Positions 1 through 64,000 of a stretch of 64,000 nucleotides of DNA are shown here, piece after piece (position 1 is the stretch's first letter; each line of letters opens with the position of its first letter). This DNA is from an uncultured Alteromonadales bacterium (GTDB lineage: Bacteria > Pseudomonadota > Gammaproteobacteria > Pseudomonadales > Cellvibrionaceae). The notes beneath the pieces were generated by a model. That model was not told the DNA's origin. It saw only the letters and a list, made by a program, of their open reading frames with translations, and made no database searches. The stretch lies in the NCBI GenBank assembly GCA_937864365.1, contig CALMJT010000039.1, positions 1 to 64,000 of the forward strand, in the 5' to 3' direction. The translations under genes were made by a program, and so were the position numbers.

Positions 1-313
1 CAGGTTCCTCAAGTATTTTATTTCTCTAGAAATGGAATTCACAGAATTATCAGCTGCATCTGTTGTATAATCGTCTAATAATAATGGTTACTCTTGCTGA
101 TTTTAATGAACAAGTTGTTGTTCTAAAGATGGTTATTTAAAAGGCTGTTAATCAAAAAATGGTTGTTAATCCAAAAGTCGGTCTATAAAGATCTTCCGGT
201 TAAATTATCTAACGATTGACCAGAGAATTTTAAGAATAATAATAAACCAGTAAAAACTCATCGAAGGTTTCTAAGTTTTTAATAACCCAATTTTAATGAT
301 CGTTTTCATTAAT
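1..313. other. Non-coding stretch at window edge
   Basis: I see no gene in this A+T-rich stretch. Around 149-180 an imperfect tandem duplication carries the core GTTAATC(A/C)AAAA twice, about 18 bp apart, which could be an operator or just low-complexity DNA. The region probably holds the promoter of the sensor kinase gene that follows, or the end of an intergenic region whose left part lies outside the window. Confidence 0.4.
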
Positions 314-363
314 AGAAACTCTGATTAACCCCGAGTTTCTAGCGACACAAGGATGTGTTCCTA
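314..363 (+). repeat. Truncated copy (C) of the 151-bp dispersed element
   Basis: About 50 bp match the left end of the intact copy at 53724-53874. The first hairpin (GAAACTCT / AGTTTC arms) and the second (GCGACACA AGGA TGTGT) are recognisable. Similarity stops after the second hairpin. An ATG at 355 lies inside this repeat and is therefore unlikely to be the start of the following kinase gene. Confidence 0.75.
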
Positions 364-459
364 GAGTATTTTTTTGTCTCCAACAATTGTCTAGGCCTAT
401 GGTACATGCCTATTGTGGGGTTATTTTTAGCCCCTTTTTTTAGAATTTATATTCCTATT

Positions 460-2064
460 ATGAAATTATTCAAACGCTTAGAAATTTGGTTGTTAATTTG
501 CATTTCAACCATTTGTTTATTTCAGTTGATTATGTTCGCCTACACCAGCCAGCATTTGGTTTCGACTGTAATAGAACAGCGTACTGGTCGCCAAGCATTA
601 GCCATTGCTCAAGCGGTTGCTTCTGAGCCTAGCGTCGTTTCTGCCATGGAAGTTGGCGAGTTCTCACCACAATTAATTGAACGTTTGGATAAACTACAAA
701 CCGATGCCGATTTAAGCTTTATTGTTATTGGCGATACCAACCGTATTCGAATTTATCATCCCGACCGAACTCGTATTGGTTTGCAAATGCAAGGTGGCGA
801 TAGTTTGCGTGCCTTGCAGGGTGAATCCTACATTTCAAAAGCTGTTGGTTCTTTGGGGCCTTCGATTCGCGGCAAGGTGCCTATCTACAGTGCCAATAAC
901 GAGGTTATTGGCTTAGTCTCCGTTGGTGTATTACAAGAATCCGTCGAGCTCGCTGCCGGTCGCGAAAAAATACTCATTTTTGCTACCGGTTTCTTTATTT
1001 TATTGTTGGCGGTTTTTGCCGCGCAATGGATCGCCATGCGTGTGCGACGCAAATTATTTGGTTTGCAACCCGACGAAATAGGCCGCTTATACGCCGAACA
1101 AGAAGCCATGTTAAACACGGTTCGCACTGGCATACTAGCCTTAGACATTGACGGCACGGTACGTAAAATAAACCAGCGTGGTCGAGAAATTTTATGCAGT
1201 TCTCCAAATCAAGAATTTACACATTTAAAAGATTTATTGCCGCAACATGCTGAATTTTTATTAACCGATACTAGCCGATTAATTATTGGTTTTGAATTGT
1301 TTGCCAACAATCAATGGATTGTACTTTCGCGTTTGCCTTTGCAGGTACAAGGCCAAACCGATGGCATTTTAATTAGTATGCGACCCGCGGATGAAATTGA
1401 GCATCTAAGTCAGCAATTAGCCAAAGTACAAGCCTTTGCCGAATTGCTACGCGTACAAACTCACGACTATTCGAATAAGCTCAATACCCTAGGCGCACTG
1501 ATTCAAATGGAAAAGTACGACAAGGCGTTGGAATTAATTGGCAACGAAAGCCGTGGTTTTCAAGATAAAATTCACGCGTTATTGCAAAATATTGAGCCAC
1601 CAGTATTGGCAGCCTTAGTGTTTGGTAAATATTTAAAAGCTCGCGAATTAAATATTAATTTAGACATTAACCCAGAAAGCGAATTAAGCAATATTGATGA
1701 CAAACACAAGCTTGAACGCTTGGTATCCATGCTGGGTAATTTAATTGATAACGCCATAGAAGCCGTACAACGATCTGAAAATCCAGAAGGTACTGTAAGA
1801 CTGAGTTTAGAAGAAGTTGGCTCGAACCTTGTGTTTGAGGTAGAAGACAGCGGTGACGGAATTAAAAACGATCAAATCGAAAAAATATTTGTGCCCACCT
1901 TTAGCTCAAAAAGTGGCGCCCAACATGGCGTTGGTATGTATTTAGTCAAAACCTATTTAAATGCTTGTAACGGAAATCTAGAAATCGCCGACTCAGATTT
2001 AGGCGGCGCACGATTTACCTTGTATATTCCCAAAGCGTCACAGGCATTACCGGAACTATCATGA
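460..2064 (+). CDS. DcuS/CitA-type sensor histidine kinase
   Basis: Membrane sensor kinase of the CitA/DcuS family, which binds C4-dicarboxylates or citrate in a periplasmic sCache domain. From the ATG at 460 (534 aa) there is TM1 at about residues 8-28, then a periplasmic domain with an HPDRTRIG segment like the family's ligand loop, TM2 at about 170-190, a PAS domain, a SpoOB-type H-box (THDYSNKL, His335) and an HATPase domain with N-box (Asn431), DSGDGI and GVGMYLV. An in-frame ATG at 355 would add 35 residues, but it lies in a repeat and breaks the usual N-terminus. The gene overlaps the response regulator by 4 bp. No transporter lies nearby, so the ligand cannot be inferred. Confidence 0.88.
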   Translation: MKLFKRLEIWLLICISTICLFQLIMFAYTSQHLVSTVIEQRTGRQALAIAQAVASEPSVVSAMEVGEFSPQLIERLDKLQTDADLSFIVIGDTNRIRIYHPDRTRIGLQMQGGDSLRALQGESYISKAVGSLGPSIRGKVPIYSANNEVIGLVSVGVLQESVELAAGREKILIFATGFFILLLAVFAAQWIAMRVRRKLFGLQPDEIGRLYAEQEAMLNTVRTGILALDIDGTVRKINQRGREILCSSPNQEFTHLKDLLPQHAEFLLTDTSRLIIGFELFANNQWIVLSRLPLQVQGQTDGILISMRPADEIEHLSQQLAKVQAFAELLRVQTHDYSNKLNTLGALIQMEKYDKALELIGNESRGFQDKIHALLQNIEPPVLAALVFGKYLKARELNINLDINPESELSNIDDKHKLERLVSMLGNLIDNAIEAVQRSENPEGTVRLSLEEVGSNLVFEVEDSGDGIKNDQIEKIFVPTFSSKSGAQHGVGMYLVKTYLNACNGNLEIADSDLGGARFTLYIPKASQALPELS

Positions 2065-2750
2065 ACTACTCTTGCATAATTATTGAAGACCAACCCGAAG
2101 TAGCGCAATTTTTAGCGCATTATTTAATTTCCAGTGGTCGCTACAGCATTATGGGAATGGCTCACGACATGCAAACGGGTAGGGCGCTACTTGCGAATGT
2201 GCAACCGGATTTAATTTTACTGGATGTATATTTTCCTAACGGTAATGGCTTAGATTTATTGGCGGAACTGCGCACACAAAGTATCAAAAGCGAAATTATG
2301 CTGTTAACCGCAGCTCGTGAAGTACACGTATTAGAACGTGCCATGCAATTGGGGATTTGTGACTTTTTAGTAAAACCCATTTTAATACCACGCCTCGAAC
2401 AAGCGTTGGCAGACTTTGAAGCCCGACAACAACAATTATCCGGCGTTTCTGAGTTAACCCAATCGGTAGTAGATACCTTTTTAAAAGCAAAAAACACCAG
2501 CGGTACCGTAAAAACCTCCGCCCGACTCCCCAAAGGCGTAGACCCACTCACCCTACAAAAAATTCGCGCCGTATTCCAAGCCGACGCCACCCAAATCTAC
2601 ACCGCCCAAAAAGTTGGCGACCTCGTCGGCGTCAGCCGATCAACCGCACGCCGATACCTAGAATACCTACTAGAAACCCAAGAACTCCGTGTAGACCACA
2701 CCTACGGCACCATTGGTAGACCGGAAAGATGTTATCGGTTGGGAGGTTAA
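2061..2750 (+). CDS. CitB/DcuR-type response regulator
   Basis: Partner regulator of the preceding kinase; the genes overlap in ATGA, so they are translationally coupled. The receiver domain fills residues 1-120 (acidic pocket IIEDQ, phospho-acceptor in LILLDVYFP, conserved K in VKPI). A C-terminal winged/CitT-type HTH (ARRYLEYL helix) follows after a linker. At 229 aa it has the normal length for DcuR/CitB. The family usually activates dicarboxylate or citrate transport and metabolism genes. No candidate target is in the window except possibly regions outside its left edge. Confidence 0.87.
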   Translation: MNYSCIIIEDQPEVAQFLAHYLISSGRYSIMGMAHDMQTGRALLANVQPDLILLDVYFPNGNGLDLLAELRTQSIKSEIMLLTAAREVHVLERAMQLGICDFLVKPILIPRLEQALADFEARQQQLSGVSELTQSVVDTFLKAKNTSGTVKTSARLPKGVDPLTLQKIRAVFQADATQIYTAQKVGDLVGVSRSTARRYLEYLLETQELRVDHTYGTIGRPERCYRLGG

Positions 2751-2780
2751 AAGCTACTTAAGATGCTATATTTTGAGTTA

Positions 2781-2920
2781 GGAAATTCTAACTAACTTAG
2801 AGCTTTCAGCGATATACTGATGTGTAGCCAATTTCAAGAACTTCAAGTCATTGAAAATTAGAAAATAAATTCTCATATTCTCTACTCTAATTAAATCATA
2901 GAAGACTTAATCAACCTCCT
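2781..2920 (+). repeat. Decayed copy (D) of the 151-bp dispersed element
   Basis: Same orientation as the intact copy at 53724. It aligns over nearly the full length with many substitutions: the left end GGAAA.TCT.A.TAAC, the central CAATTTCAAGAACT block, and the right end with TTAAATCAT and CTTAATCA. The hairpin arms are largely destroyed, so it looks like an old copy. It starts 30 bp after the response-regulator stop. Confidence 0.65.
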
Positions 2921-3562
2921 GTTATATTAAGATTCTGAAATTGTTAATTTTTTACGAACTCATATTTCAGAATCAATCAGTTACGGTTTTTGGTCTCCAT
3001 GCGTACATTTTAATAGTTGTGTATTCAGAAACATGATTTTTTACAAAGTCAAAAATATATAGCACCTCAGCCAAGTCGTAGTCCTTATTAGGAAGGAAAA
3101 AAGTCTAAAGATAACATTTATAATGTAGCTATCTTGAAAATTCATGCCGCTGTAGTTGGCAGTCGAAATTCTAAAACCAGTATAATTTATCATAAATGAG
3201 GATGTGGGAATATCTGGTGGGTACTTTTATTTCTTATTGATATTAAATTTTTATTTGAGATGTTTTTTTTGACAGGTGCCTCTATGAAGATTTCTTGGTT
3301 TTCGAGTTGATAGGAAAACAATAGTAGGCACTGTTTAAACTTGAAAAAATCTTATTTATCAATGCTTAATTTATTTATTTGGATTTAGTTCTAGCTTGGT
3401 GTGAGCTAGGCCTTAATTTCTATAAAACATTTTGATATGAATGTTCTTTCTTTTTAAGTCTTTAAACACTTAGATATCTCTTCTCTATGTATTATTTCAA
3501 ATGTAAGCTTACAAGACTTTGTTTTTATTAACACTATGTCGTGCTGGAATTAAGGGATTGTT
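2921..3562. other. A+T-rich gap without recognised gene
   Basis: About 640 bp of strongly A+T-rich sequence between the two-component system and the three-gene envelope cassette. I find no convincing open frame and no known RNA. It presumably contains the promoter of the cassette, whose first gene starts at 3563. The composition fits an insertion boundary, but no integrase remnant or attachment site is visible. Confidence 0.4.
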
Positions 3563-5053
3563 ATGAGTACAGAATTTTGGAAAGCCAAACAGCGAAAAGA
3601 CGGTAGTTGGTATTGGGAATCGTTTGATATTTATAAATTTGATGAGGATTTAAGCGACGAAATTTCGAAACAAGCAGGTATTTTCGGTAGGAGCTATCTC
3701 TCAGTCACTGATGATAAAGAGCTCACAACTCCAGAGAAAAAATTTCTTTCAGACGTAACTGATTATGTTCAAAAGCTGAGAGATTTCTATCTTACCGGCA
3801 TAAGTGCTATTAATAAGAGATTGACGAAGTTAAAAGATCGAGACACAGCGGAAGATGGTCTGAAAAATATAATTACAAAATTTCGTAGAGATTGTGACGA
3901 AAAATTTAATGACTACGATAAAAAACAAAGAAGTTTGTATAAAAAATTATTTGAATGTGAGTGGGATTTAAATTTTTTTAGAAAGGAGAATAAATTATTA
4001 AATAGAATAGCTAGCTACCCTGAAAGTATGGCTGTTCATTTGTATCTTATTTATCTTGCTTTAACGATTGAAGCGTTAGCTAATGCCTTTATATTTCAAA
4101 GTATTTCCGATAGAGGTTATGTGGGTGGTGTGCTTATTGCGGGTGCAATCTCGACAATCAATGTTTTAATGTCTGTCTTGGCGGGATATTTTGGGTTAAG
4201 ATATTTATTTCACGTAAATAAATTATTTAAATTTTTAGGTGCTCTATTTGTAGCGGTATGCTTTATATCTCTATCTATGTTGCATCTTTTAACCGCTCAT
4301 TATCGAGAGCTTATTGAACGTGACGCAAACGCTCAAGTAATTGAAACACTGAGCAGATTCACCTCTCATCCCTTTGAAATATATGCATTCGAATCGTTTT
4401 TGTTGATTTTGATAGGCTACATAGTGACCTTTTTGGGGTTTTATAAAGGATATTCTTTAGATGACCGATATCCTGGTTATGGTAAAAGATATAGAACATT
4501 CAGATTTTTTGAGAATGAGATTAATGATCATGAAATTGAATATAAATCTAAAATTAATGATTTGAGAAGAGTTGCTGAGGAACAGATTTATAAAGTTAAT
4601 AAAAATTTTAATATAATGAAATCATCTCTGAATGATTTTGAAGCTGAGATTTTGGCTTTTTATGCTTGTTGTCAAATTTATTTTAATTCCGCTTCCTCAG
4701 TTGCTGAAAAAATAATTATTACTTTTAGGAAGTCTCTTCATGAAATATCTGGAGATGCAAGTAAATTTCCAATTACTGGAGGCTTGCAATTTTCTGCTGG
4801 AGGGATGGAGAGGTTGGATCCAGAAGAAGAAAAAGAAAAAATATTGAGTGCAGTAAAATTGATTCGTACCTCAATTGATGTAGAGGTAGAAAATTTTTCA
4901 GAGATGCGCCGACATTACGAAAATGAATTACAAGAATTTTATGATAAGTACACGAGCGCGAAAACATTAAATTTACCTAAAGACAATAGAAGTCAGGGTT
5001 CTAGTTCTATCGAAAATTCTGAAGTTTTTGATTCTGATGAATTGCCTGTTTAA
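3563..5053 (+). CDS. Unrecognised four-helix membrane protein with long helical cytoplasmic ends
   Basis: I do not recognise this 496-aa protein. A charged, helix-rich N-terminal part (about residues 50-150) precedes four hydrophobic segments at about 155-179, 188-212, 222-245 and 273-295. A long charged, probably coiled-coil region (about 310-470) and a Ser/Asp/Glu-rich tail follow. The N-terminal KDGSWYWESFD patch is distinctive. The start follows GGGATTGTT. It is the first gene of a co-directional trio with short gaps (24 bp and 23 bp), all A+T-rich compared with the hydrogenase region. The topology suggests a scaffold or channel with cytoplasmic helical arms, which is inference only. Confidence 0.7.
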   Translation: MSTEFWKAKQRKDGSWYWESFDIYKFDEDLSDEISKQAGIFGRSYLSVTDDKELTTPEKKFLSDVTDYVQKLRDFYLTGISAINKRLTKLKDRDTAEDGLKNIITKFRRDCDEKFNDYDKKQRSLYKKLFECEWDLNFFRKENKLLNRIASYPESMAVHLYLIYLALTIEALANAFIFQSISDRGYVGGVLIAGAISTINVLMSVLAGYFGLRYLFHVNKLFKFLGALFVAVCFISLSMLHLLTAHYRELIERDANAQVIETLSRFTSHPFEIYAFESFLLILIGYIVTFLGFYKGYSLDDRYPGYGKRYRTFRFFENEINDHEIEYKSKINDLRRVAEEQIYKVNKNFNIMKSSLNDFEAEILAFYACCQIYFNSASSVAEKIIITFRKSLHEISGDASKFPITGGLQFSAGGMERLDPEEEKEKILSAVKLIRTSIDVEVENFSEMRRHYENELQEFYDKYTSAKTLNLPKDNRSQGSSSIENSEVFDSDELPV

Positions 5054-5077
5054 GCGTTCGTTGAGGGTTAAAAAATC

Positions 5078-5839
5078 ATGATTAAATTGGGAAATAAAGT
5101 ATTTTGGATGTATGTTGTAGGAACTATCCCGGTATTATTTATTGGAATCTTATTGTGGTTGGAGAATAGTGTAGTCCAATTGGATGAAAACTACTGTGCT
5201 GTTGATAATTCCTATAATCATATTAGTGTAATTGTAGATAAGAGTGATAAGTGGGGTGATTCAAATATTTCCAGTATCAGGAGGCTGCTTTCTGATATTT
5301 ATACCGATGTTGAAACTGGAGATAGATTTACAATATCCTCAATAACAGGTTTCGAACGGCAAACCACTGTTGTGAATAAGTTATTCGATAAATGTAATCC
5401 TGGATCAAAAAAAGATTGCAATGGTTTAATTGAAAATTGTACATATGTTCAGCGTGATTATGAGCAGCTTTTTTCAAGCAAATTGGAGGAGATTATTGAA
5501 GAATTAAAACAACCGGGTACATCCTCTTACTCTCCTTTGATAGAGACGTTATCTGAATCGGTGTATGGAACGAAAAGTTCTAATTTAACAATTCATTTTA
5601 TAAGCGATTTTTTAGAGAACGGAAAAGTTTTACATTTTTACGAAGAAATCCCCCTGTCTGAAAAAATTTCTGAATACTATCCTTTAGATCATCATGGTTC
5701 AGTGAATTTTCATGGTTATATCGTAGATAGATATAGACACGAGGCTCCTTTGAGGAAAGTAATAATTGATCGTTGGGGGGAGTATTTACACTCTCAAAAT
5801 GTGCAATATAACTTCACGCATTTTATTTATAGTGATTAG
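5078..5839 (+). CDS. Membrane-anchored von Willebrand A-like protein
   Basis: This 253-aa protein has one N-terminal anchor (about residues 10-28) and then an extracytoplasmic domain. The domain begins with HISVIVDKSDKW, which resembles the first strand and DxSxS metal site of a von Willebrand A fold with the third position changed (DKSDK). Further on, TIHFISDFLENG (171-182) resembles the later vWA strand and ISD loop. Cysteines at about 40, 105, 114 and 121 could form disulfides in the periplasm. It is second in the trio, 24 bp after the four-helix protein. The assignment rests on motif shape only and the metal site looks degenerate. Confidence 0.55.
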   Translation: MIKLGNKVFWMYVVGTIPVLFIGILLWLENSVVQLDENYCAVDNSYNHISVIVDKSDKWGDSNISSIRRLLSDIYTDVETGDRFTISSITGFERQTTVVNKLFDKCNPGSKKDCNGLIENCTYVQRDYEQLFSSKLEEIIEELKQPGTSSYSPLIETLSESVYGTKSSNLTIHFISDFLENGKVLHFYEEIPLSEKISEYYPLDHHGSVNFHGYIVDRYRHEAPLRKVIIDRWGEYLHSQNVQYNFTHFIYSD

Positions 5840-5862
5840 GTATAAAAGGACGTTCAGGAATT

Positions 5863-6621
5863 ATGAAAATTACTAAATTTATTTGTGTGCCAGTGGCTTT
5901 ACTGATGACAAGCTGTCAAAATTTTGATGCTAATAAACAGTCTGTTGGGACAGGAGCTGGTGCAGTAATTGGCGCATTAATCGGAAACAGAATTAGTGAT
6001 TCTACTGAAGCTACCCTAATTGGCGCCGCAATAGGTGCATTTATTGGGAATCAAATAGGATCTAAACTTGATGAGCGTGATAGGCTGTCACTACAAAATA
6101 AAACTTTAGAGGTATTGAATAAAAATAATGTTAATGAATCTACTATCTGGAAAAGCGATCATTCAGTCTCGACTGCTGTAATCACTCCTGTTAAACAATC
6201 CATGCAGGAGAAAGAAATAGCTTTTAAAGTTAAACCCGTAAATTTTGATAAGTATGCCTCTACAGAGCTAAACGTTAGAAAAGGTCCTGGCATAAAGTAT
6301 CCAGTTATAACGCAATTGAAAAAGGGAGAAATGGTCTCTGTCTCAGGTATTTCCGAAAATAATTGGTATCAAATAGGTACTGATTCTGAAAAGATTGGTT
6401 ATGCTAGTTCGAAGTATCTGTTGGATGAAAAAAAATTAAATGTATCTGCTGACGAAGAATCCTTTCTGTATGAGACCCAAGAAAGTAGAGAAATTGTTAT
6501 AAAAGATACAGTCATGGTTGTATGTAAGGATGTGCTAGTTCAAGTTAAAAATACTGATGGTACGACTTCAACCGACACTTTTCAAACATGTCAAGGACCC
6601 GATGGCATGTGGGGAGCATAG
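5863..6621 (+). CDS. Glycine-zipper lipoprotein with SH3b domain
   Basis: A 252-aa lipoprotein with a short signal and a lipobox ending LLMTSC (Cys18). Residues 28-70 form a glycine-zipper 2TM segment (GTGAGAVIGALIGNRI and GAAIGAFIGNQIG) like those of SlyB/RcsF-type outer-membrane proteins. Residues about 125-190 form a bacterial SH3 domain (LNVRKGPGIKYPVI, then YASSKYL), a fold often used to bind cell wall. The tail holds two cysteines (VVCKD, FQTCQG). It is the last gene of the trio, so the trio would span inner membrane, periplasm and outer membrane. Confidence 0.75.
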   Translation: MKITKFICVPVALLMTSCQNFDANKQSVGTGAGAVIGALIGNRISDSTEATLIGAAIGAFIGNQIGSKLDERDRLSLQNKTLEVLNKNNVNESTIWKSDHSVSTAVITPVKQSMQEKEIAFKVKPVNFDKYASTELNVRKGPGIKYPVITQLKKGEMVSVSGISENNWYQIGTDSEKIGYASSKYLLDEKKLNVSADEESFLYETQESREIVIKDTVMVVCKDVLVQVKNTDGTTSTDTFQTCQGPDGMWGA

Positions 6622-6672
6622 ATGGTTGACGCTTTATTTTAATTCTTCAATTTATTACTTATTATTTCTATC

Positions 6673-7239
6673 TCAAATTTTGTTCAGATTACTACTATTT
6701 AACCATTTCCTAAATTTTAACCGATGATTTTCCCACGGTTGTTTTAGGGGCTGTCTTGGGTCTTCGCTAAGTTCGTAGGCCATGCCTTCTATTAGCCATG
6801 TGGGTGATAACAAGCATTTAATTATTCCCATGTTCTGGGCTTGTAGTTGGTGAATAAGCTCATGGCGTATGTAGTAGTCTTGCCAAGCTCTTGGGCTTAT
6901 GGCGCTGCCAAAGGTACCGAGTGTGATGGCAGAGCGGTCGCCAAGTCCGAATTTTTTGGCGCATTGCCACGTTGAGCAATAAATAATTTTAGGTGTTTTT
7001 GTAAAGCTGCTTACTTTTTCTGATAAAAACTGTTGTGCGTCTGCACGTAATTGTTGGGCGAGTTCTAGGTTAAAGTCTTCGCTTTCTATATCTATGCAAA
7101 TTTGGTTGTCGTAGCAGGTTAGGCCGACAAGTTCGGGTGCGATTATTCTCACGGGTTTGACAATAAACCAAGCCAATATTGGCGTAACCACCAGCAATAA
7201 AAACGTTAATCTTAAAATGGGTTTAATGATTGTTTTCAT
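6673..7239 (-). CDS. Membrane-anchored HExxH putative metallopeptidase
   Basis: A 188-aa protein with one N-terminal hydrophobic segment (about residues 8-28) and an extracytoplasmic domain. It carries HELIHQLQ, an HExxH zinc motif, followed 23 residues later by WLIEGMAYELSED, where the glutamate of LIEGMA fits the third ligand of a gluzincin. Four cysteines may form disulfides. I do not recognise the exact family, and activity is inferred from the motif. It converges on the lipoprotein gene and lies 57 bp downstream of the dioxygenase gene in the same direction, so the two may be co-transcribed. Confidence 0.65.
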   Translation of the reverse strand: MKTIIKPILRLTFLLLVVTPILAWFIVKPVRIIAPELVGLTCYDNQICIDIESEDFNLELAQQLRADAQQFLSEKVSSFTKTPKIIYCSTWQCAKKFGLGDRSAITLGTFGSAISPRAWQDYYIRHELIHQLQAQNMGIIKCLLSPTWLIEGMAYELSEDPRQPLKQPWENHRLKFRKWLNSSNLNKI

Positions 7240-7296
7240 TTTTTATGTTGTTTTTTAGCCTAAGTATTTGCTGAGTTTTTGTATTTAATTTGGTGA

Positions 7297-7986
7297 TCAA
7301 GCCCAATGTAAATTATGGGGTAGGTTGTAATTGCTAAATTCTAGGTGAATAACTCGGCGGTGTTTGGGCGTGGTTGATTTACTTGAAGAATGCAACACGA
7401 GCGGCCGCATAAGCAGTGTATCGCCCGTGTTTACTTCACAATAATGCGCAGTGTGTGAAGCGGTTATTTGGGCGATTTGCTCTTGTGTTAATATGCCATG
7501 CATATGGCTTTTAGGAATCACTTTTAAACAGCCATTATTGTTGTCGGAATCGTCCAAATGAATTCGCAAGGTGATCATCTGGTTAAGCACAGAGATGTCA
7601 GGCTGCACGTGGTGAACGCCATCTTTAAACGACCATGGCCCCCAGTTGGTAATATCGGCTTTGGTGTTAAGTGCTACGGTTTTGTCTTGATGCCAGGTTA
7701 CTAACCAATTTTTATTCGGCGTTTTATCAAAAAATATCGCTCTTACTAGTTGCGCGCTTGTACTTGAGGTTCTTGTGCCTAAAATGCTCGCGACTAACTC
7801 TTGCACAGCTTTGCTTTCGATGAGTTGTTTTATGGCGTTGAATTTTTTGTCGGCATTTCTAATACCGTGTTTGTCTTTTATTTTGGCGCGGTCAATTTCT
7901 TCAATAATTGTTTGGGTTTGTTCCGGCGTTATTAAGCCCTTTACAATTGCAAATCCATTTTCTTGAACAGTCACGTTTTTAGCCAA
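7297..7986 (-). CDS. Phytanoyl-CoA dioxygenase (PhyH) family protein
   Basis: A 229-aa Fe(II)/2-oxoglutarate-dependent oxygenase of the PhyH family. The HxD pair is in TWHQDKTVAL, the distal histidine in PLVLHSSSKS and the 2-oxoglutarate arginine in HRRVIHLEF. The length is typical for small bacterial PhyH proteins, which hydroxylate varied small molecules; the substrate cannot be inferred. It is divergent from nothing obvious, with a repeat-containing gap upstream, and is followed by the HExxH gene. Confidence 0.8.
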   Translation of the reverse strand: MAKNVTVQENGFAIVKGLITPEQTQTIIEEIDRAKIKDKHGIRNADKKFNAIKQLIESKAVQELVASILGTRTSSTSAQLVRAIFFDKTPNKNWLVTWHQDKTVALNTKADITNWGPWSFKDGVHHVQPDISVLNQMITLRIHLDDSDNNNGCLKVIPKSHMHGILTQEQIAQITASHTAHYCEVNTGDTLLMRPLVLHSSSKSTTPKHRRVIHLEFSNYNLPHNLHWA

Positions 7987-8056
7987 TGAGTTAGGTTTAA
8001 TTGCGTTTGTACCGATATAGACGCAGCGATTCTATAACAGATGGCTGTGATTAGCT

Positions 8057-8197
8057 TAAAGTTCCTGCGTCACACGAATTTGTCTTCAGCCTTAAGCATT
8101 GAAGGTTATTGAAAGTCATTGAGATCGTGACTCAGTTGGATGGTGTATTTTCAATTTCACTCTTCGATTTTATTGCGGAAGAGTTAATTGCTGGTTC
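8057..8197 (+). repeat. Possible highly diverged copy (E) of the 151-bp element
   Basis: The right third still resembles the intact copies (TTTTCAATTTC, then GAGTTAAT and terminal GGTTCC), and the left part has a GTTCCTGCGTCACAC block in the place of the second hairpin. The match is weak in the middle, so this could be chance in A+T-rich DNA. Confidence 0.4.
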
Positions 8198-8325
8198 CAA
8201 CAGTTTTCAATTCTGATGTTAACAAATAGATTGTCAAACTAGAGTTAGTTTTATCGGCGGGTTTTGTGATGTTTATTTGAGGTTTTTTGAAAATAAATAA
8301 AAGCAGTTTAAGGCGGGAAAAACAC

Positions 8326-8364
8326 AAAAAAAAAGGGCAAGCCTTCGGGCCAGAAGGCTTGCCC
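8326..8364 (-). terminator. Rho-independent terminator of hupE
   Basis: A perfect 12-bp stem (GGGCAAGCCTTC / GAAGGCTTGCCC) with a 6-nt loop, followed on the minus strand by nine T residues. It sits 10 bp beyond the hupE stop codon. Confidence 0.9.
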
Positions 8365-8374
8365 ACAAAGAATA

Positions 8375-8977
8375 TCAACCTGTAATTATACTAGCTCCAA
8401 CGATACCAAGACCTGCCAAAGAGACTATTGTCCCAAAGTATTTGTGGGCTGCAGGTAGGCGCACAAATAAAAATTTTCCAACGCTTAAACCTAATTGTTG
8501 CAGCACTACGCTTGCGGAGATAAGTCCGATGACAAAGTTGGCCGAAAATCCTGCTGTTACTTCGGTGTGGGCAATACCGTGGAATAACAAAAAGCTAACG
8601 GCAAATATAATTGCCAGACTCATCTGAATTAGATTTTTACCTTGGAATCTTAAGCGACTCGCAATTAAAACACCGACCAATATTAATGAGGCCATAATCC
8701 CCATATCGGCCAGTGATACCACTGAATATTCAAACGCTGTGCCAACGATAAATCCAACTAACAAAATGGCTGGTACCAATAGGCTAATCGTGCGTTGCAG
8801 GGGTTTTGTTAAACACGCTGCCCAAACGCCTAAAACCAACATAGAAAGCATGTGATCGAATCCGGTAAATACGTGCGCAAAGCCACCGGTGAGTGTCTGT
8901 GCGTGGTCGGGATGAGCAAATGCAAAGGGAGTGAAAAATACGCCAGCGGCCAGAGAGAGTAGGGTTTTACGAGACAT
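8375..8977 (-). CDS. hupE: HupE/UreJ family nickel permease
   Basis: An integral membrane protein of the HupE/UreJ family that supplies nickel for [NiFe]-hydrogenase assembly. From the ATG at 8977 (200 aa) it has a cleavable signal (ending AFAHP), then the family's histidine motif with GFAHVFTGFDHM, and about six further hydrophobic helices, one with LLFHGIAHTEV. A longer frame reaches 9244, but those 89 residues lack family similarity and AGGAAC precedes the 8977 ATG. Divergent from hupT; a strong terminator follows. Confidence 0.9.
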   Translation of the reverse strand: MSRKTLLSLAAGVFFTPFAFAHPDHAQTLTGGFAHVFTGFDHMLSMLVLGVWAACLTKPLQRTISLLVPAILLVGFIVGTAFEYSVVSLADMGIMASLILVGVLIASRLRFQGKNLIQMSLAIIFAVSFLLFHGIAHTEVTAGFSANFVIGLISASVVLQQLGLSVGKFLFVRLPAAHKYFGTIVSLAGLGIVGASIITG

Positions 8978-9337
8978 CACTGAAAGGTTCCTGTTATTAA
9001 TTTGAGTGAGCTTATGTAAGAAGTCTATGATTGTTTGTAGGATGGATTCAGCAATTAAAGTGCCACGCACAGGGTTACACGTATTGTTTTTAAGAGGTTT
9101 TATTTTTGGCCGCCAAGGCACGGGATGTGCGTTATATTTTTTTCTTTTTAGCTGAAAAGCGGTTTCGAAAATCGGCCATTTGAGGTGGATCAAACTGATA
9201 ACTAAGTTTTCACCTGTTATTTTTGCTGGCTGGGTTGTGCTCATTACTTGCTGATTGCAGGTTTAAAGCTTGATTACGTCGAGTGTTTTCAATTAGTTTA
9301 AACCTTCGACTATATTAGATTGACCGAGAATTCATTC
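8978..9337. other. Divergent promoter region hupE / hupT
   Basis: About 360 bp between the hupE start and the preferred hupT start. An open frame continues from hupE back to 9244 but looks untranslated. Promoters of both genes should lie here. I could not pick a convincing -10/-35 pair or sigma-54 element. Confidence 0.45.
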
Positions 9338-10702
9338 ATGATGGATAACGAGTCCGTTAATTTGCTGGGTGGACAAATGCTTGCCGATGAAGAGGCGTGG
9401 CTGAGTGTTATCCGCAAAATGGATGAAGCCTACGCGGATTTGGTGGATTACCAAGTTCAGGTAGAAGAGCAAAACACTAAGCTCGCCGAGGCGCAGAATT
9501 TTTTTGATAGCGTTTTATCGGCCATGAGCGATGTGCTGGTGGTGTGTGATCACGAAGGAAAAATTCAGCAGGTTAATCGAGCCTTTGAAGAATTTTGTGG
9601 CCGTGACTCTAAGGGGCTAATGGGCACGTGGTTGCCGGAATTGTGCCCCAGTGAACACTTTGCGGTAATGAAAGAATGCTTGCGCAAAGTAAGGCATACG
9701 CCGGTTCGCGATCTTGAAATTGTGATTAACGGCGCACGTGGTGAAGTACCTTTAGCGCTTAATTGCTCGCCGCGCTTTAATCCCAGAGGGCGCTTGATTG
9801 GCATTGTGGTTGCGGGTCGTCCGTTGGGTGATTTGCAAAAAGCATTTAAAGAACTCAATCGAACTCATGCGGAACTCAACCAAACTCACGCCGAGCTTAA
9901 GCTGGCGCAAGAGCGGTTGGTGCAATCCGAAAAAATGGCGTCGCTGGGCCGCTTGGTGGCCGGTGTTGCTCACGAATTAAATAATCCCATCAGCTTTGTG
10001 TACGGCAATATGCACGCGCTTAAACGCTATACCACGCGTTTGGTTGAATATTTTGATGCCGTGCAGGCGGGTGCTTCGCGCGATGAACTTAAAAACCTGC
10101 GCGCTCAGTTGCGGTTAGATCGGGCGATTTCGGATTTAGATTCGTTAGTAGAAGGTACCCTTGAAGGTGCCGATCGAGTGCGCGAAATCGTTAATGATTT
10201 ACGGCAATTTTCTTCTACCCAGCGCAGTGAAAAGCTGCCCTTCGATTTGGTTCATGTTGCGCAATCGGCCTTGCACTGGATTTTAAAAGAAAACCCCGAG
10301 GTCATCGTTGATAAGGATTTACCCGAAAAGCTGGGCGGCCGTGGTCATTCCGGGCAAATTCACCAGGTGGTGGTAAATCTTATCCAAAATGCGGTCGATG
10401 CGATAAAAGAGTTACCACTTCCCAAGCTTATTATTCGTGCAGGTCAAGATGGAGTGGGTGCGAATGCTATGCTTTGGTTGGAAGTTCAAGATAACGGCCC
10501 GGGCATTGCTGTAGATGACCTTCCGAGATTATTCGATCCGTTCTTTACCACTAAACCGCCGGGCAAGGGTACGGGTTTGGGTCTGTCGATCAGTTACGGC
10601 ATTGTTTCTGAACATGGCGGCGAGTTGTCGGTGGTTAATTTAGAAGAAGGCGGAGCTTTAGCGAGGCTCATGTTGCCTGTATCGCCAAAAAATGACGATT
10701 AA
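9338..10702 (+). CDS. hupT: HupT/HoxJ hydrogen-sensing histidine kinase
   Basis: A soluble histidine kinase that receives the H2 signal from the HupUV regulatory hydrogenase and acts on HupR/HoxA. It has an N-terminal helical region, a PAS domain (about residues 55-165), a coiled coil with a repeated LNxTHAEL unit, an H-box ([11 protein letters not shown]), an N-box ([10 protein letters not shown]) and the ATP-binding lid ([15 protein letters not shown]). There are no membrane segments, as usual for HupT. The start at ATG 9338 follows GAGAA; a TTG at 9320 in frame lacks a ribosome site. hupU follows after 91 bp. Confidence 0.93.
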
Positions 10703-10793
10703 ATCGAGGCGAAGCTAAAACGGTTTGATAATCGCGCAACGGTGTTAACACACTGTGTATTTTCAATAAATTTTCAATTAAGAAGAGGCGTTA

Positions 10794-11792
10794 ATGGCAA
10801 ATTTATTGTGGCTTCAATCTGGAGGCTGCGGTGGCTGTACTATGTCGTTGTTAAATGCCGAAAGTCCTGATCTGGTTTCTACCTTAGAAAACGCAGGAAT
10901 CAATGTTTTGTGGCATCCGTCGTTAAGCGAGCAGACGGGAACAGAAGTCAAAGCTCTATTGAATCAAATTTTAAATGATGAGATTGCGCTCGATATTTTT
11001 TGCATAGAAGGCGCTTTATTGCGCGGCCCTCATGGTACCGGTCGTTACCACATGTTGGGTGGCACCGGCATTGCTATGATTGAATGGGCGGAGAAGCTCG
11101 CAGCAAAAGCCAAATACACCTTGGCGATTGGTACCTGTGCAGCCTTTGGTGGTGTTTCTACCGCCGGAGATAACATTACCGATGCCACCGGTTTGCAGTT
11201 TGAAGGTGAATTGCGCGGTGGTTTGCTCGGCAGCGATTATGTTTCGCAAGAAAAGCTGCCGGTTATTAATGTCTCTGGTTGTCCCGTTCATCCCGGTTGG
11301 GTGACGGAGACTTTGCTCTCTTTGGTGATCGATAAACCAATCAAAGAAGATTTTGACGACTTTGCTCGGCCGCGTTTGTACACCGATCAACTGGTGCATC
11401 ACGGTTGCACTCGCAACGAATACTATGAATACAAAGCCAGTGCCGAACTGCCCGGTGAGCAGGGTTGCATGATGGAACACATGGGTTGCTTGGGTACCCA
11501 AGCTCATGCCGATTGCAATACGCGACTGTGGAACGGGCAGGGCAGTTGTACACGTGGCGGCTACGCCTGTATTAATTGTACGGCGCCTGAGTTTGAAGAG
11601 CCGCGTCACTCGTTTACCGAAACGCCAAAAATCGCCGGAATTCCCGTAGGACTGCCCACGGATATGCCCAAAGCTTGGTTTGTGGCTTTGGCATCGTTAT
11701 CGAAAGCAGCAACACCGGAGCGTTTAAAGCATAATGCGCGCTCGGAGCAGTTAATTTATCCGCCGACGTTGCACAAGAAGAACAAGTCATGA
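10794..11792 (+). CDS. hupU: Regulatory [NiFe]-hydrogenase small subunit HupU/HoxB
   Basis: Small, iron-sulfur subunit of the cytoplasmic H2 sensor. It lacks a Tat signal, starting directly with MANLLWLQSGGCGGC. The proximal cluster uses the ordinary pattern (Cys12, Cys15, Cys115), and residue 120 is Gly (GTCAAFGG) where the membrane enzyme in this locus has Cys. C-terminal cysteines for the medial and distal clusters are in the CTRNEYY...GCLG...CINC region. 332 aa, overlapping hupV by 4 bp. Confidence 0.95.
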   Translation: MANLLWLQSGGCGGCTMSLLNAESPDLVSTLENAGINVLWHPSLSEQTGTEVKALLNQILNDEIALDIFCIEGALLRGPHGTGRYHMLGGTGIAMIEWAEKLAAKAKYTLAIGTCAAFGGVSTAGDNITDATGLQFEGELRGGLLGSDYVSQEKLPVINVSGCPVHPGWVTETLLSLVIDKPIKEDFDDFARPRLYTDQLVHHGCTRNEYYEYKASAELPGEQGCMMEHMGCLGTQAHADCNTRLWNGQGSCTRGGYACINCTAPEFEEPRHSFTETPKIAGIPVGLPTDMPKAWFVALASLSKAATPERLKHNARSEQLIYPPTLHKKNKS

Positions 11793-13252
11793 GTCGTTTG
11801 TTAGTTGGGCCTTTTAACCGAGTCGAAGGCGACTTGGACATTGCCCTTGAAGTTGAAGCACACAAAGTAGTCTCTGCCCGCGTTAACTCCACGTTATATC
11901 GCGGTTTTGAGCAGATTTTAGTGGGCAAGCCCACCTTAGATGCCTTGGTTTATACGCCACGTATTTGCGGCATTTGTTCGGTAAGCCAATCGATTGCTTG
12001 CGCAAGGGCGATTGCCAACGCCAGCGGACTGAGCATGACGCCAAACGGTGAGCGTTCGCAAAATTTATTGCTGGCCAACGAATCTTTAACCGATTTGTTA
12101 ACGCATTTTTATCTGTTTTTTATGCCGGATTTTGCGCGAGATAGTTACGCCCATAAATCTTGGTTTAAACCTATGCGTGACCGTTTTAAGGCGGTTGAAG
12201 GTACAGCTGCCAAAGAAATTTTACCGGCGCGAGCTAAGTTTTTGCACGTTATGGGTGTTATGGCAGGCCACTGGCCGCACACCTTGTCGATTCAACCCGG
12301 CGGTACAAGTAAACCCGTAACACGCCCAGAGCGGTTACGCTTGTTGGCTATTTTGGCGGATTTCCGGCGATTTTTAGAAACCACTGTGTTTGGCGATAAT
12401 TTGGATGTGGTTAACTCCTTGGCTTCGGTATCGGATTTAACCAATTGGGCCAATGAGCAGCCTTTTAACGACAGTGACTTTCGTGCCTTTTTGTACCTCG
12501 CCCAAGATCTAGACCTGTATTCGCTCGGCCAAAACGACAACCGCTTTTTAAGCTTTGGTAATTTTTCTGAGTCCGGCGATCTTCTTGTTAAGCAAGGTAT
12601 GTGGACGACCGAGGGCGGATTACAAGATTTACCGCTTGATGCCATTGCCGAAGACATTAGCCATTCTTGGATGGATGGCGTCGCCGAGCAGGCACTGCAT
12701 CCTTCGCAGGGTTTAACCGATGTATCTTTGCAATCCAGCGAAAAGCCGGGTGCTTACAGTTGGTGTAAAGCGCCGCGCTTAAATGGGCAGGTGTTTGAAA
12801 CCGGAGCTATTGCTCGTGGTGTGATTTCAGGGGTTCCATTGATTCAAGCGTTGGTAACACAATCGGGTGCTAATGTGGCAACTCGGGTGATTGCGCGCAT
12901 GTTGGAGCTGGCGCGAACCATTCCTCACATGCAGCGGTGGGTAACGGATCTCGATTCTGAGCCCTATTGCCACAACGACGAAATCACCAAAAACGGTACC
13001 GGCGTTGGCTTAATGGAGGCCGCCCGAGGTTCGCTGGGGCATTGGATTGAGATTAAAAACCGTCGCATTCAGCGCTACCAAATTATCGCGCCCACAACCT
13101 GGAATTTCTCACCACGGGACGTTCGCGATCAACCCGGCGCCCTCGAAAAAGCACTGGAAGGCGCACCGGTGCTAGAGGGCGAAACCGATCCGGTTTCTGT
13201 CCAGCATATCGTTCGCAGTTTTGATCCCTGCATGGTGTGTACGGTGCACTAG
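11789..13252 (+). CDS. hupV: Regulatory [NiFe]-hydrogenase large subunit HupV/HoxC
   Basis: NiFe-binding subunit of the H2 sensor (487 aa). The L1 motif PRICGIC supplies Cys60 and Cys63, and the C-terminal motif DPCMVC supplies Cys481 and Cys484. The protein ends at the histidine of that motif, so it has no C-terminal peptide to be cleaved, a hallmark of regulatory hydrogenases. It forms the HupUV heterodimer that reports H2 to HupT. Followed by a 684-bp gap with the promoter of the structural operon. Confidence 0.95.
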   Translation: MSRLLVGPFNRVEGDLDIALEVEAHKVVSARVNSTLYRGFEQILVGKPTLDALVYTPRICGICSVSQSIACARAIANASGLSMTPNGERSQNLLLANESLTDLLTHFYLFFMPDFARDSYAHKSWFKPMRDRFKAVEGTAAKEILPARAKFLHVMGVMAGHWPHTLSIQPGGTSKPVTRPERLRLLAILADFRRFLETTVFGDNLDVVNSLASVSDLTNWANEQPFNDSDFRAFLYLAQDLDLYSLGQNDNRFLSFGNFSESGDLLVKQGMWTTEGGLQDLPLDAIAEDISHSWMDGVAEQALHPSQGLTDVSLQSSEKPGAYSWCKAPRLNGQVFETGAIARGVISGVPLIQALVTQSGANVATRVIARMLELARTIPHMQRWVTDLDSEPYCHNDEITKNGTGVGLMEAARGSLGHWIEIKNRRIQRYQIIAPTTWNFSPRDVRDQPGALEKALEGAPVLEGETDPVSVQHIVRSFDPCMVCTVH

Positions 13253-13668
13253 CCGTTATTTCAAACTCAACCTATTGCTCGTTGCAGATAGCAGACTGTT
13301 ATTTGGGTAACTTTTGTTCGGGCGATTGTTGCGCGAGCAATAGGTTCGATTCTCAATGGCTTTCAATAGTTAATCTTTTTAAACCCAGAGCTTTGCTTAT
13401 GTTTGTCGGTCATTTTGTGCGCTTTGTTTTGGCCGTTGTTTTTGTCGTTAGGTGTGTTCTTGGCTTAATCTTTCTGATTGAAAATCAGTCCATTAAGACT
13501 GGGTTGCTTCTTTGAGTAAATTTCTACCATCATGTCGATAAATAATGCGTGTTTATTCGGTTAATCTTTTTTGATTGAAATGTGATCATCTTTCGATATT
13601 TGTATACGTGCTTGAATATTTAGGAAGCTTTCTTTACAGAAATGTGAATTGAGGCGACAGGGTGGAAG

Positions 13669-13693
13669 TTGTCTTTCCAATTTGACCGTTCAA
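13669..13693 (+). promoter_or_regulatory. Paired TTG-N6-CAA boxes, candidate HupR/HoxA upstream activator site
   Basis: Two adjacent boxes of the form TTG-N6-CAA (13669-13680 and 13682-13693) lie about 136 bp upstream of the -24 element. This is the range used by NtrC-type activators. HupR of Rhodobacter is known to bind TTG-N5-CAA, so the spacing differs by one. A third box of the same form is at 13329-13340, on one arm of the large inverted repeat. Confidence 0.45.
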
Positions 13694-13828
13694 TAAACCT
13701 GTTGGTGTGAAGACATGCTCACCGGTTGATGGTAATCAAGTTTTCGCTTTTTGAGATTAGTGGCTAATTGGTGTTGGTTTTAATCAAAAAAATCGTTCTA
13801 AGCTATTGATGTCTTTAGAATTTTTAAT

Positions 13829-13845
13829 CTGGTTTGGTTTTTGCT
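13829..13845 (+). promoter_or_regulatory. Sigma-54 (-24/-12) promoter of hupSLC
   Basis: CTGGTTTGGTTTTTGCT fits the sigma-54 consensus YTGGCACGRNNNTTGCW at the invariant GG and GC with the required 10-nt spacing, and at most other positions. Transcription would start near 13856, leaving an 80-nt leader before hupS. The locus encodes an activator with the sigma-54 contact loop (hupR), which supports the call. Confidence 0.72.
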
Positions 13846-13936
13846 GAACGGCTTATGCCTGATGAGGACCCATAACTACCGCCCAGAGTAGGAATCTCGC
13901 GCTGGTGCGGACAGACAGCCAGAGGATTGACCAAGC

Positions 13937-15037
13937 ATGTCACAAATAGAAACCTTTTATGAGGTGATGCGGCGACAGGGGATTACCCGCCGTAGCTTCC
14001 TCAAGTATTGCAGCCTAACCGCCGCAGCTTTGGGTTTAGGCCCAACTTTTGTTCCGCAAATTGCCAACGCCATGGAGACGAAACCGCGTACGCCAGTTCT
14101 TTGGTTGCACGGGTTGGAGTGTACCTGCTGCTCAGAATCATTTATCCGCTCAGCGCATCCACTGGTTAAAGATGTTGTTTTGTCGATGATCTCTTTGGAT
14201 TACGACGATACCCTTATGGCGTCAGCCGGACATCAAGCCGAAGCTATTCTTGAAGAGACTATTCAGAAGTACAAGGGTGAGTACATTCTTGCGGTAGAGG
14301 GGAATCCCCCGCTAAACGAAGACGGTATGTTCTGTATCATTGGCGGTAAGCCGTTCTTGGATCAATTAAAGCACGCTGCCAAAGACGCTAAAGCGATTAT
14401 TGCTTGGGGTTCTTGTGCGAGCTGGGGTTGTGTGCAAGCGGCACGTCCAAACCCAACTCAAGCGGTACCAATTCACAAGGTTATTAAAGACAAGCCAATT
14501 ATTAAGGTGCCTGGTTGTCCGCCAATTGCCGAGGTTATGACCGGTGTTATTACCTACATGCTTACCTTTGGAAAAGTGCCTGAATTAGACCGCCAAGGTC
14601 GACCAAAGATGTTCTACGGACAGCGCATTCACGATAAATGTTATCGCCGCCCGCACTTTGACGCTGGTCAATTTGTTGAGCAATGGGATGACGAAGGTGC
14701 TCGCAAAGGTTACTGCTTGTACAAAGTGGGTTGTAAAGGTCCAACTTCATACAACGCCTGTTCAACCATTCGTTGGAACGAAGGCGTTTCTTTCCCAATT
14801 CAAGCCGGTCACGGTTGTATCGGTTGTTCGGAAGACGGCTTCTGGGATAAAGGCTCGTTCTACGATCGCCTAACCAATATTCCACAATTTGGTATCGAGA
14901 AAAACGCCGATGAAATCGGTACGGCAGTTGCCGGTGGTGTGGGCGCTGCAATTGCGGCTCATGCTGCGGTAAGTGCGATTAAGCGTATGACAACTTCTGA
15001 TGACAAGACAGAAGCGAAACAAGAGGAGCACTCGTAA
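13937..15037 (+). CDS. hupS: Membrane-bound uptake [NiFe]-hydrogenase small subunit
   Basis: Electron-transfer subunit of the periplasmic uptake hydrogenase (366 aa). A Tat signal (TRRSFLK, Arg18-Arg19) ends at ANA45. The proximal cluster region has six cysteines: Cys62, Cys64, Cys65, Cys160, Cys165 and Cys194. Subtracting 45 gives exactly 17, 19, 20, 115, 120 and 149, the set that builds the [4Fe-3S] cluster of O2-tolerant group 1d enzymes such as Ralstonia MBH. The C-terminal hydrophobic helix (about 330-348) anchors it to the membrane. Overlaps hupL by one base. Confidence 0.97.
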
Positions 15038-16845
15038 TGACCGTCCCGCTAAATGCAAGTGGTTTAGATAACAGCGGCCGTCGTATCGTAGTTGATCCGG
15101 TGACGCGCATTGAAGGACATATGCGCTGCGAAGTTAACGTAGACTCAAACAACATTATCCGTAATGCGGTTTCTACCGGAACCATGTGGCGCGGCTTGGA
15201 AGTTATTTTAAAGGGTCGTGATCCTCGCGATGCTTGGGCCTTCGTAGAGCGTATTTGTGGTGTTTGTACAGGCTGTCACGCGTTGACCTCTGTGCGCGCC
15301 GTAGAAGACGCGTTGGGTATCGAAATTCCTTACAACGCGCATCTGATCCGTCATTTGATGGACAAAACGCTCAATATTCACGATCACATCGTGCATTTCT
15401 ATCATTTGCACGCGCTTGATTGGGTGAACCCAGTTAATGCATTGAAGGCCGATCCAAAGGCAACCTCTGAGCTGCAACAGGCAGTATCGCCAGCGCATCC
15501 AAAGTCTAGCCCTGGTTACTTCCGTGACGTACAAAACCGCTTGAAAAAGTTTGTAGAAAGCGGTCAGTTGGGTATTTTTGCCAACGGTTACTGGGATAAC
15601 CCTGCGTACAAATTGCCACCAGAAGCCGATTTGATGGCGGTAGCGCATTACCTAGAAGCGTTGGATTTGCAAAAAGAAGTGGTGAAGATTCACACAATCT
15701 TTGGTGGTAAAAACCCGCACCCAAACTACTTGGTGGGCGGTGTTGCCTGCGCCATTAACTTGGACGACGTGGGTGCTGCCGGTGCTCCGGTTAACATGAC
15801 CAGCCTAAACTTTGTGTTGGCGCGTATCCGCGAAGCGCAAGAGTTTACCAAAAATGTCTACATTCCAGACGTACTCGCCATTGGTGGCATCTACAAGGAT
15901 TGGTTGTACGGCGGCGGTTTGTCGGCGTCAAACGTATTATCTTACGGTACTCACACGGTAATTCCGGGTGATAAATCGACCGATCTTCTACCTGCCGGGG
16001 CCATTATCAATGGTAACTGGAATGAGATTCTTCCGGTTGATGTTCGTGATCCTAACGAGGTTCAAGAGTTTGTTGATCACTCTTGGTACGAATACGCCGA
16101 AGGCAAAAAAGGTCTTCATCCTTGGGATGGCGATACCAGTCCTAAATTTGAGTTAGGTCCTAAAACTAAGGGTACCAAGACCAACATCAAAGAGCTCGAC
16201 GAAGCGCATAAGTACAGCTGGATTAAAGCACCGCGCTGGAAAGGTCATGCGATGGAAGTAGGCCCATTGGCTCGCTATATCATTGCGTACAACTCTGGCC
16301 GCGAGTATGTCATTGAGCAGGTTGATCGCTCTTTGTCGGCATTTAATCAAGCAACTGGCTTAGATTTAGGCGTTAAACCGTTCTTAACCTCTACCATTGG
16401 TCGAACCTTAGCGCGTGCTCTGGATTGCGAGCTGTGTGTTGATTCGATGGTTGATGACTGGAATGCCTTGATTAACAACATCAAAAACGGTGACAGCTCT
16501 ACCGCTAACGTAGAGAAATGGGACCCAAGCACTTGGCCGAAAGAAGCCAAAGGTGTGGGTACCAACGAAGCGCCACGTGGTGCTTTAGGTCACTGGATTA
16601 AGATTAAAGACGGCAAGATTGAAAACTACCAAGCGGTTGTACCTACCACTTGGAACGGTTCTCCGCGCGATAGCGACGGTAACATCGGAGCGTTTGAAGC
16701 GTCGTTGTTGAACACGCCGATGGAGCGCCCAGAAGAGCCCGTCGAAATCTTGCGTACACTCCACAGTTTTGACCCGTGCCTTGCGTGCTCAACTCACGTG
16801 ATGTCTGAAGACGGTCAAGAAATGTCACGAGTGAAAATCCGTTGA
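15037..16845 (+). CDS. hupL: Membrane-bound uptake [NiFe]-hydrogenase large subunit
   Basis: NiFe-site subunit of the uptake hydrogenase (602 aa). RIEGH (24-28), L1 RICGVC (Cys74, Cys77) and C-terminal DPCLAC (Cys581, Cys584) are intact. A 15-residue tail after His587 is the peptide removed by the HupD protease once Ni is inserted. It oxidises H2 and passes electrons through HupS to the cytochrome b HupC. The start codon overlaps the hupS stop (TAATG), ensuring paired synthesis. Confidence 0.97.
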
Positions 16846-16899
16846 TTACCCAAATGGAGGTGGTACTTGCTGCCTCTGTTTGCTCGGATGGAGAAAATC

Positions 16900-17661
16900 A
16901 TGTCAGATCAAACTATCGAAACGAGCGCTGATCACGTTCCTGCCAGTGATGTGTCTGCATCTACTGAGCATGGTCCTGAGAAGGTTCGACGTCAAACGGC
17001 GGTTTATGTCTATGAGGCGCCGTTACGACTTTGGCACTGGGTAACGGTGCTTTGCATTATCGTGTTGAGCGTCACCGGTTATTTTATTGGTGCGCCATTA
17101 CCAACGCAGCCGGGTGAGGCCATCGATAATTATTTGATGGGCTACATTCGCTTTGCGCATTTCGCCGCAGGTTACATTGTGGGCATTGCGTTTTTAGGCC
17201 GAATTTACTGGGCTATTGTGGGTAATCATCACTCTCGCGAACTGTTTTTGGTTCCGATTTTCCGCGCATCTTGGTGGGCGGGTGTGATCCATGAATTGCG
17301 TTGGTATTTTTTCTTAGAGAAGACACCGAAAAAATACATCGGCCATAACCCGTTGGGTCAGGCTGCCATGTTCTTCATGTTTGTACTGGGAATGATCTTT
17401 ATGATCATCACCGGATTTGCATTGTATGGAGAAGGGGCGGGCGCTGGCAGTTGGGCTGATACCGTATTTGGCTGGGTGATTCCGCTCTTTGGTCAAAGCC
17501 AAGATGTTCACACTTGGCATCATTTAGGCATGTGGTTGATTATTGTATTTGTAATGACCCATGTATATGTGGCTGTTCGCGAAGACATTATGTCGCGTCA
17601 ATCGTTGATCTCAACAATGGTTGGTGGCTGGCGAATGTTCAAGGATGATAAGCCCGACTAA
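16900..17661 (+). CDS. hupC: Hydrogenase cytochrome b subunit HupC/HoxZ
   Basis: Di-haem cytochrome b that anchors HupSL and passes electrons to quinone (253 aa from ATG 16900, with GGAG 6 nt upstream; a TTG at 16867 in frame is less likely). Four hydrophobic helices carry the histidines expected for haem ligation: RLWHW near the first, RFAHFAAGY in the second, and DVHTWHHLGMW plus MTHVYVAV towards the end. It has an unusually long, Ser/Thr-rich hydrophilic N-terminus (about 45 residues) before the conserved VYVYEAPLRLWHW. Confidence 0.94.
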   Translation: MSDQTIETSADHVPASDVSASTEHGPEKVRRQTAVYVYEAPLRLWHWVTVLCIIVLSVTGYFIGAPLPTQPGEAIDNYLMGYIRFAHFAAGYIVGIAFLGRIYWAIVGNHHSRELFLVPIFRASWWAGVIHELRWYFFLEKTPKKYIGHNPLGQAAMFFMFVLGMIFMIITGFALYGEGAGAGSWADTVFGWVIPLFGQSQDVHTWHHLGMWLIIVFVMTHVYVAVREDIMSRQSLISTMVGGWRMFKDDKPD

Positions 17662-17672
17662 ATAGACTGTTT

Positions 17673-18065
17673 ATGCCTATGAGTGATACAGAGCACTCCG
17701 CAGTACCAGTTTCGAGCTCTACTTCTAGCATGCTTCCTGCCCACCACGCCTGCTGTAGAGGTGGGGCTCGATTTTATCTGAAAAAGCCAGAACACCCTGG
17801 GGAGTTTCTCCAGAGGTGTTATCTGGTTCCGCTTAAAATTAGCCAAAGCGATTTGGCTCGACGAATGGGAATTTCTCGGCGTCGCGTCAACGAAATCGTC
17901 AATGGCTCTCGCGCAATCAGTCCCGATACTTCCATTAAGCTTGCCGATCAGTTCGACACCACACCCATGTTTTGGCTAGAAAAGCAGCTCTTGTGGGAGC
18001 TGTATCATGCGCTTAAAAATGAAAAGAAACTTTCCACTAATCCCCAAGAAGTTAATTCAAAGTAA
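17673..18065 (+). CDS. Orphan HigA/XRE-family HTH protein within the hydrogenase operon
   Basis: A 130-aa protein. Residues about 35-115 match the HigA-type antidote fold: PEHPGEFL, then an XRE HTH (SQSDLARRMGISRRRVNEIVNGSRAIS shortened here) and DTTPMFWLEKQLLWEL. Toxin HigB is absent on either side. An extra 30-residue N-terminal part has HHACCRGG. It starts 11 bp after hupC and precedes hupD, so it should be co-expressed with the structural genes. It may be an autoregulator of the operon; that role is inference. An ATG at 17730 is an alternative start. Confidence 0.8.
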   Translation: MPMSDTEHSAVPVSSSTSSMLPAHHACCRGGARFYLKKPEHPGEFLQRCYLVPLKISQSDLARRMGISRRRVNEIVNGSRAISPDTSIKLADQFDTTPMFWLEKQLLWELYHALKNEKKLSTNPQEVNSK

Positions 18066-18443
18066 ATCCTTTGGGTGGGTTTCGTTAGCCTAAGGCCCGC
18101 CTAGCTGTCTGCTGATTTGATGTTTATATCCTTGGTCATCGATAGGCGATGAGCGCTGTTATTTTTACGCCAATTTGCTTAAATTTAATGGTGGAAAGTT
18201 TCTTTCCTATTTTTCCGGTTTTTGTATCAAAGCTTTATGATTTTTCGGTTGTAATTTATCGCGACATTGATGTAACCCTTGGTGTTACGAGCTTTTAGTA
18301 CCTAATCACGAATTGGCATATCTCTTGTTTTGATCAGTATCAAATACTCCTGACGAGTGCTTGGCTTGGTTTTTAGGTTTCGAATCACCAAAGCATTAAG
18401 GAACAAGAACGCACGTTCAGTGGCAGACCACGGAAAACAGACA
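18066..18443. other. Gap between HTH gene and hupD
   Basis: About 380 bp without a gene. A GC-rich hairpin (GGTGGG at 18074-18079 with CCCGCC at 18096-18101) right after the HTH gene could end or attenuate the hupSLC transcript. A sigma-54-like element follows at 18313, annotated separately. An open frame running back from hupD to 18357 is not needed. Confidence 0.45.
18313..18329 (+). promoter_or_regulatory. Sigma-54-like element upstream of hupD
   Basis: TTGGCATATCTCTTGTT fits the sigma-54 consensus well in the -24 half (TTGGCA) with correct 10-nt spacing, but the -12 half reads TTGT instead of TTGC. It could start a separate maturation-gene transcript about 105 bp before the hupD ATG. The imperfect -12 keeps confidence low. 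Confidence 0.4.
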
Positions 18444-19067
18444 ATGCAAAAAAGAGTTTTAATTTTAGGAATTGGCAATTTGCTTTGGGCCGACGAGGGA
18501 TTTGGCGTGCGTTGCGTAGAGCATATTAATCAACGCTATTCGTGGCCCGAAAACGTTACCGTTTTGGACGGCGGCACCCAAGGTTTGTACTTGGTTCAGT
18601 TTGTTCAAGAGTGCGATGTGTTAGTGGTTTTTGATGCCATCGATTACGGCCTAGAACCCGGAACCGTGAAGGTTATTCGCGATGATGATGTTCCTAAATT
18701 TATGGGGGCGAAGAAAATGAGCCTGCATCAAACCGGGTTCCAAGAGGTTTTGTCTACGGCGGCGTTCACCGGAAGTTATCCCGCAGAGCTGATTTTGATT
18801 GGCTGCCAGCCAGAGGCCCTTGAAGACTTTGGCGGCAGTTTACGCGATGTGGTGCGCGCGCAAATTGAACCCTGTGTTGAAATCGCTAAAACCTACCTTG
18901 CCGAGCGTGATGTTGTCTTAGAGCCAAAATCGAAGGACTTAACGGTTGAAAGTCTGTCCCCAGATCAATTGTCTATGGAGATATACGAATCTGGTCGGCC
19001 AGCCGAGTCACAAGCCTATCGCTACGGTGATGCGCGCTTTATTCCGGTTGATAACAAGGACGCCTGA
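18444..19067 (+). CDS. hupD: Hydrogenase maturation endopeptidase HupD/HoxM
   Basis: Protease that removes the C-terminal peptide of HupL after Ni insertion (207 aa from ATG 18444; GGAAA upstream). The M52-family Ni-sensing residues line up: Glu18 (ADEGFG), Asp64 (VVFDAID) and His95 (LHQTG). An upstream in-frame codon at 18357 would add 29 residues without family similarity. The C-terminal 40 residues after about 165 are an extension beyond the core fold. hupF follows after 2 bp. Confidence 0.94.
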   Translation: MQKRVLILGIGNLLWADEGFGVRCVEHINQRYSWPENVTVLDGGTQGLYLVQFVQECDVLVVFDAIDYGLEPGTVKVIRDDDVPKFMGAKKMSLHQTGFQEVLSTAAFTGSYPAELILIGCQPEALEDFGGSLRDVVRAQIEPCVEIAKTYLAERDVVLEPKSKDLTVESLSPDQLSMEIYESGRPAESQAYRYGDARFIPVDNKDA

Positions 19068-19069
19068 GT

Positions 19070-19396
19070 ATGTGTATCGGCATTCCTATGCAGGTGGTTT
19101 CGGTCGATGGCAATCGAGCGATGTGTCTGCGCTACGGCGAAACCGATGATTTCAGTAAAGAACAGTTGGTGGACGTCTCGTTGGTTGAGTCTCTGCAACC
19201 GGGACAGTGGTTGTTGGTATTTTTAAACGCTGCGCGCGAAATTATTTCTCCCGAGCGGGCAGATCAAGTGGGTAAAGCGTTATCGGCGTTAATGATGGTT
19301 GATAGCGGCGACAGCTCGGCATTTGATCATCTTTTTGAAGACCTAAACCGCGAACCCCAATTACCCGCGCATTTACAGGCGCTCTTAAAAAAATAA
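19070..19396 (+). CDS. hupF: HypC/HupF-family hydrogenase chaperone HupF
   Basis: A 108-aa chaperone of the HypC/HupF family that protects or loads the large subunit. The N-terminal MCIGIP carries the essential Cys2. The OB-like core (RAMCLRYG, DVSLVESLQPGQWLLVF) is followed by a longer C-terminal arm than in HypC, typical of HupF, which is linked to hydrogenase function in the presence of oxygen. The locus also has a separate hypC. Confidence 0.92.
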   Translation: MCIGIPMQVVSVDGNRAMCLRYGETDDFSKEQLVDVSLVESLQPGQWLLVFLNAAREIISPERADQVGKALSALMMVDSGDSSAFDHLFEDLNREPQLPAHLQALLKK

Positions 19397-19473
19397 CAGC
19401 ATTTTAAATATCATAAATAACAAGGCAGCTGACTGCGCATTAAAAGTCGGTAGAAAAACCTCAAGGAAAATAA

Positions 19474-19854
19474 ATGACTCATCCATTAATAGAAAGACTC
19501 ACCAACGAGTTTTCTTATCCAATGCTTACCACCGACACGTTAGAGGCATTTTTGGCTGCCAATGAATACTCGGTGCTATTTTTCACCGAAGATGCCACCA
19601 AGCAAAAAGAAACCCCAGACGTTGCCGTAGTGTTACCCGAGCTGGTTGCAACCTTTCCAATGTTAAAAGCCGCCGTAATTAGCCGCGATAGCGAAAAAGA
19701 GCTGCAAGAGCGTTTTAATTTTTTACAGTGGCCTGCCTTGGTATTTTGTAAAGGCACTGGCTTTTTAGGCAGCATCGCCCGTATTCGCGATTGGGACGAT
19801 TACATGGTTTCGGTACCAGAAATTTTATCCAGAACACCCAAAGTACTTGCGTAA
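19474..19854 (+). CDS. hupG: Hydrogenase accessory protein HupG/HyaE/HoxO
   Basis: A 126-aa thioredoxin-fold protein without a CxxC site, of the HyaE/HupG/HoxO family, proposed to chaperone the Tat-exported small subunit. The family pattern ends in WPALVFCKGTGFLGSIARIRDWDDY. It lies between hupF and hupH as in other hup loci, with an AAGGA ribosome site upstream. Confidence 0.9.
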   Translation: MTHPLIERLTNEFSYPMLTTDTLEAFLAANEYSVLFFTEDATKQKETPDVAVVLPELVATFPMLKAAVISRDSEKELQERFNFLQWPALVFCKGTGFLGSIARIRDWDDYMVSVPEILSRTPKVLA

Positions 19855-19889
19855 ATAAATCAGCCGTGTGAAAGAATAGGAGAAAATAA

Positions 19890-20816
19890 ATGAAAGGTGA
19901 TATTCCACTGGTTGATTTATCCAACCCACAAAGTGAAGCCGAATCCCTAGGTATTAATGTTGGCGGCGGAATAATTGGGCCGGGCTCAAGAGTTGAAGAG
20001 CAGGTTTTAAATTATCTAACCATGCCAAAAGAGATGGACTCTTTTGATATGCCAGTACTGCCAGAGCCGGAAGAAATGTCTGATCATCCGGTGGTGCTGG
20101 CGGTTTTAGAAAACCTGCAAAAAGCGTTGGATTTAAAGTCGCAACTTAAATTATTGGATGAGTCTTCTTATATTTCTTTAGAAGAATTAAATTCAAAAGA
20201 ATTATCTCTGTTGTACCAAACCCTTGGTGATGGTGAAGTAGCTGCCATGCTTGCTGCGGATAAGAATCACGAAAAAATTCGCATTCAAGAAACCATTTTA
20301 GCGGGTGTTTGGTGGTTGCAAAAAGTAAACGCCAGTAACGAGATCGTCTGTCAATGGTTGGAGGTTGGTGCTATTCCTTCTGATGTACAGATACGTGCAG
20401 AAAAAGATCTTGGTGATTTAAATTTTAATTCCGACGAATTACCTAAAGATACCTTAAATGCTGGCCCGGTTATTTTTGAACTGCTCGATAAAGCCGGTGA
20501 GCATCAACAAAATCCGCGTTCGCAGCCACATGTTGTGAACTTGTCGTTATTGCCATTTTCGCCAGAAGATCATTTATTTTTATACGAGCGCTTGGGCCAC
20601 GGTAAGGTCAGTATTTTATCGCGCGGTTACGGCAACTGCCGTATTACCAGCACGCTAGTAGCAGGCGTGTGGCGAGTACAATATTTTAACTCCACTGATC
20701 AACTGATTTTGGATACCTTGGAAGTTATTGGTGTACCGCAAGTTGCCTGCGCGGCAATCGAAGATATTGAAGACTCAGCAGAACGTTTGCGAGAAATTCA
20801 CGAAGCATTGATTTAA
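19890..20816 (+). CDS. hupH: Hydrogenase accessory protein HupH/HyaF/HoxQ
   Basis: A 308-aa protein of the HupH/HyaF/HoxQ family, needed for maturation of the small subunit of O2-exposed uptake hydrogenases. The two halves are related: GDGEVAAML...ETILAGVWWLQ near residues 113-150 and GHGKVSIL...STLVAGVWRVQ near 233-270, so it is an internally duplicated protein. It ends 17 bp before an intact dispersed element. Confidence 0.92.
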   Translation: MKGDIPLVDLSNPQSEAESLGINVGGGIIGPGSRVEEQVLNYLTMPKEMDSFDMPVLPEPEEMSDHPVVLAVLENLQKALDLKSQLKLLDESSYISLEELNSKELSLLYQTLGDGEVAAMLAADKNHEKIRIQETILAGVWWLQKVNASNEIVCQWLEVGAIPSDVQIRAEKDLGDLNFNSDELPKDTLNAGPVIFELLDKAGEHQQNPRSQPHVVNLSLLPFSPEDHLFLYERLGHGKVSILSRGYGNCRITSTLVAGVWRVQYFNSTDQLILDTLEVIGVPQVACAAIEDIEDSAERLREIHEALI

Positions 20817-20833
20817 CGCGTAGGCAGCTTTTT

Positions 20834-20984
20834 GGAACCTCTGATTTACTCATCCATGATTTAACCAGAGGACAGAAATTGACAATGCGATTTTTAATTT
20901 CTTCACAATTTCAATCATTTAGTGTTCTTGAAATTGGCGACACATTTTTGTATCGCAAGAAACTCTAGGTTAATCAGAGTTTCC
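20834..20984 (-). repeat. Intact copy (B) of the 151-bp dispersed element, inside the hup operon
   Basis: Exactly 151 bp, inverted relative to copy A at 53724. By eye it differs from A at about 16 positions and has no gaps. Both ends carry the terminal inverted repeat GGAA(A/C)CTCTGATT.AC. Several internal hairpins are retained, although some arms are slightly changed. Runs of T flank both ends, compatible with a short target duplication but not proof. It sits 17 bp after hupH and 29 bp before hupI. Confidence 0.88.
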
Positions 20985-21013
20985 TTTTATTAATTAGGGC
21001 CACAATTAAAGTA

Positions 21014-21286
21014 ATGGTTATGAATAGCGACTCTGAAAATGTACCACCAGCAGATGACGCCGCAAATCCGAGTAAAGGTTTTGAAGGCAGTTATTTGGGC
21101 GATGCCAGCCAGTTAAGTGATGCCACCATTTTGGAGTGTAAAATCTGTTGGTATCAATACGATCCAGAATTAGGTGATGAAGTAGCTCAGGTTGCTGCCG
21201 GAACACCTTTTTCTCAATTGCCTGCACATTGGTGTTGTCCTCAATGTGAAGGCGATAAAGATCAATTTATGATTGTTTCTCCTTAA
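21014..21286 (+). CDS. hupI: Hydrogenase-associated rubredoxin HupI/HoxR
   Basis: A 90-aa rubredoxin with the two iron-binding pairs ECKICWYQYDP and WCCPQCEGDKDQF. It belongs to the HupI/HoxR group made with O2-exposed uptake hydrogenases and thought to aid assembly of the small subunit in air. The N-terminal 35 residues form an acidic extension. Two possible ATGs (21014 and 21020). It is separated from hupH by a dispersed element and overlaps hupJ by one base. Confidence 0.92.
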   Translation: MVMNSDSENVPPADDAANPSKGFEGSYLGDASQLSDATILECKICWYQYDPELGDEVAQVAAGTPFSQLPAHWCCPQCEGDKDQFMIVSP

Positions 21287-21918
21287 TGGTATTAACAATG
21301 ACAAATTCTTCTGTAACTGCCTTAGATCACGTGTGTGTTTTAGACAATAACATTCGTAATTGCTACGCATCAGTTGCAGAAAGAATGTCTGATATGCCGT
21401 TATACAACGATCAATTATCGGTTGATGTAGTCGCCCTACAGCAAATTGATAGCCGTCATTTAAAGTCGGAGCTTCAAACCGTACCGTTATTCATGGCGGT
21501 GTTAATTACACCTTGGTGTATGAATGTCGTTGTCATTCCCGTGGCAGAAACTGTGTCGAATTTTTTACCAGCCGTTGGTAGTACTTGGTTGGTGGATATC
21601 GCAGGCAGCGAGTTTGAATTTACCGTTGCCGCGGATATTGGCTTTGGCGCTTTTGCAAGTGCCTCGCTAATTTCTATGATGCATCAGTTTGAAACAATGA
21701 CCCAAGCCCAAGAATTTGCCAAGCAAAGTCTAGAATTACTGTTAACGCCAGAGGCAAACAAGAGCACCGAGCAAACAAGTGACGCTGACGAAGTTGTATC
21801 CAGTGATAAGGACGGCGCGATCACCACCAATGAGCCGGTAAAGGGAGTCGATACTCTTCGGTCGGATCAATTGTCGAGACGACAATTTTTTAGAAAATTT
21901 ATTCCGGTTGTTAAATAA
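21286..21918 (+). CDS. hupJ: HybE-family hydrogenase assembly chaperone HupJ/HoxT
   Basis: A 210-aa protein of the [NiFe]-hydrogenase assembly chaperone HybE/HupJ family, which binds the Tat signal or small subunit. The signature is VLITPWCMNVVVIP, followed by an acidic FEFTVAADIGFGAFASASLISMM stretch (shown in part). The C-terminus, after an acidic linker, ends LSRRQFFRKFIPVVK, which looks like a twin-arginine motif placed at the wrong end. The ATG overlaps the hupI stop (TAATG). Confidence 0.85.
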   Translation: MVLTMTNSSVTALDHVCVLDNNIRNCYASVAERMSDMPLYNDQLSVDVVALQQIDSRHLKSELQTVPLFMAVLITPWCMNVVVIPVAETVSNFLPAVGSTWLVDIAGSEFEFTVAADIGFGAFASASLISMMHQFETMTQAQEFAKQSLELLLTPEANKSTEQTSDADEVVSSDKDGAITTNEPVKGVDTLRSDQLSRRQFFRKFIPVVK

Positions 21919-21972
21919 ATGACATTACGTATTTTATTAAAGGTTGTATTTATAAACCTTAGGGTATTTTAA

Positions 21973-23277
21973 TTGAACATTGGTAAGCTAAACGTAAGCA
22001 TCTACGTAGAATCAAACCGAGTTACCGATGTTGTAACGTCTTTGTCTCGGCCTGTCGAGAAGCTTACCGCGCAATTAATTAAGCAAAATCCAAAAGAAGC
22101 CTGCTCGGTATTGCCCATGTTATTTTCGATTTGCGGCAATGCGCACAGCGTGGCTGGAATGTACGCCTCAAATCTAGATAATGGTGGATTTTCACTAACA
22201 CAAAAACGGGTATTTAGCGCGCGAATTGGATTAGAAAACTTTCGAGAATACGTTTTAAGGTTGCATCAAATTTGGTTGTTTCCTATTAAACAAACCCACT
22301 TGCAGGGTTTTTTAAAAAATATCGCCGAATTATTGCTGTTGCTAGAAAAGTCAGAAAAAAAATTGCTGTCCGAATGTGAAAATTCAACCGGCAATTTACA
22401 CAATCTTAGTGAGAAAATAATTCTTTCAGCAAAAAATTTAGAGCAGTTGTGGTTGACAAAAATCTTAATGCATCCCGATTTGCACGCGATAAAAGATGAC
22501 GGTCAAACAGAAGTTGATGGTCAAACAGAAATAAATAGTGAGACAAGCTTAGCATGCAGCTGCAATTTTTTGGTTTGGCAAACTAACTTAAAACAGACTC
22601 TAGAACAAACATTTGGCGCAGTGAGCTTTAAACTTGATGAATGCTTAAAAACTCGGTTTTCGTCGCTGGATTATTTAATGTCCACTTTGCCAGGAGATGA
22701 CCTATTATCTAATTCGACTTTAGAGTCAGGCGCGGTGGTTACCGGTGGCGCAGCTGCGTTGTTAAATACTCTAGAACCTTTAGGCTCACAGGTTTTGGTT
22801 AATATTGCGGTAGGTTTATTAGAAAAAAGTACTGCAATCGCAAGTGATTTATTCGAACGGCTCATCAATAATGAGTCCTCAAAATCAACTGAAAGCTACG
22901 TTTCTCACGAGCTGGAAAATTTAGTGGTTAGTAGAGTTCATCAACATTGCAAAGACGAATCCGATAGAACGTTTGTAAATACCGTTCGTCAGGCTTGGGT
23001 ATACACCTCTCGTGGATGGTTGTTGCATCAAATTGAGTTTGAAGAAAACAGCAGTCCTTTAAATTGGAAAATTTGTGCCCCAACGGATTTTAATTTTCCA
23101 AACGGTAATGTTGGTTTATTAAATATCTTGCTAAAAAAGGTATCTTTAAACACAACACAAATCGAGCAAGGTATGAATGACGAACGTCGTTATCAGAAAG
23201 TTAAAGAGGTAGCATCGTGGTTAATTAAAGCCATTGATCCCTGTTTAGATTATGAAATTCAGGTGATGTATGCATGA
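21973..23277 (+). CDS. hupK: Hydrogenase large-subunit-like scaffold HupK/HoxV
   Basis: A 434-aa relative of the hydrogenase large subunit that serves as a scaffold for the Fe(CN)2CO unit in group 1 uptake systems. Remnant motifs are visible: FSICGNAHSVA corresponds to the L1 RICGxC with the second Cys lost, and the C-terminus IDPCLDYEIQ corresponds to DPCxxC with the second Cys lost. It starts with TTG at 21973 after AGGGT and overlaps hypA by 8 bp. Confidence 0.88.
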   Translation: MNIGKLNVSIYVESNRVTDVVTSLSRPVEKLTAQLIKQNPKEACSVLPMLFSICGNAHSVAGMYASNLDNGGFSLTQKRVFSARIGLENFREYVLRLHQIWLFPIKQTHLQGFLKNIAELLLLLEKSEKKLLSECENSTGNLHNLSEKIILSAKNLEQLWLTKILMHPDLHAIKDDGQTEVDGQTEINSETSLACSCNFLVWQTNLKQTLEQTFGAVSFKLDECLKTRFSSLDYLMSTLPGDDLLSNSTLESGAVVTGGAAALLNTLEPLGSQVLVNIAVGLLEKSTAIASDLFERLINNESSKSTESYVSHELENLVVSRVHQHCKDESDRTFVNTVRQAWVYTSRGWLLHQIEFEENSSPLNWKICAPTDFNFPNGNVGLLNILLKKVSLNTTQIEQGMNDERRYQKVKEVASWLIKAIDPCLDYEIQVMYA

Positions 23278-23611
23278 AATGTCGGTAGCCGAGGGCGTTA
23301 TCCAAGTTTTAGAAGAGCAGGCTAAAACGCAGGTATTTACCAAGGTAAAAACACTTTGGTTAGAGATTGGCCCGCTGGCCATGATAGAAAGTGAATCCTT
23401 ACGATTTTGTTTTGATGCCGTATGCAAATCAACGTTAGCCGAAGGCGCGCGCTTAGAAATTATCGAAACCGAAGGGCAGGGTTGGTGCCTTGGGTGCAAT
23501 CAAACCGTAACGATTAAAGAACGATTCGATGCTTGCTCAAATTGTGGCAGCTATCAAATTCAGGTCACCGGTGGTGACGAACTACGAATAAAAGAACTTG
23601 AGGTCGAGTAA
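23270..23611 (+). CDS. hypA: Hydrogenase nickel incorporation protein HypA
   Basis: Nickel metallochaperone that works with HypB (113 aa). The N-terminal MHEM gives the Ni-binding His2, and a zinc site is formed by WCLGCN and CSNCGS. Family length is normal. Its start overlaps the hupK end, and hypB begins 1 bp after the stop, so hupK-hypA-hypB are coupled. Confidence 0.95.
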
Positions 23612-23612
23612 C

Positions 23613-24563
23613 ATGTGTACAGTTTGCGGATGCAGTGAAGGCGAAGTTACCATTGAAAATCCTGTAAAAAATACAGCGCATTCTCACGATCACGACCATC
23701 ATCACTCGCACAGTCATCACCATGATCACGGACATAGTCATGGCCACCATCATAACCACGATGCTGAGCACGCATTTTCGCCAAGCGAAGCTGCAACAGG
23801 TGACCTGCATTACGGTAAGGGGCCTGCGCACGCACATGCACCGGGTTTATCGCAAGCGCGCATGGTTCAAATTGAGCAAGATATTTTGGGTAAAAATGAT
23901 CGCTACGCCCATGTCAATCGCGAGCGTTTTGCTCGGCAAAATCTCTTAGCGTTGAATTTAGTTTCAAGCCCAGGCTCTGGTAAAACCACATTATTAACCG
24001 AGACCATAAAATTATTGGATTCAAATAATGTGGCCGTTATTGAAGGAGATCAACAAACTACGAACGACGCAGACAGAATTCGTGAAACCGGCGCTAAAGC
24101 CATTCAAGTTAATACCGGAAAAGGCTGTCATTTAGATGCGCACATGGTTGGCCATGCGCTGGATCATTTAGGTAATCTTGAAGGCGGTATTTTATTTATT
24201 GAAAACGTTGGCAATTTGGTTTGTCCAGCAGCGTTTGATTTAGGTGAAGCGCATAAAGTTGCTATTCTCTCGGTTACAGAAGGCGAAGATAAACCGCTAA
24301 AATATCCCGATATGTTTTATGCCTCAGATTTAATGATTTTAAATAAAATTGATTTACTACCCTATTTAGATTTTGATGTTGCTGCTTGTATTGAATACGC
24401 TCGACGAGTTAATCCAAATATTGAAATTATTGAATGTTCGGCTAAGTCAAAAGAAGGTATGGCAGCGTGGTTGAATTGGCTAGAATCTAAGCGTACGTCT
24501 GCAATTCAATCTAGAATTGATGCCTTAAAAGCGCAAGTAAATGCTCTAGAATCGCTGCTGTAA
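23613..24563 (+). CDS. hypB: Hydrogenase nickel incorporation GTPase HypB
   Basis: SIMIBI-class GTPase that drives nickel delivery (316 aa). MCTVCGC supplies the N-terminal metal site. Residues 23-53 form a histidine-rich nickel storage stretch with about 19 His. The P-loop GSGKTT is at 121-126, and the NKIDLLPY guanine-specificity motif is present. The ATG at 23613, after GAGGTCGAG, gives the family's typical start; an upstream TTG in frame at 23598 would overlap hypA. Confidence 0.96.
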
Positions 24564-24691
24564 AGTAGTATTTCATGGTTATGTTTGTGATAAATTGTTC
24601 TTATTCCATTTCGTTCCTCGCAAAAGGTAGATCTAAAGCGATTAATCTTTTGGCTGCGAGTCAACATATTAATAATTAAAGGTAAATTAAA

Positions 24692-26194
24692 ATGACTCAG
24701 CTAGAGCGAATTTCTGCGAATACACTCAATCGCCGACCAACCATATTATGTGTGGACGACGAGCAGCGTTCATTAGAAGCACTTGAGCGAACACTAGACG
24801 AAGAGTTTGATGTAATTTGTGCAAGCAGCGCCTACGAAGCGCTCGAAATTTTAGAGCATCAACCTATTTCAGCCGTTGTTTGTGATCAACGTATGCCGGG
24901 TATGAGTGGTGTTGAACTTCTCATTCAAGTACGAAAACAATGGCCACAAACCGCACGTCTTATTTTGTCGGGTTATACCGATTCCGAAGATATTATTCGC
25001 GGATTAAACGATGCCGGTATTTATCAATACATTACCAAACCTTGGCATCCCGACCATTTAATTTTAGCGTTGCGTAATTCTTGTCGTTTGGTTGAGTTAG
25101 AAAACGAAAATGAATTGTTATCAACCGAAATTCGTTTAACTGCTGAACAAGCCGAATCTCGCATTAAAGAGAAAAAAGAAAAGCTCAAAAAGAAATTTGC
25201 TTTAAGCGAAATTGTACGTAACGAATTTAGCCCGTTAAATAAAGTGTGCGAGCAGGTACAAAGAATAGCACCTTACGATGTTTCTGTTTTAGTTACCGGC
25301 CCATCTGGAACTGGTAAAGAATTATTTGCACGAGCACTGCACTACAACAGTCTTCGAGCAGAGCAACCATTTATTGTTGAAAACTGCGGTGCAATGCCCG
25401 ATGACTTATTAGCGTCAGAATTATTTGGTCATCGCAAAGGCGCATTCACCGGCGCTATGAATGATCATGCTGGATTATTCGAACAAGCCAATGGTGGCAC
25501 CTTATTTTTGGACGAAATTGGTGATATTTCACCCAGTTTTCAGGTTATGTTATTGCGGGTTTTACAAGAAAAAGAAGTTCGCCGAGTTGGGGATGACAAG
25601 CGTCGGCCCGTTAATGTTCGCGTAATTGCCGCGACAAACCGCGATCTTGAATCGGAAGTTGCCGAAGGTCGTTTTCGCGAAGATTTGTATTTCCGTTTAG
25701 CAGAAATGACGTTAACGCTACCACCATTAGCACAGCGAAAAGTTGATATTCCAGTTTTAGCCGAGCATTTTTTAATTCAATCAACTAAGAATTTTTCTAA
25801 GCCGGCAACACGTTTTAACGAAGAAGCTTTGGAGGCCTTATCGGCTTATCATTGGCCTGGTAACGTACGCGAACTTCAAAACGAAGTTCGTAGAATGTTG
25901 GTTTTAGCCGATTCTGACGTGCTAGGGGCAGAGTTAATGAGTGCTCGTTTGTTGCGAGTTCTACCTGACAATAACGAACCAGAACCGTTGTTGGAAGCGT
26001 TACTTCGTCGTCAACAAGGTTGGAGTGAAGGTTGTACGCTTAAAGACAAAACAGAAATGCTAGAGAAACAACTCTTGCGTGAAACTATGATTCGCCACAA
26101 ATGGAATAAAAGCCGTGCGGCCGATGAGTTGGGTTTATCGCGCGTTGGCCTTAGAGCTAAACTGGATCGTTATGGTCTTGAGCCAAAGGCATAA
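24692..26194 (+). CDS. hupR: NtrC-type activator HupR/HoxA
   Basis: Sigma-54 activator of the hydrogenase genes (500 aa). The receiver domain has Asp65 (VVCDQRMPG); a linker helix follows; the AAA+ domain has Walker A GPSGTGKE (203-210) and GAFTGA (250-255), the loop that contacts sigma-54; a Fis-type HTH closes the protein. In the known systems HupR/HoxA activates when unphosphorylated, with HupT acting as a brake. It explains the -24/-12 promoter in front of hupS. Confidence 0.94.
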   Translation: MTQLERISANTLNRRPTILCVDDEQRSLEALERTLDEEFDVICASSAYEALEILEHQPISAVVCDQRMPGMSGVELLIQVRKQWPQTARLILSGYTDSEDIIRGLNDAGIYQYITKPWHPDHLILALRNSCRLVELENENELLSTEIRLTAEQAESRIKEKKEKLKKKFALSEIVRNEFSPLNKVCEQVQRIAPYDVSVLVTGPSGTGKELFARALHYNSLRAEQPFIVENCGAMPDDLLASELFGHRKGAFTGAMNDHAGLFEQANGGTLFLDEIGDISPSFQVMLLRVLQEKEVRRVGDDKRRPVNVRVIAATNRDLESEVAEGRFREDLYFRLAEMTLTLPPLAQRKVDIPVLAEHFLIQSTKNFSKPATRFNEEALEALSAYHWPGNVRELQNEVRRMLVLADSDVLGAELMSARLLRVLPDNNEPEPLLEALLRRQQGWSEGCTLKDKTEMLEKQLLRETMIRHKWNKSRAADELGLSRVGLRAKLDRYGLEPKA

Positions 26195-26197
26195 GAT

Positions 26198-28858
26198 ATG
26201 TGCTCTGAACTTGTCACTTCTCAACGTGCAGAAAAATACGCGCGTATTATCGTCCGTGGGCAAGTTCAGGGTGTTGGTTTTCGGCCATTTGTTTATGGTT
26301 TAGCACAGCAGCTTAATATTCGTGGACGTGTTTTTAATCGCGGTGCCGACGTTATCATTGAGATTGCTTGCGAAAGTAACTCGTTTTCTGATTTTATTGA
26401 TCAGCTTAAAAATAGAGCGCCCAGTCTTTCGAGAATTGATTCGATTTCCATTACTGAAAACCTTACCGGTAGAGATGCTCACCGCATAGCAGATTTGACG
26501 GGTTTTGAGATAGCGGTTAGTGAGTCTTGCGATAATTTATCGTTAAATGTAGCCGCCGATGCAGCGCCGTGTTCTGAGTGTTTAAAAGAATTATTGGATG
26601 CTAATAACCGCCGGTATTTTTACCCATTTATCAACTGTACTCAGTGTGGGCCGCGTTTTACGATCATTAAAAAATTACCCTACGATCGACCTAATACCAC
26701 CATGGCGAGTTTCCAGTTGTGTGAGCTTTGTCATCACGAGTATGTCGATCCTAGTTCTCGACGTTTTCACGCCCAGCCGAACGCTTGTCCGCAATGTGGG
26801 CCTAAATTAGTAACGATTAAAAAAACTGAGGGTTTTGAACGTTTTAAAACTCAAGAATCCATTGCGCGAGCTTTTAATTTATCAAGTGATATCGACAATT
26901 TATCTCAGCTAAAAACGATTGTGAAAAGTATTTTGGCGGGAGAAATTTTGGCTATTAAATCCGTTGGTGGCTTTCATTTAATCTGTGACGCTAATAATCC
27001 CAAAGCCGTTGAAACTTTGAGATTACGAAAAAATCGACCGTCTAAACCCCTGGCCATTATGTGTTTGAACGCTCTGTCGGCACGTTATTGGGTAGATGTT
27101 GACGCTTCGGATGAGCAGTTTTTAGCGGATAAATCTGCACCGATATTGGTTTTGCCGATTAATAATGCCGACCGAAAAACAGCATCTTTATTGGCTCCGG
27201 GCTTAAATCACCTGGGCATTATGCTGCCGCAATCACCGTTACACTGGTTGTTGTTCGCGGCCTATTTGCGTTATTTTCAGGGTTCAGTTGAGGTCGATAA
27301 AAATGCCGACGATTATTATTCCGTTGAAAAACTTCAAGAAACAATCTGTTCGTTAAGTTTGGTCATGACCAGCGCAAACTTGAGCGGTGAGCCTTTAATT
27401 ACGGATAATCTTGAAGCGATTCAAAAATTAGATGCGATTGCCGATATTTTTGTATTGCACAATCGTGATATTCATACGCGTTGTGACGATTCGGTATTCG
27501 TCAAAAGAGATAATCAATTTATTCCGATTCGTCTCGCGAGAGGCTTTTCGCCACTTAAGCTTGATGTACAAAGCTCTCATCTATTTTCAAGTAAAACAAA
27601 AAATACTGAGACTGTGCTTGCTCTTGGCAGTTATTTAAAAAATACCGTAGCTGTTAATCGTGGTAACGAAATTTGTGTATCTCAACACGTGGGCGATCTT
27701 GATCATCCCGATAATTGCAAAGCACTGGTAACGGCCTGCGATCGTTTGTTGGATATTATGCAAATTAAACCTTCTGTTATTGCTTGTGATTTGCACCCCG
27801 AAGGTTTTGGTCGCGCTTACGCCTTAGAATTAGCTCAAAAATATCAAGTACCTGTTGTCGACGTGCCGCATCATGTAGCCCATGTTCACTCCGTGTTTTC
27901 AGAATTTTCTGAAAATAATCCGGTGTTGGGTTTTGCTTTGGATGGTTACGGATTTGGCTGGGATGAAACCTCACGCGGTGGTGAATTACTACTGATCGAT
28001 GGCAATCATTTTTATCCGCAAGCCGAACTTGAGCGTATTGCTCAGCCAGGCGGCGATAAGGCTTCTAAGGAACCTTGGCGAATGACGCTGGCATGGTGTT
28101 ATCAATCTGGTTTAAGTATCGATAAGGCTCATTCGCTGCTTCATAGTTACGATGTTGGTCAGTGCCCGCGACCAAGCGCTAGTGCTGTTGATTTAGTGTG
28201 GAAAATGCTTTCAGCCAATATTAATTGTGCACCGACCACCAGTGCTGGGCGATGGTTCGACGCTGTTGCCGGGTTATTAGGTTTGTGTAGCATCCAATCT
28301 TACGAAGGTGAGGCTGCGATGCTGTTAGAAGCCCGAGCTTTGGATTATTTACGCAGAAATTCTTCTGGTGATGCAAATCTATCTTGCGTGAATAATCAAT
28401 TTAATGAGATTGCTTTAAACGCAATTAAATCGCTAAAAAATAAAAATACTAAGATCAACTCTGGCAACGTAATTTCCTTGAATGATGTTCTAAGTGATTA
28501 TTTAAACGATCTTTTGTCACTTCAAAAATCTAATGATCTTGAAAATTATCGCGATATCACCGCAAAAATCGCGCTCGATTTTCACATTCAATTATCGACG
28601 CGGTTGTTTGAGTCGATTGAAAATACATTAAGTTGTTTGAGTAAGAGCTACTCAAACATAAGTAGGCGAGTTATTTTTAGCGGTGGTTGTGCTCAAAATC
28701 AACTGTTGTATTCGGTGTTAAAACAGCAATTAAATACTATTGATGTCGAATTGGTTTTATCGAATCGTATACCTGTAAATGACGCTGGTATTTCGGTGGG
28801 GCAGTTACACTATGTTCTATCGTTATCGAGTTCTGAACAGGTGGTGAATAATAAGTAA
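26198..28858 (+). CDS. hypF: Carbamoyltransferase HypF
   Basis: Makes the cyanide precursor of the NiFe site by carbamoylating HypE (886 aa). Domains in order: acylphosphatase (IIVRGQVQGVGFRPFVY, about 16-105), two zinc fingers (CSECLKEL...CTQCGP and CELCHHEY...CPQCGP), YrdC-like domain, and the Kae1-like domain with VPHHVAHVHS and FSGGCAQNQ. It is over 100 residues longer than typical (about 750); extra segments lie between the zinc fingers and YrdC and in the C-terminal domain near 725-790. Starts 3 bp after hupR. Confidence 0.95.
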   Translation: MCSELVTSQRAEKYARIIVRGQVQGVGFRPFVYGLAQQLNIRGRVFNRGADVIIEIACESNSFSDFIDQLKNRAPSLSRIDSISITENLTGRDAHRIADLTGFEIAVSESCDNLSLNVAADAAPCSECLKELLDANNRRYFYPFINCTQCGPRFTIIKKLPYDRPNTTMASFQLCELCHHEYVDPSSRRFHAQPNACPQCGPKLVTIKKTEGFERFKTQESIARAFNLSSDIDNLSQLKTIVKSILAGEILAIKSVGGFHLICDANNPKAVETLRLRKNRPSKPLAIMCLNALSARYWVDVDASDEQFLADKSAPILVLPINNADRKTASLLAPGLNHLGIMLPQSPLHWLLFAAYLRYFQGSVEVDKNADDYYSVEKLQETICSLSLVMTSANLSGEPLITDNLEAIQKLDAIADIFVLHNRDIHTRCDDSVFVKRDNQFIPIRLARGFSPLKLDVQSSHLFSSKTKNTETVLALGSYLKNTVAVNRGNEICVSQHVGDLDHPDNCKALVTACDRLLDIMQIKPSVIACDLHPEGFGRAYALELAQKYQVPVVDVPHHVAHVHSVFSEFSENNPVLGFALDGYGFGWDETSRGGELLLIDGNHFYPQAELERIAQPGGDKASKEPWRMTLAWCYQSGLSIDKAHSLLHSYDVGQCPRPSASAVDLVWKMLSANINCAPTTSAGRWFDAVAGLLGLCSIQSYEGEAAMLLEARALDYLRRNSSGDANLSCVNNQFNEIALNAIKSLKNKNTKINSGNVISLNDVLSDYLNDLLSLQKSNDLENYRDITAKIALDFHIQLSTRLFESIENTLSCLSKSYSNISRRVIFSGGCAQNQLLYSVLKQQLNTIDVELVLSNRIPVNDAGISVGQLHYVLSLSSSEQVVNNK

Positions 28859-28879
28859 GTCTATCGTGGGTCAGCGATT

Positions 28880-29095
28880 ATGTGTTTAGCTATTCCAGTA
28901 CAAATTGAAGCAATTAAAGATGAGTCTACGGCCGTTGCTAGTATTGATGGTATAAAAAAAGAAATTAATGTTTCTTTGGTAGAAGATTTGGCCGTCGGTG
29001 ATTTTGTGATTATGCATGTTGGTTTTGCTTTGAAAAAGCTAGATAAAGATGAAGCAGAAAAAACCCTAGCTATGTTTGCTGAAATTTCTTCTTGA
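28880..29095 (+). CDS. hypC: Hydrogenase maturation chaperone HypC
   Basis: A 71-aa chaperone that carries the Fe(CN)2CO unit with HypD to the large subunit. The N-terminal MCLAIP has the essential Cys2, and the [12 protein letters not shown] segment is the family's conserved C-terminal half. It is clearly distinct from hupF in the same locus. Between hypF (21 bp gap) and hypD (19 bp gap). Confidence 0.95.
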
Positions 29096-29114
29096 GATTG
29101 GTAGGTCTAAACCC

Positions 29115-30293
29115 ATGAAATATGTTGATGAATTCCGAGATGGCGAGCTTGCGCAAAAATTAGCGCAAGACATAAAAAATGCGGCAAACCCAAATAGACA
29201 TTATCATTTAATGGAATTCTGCGGAGGTCATACTCACGCAATATTTCGTTACGGCTTACCCGGTTTGTTACCAAGTAATGTCGAGCTAATTCACGGCCCC
29301 GGTTGCCCGGTTTGTGTTCTGCCTATGGCGCGCCTGGACATGGCGATGGCGTTGGCTAAGTCTGAAAATGTTATTTTATGTACCTACGGTGATATGTTGC
29401 GCGTACCCGGAAGTGGCCGCACTAGTTTGCTGAAGATAAAAGCACAAGGTTGCGATGTGCGTATGCTGTATTCTCCGGCGGATGCGCTGTTAATTGCGCA
29501 ACAAAATCCCGATAGAGAAGTCGTTTTCTTTGCTATTGGTTTTGAAACCACGACGCCGCCAACAGCGGTGGTGATTCAGCAAGCCCAAAAGTTAGGTTTA
29601 AAGAATTTCTCTGTTTTTTGTAATCACGTATTAACGCCCGCTGCAATGCACGCAATTTTAGCAACTCGTGACGCAGAAGAACCTCTAAAGCTAGATGGCT
29701 TTATTGGCCCTGCGCACGTAAGCACGTTAATTGGCTCTAAACCTTACGAGATTTTTCCTAAGCAATATGGAACACCTGTTGTTATTGCTGGTTTCGAACC
29801 TTTAGATGTATTACAGGCGATTTTAATGCTAATTAAACAGCTTAATGCCGGTAAATCTGAAATCGAAAACGAATTTACGCGTGCGGTAACGGTAGACGGT
29901 AATCAAAAAGCTAAATCGATTACTGATGATGTTTTTGAGCTGAGAGATACTTTTGAGTGGCGTGGATTAGGTTTTGTTGAAAAAAGCGCACTAAAAATTA
30001 ACGAAAAATATGCAGAGTTTGACGCTGAAAATAAATTTCAGGAGATATTTACTGCTTATACAGAAAGTATGAAATCTGTACCCAAAGATAATAAAGCGTG
30101 TGAATGTCCGTCTATTTTGCGCGGCGTTAAAAAACCCAATGATTGTAAGTTGTTTGATAATCCTTGTACGCCGGATAATCCTCTCGGATCTTGCATGGTT
30201 TCTTCGGAAGGCGCCTGTGCTGCGTATTATCAATATGGCCGATTTTTAAATTCATCGGTAAATGTTATTGATGCTGTAGAGGTGAATGGGTGA
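29115..30293 (+). CDS. hypD: Hydrogenase maturation protein HypD
   Basis: Iron-sulfur protein forming the scaffold on which Fe(CN)2CO is built (392 aa from ATG 29115). Conserved cysteine motifs are visible: FCGGHTHAIFRYG, HGPGCPVCVLP, and the C-terminal [4Fe-4S] ligands in CECPSILRG, CKLFDNPCTPDNPLGSCMVSSEG (in part). An in-frame ATG at 29076 would overlap hypC and adds residues outside the family. The end overlaps hypE by 4 bp. Confidence 0.95.
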   Translation: MKYVDEFRDGELAQKLAQDIKNAANPNRHYHLMEFCGGHTHAIFRYGLPGLLPSNVELIHGPGCPVCVLPMARLDMAMALAKSENVILCTYGDMLRVPGSGRTSLLKIKAQGCDVRMLYSPADALLIAQQNPDREVVFFAIGFETTTPPTAVVIQQAQKLGLKNFSVFCNHVLTPAAMHAILATRDAEEPLKLDGFIGPAHVSTLIGSKPYEIFPKQYGTPVVIAGFEPLDVLQAILMLIKQLNAGKSEIENEFTRAVTVDGNQKAKSITDDVFELRDTFEWRGLGFVEKSALKINEKYAEFDAENKFQEIFTAYTESMKSVPKDNKACECPSILRGVKKPNDCKLFDNPCTPDNPLGSCMVSSEGACAAYYQYGRFLNSSVNVIDAVEVNG

Positions 30294-31315
30294 AACGTTT
30301 AGATTTTAAATCCGGCACAGTGGAAATGGTTCACGGTGGTGGTGGTCGAGCTATGGCTCAATTAATTTCCGAGTTATTTGCGGCGGAATTTTCAAACGAT
30401 TTTTTAAATCAAGGTAACGACGGCGCAATTTTGCCTCCTGTTAAAGGACGGCTGGTTATGGCAACTGACAGTCATGTTGTTTCGCCACTATTTTTTCCCG
30501 GTGGCGATATAGGTTCGTTGAGTGTTCACGGCACAATTAACGACGTTGCTATGAATGGCGCAAAACCTTTGTATTTGTCTGCCGGTTTTATATTAGAGGA
30601 AGGCTTTCCTCTCGCTGATTTACAGCGCATTGTGCGTTCCATGGCAAACGCCGCAAAAGAAGCTGGCGTTCCTATTGTTACCGGCGACACAAAGGTTGTT
30701 GAAAAAGGCAAAGGCGACGGTGTGTTTATTTCGACAACCGGTGTTGGTGTTGTTTTTGATGGCGTCGAGTGCTCTGGCAGCTCTGTTAAGCCCGGCGATA
30801 AGATTCTATTGTCCGGCAGTATTGGTGATCACGGAGTTGCCATTTTATCTCAGCGAGAGAGTCTAGGATTCGAATCTGAAATCGTCAGTGATACTCAAAG
30901 CCTTCATGATTTGGTTGGGGTGATGATTCAAGCTGTACCGAATGTTCGCTGTTTACGCGATCCAACTCGCGGCGGTGTTGCCAATACCTTGAATGAAATT
31001 GCGCAACAATCTGAGGTTGGGATTTGTCTTTATGAGAAAAACATAGCCATTAAATCACAAGTGGCTGCGGCCTGTGAGTTTTTGGGACTTGATCCATTAT
31101 ATGTTGCTAACGAAGGTAAATTATTAGCCATTTGCCCCCCAGAGCAAGCTGATCTACTGTTAGAGGTAATGAGATCTCATTCTAAAGGACAAGATGCTGC
31201 TATTATTGGTGAGGTATTAGCCGATGAGCACCATTTTGTGCAAATGGTTACTCAGTTCGGTGGTCGTAGAATGGTTGACTGGTTGAATGGCGAGCAATTA
31301 CCACGAATCTGCTAA
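30290..31315 (+). CDS. hypE: Hydrogenase maturation protein HypE
   Basis: PurM-like ATPase that dehydrates the carbamoyl group on its C-terminal cysteine to make the cyanide ligand (341 aa). It ends in the diagnostic PRIC with Cys341. HGGGGRAM and GNDGAI near the N-terminus and the CLRDPTRGGVA segment are conserved. GTG start at 30290 overlapping hypD. It closes the hyp gene set. Confidence 0.96.
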   Translation: MKRLDFKSGTVEMVHGGGGRAMAQLISELFAAEFSNDFLNQGNDGAILPPVKGRLVMATDSHVVSPLFFPGGDIGSLSVHGTINDVAMNGAKPLYLSAGFILEEGFPLADLQRIVRSMANAAKEAGVPIVTGDTKVVEKGKGDGVFISTTGVGVVFDGVECSGSSVKPGDKILLSGSIGDHGVAILSQRESLGFESEIVSDTQSLHDLVGVMIQAVPNVRCLRDPTRGGVANTLNEIAQQSEVGICLYEKNIAIKSQVAAACEFLGLDPLYVANEGKLLAICPPEQADLLLEVMRSHSKGQDAAIIGEVLADEHHFVQMVTQFGGRRMVDWLNGEQLPRIC

Positions 31316-31348
31316 ATAAAAATGTATTTATTAATTCTGGGAAACTAA

Positions 31349-31780
31349 ATGTGGACTCAAAAAGAAGTGACTATTGCTCCTAGGCCTAGGGGTTTTCATT
31401 TAGTTACCCGGGAAATACTTAAACAAGTACCAGAAGTTCATTCTTTTAGAATCGGCTTAATGCATGTTTTTATTAAGCACACATCCGCATCACTGACGAT
31501 CAACGAAAACGCCGATCCCACGGTGCGATCGGATTTCGAAAATTTTTTTAACCATTTAGTTCCTGAAGATCAGGCATACTACGAACATACTTTAGAAGGC
31601 AGCGACGATTTGCCTGCTCATTTTAAAAGCAGTATTTTGGGCAATGCGGTGTCGGTTGCAATCACAAATGGGGAGTTAAATCTGGGAACCTGGCAGGGAA
31701 TTTATTTGTGCGAACACCGTAATCTGGGTGGGGTTCGTAATTTGGTTGTAACGATTCACGGCGAAGTTTGGGAAAAATAA
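31349..31780 (+). CDS. YjbQ/UPF0047 family protein
   Basis: A 143-aa protein of the YjbQ (UPF0047) family, some members of which show weak thiamine-phosphate synthase activity; the physiological role is unclear. The family signature is visible: KHTSASLTINENADP, a GSDDLPAHFK stretch, and GTWQGIYLCEHR. It follows hypE by 33 bp in the same direction, so it may be read through from the hydrogenase operon, and it converges with tusE at a 7-bp gap. Confidence 0.9.
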   Translation: MWTQKEVTIAPRPRGFHLVTREILKQVPEVHSFRIGLMHVFIKHTSASLTINENADPTVRSDFENFFNHLVPEDQAYYEHTLEGSDDLPAHFKSSILGNAVSVAITNGELNLGTWQGIYLCEHRNLGGVRNLVVTIHGEVWEK

Positions 31781-31787
31781 ATCTTGA

Positions 31788-32126
31788 TTACAAGCAGTTG
31801 GTTGGTTTTGGTAAGCCAGCGATACGGCTTGCCCTGCGGGCCGGACTTTCTGGAAACAATTTCAGTAAATAAATGCTGTTGCCTTTGTCATTGCCTAACT
31901 GCTTTTTCACTTCTTTTACTAGTATCCGCATAGCGGGAGAAATTTCGTAGGCTTCATAAAAGTCACGTAAGACTTTAAGCACTTCCCAGTGTTCATCCGT
32001 CAGTTCTATACCTTCTAATTCTGCGAAAGCTTTGGCAATGTCGTGATTCCACTCATTTACGTTAGCCAAAAAGCCTATTTCGTCGAGAGATATTTTCTGG
32101 TCATTAACAATTAAATAATCTGCCAT
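31788..32126 (-). CDS. tusE: Sulfurtransferase TusE (DsrC family)
   Basis: Last carrier of the sulfur relay that makes 2-thiouridine at the tRNA wobble position, passing sulfur to MnmA (112 aa). The C-terminal IAGLPKPTNCL has the single reactive cysteine (Cys111) of TusE; the second cysteine of dissimilatory DsrC is absent (ASRIAG). ATG 32126 gives the family length; an earlier in-frame start at 32159 would overlap tusB. Confidence 0.92.
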   Translation of the reverse strand: MADYLIVNDQKISLDEIGFLANVNEWNHDIAKAFAELEGIELTDEHWEVLKVLRDFYEAYEISPAMRILVKEVKKQLGNDKGNSIYLLKLFPESPARRASRIAGLPKPTNCL

Positions 32127-32149
32127 GCTGAGTTGCGTATCCGAGCGTT

Positions 32150-32428
32150 TTAAAACCAAGTTTTAGACAGTGGGTATTTAGCAACTAATTCTACCATTTG
32201 TGCGTAGTTTATCAGTGTTGCACTGGAATTTGAGTCATTTAAACCACGTGCTTGTAGATCCATTTCTATTGCGTGAATTTTGAATGGTAGAGTTTTTAAA
32301 AGGTCACCTTGTAATGCGTAGACTCCATCGTCCATAAATAATAGCGCGTCTTCAGGCGATATGACCTCTAGGCAGTTTTTTAAATGGTTGGTTGTAAACG
32401 GCGAGCGATTGATTATGTGTAAGATCAT
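32150..32428 (-). CDS. tusB: Sulfur relay protein TusB (DsrH family)
   Basis: A 92-aa subunit of the TusBCD hexamer that takes sulfur from TusA and gives it to TusE. DsrH-type sequence with ALLFMDDGVYAL and AIEMDLQARGL. It is 1 bp after tusC in the order tusD-tusC-tusB-tusE, the usual order. Confidence 0.9.
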   Translation of the reverse strand: MILHIINRSPFTTNHLKNCLEVISPEDALLFMDDGVYALQGDLLKTLPFKIHAIEMDLQARGLNDSNSSATLINYAQMVELVAKYPLSKTWF

Positions 32429-32429
32429 T

Positions 32430-32792
32430 TTAAAAGCTCAGGATTTGATCTTGCTTGGATAAAAGCGCTTGAATGCTTGCAGTGTTTAACCATTGTGCAT
32501 CGACGGAAATATCATCAGCACTGATTCCTCGTTCTAATGCAGATCTCTCGCAGACAAATAATTCTTCGATTTCGTAAATTTCAAAGGCGGCTAGATTTTT
32601 TTCTACCGATTTTTGAGCAATAAGATTGGCTTGTTGATCTGACTTTATTTGCCAGATGCCTTCGTCCATAAACAGCACTTGGATATTTTGACCATAAGCA
32701 GAAGCGGCCAGAATGGCATCCAGTATTTCGCGCCCAGGAAATAATCCATAAGAGGAGTGACGAATAACAAAGAGGAGATTTTTAGGTTGCAT
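32430..32792 (-). CDS. tusC: Sulfur relay protein TusC (DsrF family)
   Basis: A 120-aa subunit of the TusBCD complex. The DsrE/F fold start LLFVIRHSSYG and VLFMDEGIWQI match the family. It lies 3 bp after tusD and 1 bp before tusB, so the three are translationally linked. Confidence 0.9.
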   Translation of the reverse strand: MQPKNLLFVIRHSSYGLFPGREILDAILAASAYGQNIQVLFMDEGIWQIKSDQQANLIAQKSVEKNLAAFEIYEIEELFVCERSALERGISADDISVDAQWLNTASIQALLSKQDQILSF

Positions 32793-32795
32793 GAT

Positions 32796-33182
32796 TTAGC
32801 CAAAGGTTACTAATCGATCCGATTTTACAGATGCGTCCAGCAGTTGGCCAAGACCGACAATCTCAAAACCTTCCGCTAAATTGAAAGCGTTTAGGTTGTG
32901 TCTTGCTGCTTCAGCTTTGTCTACCACGCCTCGACGAATTCCTGCGGCGACACAAACGCACAGATCGGTGGATTTCTCGGCGTTTAGCTCTTTCCAAAGT
33001 TTTGCCATATTCAACTCATCCGTGGGTGGAGTCATTAACTGGTTTGCGTTGTAAACGCCTTCTAAGTAAAAAAAGACGCGATACAACTGATGCTCGCTGT
33101 TCTGGATTGATTTTGCAAACTGCCAAGCACTGTAGGAAATGGTTGAGGAAGGTGAGCTATAAACAGCCAGAGAAAAAATCAT
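32796..33182 (-). CDS. tusD: Sulfurtransferase TusD (DsrE family)
   Basis: Catalytic subunit of TusBCD (128 aa from ATG 33182). The active cysteine is in CVCVAAGIRRGV. MIFSLAVYSSP is the usual N-terminus; a longer frame reaching 33275 would run through the terminator of the gene upstream and is rejected. First gene of tusDCBE. Confidence 0.92.
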   Translation of the reverse strand: MIFSLAVYSSPSSTISYSAWQFAKSIQNSEHQLYRVFFYLEGVYNANQLMTPPTDELNMAKLWKELNAEKSTDLCVCVAAGIRRGVVDKAEAARHNLNAFNLAEGFEIVGLGQLLDASVKSDRLVTFG

Positions 33183-33258
33183 GTGAATTTGTACTGAATT
33201 AATATGCAATCGATAACAAAGTCTATAGTGTTTTGAGTTTGATGTAATGTTGAGATCG

Positions 33259-33292
33259 CAAAAAAAATGCCCCAAAGTTGGGGCATTTTTTA
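33259..33292 (-). terminator. Terminator after the Bax inhibitor-1 family gene
   Basis: Stem TGCCCCA / TGGGGCA with an AAGT loop, extended by A-T pairs and flanked on both sides by runs giving T-tracts on either strand. It lies 20 bp after the minus-strand stop at 33312 and separates that gene from tusD. Confidence 0.85.
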
Positions 33293-33311
33293 TTATCTAG
33301 CTTCGTTTTAC

Positions 33312-33992
33312 TTAGTCGTCGTTTAACGCGCCAAGTAAGTGAAGTAGAGATGTAAATAGGTTGTAGATGTCTAGGTACAAGGCAACGGTTGCCATGATGT
33401 AGTTAGTCTCACCGCCGTGAATGATGCGGCTGGTATCGAACAAAATGAAACCTGACATCAATAGTACCACCATTCCGCTGATTGCAAGGCTAGCCATTGA
33501 TACGTCAACACCGAACAAGCTTGCTACCAATACACCTAAGCTACCAACGATGGCGACAATCAAGCCAATCATCAAGAAGCCGCCCATAAAGCTGAAGTCT
33601 TTACGAGTAGTTAAAACGTAGGCAGACAAACCAAAGAATACAATCGCGGTTCCGCCTAAGGCTTGCATGATGATTGAGCCACCATTAGACAGAGCAAGAT
33701 AACCGTTTAGGGTTGGTCCAAGACCTAAACCTAATAAACCGGTAAACGCAAACACTGTCCAAATACCTGCGCTAGAATTTGCTGTGCGCGGTAGTACAAA
33801 CCAAACTAATGCAATTGCGCCCAAAGAGCAGATTAAGCCAATACCGCGACCAAAGCCTAAAGCCATGGAAATACCTGCGGTTACTGCGCTGAAAAGAAGA
33901 GTCATAGCCAGCAACGTATAGGTATTGCGCAATACCTTGCTGACCTGTTCTGCTTGCAAAACAGCAGATTGAGTTGCTGATATATCTCGCAT
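33312..33992 (-). CDS. Bax inhibitor-1 / YccA family membrane protein
   Basis: A 226-aa inner-membrane protein with seven hydrophobic segments, of the BI-1/YccA family. YccA of Escherichia coli modulates the FtsH protease. The family ending is present: LYLDIYNLFTSLLHLLG. ATG 33992 is preceded by GGAGAAACTC; an in-frame ATG at 34058 is less likely. In E. coli yccA and tusE are also neighbours, which supports the call. Confidence 0.9.
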   Translation of the reverse strand: MRDISATQSAVLQAEQVSKVLRNTYTLLAMTLLFSAVTAGISMALGFGRGIGLICSLGAIALVWFVLPRTANSSAGIWTVFAFTGLLGLGLGPTLNGYLALSNGGSIIMQALGGTAIVFFGLSAYVLTTRKDFSFMGGFLMIGLIVAIVGSLGVLVASLFGVDVSMASLAISGMVVLLMSGFILFDTSRIIHGGETNYIMATVALYLDIYNLFTSLLHLLGALNDD

Positions 33993-34471
33993 TGAGTTTC
34001 TCCAATTAATCCAAGTAATTTTGTTGGTTAATAATAAGGGTGCTCTAGTCAAAATCAAGTACTTTGCACACCCAAAAACGTTCGTTATAAATTTATTGAA
34101 GTAGAAAGTGAGGTGCTGTCGTACTTAAGTTTATAAGATTCATACGTTAAATTAAAGTTTCGTTTGAATACTATAATATATATTTGGTGCATTTGAAGAT
34201 CAATGCTAAATGAAAGTATTTTGAATTCTTCTTGTCGGATAATTGGAGTTATGAACTTGCTGTGAGTTCATTACAAGCTATTAGATTCATAAATTCTAAT
34301 GCATCAAAAATAATTTCATTCAAAACGAAGTATAAGGACTTGTTGTTTAAAAGCTTATTGTTTGGAAAGACTAATTTAAACTTAAAGATTAGTTTCGAGA
34401 GTTTTCTTAAAATATTTGAATGCTTAGAAGTTTAACAAAGCAACAAGAACTTTTAAAAGAGAAGGGGAAAA
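33993..34471. other. A+T-rich gap upstream of the BI-1 gene
   Basis: About 480 bp between the BI-1 start and tRNA-Ser. It is very A+T-rich. A 67-codon frame at 34232-34435 has no recognisable features and no good ribosome site, so I do not call it. The left end should hold the promoter of the BI-1 gene. Confidence 0.4.
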
Positions 34472-34559
34472 TGGCGGTGGGGTAGGGATTCGAACCCTAG
34501 GACCTGTTACAGTCAACGGTTTTCAAGACCGCCGCTTTCGACCACTCAGCCACCCCACC
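34472..34559 (-). tRNA. tRNA-Ser (anticodon UGA)
   Basis: On the minus strand the acceptor arms GGTGGGG and CCCCACC pair, followed by discriminator G and an encoded CCA (34472-34474). The D-arm starts GGCTGAGTGG, the anticodon loop reads CTTGAAA (anticodon TGA), a long variable arm typical of serine tRNAs follows, and the T-arm contains GGTTCGAATCC. Length 88 with CCA. Confidence 0.97.
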
Positions 34560-34704
34560 GGAAGAGGCGCCATTATACATAGCGTATCTACTAACGCAAT
34601 AGCCTAAGCCTTTATTTTTTATAGAAATTGTAATCTTGTAAATTATTTATCCAAGTTGCTGAAATAGTGAATTCTGTGGTGAATTTTTGACATGCTCGGA
34701 GCAT

Positions 34705-34739
34705 AAAAAAGGCCTCCGATCGGTGAGATGGGAGGCCTT
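34705..34739 (-). terminator. Terminator of rne
   Basis: Stem AAGGCCTCC / GGAGGCCTT with a 13-nt loop, followed on the minus strand by a T-run (34705-34710). It lies 24 bp beyond the rne stop. Confidence 0.88.
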
Positions 34740-34762
34740 ATAAAGGTTCTATCTAAGACAAA

Positions 34763-37498
34763 TTACGCTTCTCTTTGTCTTCTAGGATCATTAAGTGGTC
34801 TTGCAAGTGCCCGCGGATTACTGATGATCTGCGCAGGCTGTGCGGTATCTAGTGGTTGAGATAATTGCACTTCGCAGGTTAATGACTGAATACTGTCTGT
34901 ACTTACCACTCTTGGATTAACTCTAGGGTCGTTACTGGCACGAGTGTATTCACGTACTTTTTCGTCGGCTCTCTCGTCAGTAGCTTCTGATGTATCTGTA
35001 ACCATTTCTTCAGAAGGTATTTCTGTAGAGATAGCATCAGTAGTTACAGCAGAGACTTCGTCTGGAGCGTCAACAACTTTTTCTGCGCTAACACTGTCTT
35101 CTGCACTAACACTGTCCTGTTCAGAGGTCATCACTTCTTGTGGTTCAGTGATTTGTGTTTCCGGAGTCTCTACTTTTACAGAAGGTTCTGTGTTGTTCGC
35201 TTCTTCAGCCACCGCTTCTGGCTCTTGAGTCTCTATCTTCTCGATCTCTGCTGTTGTTTCGGTAACTTCAGGCTCTTTCGCTTCTGGAGCACTGTCAACT
35301 TCAACCTGAGTATCAGCTTTGGTTGTTGGCTTATCGATCTCTGATCGAGGAGCTTCAGCCGCAGGAGTCGTTTCGCTTGGAGCCTGTTTCATCATCACTT
35401 CTTGAGAATCAATCGCGTTGGAAACCTGTTGATTTAAAGACTCTTCAGTCGCGTTGTTGCTACTTTCTATCGCTGTTTGAACTTGATCATCGCCAATATT
35501 TTGCTCACGGCGGCCGCGGCGTCTTTGTTGAGGGCGTGGACGCTTGTTGGCGGGGCGCTTATTGGGACGATCATCTTGTACCGTATCGTTACTTCGATTC
35601 TTTGTTTCTTCCGCTATTGATGTTTGGCGATTAGAAGAAACTTCTTCGTTATTACGATCCGTTTTTTTCGGGCGTCGAGTACTGTCAGTGCGGGTATCGC
35701 TTGGAGTTTTGTTGTCGTCGCGATTACGATTATTTCTTCGCGGACGTGACTGACCATCTTCGCGGCGACGGCGATTATGTCTGCCCACTGACTTTTTGTG
35801 AGTCTCAGGTTTCTCGTCTTCACTAAAGAACTGTTTGATGAGTTTTAATAGTTTGCTAATCAGGCCGGGTTCTTTCGTCGGTGCTGGCGCCGGAGTTTGA
35901 GGAGCAACACGCTCGACGGCGGCTTTTTGAACCTCCGGAGTTACCTCGCGCAGAATAGATTGCGATTCTGATGGCTGCTCTTCATGAGTGACGGTAATTT
36001 TGTAGCTCGTTTCGAGAGTGCCTTCGTCATTTTCTCTCAATCGTTGAACTTCAAAATGCGGAGTAAACATTTCTTCATTCGGCACAATCACTATGCGAGT
36101 GTTATGGCGCTTTTCGATATCAGAAATGGATTTACGCTTTTCGTTTAATAGGTAGGTACCGACGCTTACCGGAGTGATGGCTCTAATTTCGGCGCTAAAG
36201 TCTTTCTGTGCTTCTTCTTCGATCAAGCGAAGGATAGACAATGACAATGGCTTGGTACTTAGAATGGTGCCTTGACCGCTGCAACGCGGACATACTTTAG
36301 ATGTTGTTTCACCCAATGATGGACGCAAACGCTGGCGAGACATCTCTAGAAGACCAAAGCGCGAGATTCGTGAGGTTTGTACACGTGCACGATCCATCGA
36401 TAGAGCATCGCGAAGTCGGTTTTCTACTTCACGCTGGTTTTTCGACGATTGCATGTCGATAAAGTCAATTACTTGAAGGCCGCCGATGTCTCTTAATCGC
36501 AATTGGCGAGCAATTTCATCAGCTGCTTCTAAGTTGGTTTGAAGAGCGGTTTCTTCAATATCGCCGCCTTTAGTCGCGCGCGCCGAGTTGATGTCGATAG
36601 AAACTAGAGCTTCGGTAACGTCAATTACAATTGATCCACCAGAAGGTAGTTTAACTTCACGTTGGAAGGCAGTTTGGATTTGGCTCTCGATTTGGAAGCG
36701 GCTGAATAACGCGGTACGCTCATTATAGAGCTTAATCTTGTTTCGATAATTAGGCATGATTTGATCAACAAATCCGCAGGCCTTTTCGAAAGCTTCTTCG
36801 TTATCAATGATAACTTCTTTGATATCAGGGCGTAGGTAGTCACGAATCGCACGAATAACTACATCGCTTTCTCTAAACAGAAGAGGGGATTGAGCGGTTT
36901 CGAAAGCTTCTTTAATTTTGGTCCAAAGGTGTACTAGTGCATCTAGATCCCACTGTAACTCTTCGGCGTTGCGGCCAACACCAGCGGTACGCACGATAAT
37001 GCCCATACCCTGAGGTAAATCGATGCCGCTTAAAGCTTCTTTTAATTCACTGCGATCATCGCCGTCTATGCGTCTTGATATGCCGCCAGCACGCGGATTG
37101 TTTGGCATTAAAACCAAATAACGGCCTGCAAGACTGACGAAGGTTGTAAGTGCAGCACCTTTATTACCGCGCTCTTCTTTATCAACCTGAACAATTAACT
37201 CCATGCCTTCTTTAACTACGTCTTTGATACGTAGACGACCTTCAATATCTTTAGGTTGTTTTATGAAGTATTCGCGAGAAATTTCTTTAAGAGGTAGGAA
37301 ACCATGGCGCTCTGCGCCATAGTCAACGAACGCAGCTTCTAAGCTTGGTTCGATGCGGGTAATTTTGCCTTTGTAGATATTGGCTTTCTTTTGTTCGCGG
37401 GTGCGATTTTCGATATCTAAATCGTAAAGCCATTGACCGTCAACAAGTGCAACACGCAGCTCTTCGGGCTGAGTGGCATTGATTAACATTCTTTTCAT
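34763..37498 (-). CDS. rne: Ribonuclease E
   Basis: Essential endoribonuclease and degradosome scaffold (911 aa). The catalytic half has an S1 domain (about 35-120), the DNase I-like subdomain with Asp302 and Asp345 (IDIN, VIDFID) and the Zn-link CPRC (Cys403, Cys406). After about residue 540 the protein becomes a disordered scaffold: an amphipathic membrane helix ([13 protein letters not shown]), an Arg-rich RNA-binding part, a long acidic Glu/Thr/Val-rich stretch, and a tail with two NDPR motifs that resemble short linear motifs in Pseudomonas RNase E. Divergent from rluC. Confidence 0.97.
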
Positions 37499-39157
37499 AA
37501 TTCACCTAGCTAATTCAAGTTACTAGGCGTGGCGCGTATCAAAAAAGCTCGATACAAGATTTATAAAGGTTCAAGACTGTAAGAGTTGCCGTTGTTTCGC
37601 TTGGGTTACCAAGCATTTCCGCCATTATGTACTTGTGCAAAAAAGACGAATTCGGTGACTCATAGTTCAGGTTTTCAAAAGCTCTGCTAATGCAGCCTAA
37701 ACATAAATATCATAAGTGTTTGTTTTCGAAAAGATTATCTCGGGTTGAAAAGAGACTTTAACAAGTTGGAATTCGGTACATGTTTAATTTTAAGCGTCAT
37801 ATGGCTTGTTCTACTTGTTGCGTTTTGTGCTTCCCGTCCACAAATTTTTAATTTGAGGTGAGCTTGCAGTTTAGTAGTTACACAATGATTTTTAGCTGAT
37901 GTATAAGGGTATAAATTATGTGCAGTTGCATTTTTTGCTTAATATTTAATCAGTAATGCAAGGGCAATGGTAAATAAATTCTCATTTTAATCAGAGTCCT
38001 GAAAATTTTTAACAGCCTGTCTGTTAAATCTTTAGCACAAACCTTGCGGTTTTGGGACTAATTGACGCTGGTAATTGAAGCGCTAAATTTTGTTAATGTT
38101 GAGAATATATGTAAGCCATCTTCGACCCGAAGGCCGTCAATATCTACTTTGTTAGCAACTGCGCTCCCAAAACTACTAGTTTTGGAGCTAATTAAAAAAA
38201 CTACCTAATCACTGTGTTCATTAATTCAGCGTAATTCTATCGAAATATCACTGAATTACTTTGTTATTGCCACGCCTATTTATTAAATAATTGTTCTAGT
38301 CTTTTCGTACTTCTTAATCTGTTCTAAATATGATTTCTATGTCAGTGCCGTGTTTACATTTTGATGAAAACATTACCTAAGAGTTTAGTTTTAATAGGCT
38401 TTGCAAATGAATGCTACCCAGACAAAACTCTTACAATCCTGAGTTTCCTCAATTAAATCATGTTGCCACGCTCAAAAATGTTGCTCACCAATTAAACTAT
38501 TAACAGTTTTTAATATTAGCTGTGCAACACATTAATAATAGTCCAGCGATAATTGACCACTGGGTTTTTTCTGTACGATTTTTTACGGTTTAAATCCTTG
38601 TAATCAACGTTAGCTTTTGGCATTAATTCGCTGATTTTTATGGGTTTTTTCCTTTTTATAAAGAGCTACCAGAAATTAGTCTTAAATGGTACTGAGTATA
38701 GCAGTCCATTTTGTTGAATCTCTGGAGTGGGGTTAGATTAGTTTGCGCACGCAATCACTTTGGTAAGGTAGATAACTGTTACTTTTTTGATTCAAAAAAG
38801 CGCACAGAGAAATAGTTTCACTAAAGATCAGAAGCATTCAAAATTTTGTGCATTTGAAAAGCTTGCTGTCGTTTAGAGTCTCTGTCAGCTATATTGCTTT
38901 GCAAAGTTGAAGGACTTGGCGTTTGATGTAACCTAAATTGCCCAGAACTCTTTGAAAAACCCACAAATTAATTTATCAAGCATTCTCTCTGTTGGCAACT
39001 TAACATTTAAGTTATTCGATTATAAAGTCCAAAAAAATCCACTGTTGCGACCAAACATTGAGCTGTTCATGTTGTGCAGCTGCGCTACGTTTGGGGGTTT
39101 CTGGTCAATCCATTACACTTCGTAAAATCTAACGCTCAATAACGGAGTCTACTCGCG
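37499..39157. other. Long divergent intergenic region rne / rluC
   Basis: A 1.66-kb region with no convincing protein gene on either strand. In other gammaproteobacteria the rne messenger has a long 5' leader that RNase E itself recognises for autoregulation, so part of this is probably rne leader. A strong hairpin (GCTCC...GGAGC arms with AAAAC/GTTTT) is at 38163-38188. I could not match the region to tmRNA, 6S, 4.5S or RNase P RNA. Confidence 0.5.
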
Positions 39158-40129
39158 TTGCAAACTCAGTATGAAAAAGTCCAGCTGATTACCATCGATG
39201 ATGGAAATAATGGTCAACGAATTGATAATTTCTTAATCTCCAAACTGAAAGGTGTTCCTAAGTCGCGTTTGTACAGAATTCTTAGGAAAGGTGAGGTAAG
39301 AGTTAATAAATCGCGAGTTAAACCAGAGTATAAGCTCGAATTAGGCGATGTTGTCCGTGTTCCTCCAATCAGAGTGGCGGCAGAGAAACCAAAGACGGCG
39401 ATCAGCCAGGCTTTGTTTCAGTATCTTGAACAGGCAGTACTGTATGAAGATGCTTACTTTTTGGTTATCAATAAACCAGCCGGTATAGCGGTACATGGTG
39501 ATGACGCCGGATCACCTGGATTAATTGAAGCGTTGCGGGAGGTACGAAAAGATTGTCGCTTCTTAGAGTTGGTTCATCGTATCGATAAAGAGACTTCCGG
39601 TTGCCTAATGGTTGCTAAAAAGCGAAGTGCTCTTAAGTTTTTGCAAGAACATCTAAAAACAAAAACCGAATTTAAGAAAAGTTATCTTGCTTTGACCATG
39701 GGTGTCTGGAAAGAAAAATCCGTATTTTGTGATGCGCCTCTGGAGCGCGTCGGAAACAAATCGAACGGACAGTTTGTGCGAATTTCTGAAGAAGGTAAAA
39801 GTTCTCAAACCAATATTCAGGTCTTACAGCAATTTGTTTTATCTGGAGTTGGGCAGTTTTCGCTCATCGAGGCTGTTCCAATTACTGGCAGAACTCATCA
39901 GATTCGTGTTCATGCCCAGTATCTGGGACACGCGTTGGTAGGCGATGATAAGTATGGTAATGATGAAATTAACGCCTGTTTTCGTAAATTAGGTCTTAAA
40001 AGGCTGTTTTTGCATGCCCAAAAACTGGAAATACCCAACCCTGACTCTTCTTCAGAAAGTCGTAAATTCATATCAGTTGAAGCGCCTATTCCCGAAGATT
40101 TGCGCAAAACACTCGATCTAATAAGCTGA
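39158..40129 (+). CDS. rluC: 23S rRNA pseudouridine synthase RluC
   Basis: Makes pseudouridine at three positions of 23S rRNA (323 aa). The S4 RNA-binding domain is at about 20-75 (RIDNFLISKL...VRVNKSRVKP) and the catalytic domain has Asp143 in HRIDKETSG. The start is TTG at 39158 with GGAG upstream. The divergent rne-rluC arrangement is widely conserved. A HAD phosphatase gene follows after 39 bp. Confidence 0.95.
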   Translation: MQTQYEKVQLITIDDGNNGQRIDNFLISKLKGVPKSRLYRILRKGEVRVNKSRVKPEYKLELGDVVRVPPIRVAAEKPKTAISQALFQYLEQAVLYEDAYFLVINKPAGIAVHGDDAGSPGLIEALREVRKDCRFLELVHRIDKETSGCLMVAKKRSALKFLQEHLKTKTEFKKSYLALTMGVWKEKSVFCDAPLERVGNKSNGQFVRISEEGKSSQTNIQVLQQFVLSGVGQFSLIEAVPITGRTHQIRVHAQYLGHALVGDDKYGNDEINACFRKLGLKRLFLHAQKLEIPNPDSSSESRKFISVEAPIPEDLRKTLDLIS

Positions 40130-40168
40130 TCGGATTTCTCTCTACTTGATGAATTTAGTGCTTCTTCT

Positions 40169-40804
40169 ATGTTGTTTGTATTTGATTGGGATGGGACTCT
40201 GTGTGATTCCCTCGACAAGATTGTTCGTTGTGTCCACCTTGCGGCCCACCAAGTGGGCGAATCTTTGTGCAGTGATGAAGATGTAAAATCCATCATTGTT
40301 TTGTCGTTAACCAATGCAATTTCTACCCTGTATCCACGTGCTGATGACGATTTAGTTGAGCGCATGGCGGCGGCGTATTCGGCGGCGTTTTTAGCTGATG
40401 ATTCGCCACTTACGTTATATTGTGGTGCTGAAGAAACCCTTTCTACTTTGGTAGATCGAGGGCACACACTTGCGATCGCAACCGGAAAAAGTCGCAAAGG
40501 TCTTGATCGTGTGCTTTCCGAGAGTGGTATTGAGCATTTTTTCAGCGCTTCTCGATGTGCTGATGAAACCAAATCAAAGCCACACCCTAAAATGCTTTTT
40601 GAATTGTTGGATGAACTTCGATTCACACCAAAAGATGCTGTTATGGTCGGAGACACCTCTTTTGATATGGAAATGGCGCAATCGGCCAATATGCATCGCA
40701 TTGCTGTGTCTTATGGTTCTCATTGCGTGCAAAATTTGCACAGGTTCGATTTGAGTTACGTCGCAGACTCGTTGTCTGACTTGTTATATTGGCAATACTC
40801 CTAA
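40169..40804 (+). CDS. HAD-family phosphatase (phosphoglycolate phosphatase-like)
   Basis: A 211-aa HAD-superfamily hydrolase with all four motifs: DWDGTLCDS (nucleophile Asp7), IATGKSRKGLD, KPHPKML and VMVGDTSFDMEMA. The cap type is that of the Gph/PGP subfamily. In Pseudomonas the same gene follows rluC and precedes the S49 peptidase. The substrate is unknown. Confidence 0.9.
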   Translation: MLFVFDWDGTLCDSLDKIVRCVHLAAHQVGESLCSDEDVKSIIVLSLTNAISTLYPRADDDLVERMAAAYSAAFLADDSPLTLYCGAEETLSTLVDRGHTLAIATGKSRKGLDRVLSESGIEHFFSASRCADETKSKPHPKMLFELLDELRFTPKDAVMVGDTSFDMEMAQSANMHRIAVSYGSHCVQNLHRFDLSYVADSLSDLLYWQYS

Positions 40805-40962
40805 AACTACACGCAATTCAGCGGGTTGAGCTTGGTAAATAGCACGCTGACCCAATTATTTCAAAATCGCAACCAATCACATGTTTTGAGTGTCTATCGG
40901 GTTCAGCTCAACTTACTACGTATAAATTCACGCATTAACTCGGTCTTTATTTAGGAGATACA

Positions 40963-41934
40963 GTGTCAGATCATCCTTCGAATAACATGAGCTCAAAAGA
41001 ATGGCAGATCATCGAAAAGATTTTGCTGGAGACTCATAAAGAGCAGAAACGTACACGTCGCTGGGGTATTTTTTTTAAAGTACTCGTATTTGTTTATATT
41101 TTTGCAGTGCTTTTTCTATTGCGTGCTGGTGGCCAATTTTCGGGTGCCATTGAGGGGCAGTCGGAGCATGTTGGTTTGGTGAGTGTAAATGGCGTAATTG
41201 CTGCTGACTCAGACGCCAATGCCAACACGGTTGTTACCGGGCTAAGAAAGGCCTTTGAATCTGATAAGTCAAAGGCAATTATTTTGGCGATCAACAGTCC
41301 GGGAGGTAGTCCGGTTCAGGCGGGTTATATAAATGATGAAATATACCGATTAAAAGGTCTTTATCCTGATAAGAAAGTTTACGCCGTGATTTCTGATCTC
41401 GGTGCTTCAGGTGCATATTACATCGCCGCAGCCGCCGATGAGATCTATGCCGATAAAGCGAGTTTGGTCGGTTCTATCGGTGTAGTTGCTTCAGGTTTTG
41501 GTTTTGTCGATCTAATGGAAAAATTAGGTGTTGAGCGGCGCCAATACACAGCCGGTGAACATAAGGCTTTTTTAGATCCTTTCTCACCAGAGAATGAATC
41601 AGAGGTTAACTTTTGGACCAGCGTGTTAAAGGATACACACGATCAGTTTATTTCTGTGGTTAAAAAAGGCCGCGGTGACAAAATTGATACTAATAACCCA
41701 GATTTGTTTTCCGGTTTAATTTGGAATGGTGAGCAAGCTAAAGATTTAGGGCTAGTGGATGGTTTAGGCAGCGCTGGAGCCGTGGCTCGAGATGTTGTTG
41801 GTGTTGAGAATATTGTTGATTACAGTGTCCAGAAAAACCCATTGGAACAGTTTGTCGAGAAATTTGGTATTTCTGTGGGAGAGGGCATTTCTTATAAAGT
41901 ATCTAGTGAATCGCACTTTCAATTGAACTACTAA
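40963..41934 (+). CDS. S49-family signal peptide peptidase (SppA/SohB-like)
   Basis: A 323-aa membrane-anchored serine peptidase. One hydrophobic segment (about 38-56) is followed by the ClpP-like domain with nucleophile Ser149 in DLGASGAYYIA and general base Lys201 in GEHKAFLDPF. NSPGG (111-115) forms the oxyanion region. The half-size form matches the short SppA of many bacteria. GTG start after TTAGGAG. Confidence 0.9.
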   Translation: MSDHPSNNMSSKEWQIIEKILLETHKEQKRTRRWGIFFKVLVFVYIFAVLFLLRAGGQFSGAIEGQSEHVGLVSVNGVIAADSDANANTVVTGLRKAFESDKSKAIILAINSPGGSPVQAGYINDEIYRLKGLYPDKKVYAVISDLGASGAYYIAAAADEIYADKASLVGSIGVVASGFGFVDLMEKLGVERRQYTAGEHKAFLDPFSPENESEVNFWTSVLKDTHDQFISVVKKGRGDKIDTNNPDLFSGLIWNGEQAKDLGLVDGLGSAGAVARDVVGVENIVDYSVQKNPLEQFVEKFGISVGEGISYKVSSESHFQLNY

Positions 41935-41944
41935 TCTTGACATG

Positions 41945-41979
41945 TGCTACAGAGTCATCGTTTGAATGGCTTTGTAGCA
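41945..41979 (+). terminator. Candidate terminator after the S49 peptidase gene
   Basis: Imperfect stem TGCTACA..AG.CAT / ATG.CT..TGTAGCA with a short loop, followed by TGTTTGCTTGTT. The T-tract is interrupted, so this is moderate. Confidence 0.5.
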
Positions 41980-42035
41980 TGTTTGCTTGTTACTGTGATC
42001 TTTCAGGGTGTGTAGGGGGTTGTTAGGTGTTGTAC

Positions 42036-42641
42036 CTAGATTATCTCGATTCCGTATTGGCTCAACAGCTTGCATAGGGTGATCAAAGGCAAGCCTACTA
42101 GCGTGTTTGGGTCGGTAATTTCGATTGATTCGAAAAGGGCTATTCCTAATCCTTCCGACTTAAAGCTCCCACAGCAATCGAATGGTTGTTCTTTGTGTAG
42201 ATAATTCTCTATCTGTGAATCGGAAAGGTTTTTAAAATTGACCGTGCAGACTTCGAGAACGGATTGTGTTTGCTGGTTCTCGGTTGAAAAAATCGACACG
42301 GCAGTTTCAAATTTGACAGATTTTCCGCTGGATGCCTTGAGTTGTTGAAAGGCAATATCAAAGCTTCCCGGTTTTCGCAAAATTGTTCCATCAATGTGTG
42401 CAACTTGATCAGATCCTATAATAAGTGCAGGTCTCTGATCTTCCGACAGCAGTAAATTTACCGAGGTGGCTTTCTCGGCGCTCAAGCGCAAAGCTCGTGA
42501 GCTTGGTGCTTCCAGTTCGATAAGACGTTCATCGATGTTCGATGCTATTTGGATAAAATCTAACCTGAGTTTTGCCAAGATTTCAGCTCGATATTTTGAG
42601 GTAGAGGCAAGAACGAGTGTAGGTTTTGATTGGACTTTCAC
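42036..42641 (-). CDS. Maf/YceF family nucleotide pyrophosphatase
   Basis: A 201-aa Maf-like protein of the YceF branch, which hydrolyses modified nucleotides such as m7GTP. The N-terminal LASTSKYRAEIL, the IGSDQV motif and KPGSFDIAFQQL fit the family. It is divergent from yceD as in E. coli and Pseudomonas, supporting the YceF assignment over Maf/YhdE. Confidence 0.9.
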   Translation of the reverse strand: MKVQSKPTLVLASTSKYRAEILAKLRLDFIQIASNIDERLIELEAPSSRALRLSAEKATSVNLLLSEDQRPALIIGSDQVAHIDGTILRKPGSFDIAFQQLKASSGKSVKFETAVSIFSTENQQTQSVLEVCTVNFKNLSDSQIENYLHKEQPFDCCGSFKSEGLGIALFESIEITDPNTLVGLPLITLCKLLSQYGIEII

Positions 42642-42740
42642 GGGGAATAGGTATTTATATGTTCTTTAATATGGATTTGTGCCTAAAAAGCAAGAATTTC
42701 TTTTGACAGTCAACAGCAGTATACATAGAATTGCGCGCCT

Positions 42741-43280
42741 ATGAATGAGCGCACCATCCGAAATTCAATACCACGCTTTATTGATGCTAGAAAGCTGGCT
42801 CAAAAAGATGCTGTTATTGAAGGTAATGTGATTATCAACAGCCTAGATCGCTTATCTGAGCTGGCACATAATCAGTCAGATGTTATTACAGTAACATTTG
42901 CTTTTGATATTGATGATCACGGTTATATTGTGATTCAGGGTGAGATCAAGTCAGAAATTGCTCTGACTTGTCAACGTTGTTTAGAGCCAATGATATTTCC
43001 GATTGATACATCGGTAAATATTGCGGTAGTTCGCGATCAAGAAGCCGCTAAACAATTACCGAAATCACTAGATCCTTGGATTGTTGAAAGTGAAAGTGCT
43101 GATCTATATGAACTGATTGAAGAAGAAATTCTTCTTGAGGTACCAATAGCGCCTTTTCATGAACATCAGTGCATTCCAGAAAATTTGTTTTCTTCCGGTG
43201 AAAAACCGAAAGAAATCCCAAAAACTAATCCATTTAGCGTTTTGGAGCAATTAAAGGGCTCGTCGAGTAAGTCAGACTAA
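42741..43280 (+). CDS. yceD: YceD/DUF177 family protein, 23S rRNA accumulation
   Basis: A 179-aa DUF177 protein, linked in bacteria and plants to 23S rRNA accumulation. The family core LTCQRCLEPM has the CxxC pair, and an acidic ELIEEEILLEVPIAP segment is followed by a loosely conserved tail ending NPFSVLEQLK. The position directly before rpmF is nearly universal. It starts 100 bp from the divergent maf gene. Confidence 0.93.
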   Translation: MNERTIRNSIPRFIDARKLAQKDAVIEGNVIINSLDRLSELAHNQSDVITVTFAFDIDDHGYIVIQGEIKSEIALTCQRCLEPMIFPIDTSVNIAVVRDQEAAKQLPKSLDPWIVESESADLYELIEEEILLEVPIAPFHEHQCIPENLFSSGEKPKEIPKTNPFSVLEQLKGSSSKSD

Positions 43281-43333
43281 TGTCTATTCTAAAGGCGCCC
43301 CAGCTTCAATCGAGAATTTTAGGAGCTTAAAAA

Positions 43334-43516
43334 ATGGCAGTTCAACAAAACAAAAAAACCCGTTCACGTCGTGGCATGCGTCGCTCTCATGATGCTTTAA
43401 CTGGCCCAACTCTTTCAATCGACGGCACTTCTGGTGAAAAACACTTGCGTCACCATGTGAGCGCAGACGGTTTCTACCGCGGCAAGAAAGTAATTAGCAC
43501 AGGTAACGAAGAGTAG
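43334..43516 (+). CDS. rpmF: 50S ribosomal protein L32
   Basis: A 60-aa ribosomal protein with [19 protein letters not shown] at its N-terminus and the conserved [14 protein letters not shown] end. AGGAG precedes the ATG by a few bases. It is the cysteine-free form that does not bind zinc. plsX starts at the base after the stop codon. Confidence 0.97.
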
Positions 43517-44506
43517 TTGATATCGTCAATTACTATCGCTATTGATGCGATGGGTGGAGATCAAGGTCTCCACTCAACAATTCCAGCTTGTATAGATTAT
43601 GCAAGTGAACATCCTTCCGATACATTATTGATTTTCTCGTCCGAGAATATTAACCATCAAAATCTTCCCAGCAATATCCAGGTTATCAAAGCTAACAGCT
43701 CTGTATTGATGACAGAAAGTGCCGCATATGCTTTGAGACATCGATCTGATTCAACGATGGCCGGGGCCTTAAACGCTGTTGCTGAGGGACGAGCCCAAAT
43801 TTGTCTCAGTTCCGGTAATACTGCCGCATTGATGGCGCTTGGGTATCATATTCTGGGTACTTACGAAGGTCTTCGTAGGCCAGCGATATGTAAGCCGATT
43901 CCAACCTTAAATAAACACAGTTACATGCTTGATTTGGGCGCCAATGTGCGAGCCGATCCTCATCAGTTACTAGAGTTTGCTCGTCTTGGCAGCGGTTTGG
44001 CAAAACTGCTCGATGACAATGCTTCACCTAAGGTTGCGCTGCTGAATATTGGTACTGAAGAGCAAAAAGGGAATCAGTTAATTCATCAAGCGAATGAGCT
44101 GCTCTCTGAGTGTCCGGACATTAATTATGTTGGTTATATTGAAGGCGATTCCATATACAGTGGAACGGTTGACGTTATTGTTTGCGACGGATTTGTCGGC
44201 AACGTTGCCCTTAAGGTGAGTGAAGGTGTTGCCAAGCTGGCTTTGTCTCAATTGAAATCGTCGTTTAAATCTAGCTTCTATGGTCGTGCGCTTGGCCAAT
44301 TTGCCCGGCCATTGTTGCGAAAATGGCGTACACAATTCGACCCTGCTCGCTATAATGGCGCCTGTTTTCTGGGCCTCAATGGTGCGGTGATAAAAAGTCA
44401 TGGGTCCGCAGACGCGCAGAGTTTTCGGTTTGCTATTGAAATGGCTTCGGATTTTGCCAAGAAGCAAACCACTAGCAGGCTTCAACGTTATTTTCAGGAC
44501 AGTTAG
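43517..44506 (+). CDS. plsX: Phosphate acyltransferase PlsX
   Basis: Converts acyl-ACP to acyl-phosphate for phospholipid synthesis (329 aa). IAIDAMGGD at the N-terminus, SSGNTAALMALGYHILG, and ANVRADPHQLLEFA are family blocks. The start is TTG at 43517 directly after rpmF, with only a weak GAAGAG ribosome site, so it depends on rpmF translation. fabH, which often follows, is not here; fabD follows after 74 bp. Confidence 0.95.
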   Translation: MISSITIAIDAMGGDQGLHSTIPACIDYASEHPSDTLLIFSSENINHQNLPSNIQVIKANSSVLMTESAAYALRHRSDSTMAGALNAVAEGRAQICLSSGNTAALMALGYHILGTYEGLRRPAICKPIPTLNKHSYMLDLGANVRADPHQLLEFARLGSGLAKLLDDNASPKVALLNIGTEEQKGNQLIHQANELLSECPDINYVGYIEGDSIYSGTVDVIVCDGFVGNVALKVSEGVAKLALSQLKSSFKSSFYGRALGQFARPLLRKWRTQFDPARYNGACFLGLNGAVIKSHGSADAQSFRFAIEMASDFAKKQTTSRLQRYFQDS

Positions 44507-44580
44507 TTCTTTGTGTATTTCATCAATTTGGCTGAGCTGAAAATAGATAAGTATCTATTTAATTATAAAAGAGAATTTTT

Positions 44581-45525
44581 ATGACTATGCCGAACTTGGC
44601 ATTTATTTTCCCCGGCCAAGGTGCTCAATCTGTGGGTATGATGGCTGAGCTTGCCAGTGAGTATCCCATCGTTAAAGAAACCTTCGCGCAGGCGTCGGCG
44701 GTATTAGGTTACGATCTATGGTCTCTTTCCCAAAATGACGAGACCGGGCAAATCAACATGACCGAAATTACTCAGCCGTTATTGTTAACGGCCAGTGTTG
44801 CCGCTTGGCGAGTATGGTCAAGCATCACTAAGGCGCGTCCGGCGTTTTTATCTGGACACAGTCTGGGCGAGTGGTCGGCTCTAGTTTGCGCTGGTGTGGT
44901 TAGTTTTGAAGACGCAGTTAATTTAGTAAGGCTGCGTGGCAAATACATGCAAGAAGCCGTACCTGCGGGTGTTGGCGCTATGGCAGCTGTAATAGGGCTT
45001 GATGATGAGTCGGTAATGAAGGCCTGTGAGACAGCTGCAGAAGATCAATTTGTTGCTCCGGTTAACTATAACGCTCCAGGTCAAGTTGTAATAGCTGGGC
45101 ATAAAGAAGCGGTGGACCGAGCCATAGTGGCGTGTAAGGCATCTGGTGCTAAAAAAGCCATGCCGTTGGCCGTAAGCGCTCCTTTCCATACCGTATTAAT
45201 GAAGCCTGCTGCTACAAAGTTGGCTGAAGAGATAAAGCAAGTTACTTTCAATTCGCCAGAGATTCCAGTTATTCACAATGTCTCCGCTGCGCAAGAAAGT
45301 GATCCTGAGTCGATCAAAAATTTAATGATTCAGCAGATATATTTACCGGTTCGCTGGGTTGATTGTGTCAAAGCTTTATCGGCAAGTGGTGTTCAACAGG
45401 CCGTTGAGTGCGGTCCTGGTAAAGTGCTTAGCGGTATGATCAAACGCATTGATAAAAGTATACAGTGTTTCCAATCAGAGACTCCTGATGCAATTTCAGA
45501 AGCGGTTGAGGCCGTCAACGCTTAA
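44581..45525 (+). CDS. fabD: Malonyl-CoA:ACP transacylase FabD
   Basis: Loads malonate onto ACP for fatty-acid elongation (314 aa). FPGQGAQSVGM, nucleophile Ser94 in SGHSLGEWSA, and the catalytic histidine in SAPFHTVLM are in place. It is followed by fabG after 61 bp. Confidence 0.96.
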   Translation: MTMPNLAFIFPGQGAQSVGMMAELASEYPIVKETFAQASAVLGYDLWSLSQNDETGQINMTEITQPLLLTASVAAWRVWSSITKARPAFLSGHSLGEWSALVCAGVVSFEDAVNLVRLRGKYMQEAVPAGVGAMAAVIGLDDESVMKACETAAEDQFVAPVNYNAPGQVVIAGHKEAVDRAIVACKASGAKKAMPLAVSAPFHTVLMKPAATKLAEEIKQVTFNSPEIPVIHNVSAAQESDPESIKNLMIQQIYLPVRWVDCVKALSASGVQQAVECGPGKVLSGMIKRIDKSIQCFQSETPDAISEAVEAVNA

Positions 45526-45586
45526 TTTTAAAAGCTGGGTGTATACCTGGTTTTGAAAGTTTACTCGCAATTAGGTTGAAGAATTT

Positions 45587-46330
45587 ATGTCATTAGAAGG
45601 TAAGGTCGCGATAGTAACGGGTGCATCGAGAGGTATAGGTGCAGCAATCGCCAAGAAGCTGGGTAAGTCTGGAGCAACTGTTATTGGTACTGCAACCAGT
45701 GAAAATGGTGCCTCGGCTATCACAGACTACTTAAAAGCAGAAGGTATTTCTGGTCAGGGTTATGTGCTTGATGTAAGTGATGCCGAATCGGTACAGGCGT
45801 TCTTAGAGTCTGTAAGCAAAGATTGGTCTGCGCCTTTAATATTGATCAACAACGCGGGTATTACCAAAGATAATTTGTTAATGCGCATGAGCGATGATCA
45901 ATGGTTTGATGTTATCAACACCAACTTGAATTCAATGTACCGACTTTCTAAGGGCGTATTGCGTTCAATGATGAAAGCTCGCTGGGGACGCATTGTTAAT
46001 GTTGCTTCGGTGGTTGGTTCGATGGGCAACGCTGGTCAGACTAACTATGCCGCTACAAAAGCGGGCGTAGCAGGTTTTGCGCGTTCTTTGGCAAAAGAAG
46101 TTGGCTCTCGTGGCATTACGGTGAATACTGTTGCTCCAGGATTTATTGATACAGATATGACACGGGCTTTGACCGACGAGCAAAAAGCCCCTATGTTGGC
46201 AGCTATTCCACTTGCCCGTTTGGGTGAGCCAGAAGAAATTGCCTCTGTGGTCGACTTTCTTGTAAGCGACGGCGCAGCATACGTTACCGGCGAAACTTTA
46301 CATGTAAACGGCGGTATGTATATGGCGTAA
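45587..46330 (+). CDS. fabG: 3-oxoacyl-ACP reductase FabG
   Basis: NADPH-dependent ketoreductase of fatty-acid synthesis (247 aa). The SDR cofactor loop TGASRGIG, NNAGIT, the catalytic Ser in ASVVGSMGN, and YAATKAG are visible; the end ETLHVNGGMYMA is typical. It sits in the conserved fabD-fabG-acpP order. Confidence 0.96.
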   Translation: MSLEGKVAIVTGASRGIGAAIAKKLGKSGATVIGTATSENGASAITDYLKAEGISGQGYVLDVSDAESVQAFLESVSKDWSAPLILINNAGITKDNLLMRMSDDQWFDVINTNLNSMYRLSKGVLRSMMKARWGRIVNVASVVGSMGNAGQTNYAATKAGVAGFARSLAKEVGSRGITVNTVAPGFIDTDMTRALTDEQKAPMLAAIPLARLGEPEEIASVVDFLVSDGAAYVTGETLHVNGGMYMA

Positions 46331-46382
46331 GGACTTTATTAGTCTTTAGCGCTTAATAACGAGAATTTTTTCACATCTTGCA

Positions 46383-46412
46383 TTCACAAATTTATTGTTA
46401 TGCATGTACAAT
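46383..46412 (+). promoter_or_regulatory. Candidate sigma-70 promoter of acpP
   Basis: TTCACA and TACAAT separated by 18 bp, about 100 bp upstream of the acpP start in the 181-bp gap after fabG. acpP is known to have its own strong promoter in many bacteria. The -35 box is weak. Confidence 0.4.
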
Positions 46413-46511
46413 GCGGCCTCGTGTTTGGCCGCGACAATATAACAGGTCGTAACCGCAGGAAACGGACGGCGGCTCAACCGAATTTATACCGACTAGGAGT
46501 TAAAAAACCTT

Positions 46512-46748
46512 ATGAGCAGCATTGAAGAACGCGTTAAGAAAATCGTTGCCGAGCAACTTGGTGTTAAAGAAGAAGAAGTAAAAACTGAAGCATCTTTCGT
46601 AGAAGACCTTGGTGCCGATTCTCTTGATACCGTTGAGCTGGTAATGGCTCTTGAAGAGGAATTCGAAACCGAAATTCCTGATGAAGAAGCCGAGAAAATC
46701 ACCACCGTACAATTAGCAATCGACTACATTAACGCTAACTTGGCGTAA
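46512..46748 (+). CDS. acpP: Acyl carrier protein
   Basis: A 78-aa acidic carrier of growing fatty acyl chains. Ser37 in [12 protein letters not shown] receives the phosphopantetheine group. AGGAG is 10 nt before the ATG region. It is followed by a strong terminator with fabF downstream. Confidence 0.98.
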
Positions 46749-46775
46749 TTTTTACTCGATTGTTACATCGTTGCT

Positions 46776-46812
46776 AAAGCCGTACTATCTACTTAGTGCG
46801 GCTTTTGTTTTA
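46776..46812 (+). terminator. Terminator after acpP
   Basis: Stem AAAGCCGTACTA / TAGTGCGGCTTT (one G-T pair) with a 6-nt loop and a T-rich tail. Partial termination here would explain high ACP relative to FabF. Confidence 0.85.
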
Positions 46813-46922
46813 TATGCGTTATAAATTTTTTCGGAATTGGTAAAGCTTTATTATTGCAATACATGTTTAAATCAATTCGGAATTTCTATGTTTGCTAGAG
46901 TTTTTGTTTTCGGGAGGCAATC

Positions 46923-48164
46923 GTGACCCGCAGAAGAGTTGTTGTGACCGGATTGGGCATGGTTAGTCCAGTCGGCAACACCGTCGCCGAGTCTTGGACG
47001 AACATTAAAAATGGTGTGAGTGGTGCGAGAACCATCGATACCTTCGATATCTCTCCATTTACCACCCAGTTTAGCTGTTCGGTCAAAAATCTTGACCTTG
47101 ATCCATACTTGACACCCAAAGAAGCGAAAAAAATAGATGCTTTTGTTCAGTATGGAATGGCAGCTGGCATTCAGGCGATGTCAGACTCTGGTTTAGAAGT
47201 CTCTGAAGAACTTGCACCGAGAATGGGTGCTGTAATTGGTTCTGGCATTGGTGGCCTTCAAGACATTGAAAATGTCACATTAACCATCGAAAACAAAGGT
47301 CCTAAGCGAGTTAGTCCTTTTTTCGTTCCAGGTTCCATCACCAATATGATCTCGGGCAACCTATCGATTCGATACGGTTTTAAAGGTCCGAATTTGGCGG
47401 TAGTGACAGCTTGTACCACAGGAACTCACGCCATTGGTTTAGCTGCGCGTTCAATCATTCACGACGAATGTGATGTGATGTTGGCTGGCGGTGCTGAAAT
47501 GGCAACGACTCGCGTGGGTTTAGCTGGTTTCAGTGCAGTTAGAGCCTTATCGACTCGCAACGACGCTCCAGAGCTTGCCAGCCGTCCTTGGGATATTAAC
47601 CGTGATGGTTTTGTTTTGGGGGATGGTGCTGGGATTGTTGTACTGGAAGAATACGAACATGCTAAGGCGCGTGGCGCGACTATTTATGCCGAGCTTTTAG
47701 GCTTTGGTATGAGTGGCGATGCGTACCATATTACTTCTCCTCCAGAAGATGGCGCCGGCGGTGCCTTGGCAATGAAGAACGCTCTCCGAGATGCCAAAAT
47801 GAATCCTGAGCAGGTTGATTACATCAATGCTCACGGTACTTCGACACCAATCGGTGATTTGGCGGAAATTCGTGGTGTGAAGTCCTTGTTTGGCGATCAC
47901 CAAAGTAAGTTAGCTATAAGTTCTACCAAGTCGATGACGGGTCACCTTCTCGGTGCTGCTGGAGCTGTTGAAGCTATTTTTACCGTTTTGGCCTTAAAAG
48001 ATCAGGTTCTTCCACCTACTATTAACTTGGACAATCCAGAGCCTGAAGTTCAAGGCCTAAATCTGGTTCCTCACGAAGCTCAATCTTCGGAAATCAGTGT
48101 AGCGTTATCAAACTCCTTTGGATTTGGTGGAACCAACGGTACTTTAGTATTTGGAAAAGTTTGA
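46923..48164 (+). CDS. fabF: 3-oxoacyl-ACP synthase II (FabF)
   Basis: Condensing enzyme of fatty-acid elongation (413 aa). The Cys-His-His triad is Cys164 (TACTTG), His304 (NAHGTSTP) and His341 (MTGHLLG). GTG start at 46923 after GGGAGG. pabC, often next in this run, is missing; mltG follows after 95 bp. Confidence 0.97.
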
Positions 48165-48259
48165 GATCCAGATGCTTGCGAGAATCTCTGATCGTTGTAT
48201 CTTAGCCATGTTACGCAATTAATTTGCTTTGATTGGCAGAGATTCTGGATACCGTTTAG

Positions 48260-49294
48260 ATGCTTAAAAAAATCGCACTCACTCTATTATTGATTTCGAT
48301 CACTGGGGCAGGTGCGATTTTTTTTGCTTGGCAATCTCTTGTTACTTGGGCTCACAGCCCATTGTCTCTATCGTTCGATGACTTTGTGATCGAACGTGGT
48401 CAGAACCTGACTCAAATTTCCAAAAGACTTCTTAGTGATGAACCTCGTTGGAAGCAACGGGCGGCAGTGTTTTATGCCTCTCGACTAGGATTGACGCGCA
48501 TTAAGTCAGGTGAGTACCAAATTTCGAATACAGAGACTTGGCACCAACTTCTTGAGAAGTGGGTTCTAGGCCAAGTTGTTGTGCGTCAGGTCACCTTGGT
48601 TGAAGGTTGGACGATTAACCAAGCACTTGAACAGCTCCATAAGCAAGAAAGGCTCGTACAAACACTTTCATCGATAAAATCTGCCGAGCTGTTGGCTAAG
48701 CTGCCCAAAGACAATAACTTTCCAGAAGGGTGGTTTTTTGCCGATACCTATTCGTATCAATCCGGCGATAGCGATTTAGATATTTTAGAACGTGCCCACC
48801 TACGAATGATTCGCGAGCTGGATGATTCTTGGCAAAAAAGAGCTGACAACCTTCCATTGGCTTCGCCATACGAAGGGCTTATTTTAGCCTCCATTGTTGA
48901 GAAAGAGACCGGTGTCAAAAGTGAGCGACCCAGAATAGCCGGTGTTTTTATCGAACGATTACGTCGCGGAATGAGATTGCAGACCGATCCTACCGTCATC
49001 TATGGTTTGGGTGAAAGCTATCAAGGTAATCTTACTCGCACTCATCTGCGCCAGGCCACCGACTACAATACCTATGTCATTAGCGGTTTACCGCCTACGC
49101 CGATCGCGTTGGTTGGTAAAGAGTCTTTAGACGCCGTTTTTCAGCCGCTTGAAGAAGATTATTTGTATTTCGTAGCGAAAGGCGACGGCAGTCATTATTT
49201 CTCTAAAACATTAGAAGAGCATAACAATGCCGTGCGCCGCTATCAAATTGAAAAACGTGCCCAGAATTATCAATCCAGTCCTTCATCACAGTGA
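48260..49294 (+). CDS. mltG: Endolytic murein transglycosylase MltG
   Basis: Inner-membrane lytic transglycosylase that ends nascent glycan strands (344 aa). N-terminal anchor (about 5-25), a LysM-like part, and the YceG catalytic domain with SIVEKETG (Glu214/Glu216) and QTDPTVIYGLG are visible. tmk follows after 12 bp. Confidence 0.95.
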   Translation: MLKKIALTLLLISITGAGAIFFAWQSLVTWAHSPLSLSFDDFVIERGQNLTQISKRLLSDEPRWKQRAAVFYASRLGLTRIKSGEYQISNTETWHQLLEKWVLGQVVVRQVTLVEGWTINQALEQLHKQERLVQTLSSIKSAELLAKLPKDNNFPEGWFFADTYSYQSGDSDLDILERAHLRMIRELDDSWQKRADNLPLASPYEGLILASIVEKETGVKSERPRIAGVFIERLRRGMRLQTDPTVIYGLGESYQGNLTRTHLRQATDYNTYVISGLPPTPIALVGKESLDAVFQPLEEDYLYFVAKGDGSHYFSKTLEEHNNAVRRYQIEKRAQNYQSSPSSQ

Positions 49295-49306
49295 GTATTT
49301 AAACTT

Positions 49307-49972
49307 GTGACTGAGTCATTTATTTCTGAACTCCAGCCAAAGCGCGGTAAATTCATCACTTTCGAAGGCGGTGAGGGTGGTGGTAAATCAACCAATATCC
49401 AATTTGCTAAAGACTATTTAGCGGAGCAAGGCATCGATTTACTACTAACTCGTGAGCCAGGTGGTACACCTTTAGCCGAAGAAATTCGGGGATTGCTCCT
49501 TGCTAATCGTGAAGAGTCTGTTGATGAAATGACCGAGCTGCTACTGGTTTTCGCCGCAAGAGCTCAACATCTCAACCAAGTAATTCTACCGGCACTGGAA
49601 AAAGGTCAATGGGTGTTGTGTGATCGCTTTACCGACGCTACCTACGCATATCAGGGGGCAGGTAGAGGACTGTCTATTCATGGAATTCAAACATTAGAAT
49701 CACTCGTTCAGCGAGAGCTTCGGCCCGATTTAACCTTGTTGTTTGATTTGGATGTGAACATTGGCGCAGAAAGAGCTCGTGGAAGAGGCGCATTGGATCG
49801 TTTCGAAAATCAAGAGATGGCGTTCTTTGAGCGTGTGCGCGACATGTATTTGAAGCGCTCCGTCAGTGAATCGTATTATCGAATTATCGATGCAGGTCGA
49901 TCGCTCCCTGAAGTTCAAGAATCGGTAAAAGCTTGCCTGCAAACTTGTCTTTTTGATAAAAACCGTCAGTGA
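49307..49972 (+). CDS. tmk: Thymidylate kinase
   Basis: Phosphorylates dTMP to dTDP (221 aa). P-loop [10 protein letters not shown] (19-28), [24 protein letters not shown] and the [12 protein letters not shown] lid are present. The arginines in the lid rather than the P-loop place it with the Gram-negative type II enzymes. GTG start. Confidence 0.96.
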
Positions 49973-49988
49973 TTTGAGGGTATAAATA

Positions 49989-50369
49989 TTGTTGGCTGTT
50001 TTTCTAAGGTCTCAATTTTTCGTATTAATTGCATTCTACCTATACATGGGTGTGATTAACGTTGCAGGAACGTCTCTCGCCAGTATTAACGATCTATTCA
50101 TGCACGCTGCTGGTTATTGTGTTTCGGTTTTTTCGGCATTTTTAGCGTATGGTTTGTTGCGCCAGTTTTGGAAGGTCGTCTGCTCAATTTGGATCTTCTC
50201 AATTGGTGTAGAGATCATTCAATTTGTCTTGCCGTGGCGGACTTTCGATTGGTTCGACATACTGGCAAACCTCGGCGGGCTCTTGGTTGGATTTACCATT
50301 ATTCAATTAACCAAACCGCTCTTTTTACCCTATTTGGCAAGGCTACACGCTAAAGCAAAAAGCTTTTAA
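49989..50369 (+). CDS. VanZ-like family membrane protein
   Basis: A 126-aa protein with four hydrophobic helices of the VanZ-like family; the role in Gram-negatives is unknown. The family core is HAAGYCV, SIGVEIIQFVLPWRTFDWFDILANLGG (in part). It starts with TTG (49989 or 49992) 16 bp after tmk and is an insertion in the otherwise conserved tmk-holB neighbourhood. Confidence 0.8.
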   Translation: MLAVFLRSQFFVLIAFYLYMGVINVAGTSLASINDLFMHAAGYCVSVFSAFLAYGLLRQFWKVVCSIWIFSIGVEIIQFVLPWRTFDWFDILANLGGLLVGFTIIQLTKPLFLPYLARLHAKAKSF

Positions 50370-50480
50370 TGCTAATGCTGCTTGGGTTTCTGTGCGTCAT
50401 GTTAAATAAAACCGTTCGATAAAACAGAGGCGGCTTTTGAAGCGTTGTAAATTAATTCAAAAGGTACAGGGAATCGAACT

Positions 50481-51110
50481 TTAAAACGGTGCGCGGCAGG
50501 TAAGGGTAATCCAACCGGGATATACCGGATGTTTAAATTGAATGCGTTGTGCATGTAGCAGCAATCTATCACTTTGTGCTCTACTGGATTCTGTTCCATA
50601 AAGACTGTCGCCTAAAATCGGATGGCCTAAAAATTCTGTGTGCACTCTCAATTGATGGGAGCGACCCGTTACTGGTTTTAGCAGCAGTCGGCTTTGGTTT
50701 TTGGTTTTATTTTGTTCTAATCGATGGTATTCGGTCAGGGCGTGTTTGCCGTCACTGTGAATCATTTGTTTGGGTCGGTTAGTCCAGTCGCAGATAAGCG
50801 GTTGCTCTACAAATCCATGCTCTAATTCGACACAACCTTCAACCACCGCAATGTATTCTTTGTGAATCTCTCGATCTTGAAACGATCTAGCCAGCTTGCT
50901 TAAGGACGTTTGATTTTGTGGCAATATAACTAGACCCGATGTTGCCATATCAAGTCGGTGAACAACTCGGCTGTTCGGGTGAGTTTTCAACATTCTATTG
51001 ATCAAACAGTCTTGTTTTTCCGGCCCTTTTCCAGGTACTGTCAGCAAGTTTGCAGGTTTATTAACCACCAGTAAGTGTGGATCTTGGAAAACAATTTCTA
51101 TTGGTGGCAT
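50481..51110 (-). CDS. rluA: RluA-type pseudouridine synthase
   Basis: A 209-aa enzyme without an S4 domain, closely resembling the dual rRNA/tRNA (23S 746, tRNA 32) pseudouridine synthase RluA. Catalytic Asp is in VHRLDMATSG. PLICDWTNRPKQ and GRSHQLRVHTEFLGHPILGD match RluA nearly word for word. It lies on the opposite strand between the VanZ-like gene and holB, divergent from holB. Confidence 0.9.
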   Translation of the reverse strand: MPPIEIVFQDPHLLVVNKPANLLTVPGKGPEKQDCLINRMLKTHPNSRVVHRLDMATSGLVILPQNQTSLSKLARSFQDREIHKEYIAVVEGCVELEHGFVEQPLICDWTNRPKQMIHSDGKHALTEYHRLEQNKTKNQSRLLLKPVTGRSHQLRVHTEFLGHPILGDSLYGTESSRAQSDRLLLHAQRIQFKHPVYPGWITLTCRAPF

Positions 51111-51230
51111 GGGAGCAATCGTAAGTTTTTTGAAATTAATGACGCTATCGCGTTAAATGGCGGGCGAATACTGATAGGTTTTAACCGATCCGACAAGCAT
51201 CCACGTGTATTTTTAAGTTTTTGTGTGAAT

Positions 51231-52211
51231 ATGAGTGCTCAATCTGAAACAGAATCATTGTTAACTTATCCCTACCCATGGCATCAAGCCGTCTGGCAAA
51301 AGCTGGAAAAGAGCATGGCTTCCGATAAGTTGGTTCACGCAATTCTGGTTGCAGGTCCTGCTGGTATTGGTAAACAAGCCTTGGTGACTGCATTGGCGCA
51401 CCGCCTTTTGTGTACCAACTCTGAAAATGGAAGTGTGTGTGGTGTTTGCAAGGGTTGCCAGTTAAACGCGGCGCAGACTCACCCCGATTTAAAGTTTGTT
51501 ATACCTGAAGAAAAAGGTAAGGCAATAAAAATCGAGCAAGTACGGGAATTAAATGAATTCTTCTCTAAAACCGCTCAACAGCTTGGCAAGAAAATCGCCA
51601 TACTTGGCCCGGTAGAAAATTTAAATTTAAACTCAGCCAATGCATTACTCAAAACATTAGAAGAACCAACATCTAACTCTCATTTATTGTTATTTAGTCA
51701 TCAACTTAGTGGTGTTCTTGCAACTATTCGCAGTCGAACGCAATTATTGTCCATGCCTATGCCGACAGAGCAAGAAAGTGTTGGCTGGCTAGAAACAATG
51801 ACTGATTTAAATGCTCTAGAACTTCTCGAATTTTCCGGTGGCGCTCCTTTACGAGCGTTAGAATATTGTGATGTTACGATACTGGACGAACATAAAAAGA
51901 TGGTCAGTTTGGTTTCACAGGTATATGACGGCGCAATTTCACCGCTTCTAGCCGCAGCACAATTACAAAAGCAAGATTTGCAATCGGTATTAACTTGTCT
52001 TCTTAATAATCTCGACTCTAAAGTGAGATCTGTTTTTTTGGGTGGGAATGAAGTTGATCCTCGTCTTACATGGTCGCTTCAAAAAATGTATGGCTTGAGG
52101 GACATTGTTATAGGTCTCGCTCACCAAATTACTAATGGGGCTAATCCTAATAAACAATTGGCGCTTGAAGAGATTTTTTATTCTTATGCTCAATGTGGTG
52201 TTAATCGATAA
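51231..52211 (+). CDS. holB: DNA polymerase III delta-prime subunit HolB
   Basis: Clamp-loader subunit (326 aa from ATG 51231; an in-frame ATG at 51075 would overlap rluA and adds non-family sequence). The P-loop is the relic GPAGIGKQ, a four-cysteine zinc module is in CTNSENGSVCGVCKGC, and LLKTLEEPT is the conserved sensor region. It precedes pilZ as in Pseudomonas. Confidence 0.93.
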   Translation: MSAQSETESLLTYPYPWHQAVWQKLEKSMASDKLVHAILVAGPAGIGKQALVTALAHRLLCTNSENGSVCGVCKGCQLNAAQTHPDLKFVIPEEKGKAIKIEQVRELNEFFSKTAQQLGKKIAILGPVENLNLNSANALLKTLEEPTSNSHLLLFSHQLSGVLATIRSRTQLLSMPMPTEQESVGWLETMTDLNALELLEFSGGAPLRALEYCDVTILDEHKKMVSLVSQVYDGAISPLLAAAQLQKQDLQSVLTCLLNNLDSKVRSVFLGGNEVDPRLTWSLQKMYGLRDIVIGLAHQITNGANPNKQLALEEIFYSYAQCGVNR

Positions 52212-52390
52212 GTGGTCAAATGACGGAGTCAATTTCCTATCCGTTGGAAATTGATCTATAGTTGAGCAAAGCAATACCAGTTCAAAAGATTGACATTAGA
52301 TTTTGATCATTTTAACAATATCTAATATTCTTAAGCGCTTGTTTACATTCAGTGCTTATTGATTCGAATTCAACAACTTGGCAGATATAT

Positions 52391-52735
52391 ATGGGTAGTG
52401 GTGCGCGTAACGGGATATTGTCTCTAACCATCAAAGATAAAGCAGTTCTTTACGCGGCGTACATGCCCTACGTACAAAATGGTGGCTTATTCATTCCAAC
52501 ACCAAAACCCTTTAATTTGGGTGATGAAGTGTTTATGTTATTGAATTTAATGGATGAACCCGAAAAAATACCCGTGGCCGGAAAAGTCATCTGGATTACG
52601 CCAAAAGGTGCACAAGGCAATCGTGCAGCAGGAATTGGTGTTCAGTTTAACGACCAAGACGACGCCGCTAACCGAAAAATAGAAACCTATTTAGCCGGCG
52701 CTTTAGAGTCTGATCGAATGACTCACACAATGTAA
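52391..52735 (+). CDS. pilZ: Type IV pilus PilZ-domain protein PilZ
   Basis: A 114-aa PilZ protein of the type IV pilus kind, needed for pilus assembly in Pseudomonas. GILSLTIKDKAVLYAAYMPY and LMDEPEKIPVAGKVIWITP are the family blocks. The c-di-GMP-binding RxxxR/DxSxxG residues are absent, as usual in this subtype. ATG 52391 gives the family's N-terminus; a GTG at 52352 is an alternative. Located between holB and tatD, the conserved site. Confidence 0.9.
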   Translation: MGSGARNGILSLTIKDKAVLYAAYMPYVQNGGLFIPTPKPFNLGDEVFMLLNLMDEPEKIPVAGKVIWITPKGAQGNRAAGIGVQFNDQDDAANRKIETYLAGALESDRMTHTM

Positions 52736-52897
52736 TCTGTTTAGAGATCTGTTTGAGTTTGTTACTGCTGTTACTCCCTTCTTTTAATAAATTAATTTGT
52801 TTCAGATCTTGTTCTTTTAGATAATAAGATCGTTGCTATTTTTTGAATAAGCAATACCTTATTTTCAAACTTTTAATTATCCTCATAGTTTTAGTTC

Positions 52898-53674
52898 ATG
52901 TTAATTGATTCCCACTGCCATCTTGATCGATTAAATCTAGCCCCTTACGGCGGCGATTTATCGAAAGCCATTGCCGCTGCGATTGATCGCGGCATTACTG
53001 AAATGCTGTGCATTTCGATCAGCTTGCAAAACAGAGCAGATGTTTTAGCGATTGCAGAGCAATACGACAGTATTTGGGCGTCTACCGGTGTTCATCCATT
53101 AGACGTGCAGTCAGGTGTTGCCTCAGTAGAAGATTTGGTCCAGTGGACTCGTCATCCCAAGGTGGTTGCTGTTGGCGAAACGGGTTTAGATTACTACTAC
53201 GACACAGAAACCAAAGCGCTACAACAGGAAAGCTTTGCTATTCACCTGCAAGCTGCTGGTCAAGAAAATATCCCTGTTGTTGTACACACGCGTTGCGCGC
53301 AAGAAGATACTCTTAACTTAATTAAAGCTCATGGTAATCTCGAAAGTGCTGGCGTATTGCATTGTTTTACAGAGACTTGGGATATGGCTTCAAAAGCCAT
53401 TGATCTGAATTATTACATCTCGATTTCTGGGATTGTTACCTTCAAAAATGCCGACGATTTACGCGATGTCGTAAAAAAAATTCCCCTCGATCGTTTGTTG
53501 GTTGAAACCGACTCTCCTTATCTAGCACCAATTCCATATCGTGGTAAAAAGAACGAGCCTAAGTATGTAAAAGAGGTGGCAGAATACATCGCTGAGCTTA
53601 GAGGTGTTTCGTTTGAAGAGTTGTCTTCGATAACGTCTGAAAATTTTAAACGTCTTTTCTCAAAGGCTGCTTAA
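52898..53674 (+). CDS. TatD-family metal-dependent hydrolase
   Basis: A 258-aa TatD/YcfH-type hydrolase (DNase-like TIM barrel). Metal ligands: DSHCHLD (His6, His8), GETGLDYYY (Glu), VVHTR (His), LHCFT (His) and ETDSPYLAP (Asp). The YcfH branch is the one usually found after holB/pilZ. A dispersed element follows 49 bp after the stop. Confidence 0.93.
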   Translation: MLIDSHCHLDRLNLAPYGGDLSKAIAAAIDRGITEMLCISISLQNRADVLAIAEQYDSIWASTGVHPLDVQSGVASVEDLVQWTRHPKVVAVGETGLDYYYDTETKALQQESFAIHLQAAGQENIPVVVHTRCAQEDTLNLIKAHGNLESAGVLHCFTETWDMASKAIDLNYYISISGIVTFKNADDLRDVVKKIPLDRLLVETDSPYLAPIPYRGKKNEPKYVKEVAEYIAELRGVSFEELSSITSENFKRLFSKAA

Positions 53675-53723
53675 TAGAGACAACCTGAGCCAACAAATAC
53701 GTATTAAGAAGATCTAATAAATA

Positions 53724-53874
53724 GGAAACTCTGATTAACCTAGAGTTTCTCGCGACACAAGGATGTGTCGCTAATTTCAAGAACTGTAAGTAATTGAAAT
53801 TGTGAAGAAATTGGAAATCACATTTTCAATTTCTGCCCTCTGATTAAATCATGGATGAGTTAATCAGAGGTTCC
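53724..53874 (+). repeat. Reference copy (A) of the 151-bp dispersed element
   Basis: 151 bp with 16-bp terminal inverted repeats (GGAAACTCTGATTAAC at the left, complement of GGAACCTCTGATTAAC at the right). Internal perfect hairpins: GAAACTCT/AGAGTTTC, GCGACACA-AGGA-TGTGTCGC, and CCTCTGATTAA/TTAATCAGAGG, plus weaker TTTCAA/TTGAAA and GAAATTG/CAATTTC pairs. The flanking bases AATA occur on both sides, a possible 4-bp target duplication. No coding capacity. Confidence 0.9.
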
Positions 53875-53890
53875 AATAGTTATATCGAAC

Positions 53891-54970
53891 CTAAAATTGC
53901 AATGAATACCTAGTGGCAAAGTTCGTTAAATCCGGTGATTGAACACTCTCCCATAAAGATTTTACCAGAGCAGCTCTGGTTTCTACTGTCCATTCACCTT
54001 TAGAAATCCACTCAACGATTTTCGCCGCAACGTTTGGATATTTAATTTGTAAATTAGGCTGATTGCTTAACCATTTACTGATCACATCGGTATTGAGCTT
54101 TTCCATAACACTTCCTAAGCCCAAAACTTTTAAGGCTTCTGCGTTAGAAAGCTGCTCCATTTGCCCGTGTAATGGTTTAACCAGTACTTTTTTACCGAGC
54201 TCAAGCGCTTCACTCACTAATTCAAATCCAGCATTACAAATTACGGCATTAGCTGACTTTAAATCGGACTTAAATCCCTCTCGGCTCAGTGGCCTTAAAT
54301 GAAGGTTTCCATCATCAATTATGGAGTCAAATTCGCCGTAAAAATAAAACTCATAGTCAGAAATAGGCCTGAGAGTATCGATTACTTTTTGTTGATCTTC
54401 AAAACCTAGATATACCAAAACTTTATTCTCGGCGACGGGTGTATCTGAGTTTGGAATGTCTGCAATGGGGGGCAAAATCGGGTAACCAAAGTGATGCCAG
54501 TGGAGGCCTAAACCAATTTTTGCGGGCGCAAAATTACGCATAATTCCCTTGGTGAAGAGGTTTTCGCCTTTTTTGGGAATATTAAAATCAAACGCATATT
54601 GATGGCCGACGCCAATAACGGGTTTGTTGTTACGCTTGCCTGACCATGCCGTTATAGGCTCAAAATCCGTTAGAATTAGATCATAGTCGTCAAGATTTAT
54701 TGTTTTAATATCTCTTACTAACTGACGGATACGATTTTTTTTAACAGTGGCAATAGGGTCTATTTTTCCAGATTTATGAACAAATGTTAGACCATCCAAA
54801 CATTGCCAATTATTGAAGGGCTGCATATCGAAATATTTATTTCGATCACGTCCGCTGAACAGATAATCTACTTCAATGTTTGGAAAACTCGAAAACGCTG
54901 CTGATAGCGCTCTGGCGCGGGTGATGTGCCCATTACCGGTGCCTTGCACACCGTAGAGAATCTTCATCAA
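53891..54970 (-). CDS. MJ1255/VC2487-family glycosyltransferase
   Basis: A 359-aa protein of the MJ1255/VC2487 glycosyltransferase family (GT-B fold, distantly related to MurG/UDP-glucuronosyltransferases). YGVQGTGNGHITRARAL at the N-terminus and CNAGFELVSEAL with LVKPLHGQMEQLSNA near the C-terminus form the sugar-nucleotide site. The acceptor is unknown. Probably followed within the same unit by nothing (the repeat lies beyond). A PAP2 phosphatase gene lies upstream in the same direction after a 124-bp gap. Confidence 0.85.
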   Translation of the reverse strand: MMKILYGVQGTGNGHITRARALSAAFSSFPNIEVDYLFSGRDRNKYFDMQPFNNWQCLDGLTFVHKSGKIDPIATVKKNRIRQLVRDIKTINLDDYDLILTDFEPITAWSGKRNNKPVIGVGHQYAFDFNIPKKGENLFTKGIMRNFAPAKIGLGLHWHHFGYPILPPIADIPNSDTPVAENKVLVYLGFEDQQKVIDTLRPISDYEFYFYGEFDSIIDDGNLHLRPLSREGFKSDLKSANAVICNAGFELVSEALELGKKVLVKPLHGQMEQLSNAEALKVLGLGSVMEKLNTDVISKWLSNQPNLQIKYPNVAAKIVEWISKGEWTVETRAALVKSLWESVQSPDLTNFATRYSLQF

Positions 54971-55094
54971 TAAACCTTATATTGTACTTAAGAGAACTTT
55001 ATCGCTGTGGTTGTTTTCGATTCATTCTTTGAACGTTAATCGAGAACCAGCTGGCCAAAGAGTTTCTATTGATAAACTTTGGCGGAAATTTACA

Positions 55095-55607
55095 TTAAAA
55101 CGCGTTAAGAACAAGTAGCGAGCACGCACTTCCTAGCGATGCGCCAGCGACAATATCTGTTGGGAAATGCACACCGAGCATGACTCTTGATAATCCAACG
55201 GTACTGGCCCAGCAAAGTAGCAGATAATAAACGGCAGGAAAAAGGCTTCCTAAAAGAAGGGCCATCATAAAGGCTGCTGAGGTGTGCCCCGAAGGAAAGC
55301 TAAATTGATCTGACGGAATTACAAGGGATTGGAAGTTGGGTAGGGCTTGTGGTGGGCGATTACGTTTGAATCGATTCTTCAAAAAGTAGTAGGTCGAGCG
55401 TTCTATAGCAAAGGCTGCAAATACCTTTGGTAAAAAGTTGACATAACCATAGACTGCCATAAACATAGCCGCGATTGCATAAAGCTGACCGTCGGCGGAT
55501 TTAGAAACCCATCGACTTGCTTTAGAAATGCTTCGGTAATATTTAAAATTATGGCAACGTTCGAAGGTTGCTACATCAAAAGCATGAATGTTTTGCAATA
55601 GTTTCAT
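55095..55607 (-). CDS. PAP2-family lipid phosphatase
   Basis: A 170-aa membrane phosphatase of the PAP2 family. The three signature motifs are complete: KNRFKRNRP, PSGHT and SRVMLGVHFPTD. About four hydrophobic helices. Likely acts on undecaprenyl pyrophosphate or a phospholipid phosphate at the periplasmic face. The upstream gene of a same-direction pair with the glycosyltransferase gene, which suggests a shared envelope lipid or glycan role (inference). Confidence 0.88.
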   Translation of the reverse strand: MKLLQNIHAFDVATFERCHNFKYYRSISKASRWVSKSADGQLYAIAAMFMAVYGYVNFLPKVFAAFAIERSTYYFLKNRFKRNRPPQALPNFQSLVIPSDQFSFPSGHTSAAFMMALLLGSLFPAVYYLLLCWASTVGLSRVMLGVHFPTDIVAGASLGSACSLLVLNAF

Positions 55608-55779
55608 CAGTTTCTTCCCTAAGCTGGAAATACTCTAAAACTGAGTTATTACATTTTAATGAGCAAATTGTGGAATTATGATGACATTATGATCAATGTT
55701 ATTTTCTATCTAATTTGTTCTCGGGTTTATTAGTAAAACGTTAAGTTAAATTTTCTTCAATTATTAGGTCAAATTTTTC

Positions 55780-56418
55780 ATGAATAAAACTCAAGTGGCA
55801 GAAATGCTCAACTTACAGAATCAGATCAACACAAAAGTTCATGAGGATTGGCGTAATCAACAATTTGAGTGGTATCGCGCAGTTTGGGTAGAGTGCGCTG
55901 AATTGTTGGATCACTATGGTTGGAAGTGGTGGAAAAAACAAACTCCTGACATTAAGCAAGTTCAATTAGAGTTAATTGATATTTGGCATTTTGGGTTGAG
56001 CATGATTCTCGAATTACAAGACGATATAAATACCGCCGCGGATTATGTTGTAAGTGAGTTTCAGCAATCTTCCGCTCATGAGTCCGTAAGCACCGATTTT
56101 AAGATTTTGTTGGAGCAATTCACTGGTCAAGTTTTAACTGAAAAAACGTTTAACTTTGCGTTATTTCTACAACTATTGAATATGGTTGAACTTGATTTTG
56201 CTGAACTCTACAGAACCTATGTTGGAAAAAATGTCTTGAATCGTTTTCGCCAAGATAATGGATACCAAGATGGCAGTTACCAAAAAACTTGGAAAGGCCG
56301 TGAAGATAATGAATGGCTACAGGATATTTTGGAAGAATTAAAACAAGAAGAGTGCGTTAATGGCGTATTTTCGGAGGTTTTATACCAAAGATTGGTCGAT
56401 ACCTATTCTAGACTTTAG
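55780..56418 (+). CDS. Dimeric (all-alpha) dUTPase
   Basis: A 212-aa protein of the dimeric dUTP diphosphatase family, related to MazG-type pyrophosphatases. Metal-binding acidic motifs are in WVECAELLDHYGWKWWKK and ELIDIWHF, and a third region has FRQDNGYQDGSYQKTW. It hydrolyses dUTP (and dUDP) to keep uracil out of DNA. Confidence 0.88.
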   Translation: MNKTQVAEMLNLQNQINTKVHEDWRNQQFEWYRAVWVECAELLDHYGWKWWKKQTPDIKQVQLELIDIWHFGLSMILELQDDINTAADYVVSEFQQSSAHESVSTDFKILLEQFTGQVLTEKTFNFALFLQLLNMVELDFAELYRTYVGKNVLNRFRQDNGYQDGSYQKTWKGREDNEWLQDILEELKQEECVNGVFSEVLYQRLVDTYSRL

Positions 56419-56534
56419 TAGCAATATAGTCCGAAGCTATGTGATAAATTGCAGGAAAAGTATCGGTTTGGGTGAAATTTTGTTCAATTCTAACAAAATT
56501 GAATAAAGCCCAATCTTTTACAGGTGAAAATTAC

Positions 56535-56556
56535 CGCCAAATACCTATAATTGGCG
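56535..56556 (+). promoter_or_regulatory. Palindrome over the -10 box of mdh
   Basis: A perfect TATAAT (56546-56551) lies between the arms CGCCAA (56535-56540) and TTGGCG (56551-56556), an inverted repeat with 10-bp spacing. The TATAAT would start transcription near 56558, 56 bp before mdh. No good -35 box is seen, so an activator or repressor site is plausible. Confidence 0.5.
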
Positions 56557-56613
56557 CACCTCTTCAACAGCCGCAAGCGGTTGTCAACTTCAAAACATGA
56601 ATGGAGAAATACA

Positions 56614-57594
56614 GTGAAATCACCAGTACGTGTTGCCGTAACCGGCGCAGCGGGCCAAATTAGTTATTCACTTTTATTTAGAATTGCAGCTGGGGAAATG
56701 CTTGGTCCAGATCAACCTGTGATTTTACAAATGTTGGAAATTACTCCAGCGTTAGGCGCTCTTAAAGGCGTTGCAATGGAGCTTGATGACTGTGCATTCC
56801 CATTACTTGCCGGTATGGTATGCACTGACGATGCCAATGTTGCATTTAAAGATGCAGATTTTGCTTTGTTAGTGGGTGCTCGTCCTCGTGGTCCAGGTAT
56901 GGAGCGTAAAGATCTTCTTGAAGCAAACGCTGCTATTTTCTCTGCTCAAGGCAAAGCGTTAAACGACAACGCTTCACGTGGCGTTAAAGTTCTTGTTGTT
57001 GGTAACCCAGCAAACACTAACGCTTTAATTGCTCAGCGTAATGCGCCAGACCTTAACCCACGTCAGTTCACTGCAATGACTCGCCTAGATCACAACCGTG
57101 CTCTAACTCAGCTTGCTCAAAAAACTGGCAAATCCATCAACGATGTTAAAAACTTGGTAATCTGGGGCAACCACTCTTCAACTCAGTACCCAGACATTCA
57201 CCAAACCACCGTTGACGGCACCGATGCAATGTCTTTGATCGACCAAGCATGGTATGAAGCCGACTTTATCCCAACCGTACAAAAACGCGGTGCAGCAATT
57301 ATTGATGCTCGTGGTGCTTCTTCTGCTGCATCTGCTGCAAACGCTGCAATTTTCCATATGCGCGATTGGGCTCTTGGTTCTGTAGAAGGCGATTGGGTTT
57401 CTATGGGCGTTTATAGCGATGGTAGCTATGGCATCGACGAAGGTTTGATCTACTCATTCCCTTGTGTATGTAAAGATGGCGATTGGACTATTGTTCAAGG
57501 TGTTGAACTTAATGAGTTCTCTGTCGCGAAAATGAAAGCGACTGAAGATGAACTTAAAGAAGAGCGTGATGCAGTAGCTCACTTACTTCCTTAA
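56614..57594 (+). CDS. mdh: Malate dehydrogenase
   Basis: NAD-dependent malate dehydrogenase of the TCA cycle, in the cytosolic-type 326-aa class used by many proteobacteria. VTGAAGQIS binds [17 protein letters not shown] holds substrate arginines, RLDHNRAL includes the catalytic Asp and Arg, and the catalytic His is in [12 protein letters not shown] start at 56614 with GGAG 8 nt upstream; a TTG at 56551 in frame is inside the promoter. Confidence 0.96.
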
Positions 57595-57618
57595 TAGTTA
57601 TCTTAATTAGCTTCTCAA

Positions 57619-57649
57619 AAAGGCTCAGCATTTGCTGGGCCTTTTTTGT
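57619..57649 (+). terminator. Terminator of mdh
   Basis: Stem AAGGCTCAGC / GCTGGGCCTT with a 4-nt loop and a following T-run (57642-57647). Confidence 0.9.
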
Positions 57650-57696
57650 TTGTTACGATTGAGTTATCGAATTGAAATTTGAACAAAGAGAATAAG

Positions 57697-58170
57697 ATGA
57701 CATATCCTAAAATCGGTAATTTGGCCCCAGTATTTAGCTTACAGAATCAGCGAGGCGAAGAGGTTTCTTTAAAACAATTTCGTGGCGAAAAATGGGTTGT
57801 GGTTTATTTTTATCCAAAGGCATCAACGCCGGGATGTACCACCCAAGCTTGTGGACTTAGAGATATTCAAGCCGAACTTGCAGCGCGAGATGTTGTGGTG
57901 CTTGGCTTAAGCCCTGATCCTGTTTCGCGATTGGAAAAATTTGCCGATAAGCAATCGTTAAATTTTGATTTGTTGGCCGATGAAGATCATCAGATTGCAG
58001 AAAAATATGGCGTATGGCAGCTCAAAAATTTTATGGGTAAAGAATTTATGGGTATTGTTCGTACTACGTTTATTATCGATAGTGAAGGTCGTTTGGTAAA
58101 AGTATTGGATAAATTCAAAACAAATAACCACCACGAAGTACTGTTAGAGGTGTTGTCTCAACTTCAATAG
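57697..58170 (+). CDS. bcp: Thiol peroxidase Bcp (peroxiredoxin Q)
   Basis: A 157-aa thioredoxin-dependent peroxiredoxin of the Bcp/PrxQ type. Peroxidatic Cys47 and resolving Cys52 are in ASTPGCTTQACG. ATG 57697 is preferred over an in-frame TTG at 57679 that lies near the mdh terminator. It detoxifies organic peroxides. Confidence 0.93.
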   Translation: MTYPKIGNLAPVFSLQNQRGEEVSLKQFRGEKWVVVYFYPKASTPGCTTQACGLRDIQAELAARDVVVLGLSPDPVSRLEKFADKQSLNFDLLADEDHQIAEKYGVWQLKNFMGKEFMGIVRTTFIIDSEGRLVKVLDKFKTNNHHEVLLEVLSQLQ

Positions 58171-58861
58171 CTATTTATCTATTGTTGAAAGTGATTGAGG
58201 ATGCTGGTTCTTATTTTTGAGTAAGTATCAGCATTAAATAGAATTTTTGTTCTCCCTTCCGCTGTTTTCTCCATTTTATTTTGTGAATTTTGTAGCAAAT
58301 ATAATTTTCTAAATTGGTATTACCCACTTTTAGTAATCTTTTTAAATTCCTGTTAATCCTGATTTTCTAATTAATAACGAAATAAATTTATACCCAAATA
58401 CCGGGTATTATTTAGAGGTTTTATCCTCAATGTTATGCAATTTTTAAAATGCATTTGTCCTGCAAAAACATCAAAAACGGCTATGGTTAAATTATCTATT
58501 TCACAATAAAAAATGATCTTATGGGTTCTAGTTTTAAGCGTTGGCGCCTAATTTTGCATCAACTGTTTGAAGTTGCAGCTATTTGTAAAAATCTAATATT
58601 CATAAAATGAATTATAATAACACTCTGCTAATAACTATCTCTTTTTGATATATTCATCCTAATAAATTGACCTTAATTAGAATTGATATAATCATTAGCA
58701 TGAATCTAATTAAGGTTGTGTCTAGCTTTTGGGTCAAATACAACAAAATTTATAGCGATTGCTCTTGCTCACATACTTTTCTAATAGAGAATAAATGTGT
58801 TTATTTTTCAGTCTATAATGCTTCAGTGCTTAGCAGTTAAACATGGTGGGAGAGGGTACCT
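58171..58861. other. A+T-rich gap upstream of the GAF-AraC gene
   Basis: About 690 bp with no supported gene. A short palindrome TACCC-N7-GGGTA at about 58392 and strongly A+T-rich sequence suggest a regulatory region, perhaps for the AraC-type gene. No known RNA recognised. Confidence 0.4.
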
Positions 58862-59830
58862 TTGAAAAATACTGGTATCGAACTGAGTTCTCCAGATCTT
58901 CTTGTTGACTTAGATCGCTATAACTTTTCTAGTTTTGTAGACCGGTTGCGGTGCTTTGTTGAATTATTAACGCTTCCACCCTCAACGCTACGTTCATTAC
59001 TGCGTTCATATATTGAAGCCGGTGCAAGAATGTTTGAGTGTGAGAACGGTTTCATTGGTCAAAGAATTGGTGGGGTTGTCCGAATCATCGCCTGTGAATC
59101 TGACATCACCAATTTGTTCGAAGGGCAGTTAATGCAAGTTAACGACCCATTTATCTCTGCGGTTCTCGATTCAGAAGGTTCATGCCCCATTCAAAGTGAT
59201 AGATTTGTCACAAATGCCGCTCACAAGGTGTCTTATAATGGAAGCAGTGTTCAAAAGTTAATTACCGAGAATCTTATTGTTCACGGTGAATTCTTTGGGA
59301 TGATTTGTTTTTTCTCCACACAAAAATCCCGAAAATACAACATCGAAGATCTAGAATCCATTAGCTTGATGGCAAAAGGAGTAGCCAAAATGATTGAAGA
59401 ACAAACTTCACTTCGTGAGCAAAAGTCTGAAGAAGACAGTTTTTCCACTCCCGGAGTTAAACATTTTGACGACTATCTTCTTGAAGCACGTTTACCTGAG
59501 GCCTACGGTGTTGCAGGTAAAGTGGTTGAAGTTCTGAAAACCCGAGTTGGTAAATCTCCTTTAGGGATTGGTGATGTTGCCGGAGAGCTTGGCCTTTCAA
59601 AACGGACTCTGCAACGTCGTCTCCAGCAGCAAGAAATAAGCTTTGCCGAGTTGCGAGACAAGGTTCGATTCCATTACTCAATCGATTTCCTAATTGAGCA
59701 GAATGCGAGTATTGACAGCATATCTACCGCATTAGATTTCTCTGATCGTACCAGTTTTACAAACGCGTTTAAGCGTTGGACTGGATTGTCTCCGAGTACA
59801 TTTCGTAAGCTATTCAGAGATTATGCCTAG
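58862..59830 (+). CDS. AraC-family regulator with GAF sensor domain
   Basis: A 322-aa transcription factor. The N-terminal part (about 40-180) has a GAF-like sensor (ENGFIGQRIGG, VHGEFFGMICFFS, LESISLMAKGVAKMIEE), and the C-terminal 100 residues are an AraC HTH pair (DVAGELGLSKRTLQRRL, ISTALDFSDRTSFTNAFKRW). TTG start at 58862 after GGGAGAGGG. It is isolated between long gaps, so the target is not evident; GAF-AraC proteins are less usual than cupin-AraC ones. Confidence 0.85.
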   Translation: MKNTGIELSSPDLLVDLDRYNFSSFVDRLRCFVELLTLPPSTLRSLLRSYIEAGARMFECENGFIGQRIGGVVRIIACESDITNLFEGQLMQVNDPFISAVLDSEGSCPIQSDRFVTNAAHKVSYNGSSVQKLITENLIVHGEFFGMICFFSTQKSRKYNIEDLESISLMAKGVAKMIEEQTSLREQKSEEDSFSTPGVKHFDDYLLEARLPEAYGVAGKVVEVLKTRVGKSPLGIGDVAGELGLSKRTLQRRLQQQEISFAELRDKVRFHYSIDFLIEQNASIDSISTALDFSDRTSFTNAFKRWTGLSPSTFRKLFRDYA

Positions 59831-60023
59831 TTGCATATAAAACTTCTGATGTCTGGCAGCTTATCTTTTAGTGATTGTTAGAAGACGAGCTGTTTCAGAG
59901 CATGAGTTGCTCCCACTTCTATAGCCTATTTATTAACCATACCGTATTTCAATTTGCCTTGGTTTTCAGGAAAAGTTACATTACTGCTCCATTTTAATAA
60001 TGTAGATTTAGTGAGTCGTTTTA

Positions 60024-60362
60024 ATGAGCTTTTTCTTTCCTTCAGCCTTCGCGCAGTCACAAACCGCACCTGGTGAGCCGAATCAATTTATAACTTTGGC
60101 CATGTTTGGCGGAATGTTTTTGTTGATGTATTTATTCATCATCCGCCCTCAACGTAAACGTCAAAAAGAACATAAAGATCTTATCTCTTCTTTAAGTAAA
60201 GGTGATGAGGTTGTTATGGGTAGCGGCCTGTTAGCAAAAATTGTCAAGGTAGACGAGGAGTATATTACCGTCGAAGCCGCAGACAATGTTCAACTTCGCT
60301 TTCAAAGAGCCTTTGTTCACGCAGTATTGCCTAAGGGTACAATCAAGAAAGTTTCTGGTTAA
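60024..60362 (+). CDS. yajC: Preprotein translocase subunit YajC
   Basis: A 112-aa membrane protein of the SecDF-YajC accessory complex. A single helix (about 24-43, MFGGMFLLMYLFIIRPQ) and the small DUF1344-like domain with KGDEVVMGSGLLAKI match well. Its usual neighbours tgt, secD and secF are missing here; a D-cysteine desulfhydrase gene follows instead. It may be a stand-alone or second copy. Confidence 0.9.
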   Translation: MSFFFPSAFAQSQTAPGEPNQFITLAMFGGMFLLMYLFIIRPQRKRQKEHKDLISSLSKGDEVVMGSGLLAKIVKVDEEYITVEAADNVQLRFQRAFVHAVLPKGTIKKVSG

Positions 60363-60454
60363 TTTCCTTAGTTTTTAGCGGATTCTCATGGAGTCCGCTC
60401 CCTTCTTTCTATCACGCTTATTACTCTTTCAAATCAGATAATGGATATCTTTCC

Positions 60455-61450
60455 ATGTTCGATCAATTCCCAGAAAAAATAAATTTAGCCAATACACCAA
60501 CTCCGTTGGTCTTTCTCGAAAAACTGAGCAAAAAAATCGGTGGTCCAAATATTTGGTTGAAAAGGGACGATTTTACGGGAAGTTTTTTAACTGGAAATAA
60601 AGTTAGGAAGCTCGAATACATTGTTGCTAGAGCGCTAAAGGAGGGAGCTGGCGCGTTAATAACTTGTGGTGGTATTCAGTCTAACCATTGTCGAGCAACA
60701 GCTCTTGTTTGTGCTCAATTAGGCTTGGAAGCTCACTTGGTTTTAAGAAAAGAAAATTCCTTAGAGATTGATGGCAATTATTTTCTTGATAATTTGGCCG
60801 GAGCCAAGATTCACCTCTACAGCCCACAAGAGTACTTTTCAAATCTGGAGAATATTTTCGTAGAAATAAAAAATACGTTAAAAACTCAAGGAAAGCATTC
60901 TTATTCGATACCAACCGGAGCTAGTGATGGTGTTGGTATATGGGGTTATGTTGAGTGTGTTAAAGAGCTAAAAGCCGATTTCGAACTTCACGGTATTAAT
61001 CCTGAGTATATCGTCTGCGCTACAGGGTCAGGTGGTACCCAATCTGGTTTAAGTTTAGGCTCTCATTTACTTGGTGTAGAAGCACAGACAATTGGATATG
61101 CCGTTTGTGATGACGCCAATTATTTTAATAAAAAAGCACAAAAAGATATCGAACAGTGCAATGCGCTTTATGATCTTGGTGTGTCAGTTAACACAGTTAC
61201 AATCAAAACAATTGACGATTATATTGGTGCAGGTTACGCAAAAGGTTATCCCGAGCTTTATACATTTATTAAAGAAATCTGTCGGCTAGAGGGAATTGTT
61301 TTAGATCCGGTATATACGGGGAAAGCATTTTACGGTTTAGTAAATGATATTAATTCCGGACGTTATCAAGGCGTTAAAGATATTGTCTTTATTCATACCG
61401 GTGGCGTCTACGGATTGTTTCCTTTTAGGAATGATTTTCATTTTGTATAA
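60455..61450 (+). CDS. D-cysteine desulfhydrase / ACC deaminase family PLP enzyme
   Basis: A 331-aa fold-type II PLP enzyme. IWLKRDD, the PLP lysine in FLTGNKVRKLEY (Lys49 region), CGGIQSNHCRATA and the phosphate-binding ATGSGGTQSGL are visible; IHTGGVYGLF closes the family. It most likely degrades D-cysteine to pyruvate, sulfide and ammonia; true ACC deaminase differs in a few active-site residues I cannot judge by eye. A sulfur link fits the tauE and cysB genes next to it. Confidence 0.85.
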   Translation: MFDQFPEKINLANTPTPLVFLEKLSKKIGGPNIWLKRDDFTGSFLTGNKVRKLEYIVARALKEGAGALITCGGIQSNHCRATALVCAQLGLEAHLVLRKENSLEIDGNYFLDNLAGAKIHLYSPQEYFSNLENIFVEIKNTLKTQGKHSYSIPTGASDGVGIWGYVECVKELKADFELHGINPEYIVCATGSGGTQSGLSLGSHLLGVEAQTIGYAVCDDANYFNKKAQKDIEQCNALYDLGVSVNTVTIKTIDDYIGAGYAKGYPELYTFIKEICRLEGIVLDPVYTGKAFYGLVNDINSGRYQGVKDIVFIHTGGVYGLFPFRNDFHFV

Positions 61451-61777
61451 ATAATGGCGTCATTTATCGAAATGCAGTTTCGTTGAAAAAGAAAAATATT
61501 CGCTTAATGCTTATGTTCGTACTATTTTATCGAGTAAATTTAAAGAATTTTACTGTTAGTAAAAATTACTGTTAAAGCGTATTTATTTACTGACTGAGCA
61601 GTTTAAATAACAAAACCCGTTGACGAGACTACTTTTAAAATTTCGGCCTGATCTAAAAAAATATTATTTTAAACATAAAGTCCAAAACTAATTGAAATTA
61701 GGAGGGTAATAAATAAAATCCCTCCTAACTTAGTTTTGTTGCTGAAATGACTTTAGTATTAAGTTTTTATTTAGAGG
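61451..61777. other. Convergent gap with a strong two-tier hairpin
   Basis: Holds no gene. At 61683-61738 an outer stem CAAAACTAA/TTAGTTTTG encloses an inner stem TTAGGAGGG/CCCTCCTAA (all perfect). It lies between the ends of two convergent genes, so a bidirectional terminator is the simplest reading, though no clean T-run follows. Confidence 0.55.
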
Positions 61778-62560
61778 CTAAAAAAAGGCGAACTTAATAC
61801 CAAGCCCCAGTAAAATAGACGCTAATACAGGTTGGAGAATTTTGTTGGGAAGCTTCGCACCGATTTTAGTACCTAAGTGGATGGCTGGGATTGATCCGAT
61901 CAATAAGCAACCCAAAAGATAAAAATCTACGTTGCCCAGAAATACCAGATGTCCTAGGCCTGCAATAAAAGTTAGAGGTACCGCATGCGCAATATCAGTT
62001 CCGACAACTTTAACAGCACTGAGACGTGGGTACAGCACAAGTAATAATGCGGCACAAAAAGCCCCAGCACCTACTGATGATAAGGTTACAAATACTCCGA
62101 GTAGGAATCCGGCAATTACTGTAACTGTTGTGGAGTGTTTGGTGGTCCAGCGTTGATACTCTGTATTGGTGTGAGCTTGGTTTGTGAGTTTTCCTTTAAA
62201 TAGAAGTACCGCTGAAGTCAGTATCAGCATAATTCCTAAGCTAGTTGTTAAAAGATGCTCGTATTCAGATGCGTTAGAGAATATGGTATCAAGCAAGAAA
62301 GTTGTTGCGATTGAGGCAGGAATACTGCCCGATGCCAATAAGAACACCAATTTCCAATTAACAGTGCCTTGGCGTTTGTGTGCCCAAGCTCCACTGGCTT
62401 TTGTTATCGACGCGTATAAAAGGTCTGTACCGATTGCAACATTGAATGGAAATCCAAAAAGCAACAATAATGGTGTCATAATAGAGCCACCACCAACGCC
62501 GGTTATGCCTATCGCTAATCCGACCGCTGCGCCGGCTAATATGAATTGAAATATTTCCAT
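61778..62560 (-). CDS. TauE/SafE-family sulfite/organosulfonate exporter
   Basis: A 260-aa membrane protein with about eight hydrophobic segments and the two family repeats: GITGVGGGSIMTPLLLL near the N-terminus and SSVGAGAFCAALLLVL in the middle. Known members move sulfite, taurine-derived sulfonates or sulfoacetate; the exact substrate is unclear. Divergent from cysB with 155 bp between, which suggests CysB control. Confidence 0.88.
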   Translation of the reverse strand: MEIFQFILAGAAVGLAIGITGVGGGSIMTPLLLLFGFPFNVAIGTDLLYASITKASGAWAHKRQGTVNWKLVFLLASGSIPASIATTFLLDTIFSNASEYEHLLTTSLGIMLILTSAVLLFKGKLTNQAHTNTEYQRWTTKHSTTVTVIAGFLLGVFVTLSSVGAGAFCAALLLVLYPRLSAVKVVGTDIAHAVPLTFIAGLGHLVFLGNVDFYLLGCLLIGSIPAIHLGTKIGAKLPNKILQPVLASILLGLGIKFAFF

Positions 62561-62637
62561 TTTTTGAGCTAATTAGAAGGAATGTGAAGTATTTGTGTAA
62601 AAATTCTGTCAGGGGTGGCAAATATATAGGTTAATAA

Positions 62638-63690
<1,053 letters not shown>

Positions 63691-63732
63691 TGTATCGAGA
63701 AGTTTTTATAAGCAACTAGCCTTTCTAAAAAA

Positions 63733-63752
63733 GAGTGAAACGGACTTCACTC
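63733..63752 (-). terminator. Candidate terminator between cysB and the convergent gene
   Basis: Stem GAGTGAA / TTCACTC with a 6-nt loop. On the minus strand six T residues follow directly, so it best fits the end of the partial gene on the right; it may also act on cysB. Confidence 0.6.
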
Positions 63753-63849
63753 CTTGTCAGTTTTAGCGATTACTTCTTAATTTTCCAATAATTGTCTAAG
63801 TCCCCGAGCGCTGATTGTTTCTCAGCAACTTCATTTCTAAATTAATAGT

Positions 63850-64000
63850 TTAAGACTTCATTGGCTCCAATACTTCTTTTGCAAATTTAATATAAATTGT
63901 ATGCACTTCCGGCTCACTGCCGTCTTTATAAACCACAAAAAAAGGCGCTCTTGCGACATCCAGTTCTTTAGCGAGCTGCATTCCCGCGCTTTCCGGATCG
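63850..64000 (-). CDS. Partial thioredoxin-fold protein (C-terminal part)
   Basis: The last 49 codons of a minus-strand gene that runs off the window. The piece GMQLAKELDVARAPFFVVYKDG fits the beta-strand and cis-proline loop (ARAPFF) of a thioredoxin or glutaredoxin fold, followed by an acidic end EPMKS. The CxxC region lies outside, so redox activity cannot be judged. Confidence 0.75.
   Translation of the reverse strand, partial: DPESAGMQLAKELDVARAPFFVVYKDGSEPEVHTIYIKFAKEVLEPMKS

Follow-up and report, generated by a model that had tools for sequence, protein, structure and literature searches.

A high-copy 151-bp MITE tiled with five hairpins, and its candidate IS5-family partner, in a Cellvibrionaceae genome

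The 151-bp repeat at positions 53724 to 53874 of this stretch of DNA raises the question of whether the hairpins it carries serve the host wherever a copy has landed or serve the repeat's own mobility. By "the window" we mean the whole 64-kb stretch analysed. We consider it very probable that the repeat is a non-autonomous MITE moved in trans by a resident IS5-family DDE transposase, and that its stems help amplification rather than a host gene.

A five-hairpin element and its copies in the window

A reading of the sequence alone had described two gapless 151-bp copies with about 16 differences, 16-bp terminal inverted repeats, and decayed, truncated and doubtful further copies. The features of the window are as follows.

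314..363, plus strand: 5' fragment of a MITE copy (44 bp at 93%)
2781..2920, plus strand: decayed MITE copy C (71%), with target duplication GTTA at 2777-2780 and 2921-2924
8040..8198, plus strand: possible very decayed MITE copy (covariance model 21.4 bits, E 2e-5; blastn E 0.025)
20834..20984, minus strand: MITE copy B, 151 bp, 89% identity to A, with target duplication TTTT at 20830-20833 and 20985-20988
53720..53723, no strand: left 4-bp target duplication of copy A, AATA
53724..53874, plus strand: MITE copy A, 151 bp (blastn and sequence)
53724..53739, plus strand: left terminal inverted repeat of copy A, 16 bp, 15/16 against the right end, matching both resident IS5-family ends
53724..53750, plus strand: hairpin H1, terminal, including the left inverted repeat (folding)
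53752..53771, plus strand: hairpin H2, GCGACACA/TGTGTCGC (folding)
53772..53802, plus strand: hairpin H3 (folding)
53806..53834, plus strand: hairpin H4 (folding)
53837..53870, plus strand: hairpin H5, terminal, the right inverted repeat with an internal mirror copy (folding; stand-alone 42-bp relatives)
53859..53874, minus strand: right terminal inverted repeat of copy A, 16 bp, 16/16 against the resident IS5-family ends
53875..53878, no strand: right 4-bp target duplication of copy A, AATA

As had been described, copies A and B differ at 16 positions with no gaps over all 151. The ends of copy A pair at 15 of 16 positions. Copy C aligned across 143 columns with its duplicated flanks intact, and the truncated copy was recovered as well. 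The doubtful copy at 8057-8197 is probably a very decayed one: the covariance model gave E 2e-5 in 83 kb, but blastn was marginal over 80 bp. Copy A is short, non-coding and bounded by terminal inverted repeats, as expected of a MITE; the two open reading frames of at least 20 aa that overlap it (44 and 20 aa) each run out of the element. An Rfam scan of the window at the gathering score assigned no family to the MITE copies, and its sole match was a tRNA at 34475-34559.

Copy B lies 17 bp past a 308-aa open reading frame; 29 bp beyond the copy comes a frame whose rubredoxin match (52.4 bits) falls below the cut-off of 90. The same region contains hypF (26198-28858). The first start listed for a DcuS/DpiB-type sensor kinase frame (355-2064) falls within the 5' MITE fragment, and the true start may lie further inside that frame.

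The predicted fold of copy A consists of five successive hairpins that together span nearly the whole element, at element positions 1-27, 29-48, 49-79, 83-111 and 114-147. Its energy was -58 kcal/mol, whereas shuffled sequences averaged -28.9 (z -8.6) and none of 200 was as low; the opposite strand also folds (z -7.4). The sequence-only reading had counted three hairpins rather than five. H1 and H5 are each built from a terminal repeat paired with a mirrored internal, partial copy of itself.

Hairpins resembling H5, with completed ends, also stand alone as 42-bp units. An exact pattern found six in the same genome, four with an exact 4-bp duplication, and none in the genome of the same genus (G001). 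Each may be a minimal mobile unit, or may have arisen when a deletion joined the CTCTGATTAA direct repeats found at element positions 6-15 and 115-124; we infer that such a deletion in a 151-bp copy would yield exactly 42 bp. Further subfamilies exist: one locus (L033) has a stretch of about 70 bp with the same terminal repeat and a different interior, and another (L108) has an unpaired end. L033 and L322 also contain internally deleted MITE copies, the one in L033 with an AATA duplication.

Copy number, insertion and the candidate partner

The prediction of many genomic copies held. The 20-bp internal core GTGTCGCCAATTTCAAGAAC, with up to three mismatches, matched 316 times in the 4.72-Mb genome (control 1), a count that may include some copies at contig ends twice; GGAAMCTCTGATTAA, with up to one mismatch, matched 694 times (control 0). 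We estimate 260-316 copies. All 40 candidates scored by blastn (of 753 at first look) matched at 95-100% identity, and all 150 scored with the covariance model (of 4665 at first look) matched, the lowest at 121.9 bits. Beyond the scored list, 14 extra core matches are not among the copies counted below; several of these are incomplete, through truncation, internal deletion, erosion of an end or a contig boundary, and others are near full length at 81-90% identity. Many contigs (e.g., C7, C11, C12, C16, C18, C49 and C58) begin or end 30-55 bases inside the MITE or an IS end, and the family probably accounts for much of the break-up of the assembly into 231 contigs.

Matches to the MITE occurred in two of 77 genomes searched, namely its own and G001, where the best copy was 73% identical. 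With the covariance model G001 yielded six copies, of which five scored weakly (at most 52.1 bits), and G001 is the only labelled genome of the same genus in the comparison set. Most likely the MITE amplified in this lineage, the lone same-genus genome being seen with six decayed copies. Plasmids and phages gave no blastn match at E 0.001, the exact 20-bp core was absent from viral contigs, and an exact 32-base pattern was absent from a collection of genome contigs. Among the best 80 matches listed for the tatD gene beside copy A, the best named relative was that of Sessilibacter corallicola (79%), which makes Sessilibacter, or something close to it, the probable source organism. In that species, tatD and a convergent glycosyltransferase gene are adjacent, and the 8.8-kb tatD locus has no MITE match longer than 11 bp.

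Insertion was characterized in 145 near-complete copies, drawn from the loci of the 40 blastn-scored and 150 covariance-scored copies. This set leans toward well-scoring copies, the covariance-scored list came from a structure-aware model, and matches falling short of query positions 5 and 147, duplicate entries, copies whose flank was shorter than 60 bp and nine G001 loci were excluded. An exact 4-bp target duplication flanked 111 of the 145, compared with a mean of 23 and a maximum of 35 across 1000 shuffles of the flanks, and an exact 5-bp duplication flanked none. The duplications that the reading proposed looking for are present, including those of copies A, B and C, and copy ends coincide with the terminal repeats. 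Of the 74 copies at or above 95% identity, 67 retain the duplication, compared with 11 of the 20 below 90%. Among the 111, TATA (41) and TAAA (25) were commonest, the target was mostly Y-TAWA-R, and G followed the duplication in 63. Some copies lie inside or against older copies (L009, L015 and L024). A pair of repeats at C26:16936 and 17990 was considered as a 1-kb autonomous element and proved to be a MITE copy (16936-17086) and a separate short hairpin.

A full-size element sharing the 16-bp ends, which the reading had suggested searching for, appears in the same genome only as IS ends at contig ends, with the body unassembled and no complete copy seen, and as a complete relative elsewhere in the family. 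The IS right end GGAACCTCTGATTAACCTAAAAATATTTAG occurs at 12 places, all 12 pattern matches being less than 300 bases from a contig end, and the left end GGAACCTCTGATTAACCTCCGAGATC at four distinct flanks; both ends start with GGAACCTCTGATTAACCT. The right end of the MITE matches both IS ends at 16/16 positions; for the left end of the MITE the figure is 94-95% across 18-19 bp. Right ends are preceded by TATA (3), TAAA (3) and six other tetranucleotides once each, and left ends by TTTA, TATA, TAGA and CTTA. At C156:1-297, the right end is accompanied by a transposase C-terminus, and the resident transposase is known from these last 52 residues, which match the DDE_Tnp_1 domain only (23.9 bits, cut-off 23). 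The complete relative, in another genus of the family (G167), is present in two copies with near-identical ends, GGAACMTCTGATTAACC, between TATA duplications, and its transposase matches both DDE_Tnp_1 (117.7 bits) and DUF772 (74.6 bits). The 4-bp length of the IS duplication comes from paired flanks in G167 only, with TATA on both sides; the MITE duplications are mostly TAWA, not YTAR.

A related transposase was found at E ≤1e-10 in seven of 144 family genomes, including this one; G001 had none at E 1e-10. All 676 relatives on plasmids were below 60% identity, and of the 30 listed, 14 were annotated as IS5 family and 16 had no annotated feature. DDE_Tnp_1 matches at C126, C25 and C34 were rejected as partners on the grounds that the fetched loci had no exact GGAANCTCTGATTAA end. 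At one locus (L099, G000:C60:1-260), a single TATA is all that lies between a MITE copy and the left end of the IS, which indicates that both used the same target. Separately, L043 (= L059) and L067 hold tandem IS right ends, one of them split by another at its own TTTAG; this arrangement suggests that the IS inserted into itself.

The MITE interior matches known stretches of the IS mainly at the repeats and at the mirror copy at 114-124, so the MITE is not a plain internal deletion of the known IS parts. The left end of the G167 element weakly resembles H1 (82% over 28 bp, E 0.007), so H1 may have descended from an IS end. Common ends, exact 4-bp duplications, similar targets, high copy number, nesting and a complete related IS5 element are all directly seen; that the resident IS actually moves the MITE is what these sequences lead us to infer.

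Constraint on the stems

The sequence-only reading had proposed that paired changes keep the hairpins and would point to selection for structure. We counted these in 144 rows, one of the 145 having been dropped for divergence. Both partners had changed in 52 cells of Watson-Crick stem pairs, compared with 16-31 for slid partners, a mean of 18.8 and a maximum of 38 in 500 re-pairings, and a mean of 18.6 and a maximum of 37 in 1000. Of the 52, 36 were Watson-Crick against 26.6 expected from independent letters. The excess lay in the terminal hairpins: 29 cells versus 6.5 in H5 (0/1000 re-pairings as high) and 7 versus 2.2 in H1 (11/1000). It was not significant in H2, the hairpin GCGACACA/TGTGTCGC named by the reading (11 versus 8.1; 195/1000), and H3 (1 versus 1.0) and H4 (4 versus 2.7) were not above controls, nor were H2-H4 pooled (16 versus 11.2; 69/1000). 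The proposal is partly supported: paired changes exceed controls overall and, by helix, clearly in H5 and H1, but not significantly in the hairpin that it gave as an example. A first set of 32 copies (29 distinct) contained one compensated cell, not above shuffles (69/500 as high).

On a tree, 25 branches changed both partners, compared with 8-18 for slid partners and a mean of 12.3 and a maximum of 22 in 300 re-pairings; 14 of the 25 gave Watson-Crick pairs. Pair 114-147 kept C-G in 107 of the 144 rows, changed jointly to another Watson-Crick pair in 12 (6 G-C, 6 T-A), and showed a one-sided or mismatched change in the other 25. Single changes in Watson-Crick pairs, counted with the divergent row included, were mostly disruptive: 287 break the pair and 151 leave G-U.

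Substitutions present in one or two copies ignored the stems, affecting 139 of 269 available in stems and 34 of 66 in loops (p = 1); transitions alone gave 48/61 and 4/8 (p = 0.10). In contrast, substitutions present in at least five copies were 2.3-fold rarer in stems (37/342) than in loops (28/111, p = 0.0005), a difference whose main caveats are recurrent hotspots, which common substitutions may include, and sampling by a structure-aware model. It persisted with the terminal repeats excluded (29/276 versus 23/75, p = 0.00007) and when only H2-H4 were considered (20/198 versus 12/51, p = 0.017). Transitions in at least five copies carried it (29/114 versus 23/37, p = 0.0001), while transversions showed no contrast overall (8/228 versus 5/74, p = 0.32) or in H2-H4 (4/132 versus 0/34).

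Folding gave a similar picture. Of the 81 copies (among 145) with at least six substitutions, 73 folded better than under random placement (mean z -1.75), an excess coming mainly from common substitutions. No folding constraint was detected for substitutions in one or two copies (mean z -0.24; 17/29 below 0; p = 0.28) or for singletons (6/12 below 0, p = 0.57). Substitutions in up to four copies showed mild constraint (27/39 copies below 0, p = 0.004), making the split between rare and common graded. With rare substitutions ignoring the stems that common ones avoid, it seems that stem constraint, absent from transversions alone, acts mainly during amplification of the elements and not where they are inserted. 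Selection for structure at insertion sites is not supported.

Weighing the explanations

The hairpins might instead act as host RNA, with copies at gene 3' ends processing or stabilizing mRNA in the manner of Correia/NEMIS or ERIC and being kept folded by selection. Strong predicted folding on both strands and the 73 of 81 well-folded copies would fit this explanation, as would gene context. Among the 135 of the 145 copies that had sufficient flank, with genes called by longest open frame only, 34 were between convergent, 11 between divergent and 65 between tandem genes, with 25 unclear. However, the scarcity in divergent promoter regions is also expected from purging of harmful insertions, and the context fits such removal. 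Copies between tandem genes had no orientation bias (30 along versus 35 against), and the asymmetry between strands that G-U pairing would leave was absent (A>G and C>T 151 versus G>A and T>C 131). The S. corallicola gap between tatD and the glycosyltransferase gene (L235:4800-4826) holds one terminator-like hairpin with a T run (shuffles 0.4), while the surroundings of copy A (53675-53890) gave neither a promoter nor a terminator match; the contrast favors a host role for the hairpins, and the missing match taken by itself speaks against one. With no signal from strand, orientation, promoters, terminators or rare substitutions, we judge an RNA function at each site very unlikely.

Two further explanations concern the stems themselves. 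Compensatory changes could be a mutational by-product, with template switching during replication copying changes between hairpin arms without selection, a mechanism that the abstract of PMC8794818 describes for RNA-gene hairpins. The excess of double-change branches, 14 of 25 of them Watson-Crick, and its concentration in H5 agree with this, and we regard it as a possibility to be taken seriously without favoring it. Across 144 rows, none of the five loops was found inverted, with gapped ones skipped, although correction between arms needs no inverted loop; by itself, template switching leaves the avoidance of stems by common substitutions unexplained. Alternatively, what is conserved in the stems could be the sequence itself, with H1 and H5 offering their inner arms as extra transposase-binding sites, the interior holding sites for other proteins, and folding being incidental. 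Binding sites within stems could yield the same stem-loop contrast without folding, H1 and H5 do each hold a mirrored partial terminal repeat, and the internal hairpins lack significant covariation per helix. Joint changes at pair 114-147 would be unneeded for a fixed site, an objection weakened by the 25 rows with one-sided or mismatched change there. We find this explanation somewhat unlikely.

The preferred explanation, mobilization in trans with stems aiding amplification, would proceed as follows. An IS5-family transposase would recognize the GGAACCTCTGATTAAC ends common to IS and MITE and insert the MITE at AT-rich TAWA-type sites, creating the 4-bp duplication. Inserted copies would then decay, their hairpins without visible constraint. 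The hairpins, the terminal ones above all, most likely aid amplification instead of serving a host gene. They might do so, for example, if the ends fold or pair as single-stranded DNA, or if the mirrored repeats bind additional transposase. DDE transposition is generally thought to act on double-stranded DNA. A stronger version, that hairpins in mobile DNA are required for amplification in a DDE system, with stems preserved in spreading lineages, through matched changes in the case of the terminal ones, but not in inserted copies, and a 42-bp hairpin of two inverted repeats as the minimal unit, is speculative and in our view improbable.

Stably folding MITEs of 100-200 bp are already familiar, according to passages of PMC2229807 and PMC10969869. 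Like IS5-family elements, this one has 4-bp AT-rich target duplications and a partner with a DDE_Tnp_1/DUF772 transposase. Unlike IS5 of E. coli, for which a passage of PMC10359306 gives YTAR, its commonest duplications are TATA and TAAA, and its interior is unlike known IS stretches and tiled with hairpins. Passages on Correia/NEMIS of Neisseria describe the same size class (about 100-200 bp), high copy number and stable folding (PMC2229807, PMC10969869), but 24-bp terminal repeats with 5'-TA-3' at the termini (PMC2229807), whereas the present element has 16-bp repeats, duplicates 4 bp and forms five short hairpins in succession. ERIC of Enterobacteriaceae and Vibrionaceae likewise reaches high copy number, up to 711 in one genome in the passage of PMC10969869, and differs in its terminal repeats, listed as 7 bp in PMC2229807; by sequence, the comparison with ERIC was the Rfam scan. 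The Caulobacter CIR, as described in PMC2229807, resembles the MITE in having separate stem-loops in its 5' and 3' sections and no single closing stem. That source gives CIR two arms, without a terminal repeat and with an undetermined duplication, whereas the MITE forms five hairpins, has terminal repeats and duplicates 4 bp. The element was not described in the titles and abstract openings of the literature listed on bacterial, IS5-family and stem-loop MITEs, MITE compensatory changes, Sessilibacter and Cellvibrionaceae transposable elements, or in passages of PMC10969869, PMC2229807, PMC10359306 and PMC12060690.

Specialists may take an interest in the tiling by five hairpins, the 42-bp units and the contrast between rare and common substitutions. 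Splitting substitutions in this way is a general means of asking whether folded repeats serve the host or their own mobility. For this organism, the family represents a large burst of MITEs, making up no more than about 1% of the genome if all 316 core matches were full copies, with a visible partner IS, set against a genome of the same genus in which decayed copies alone were found.
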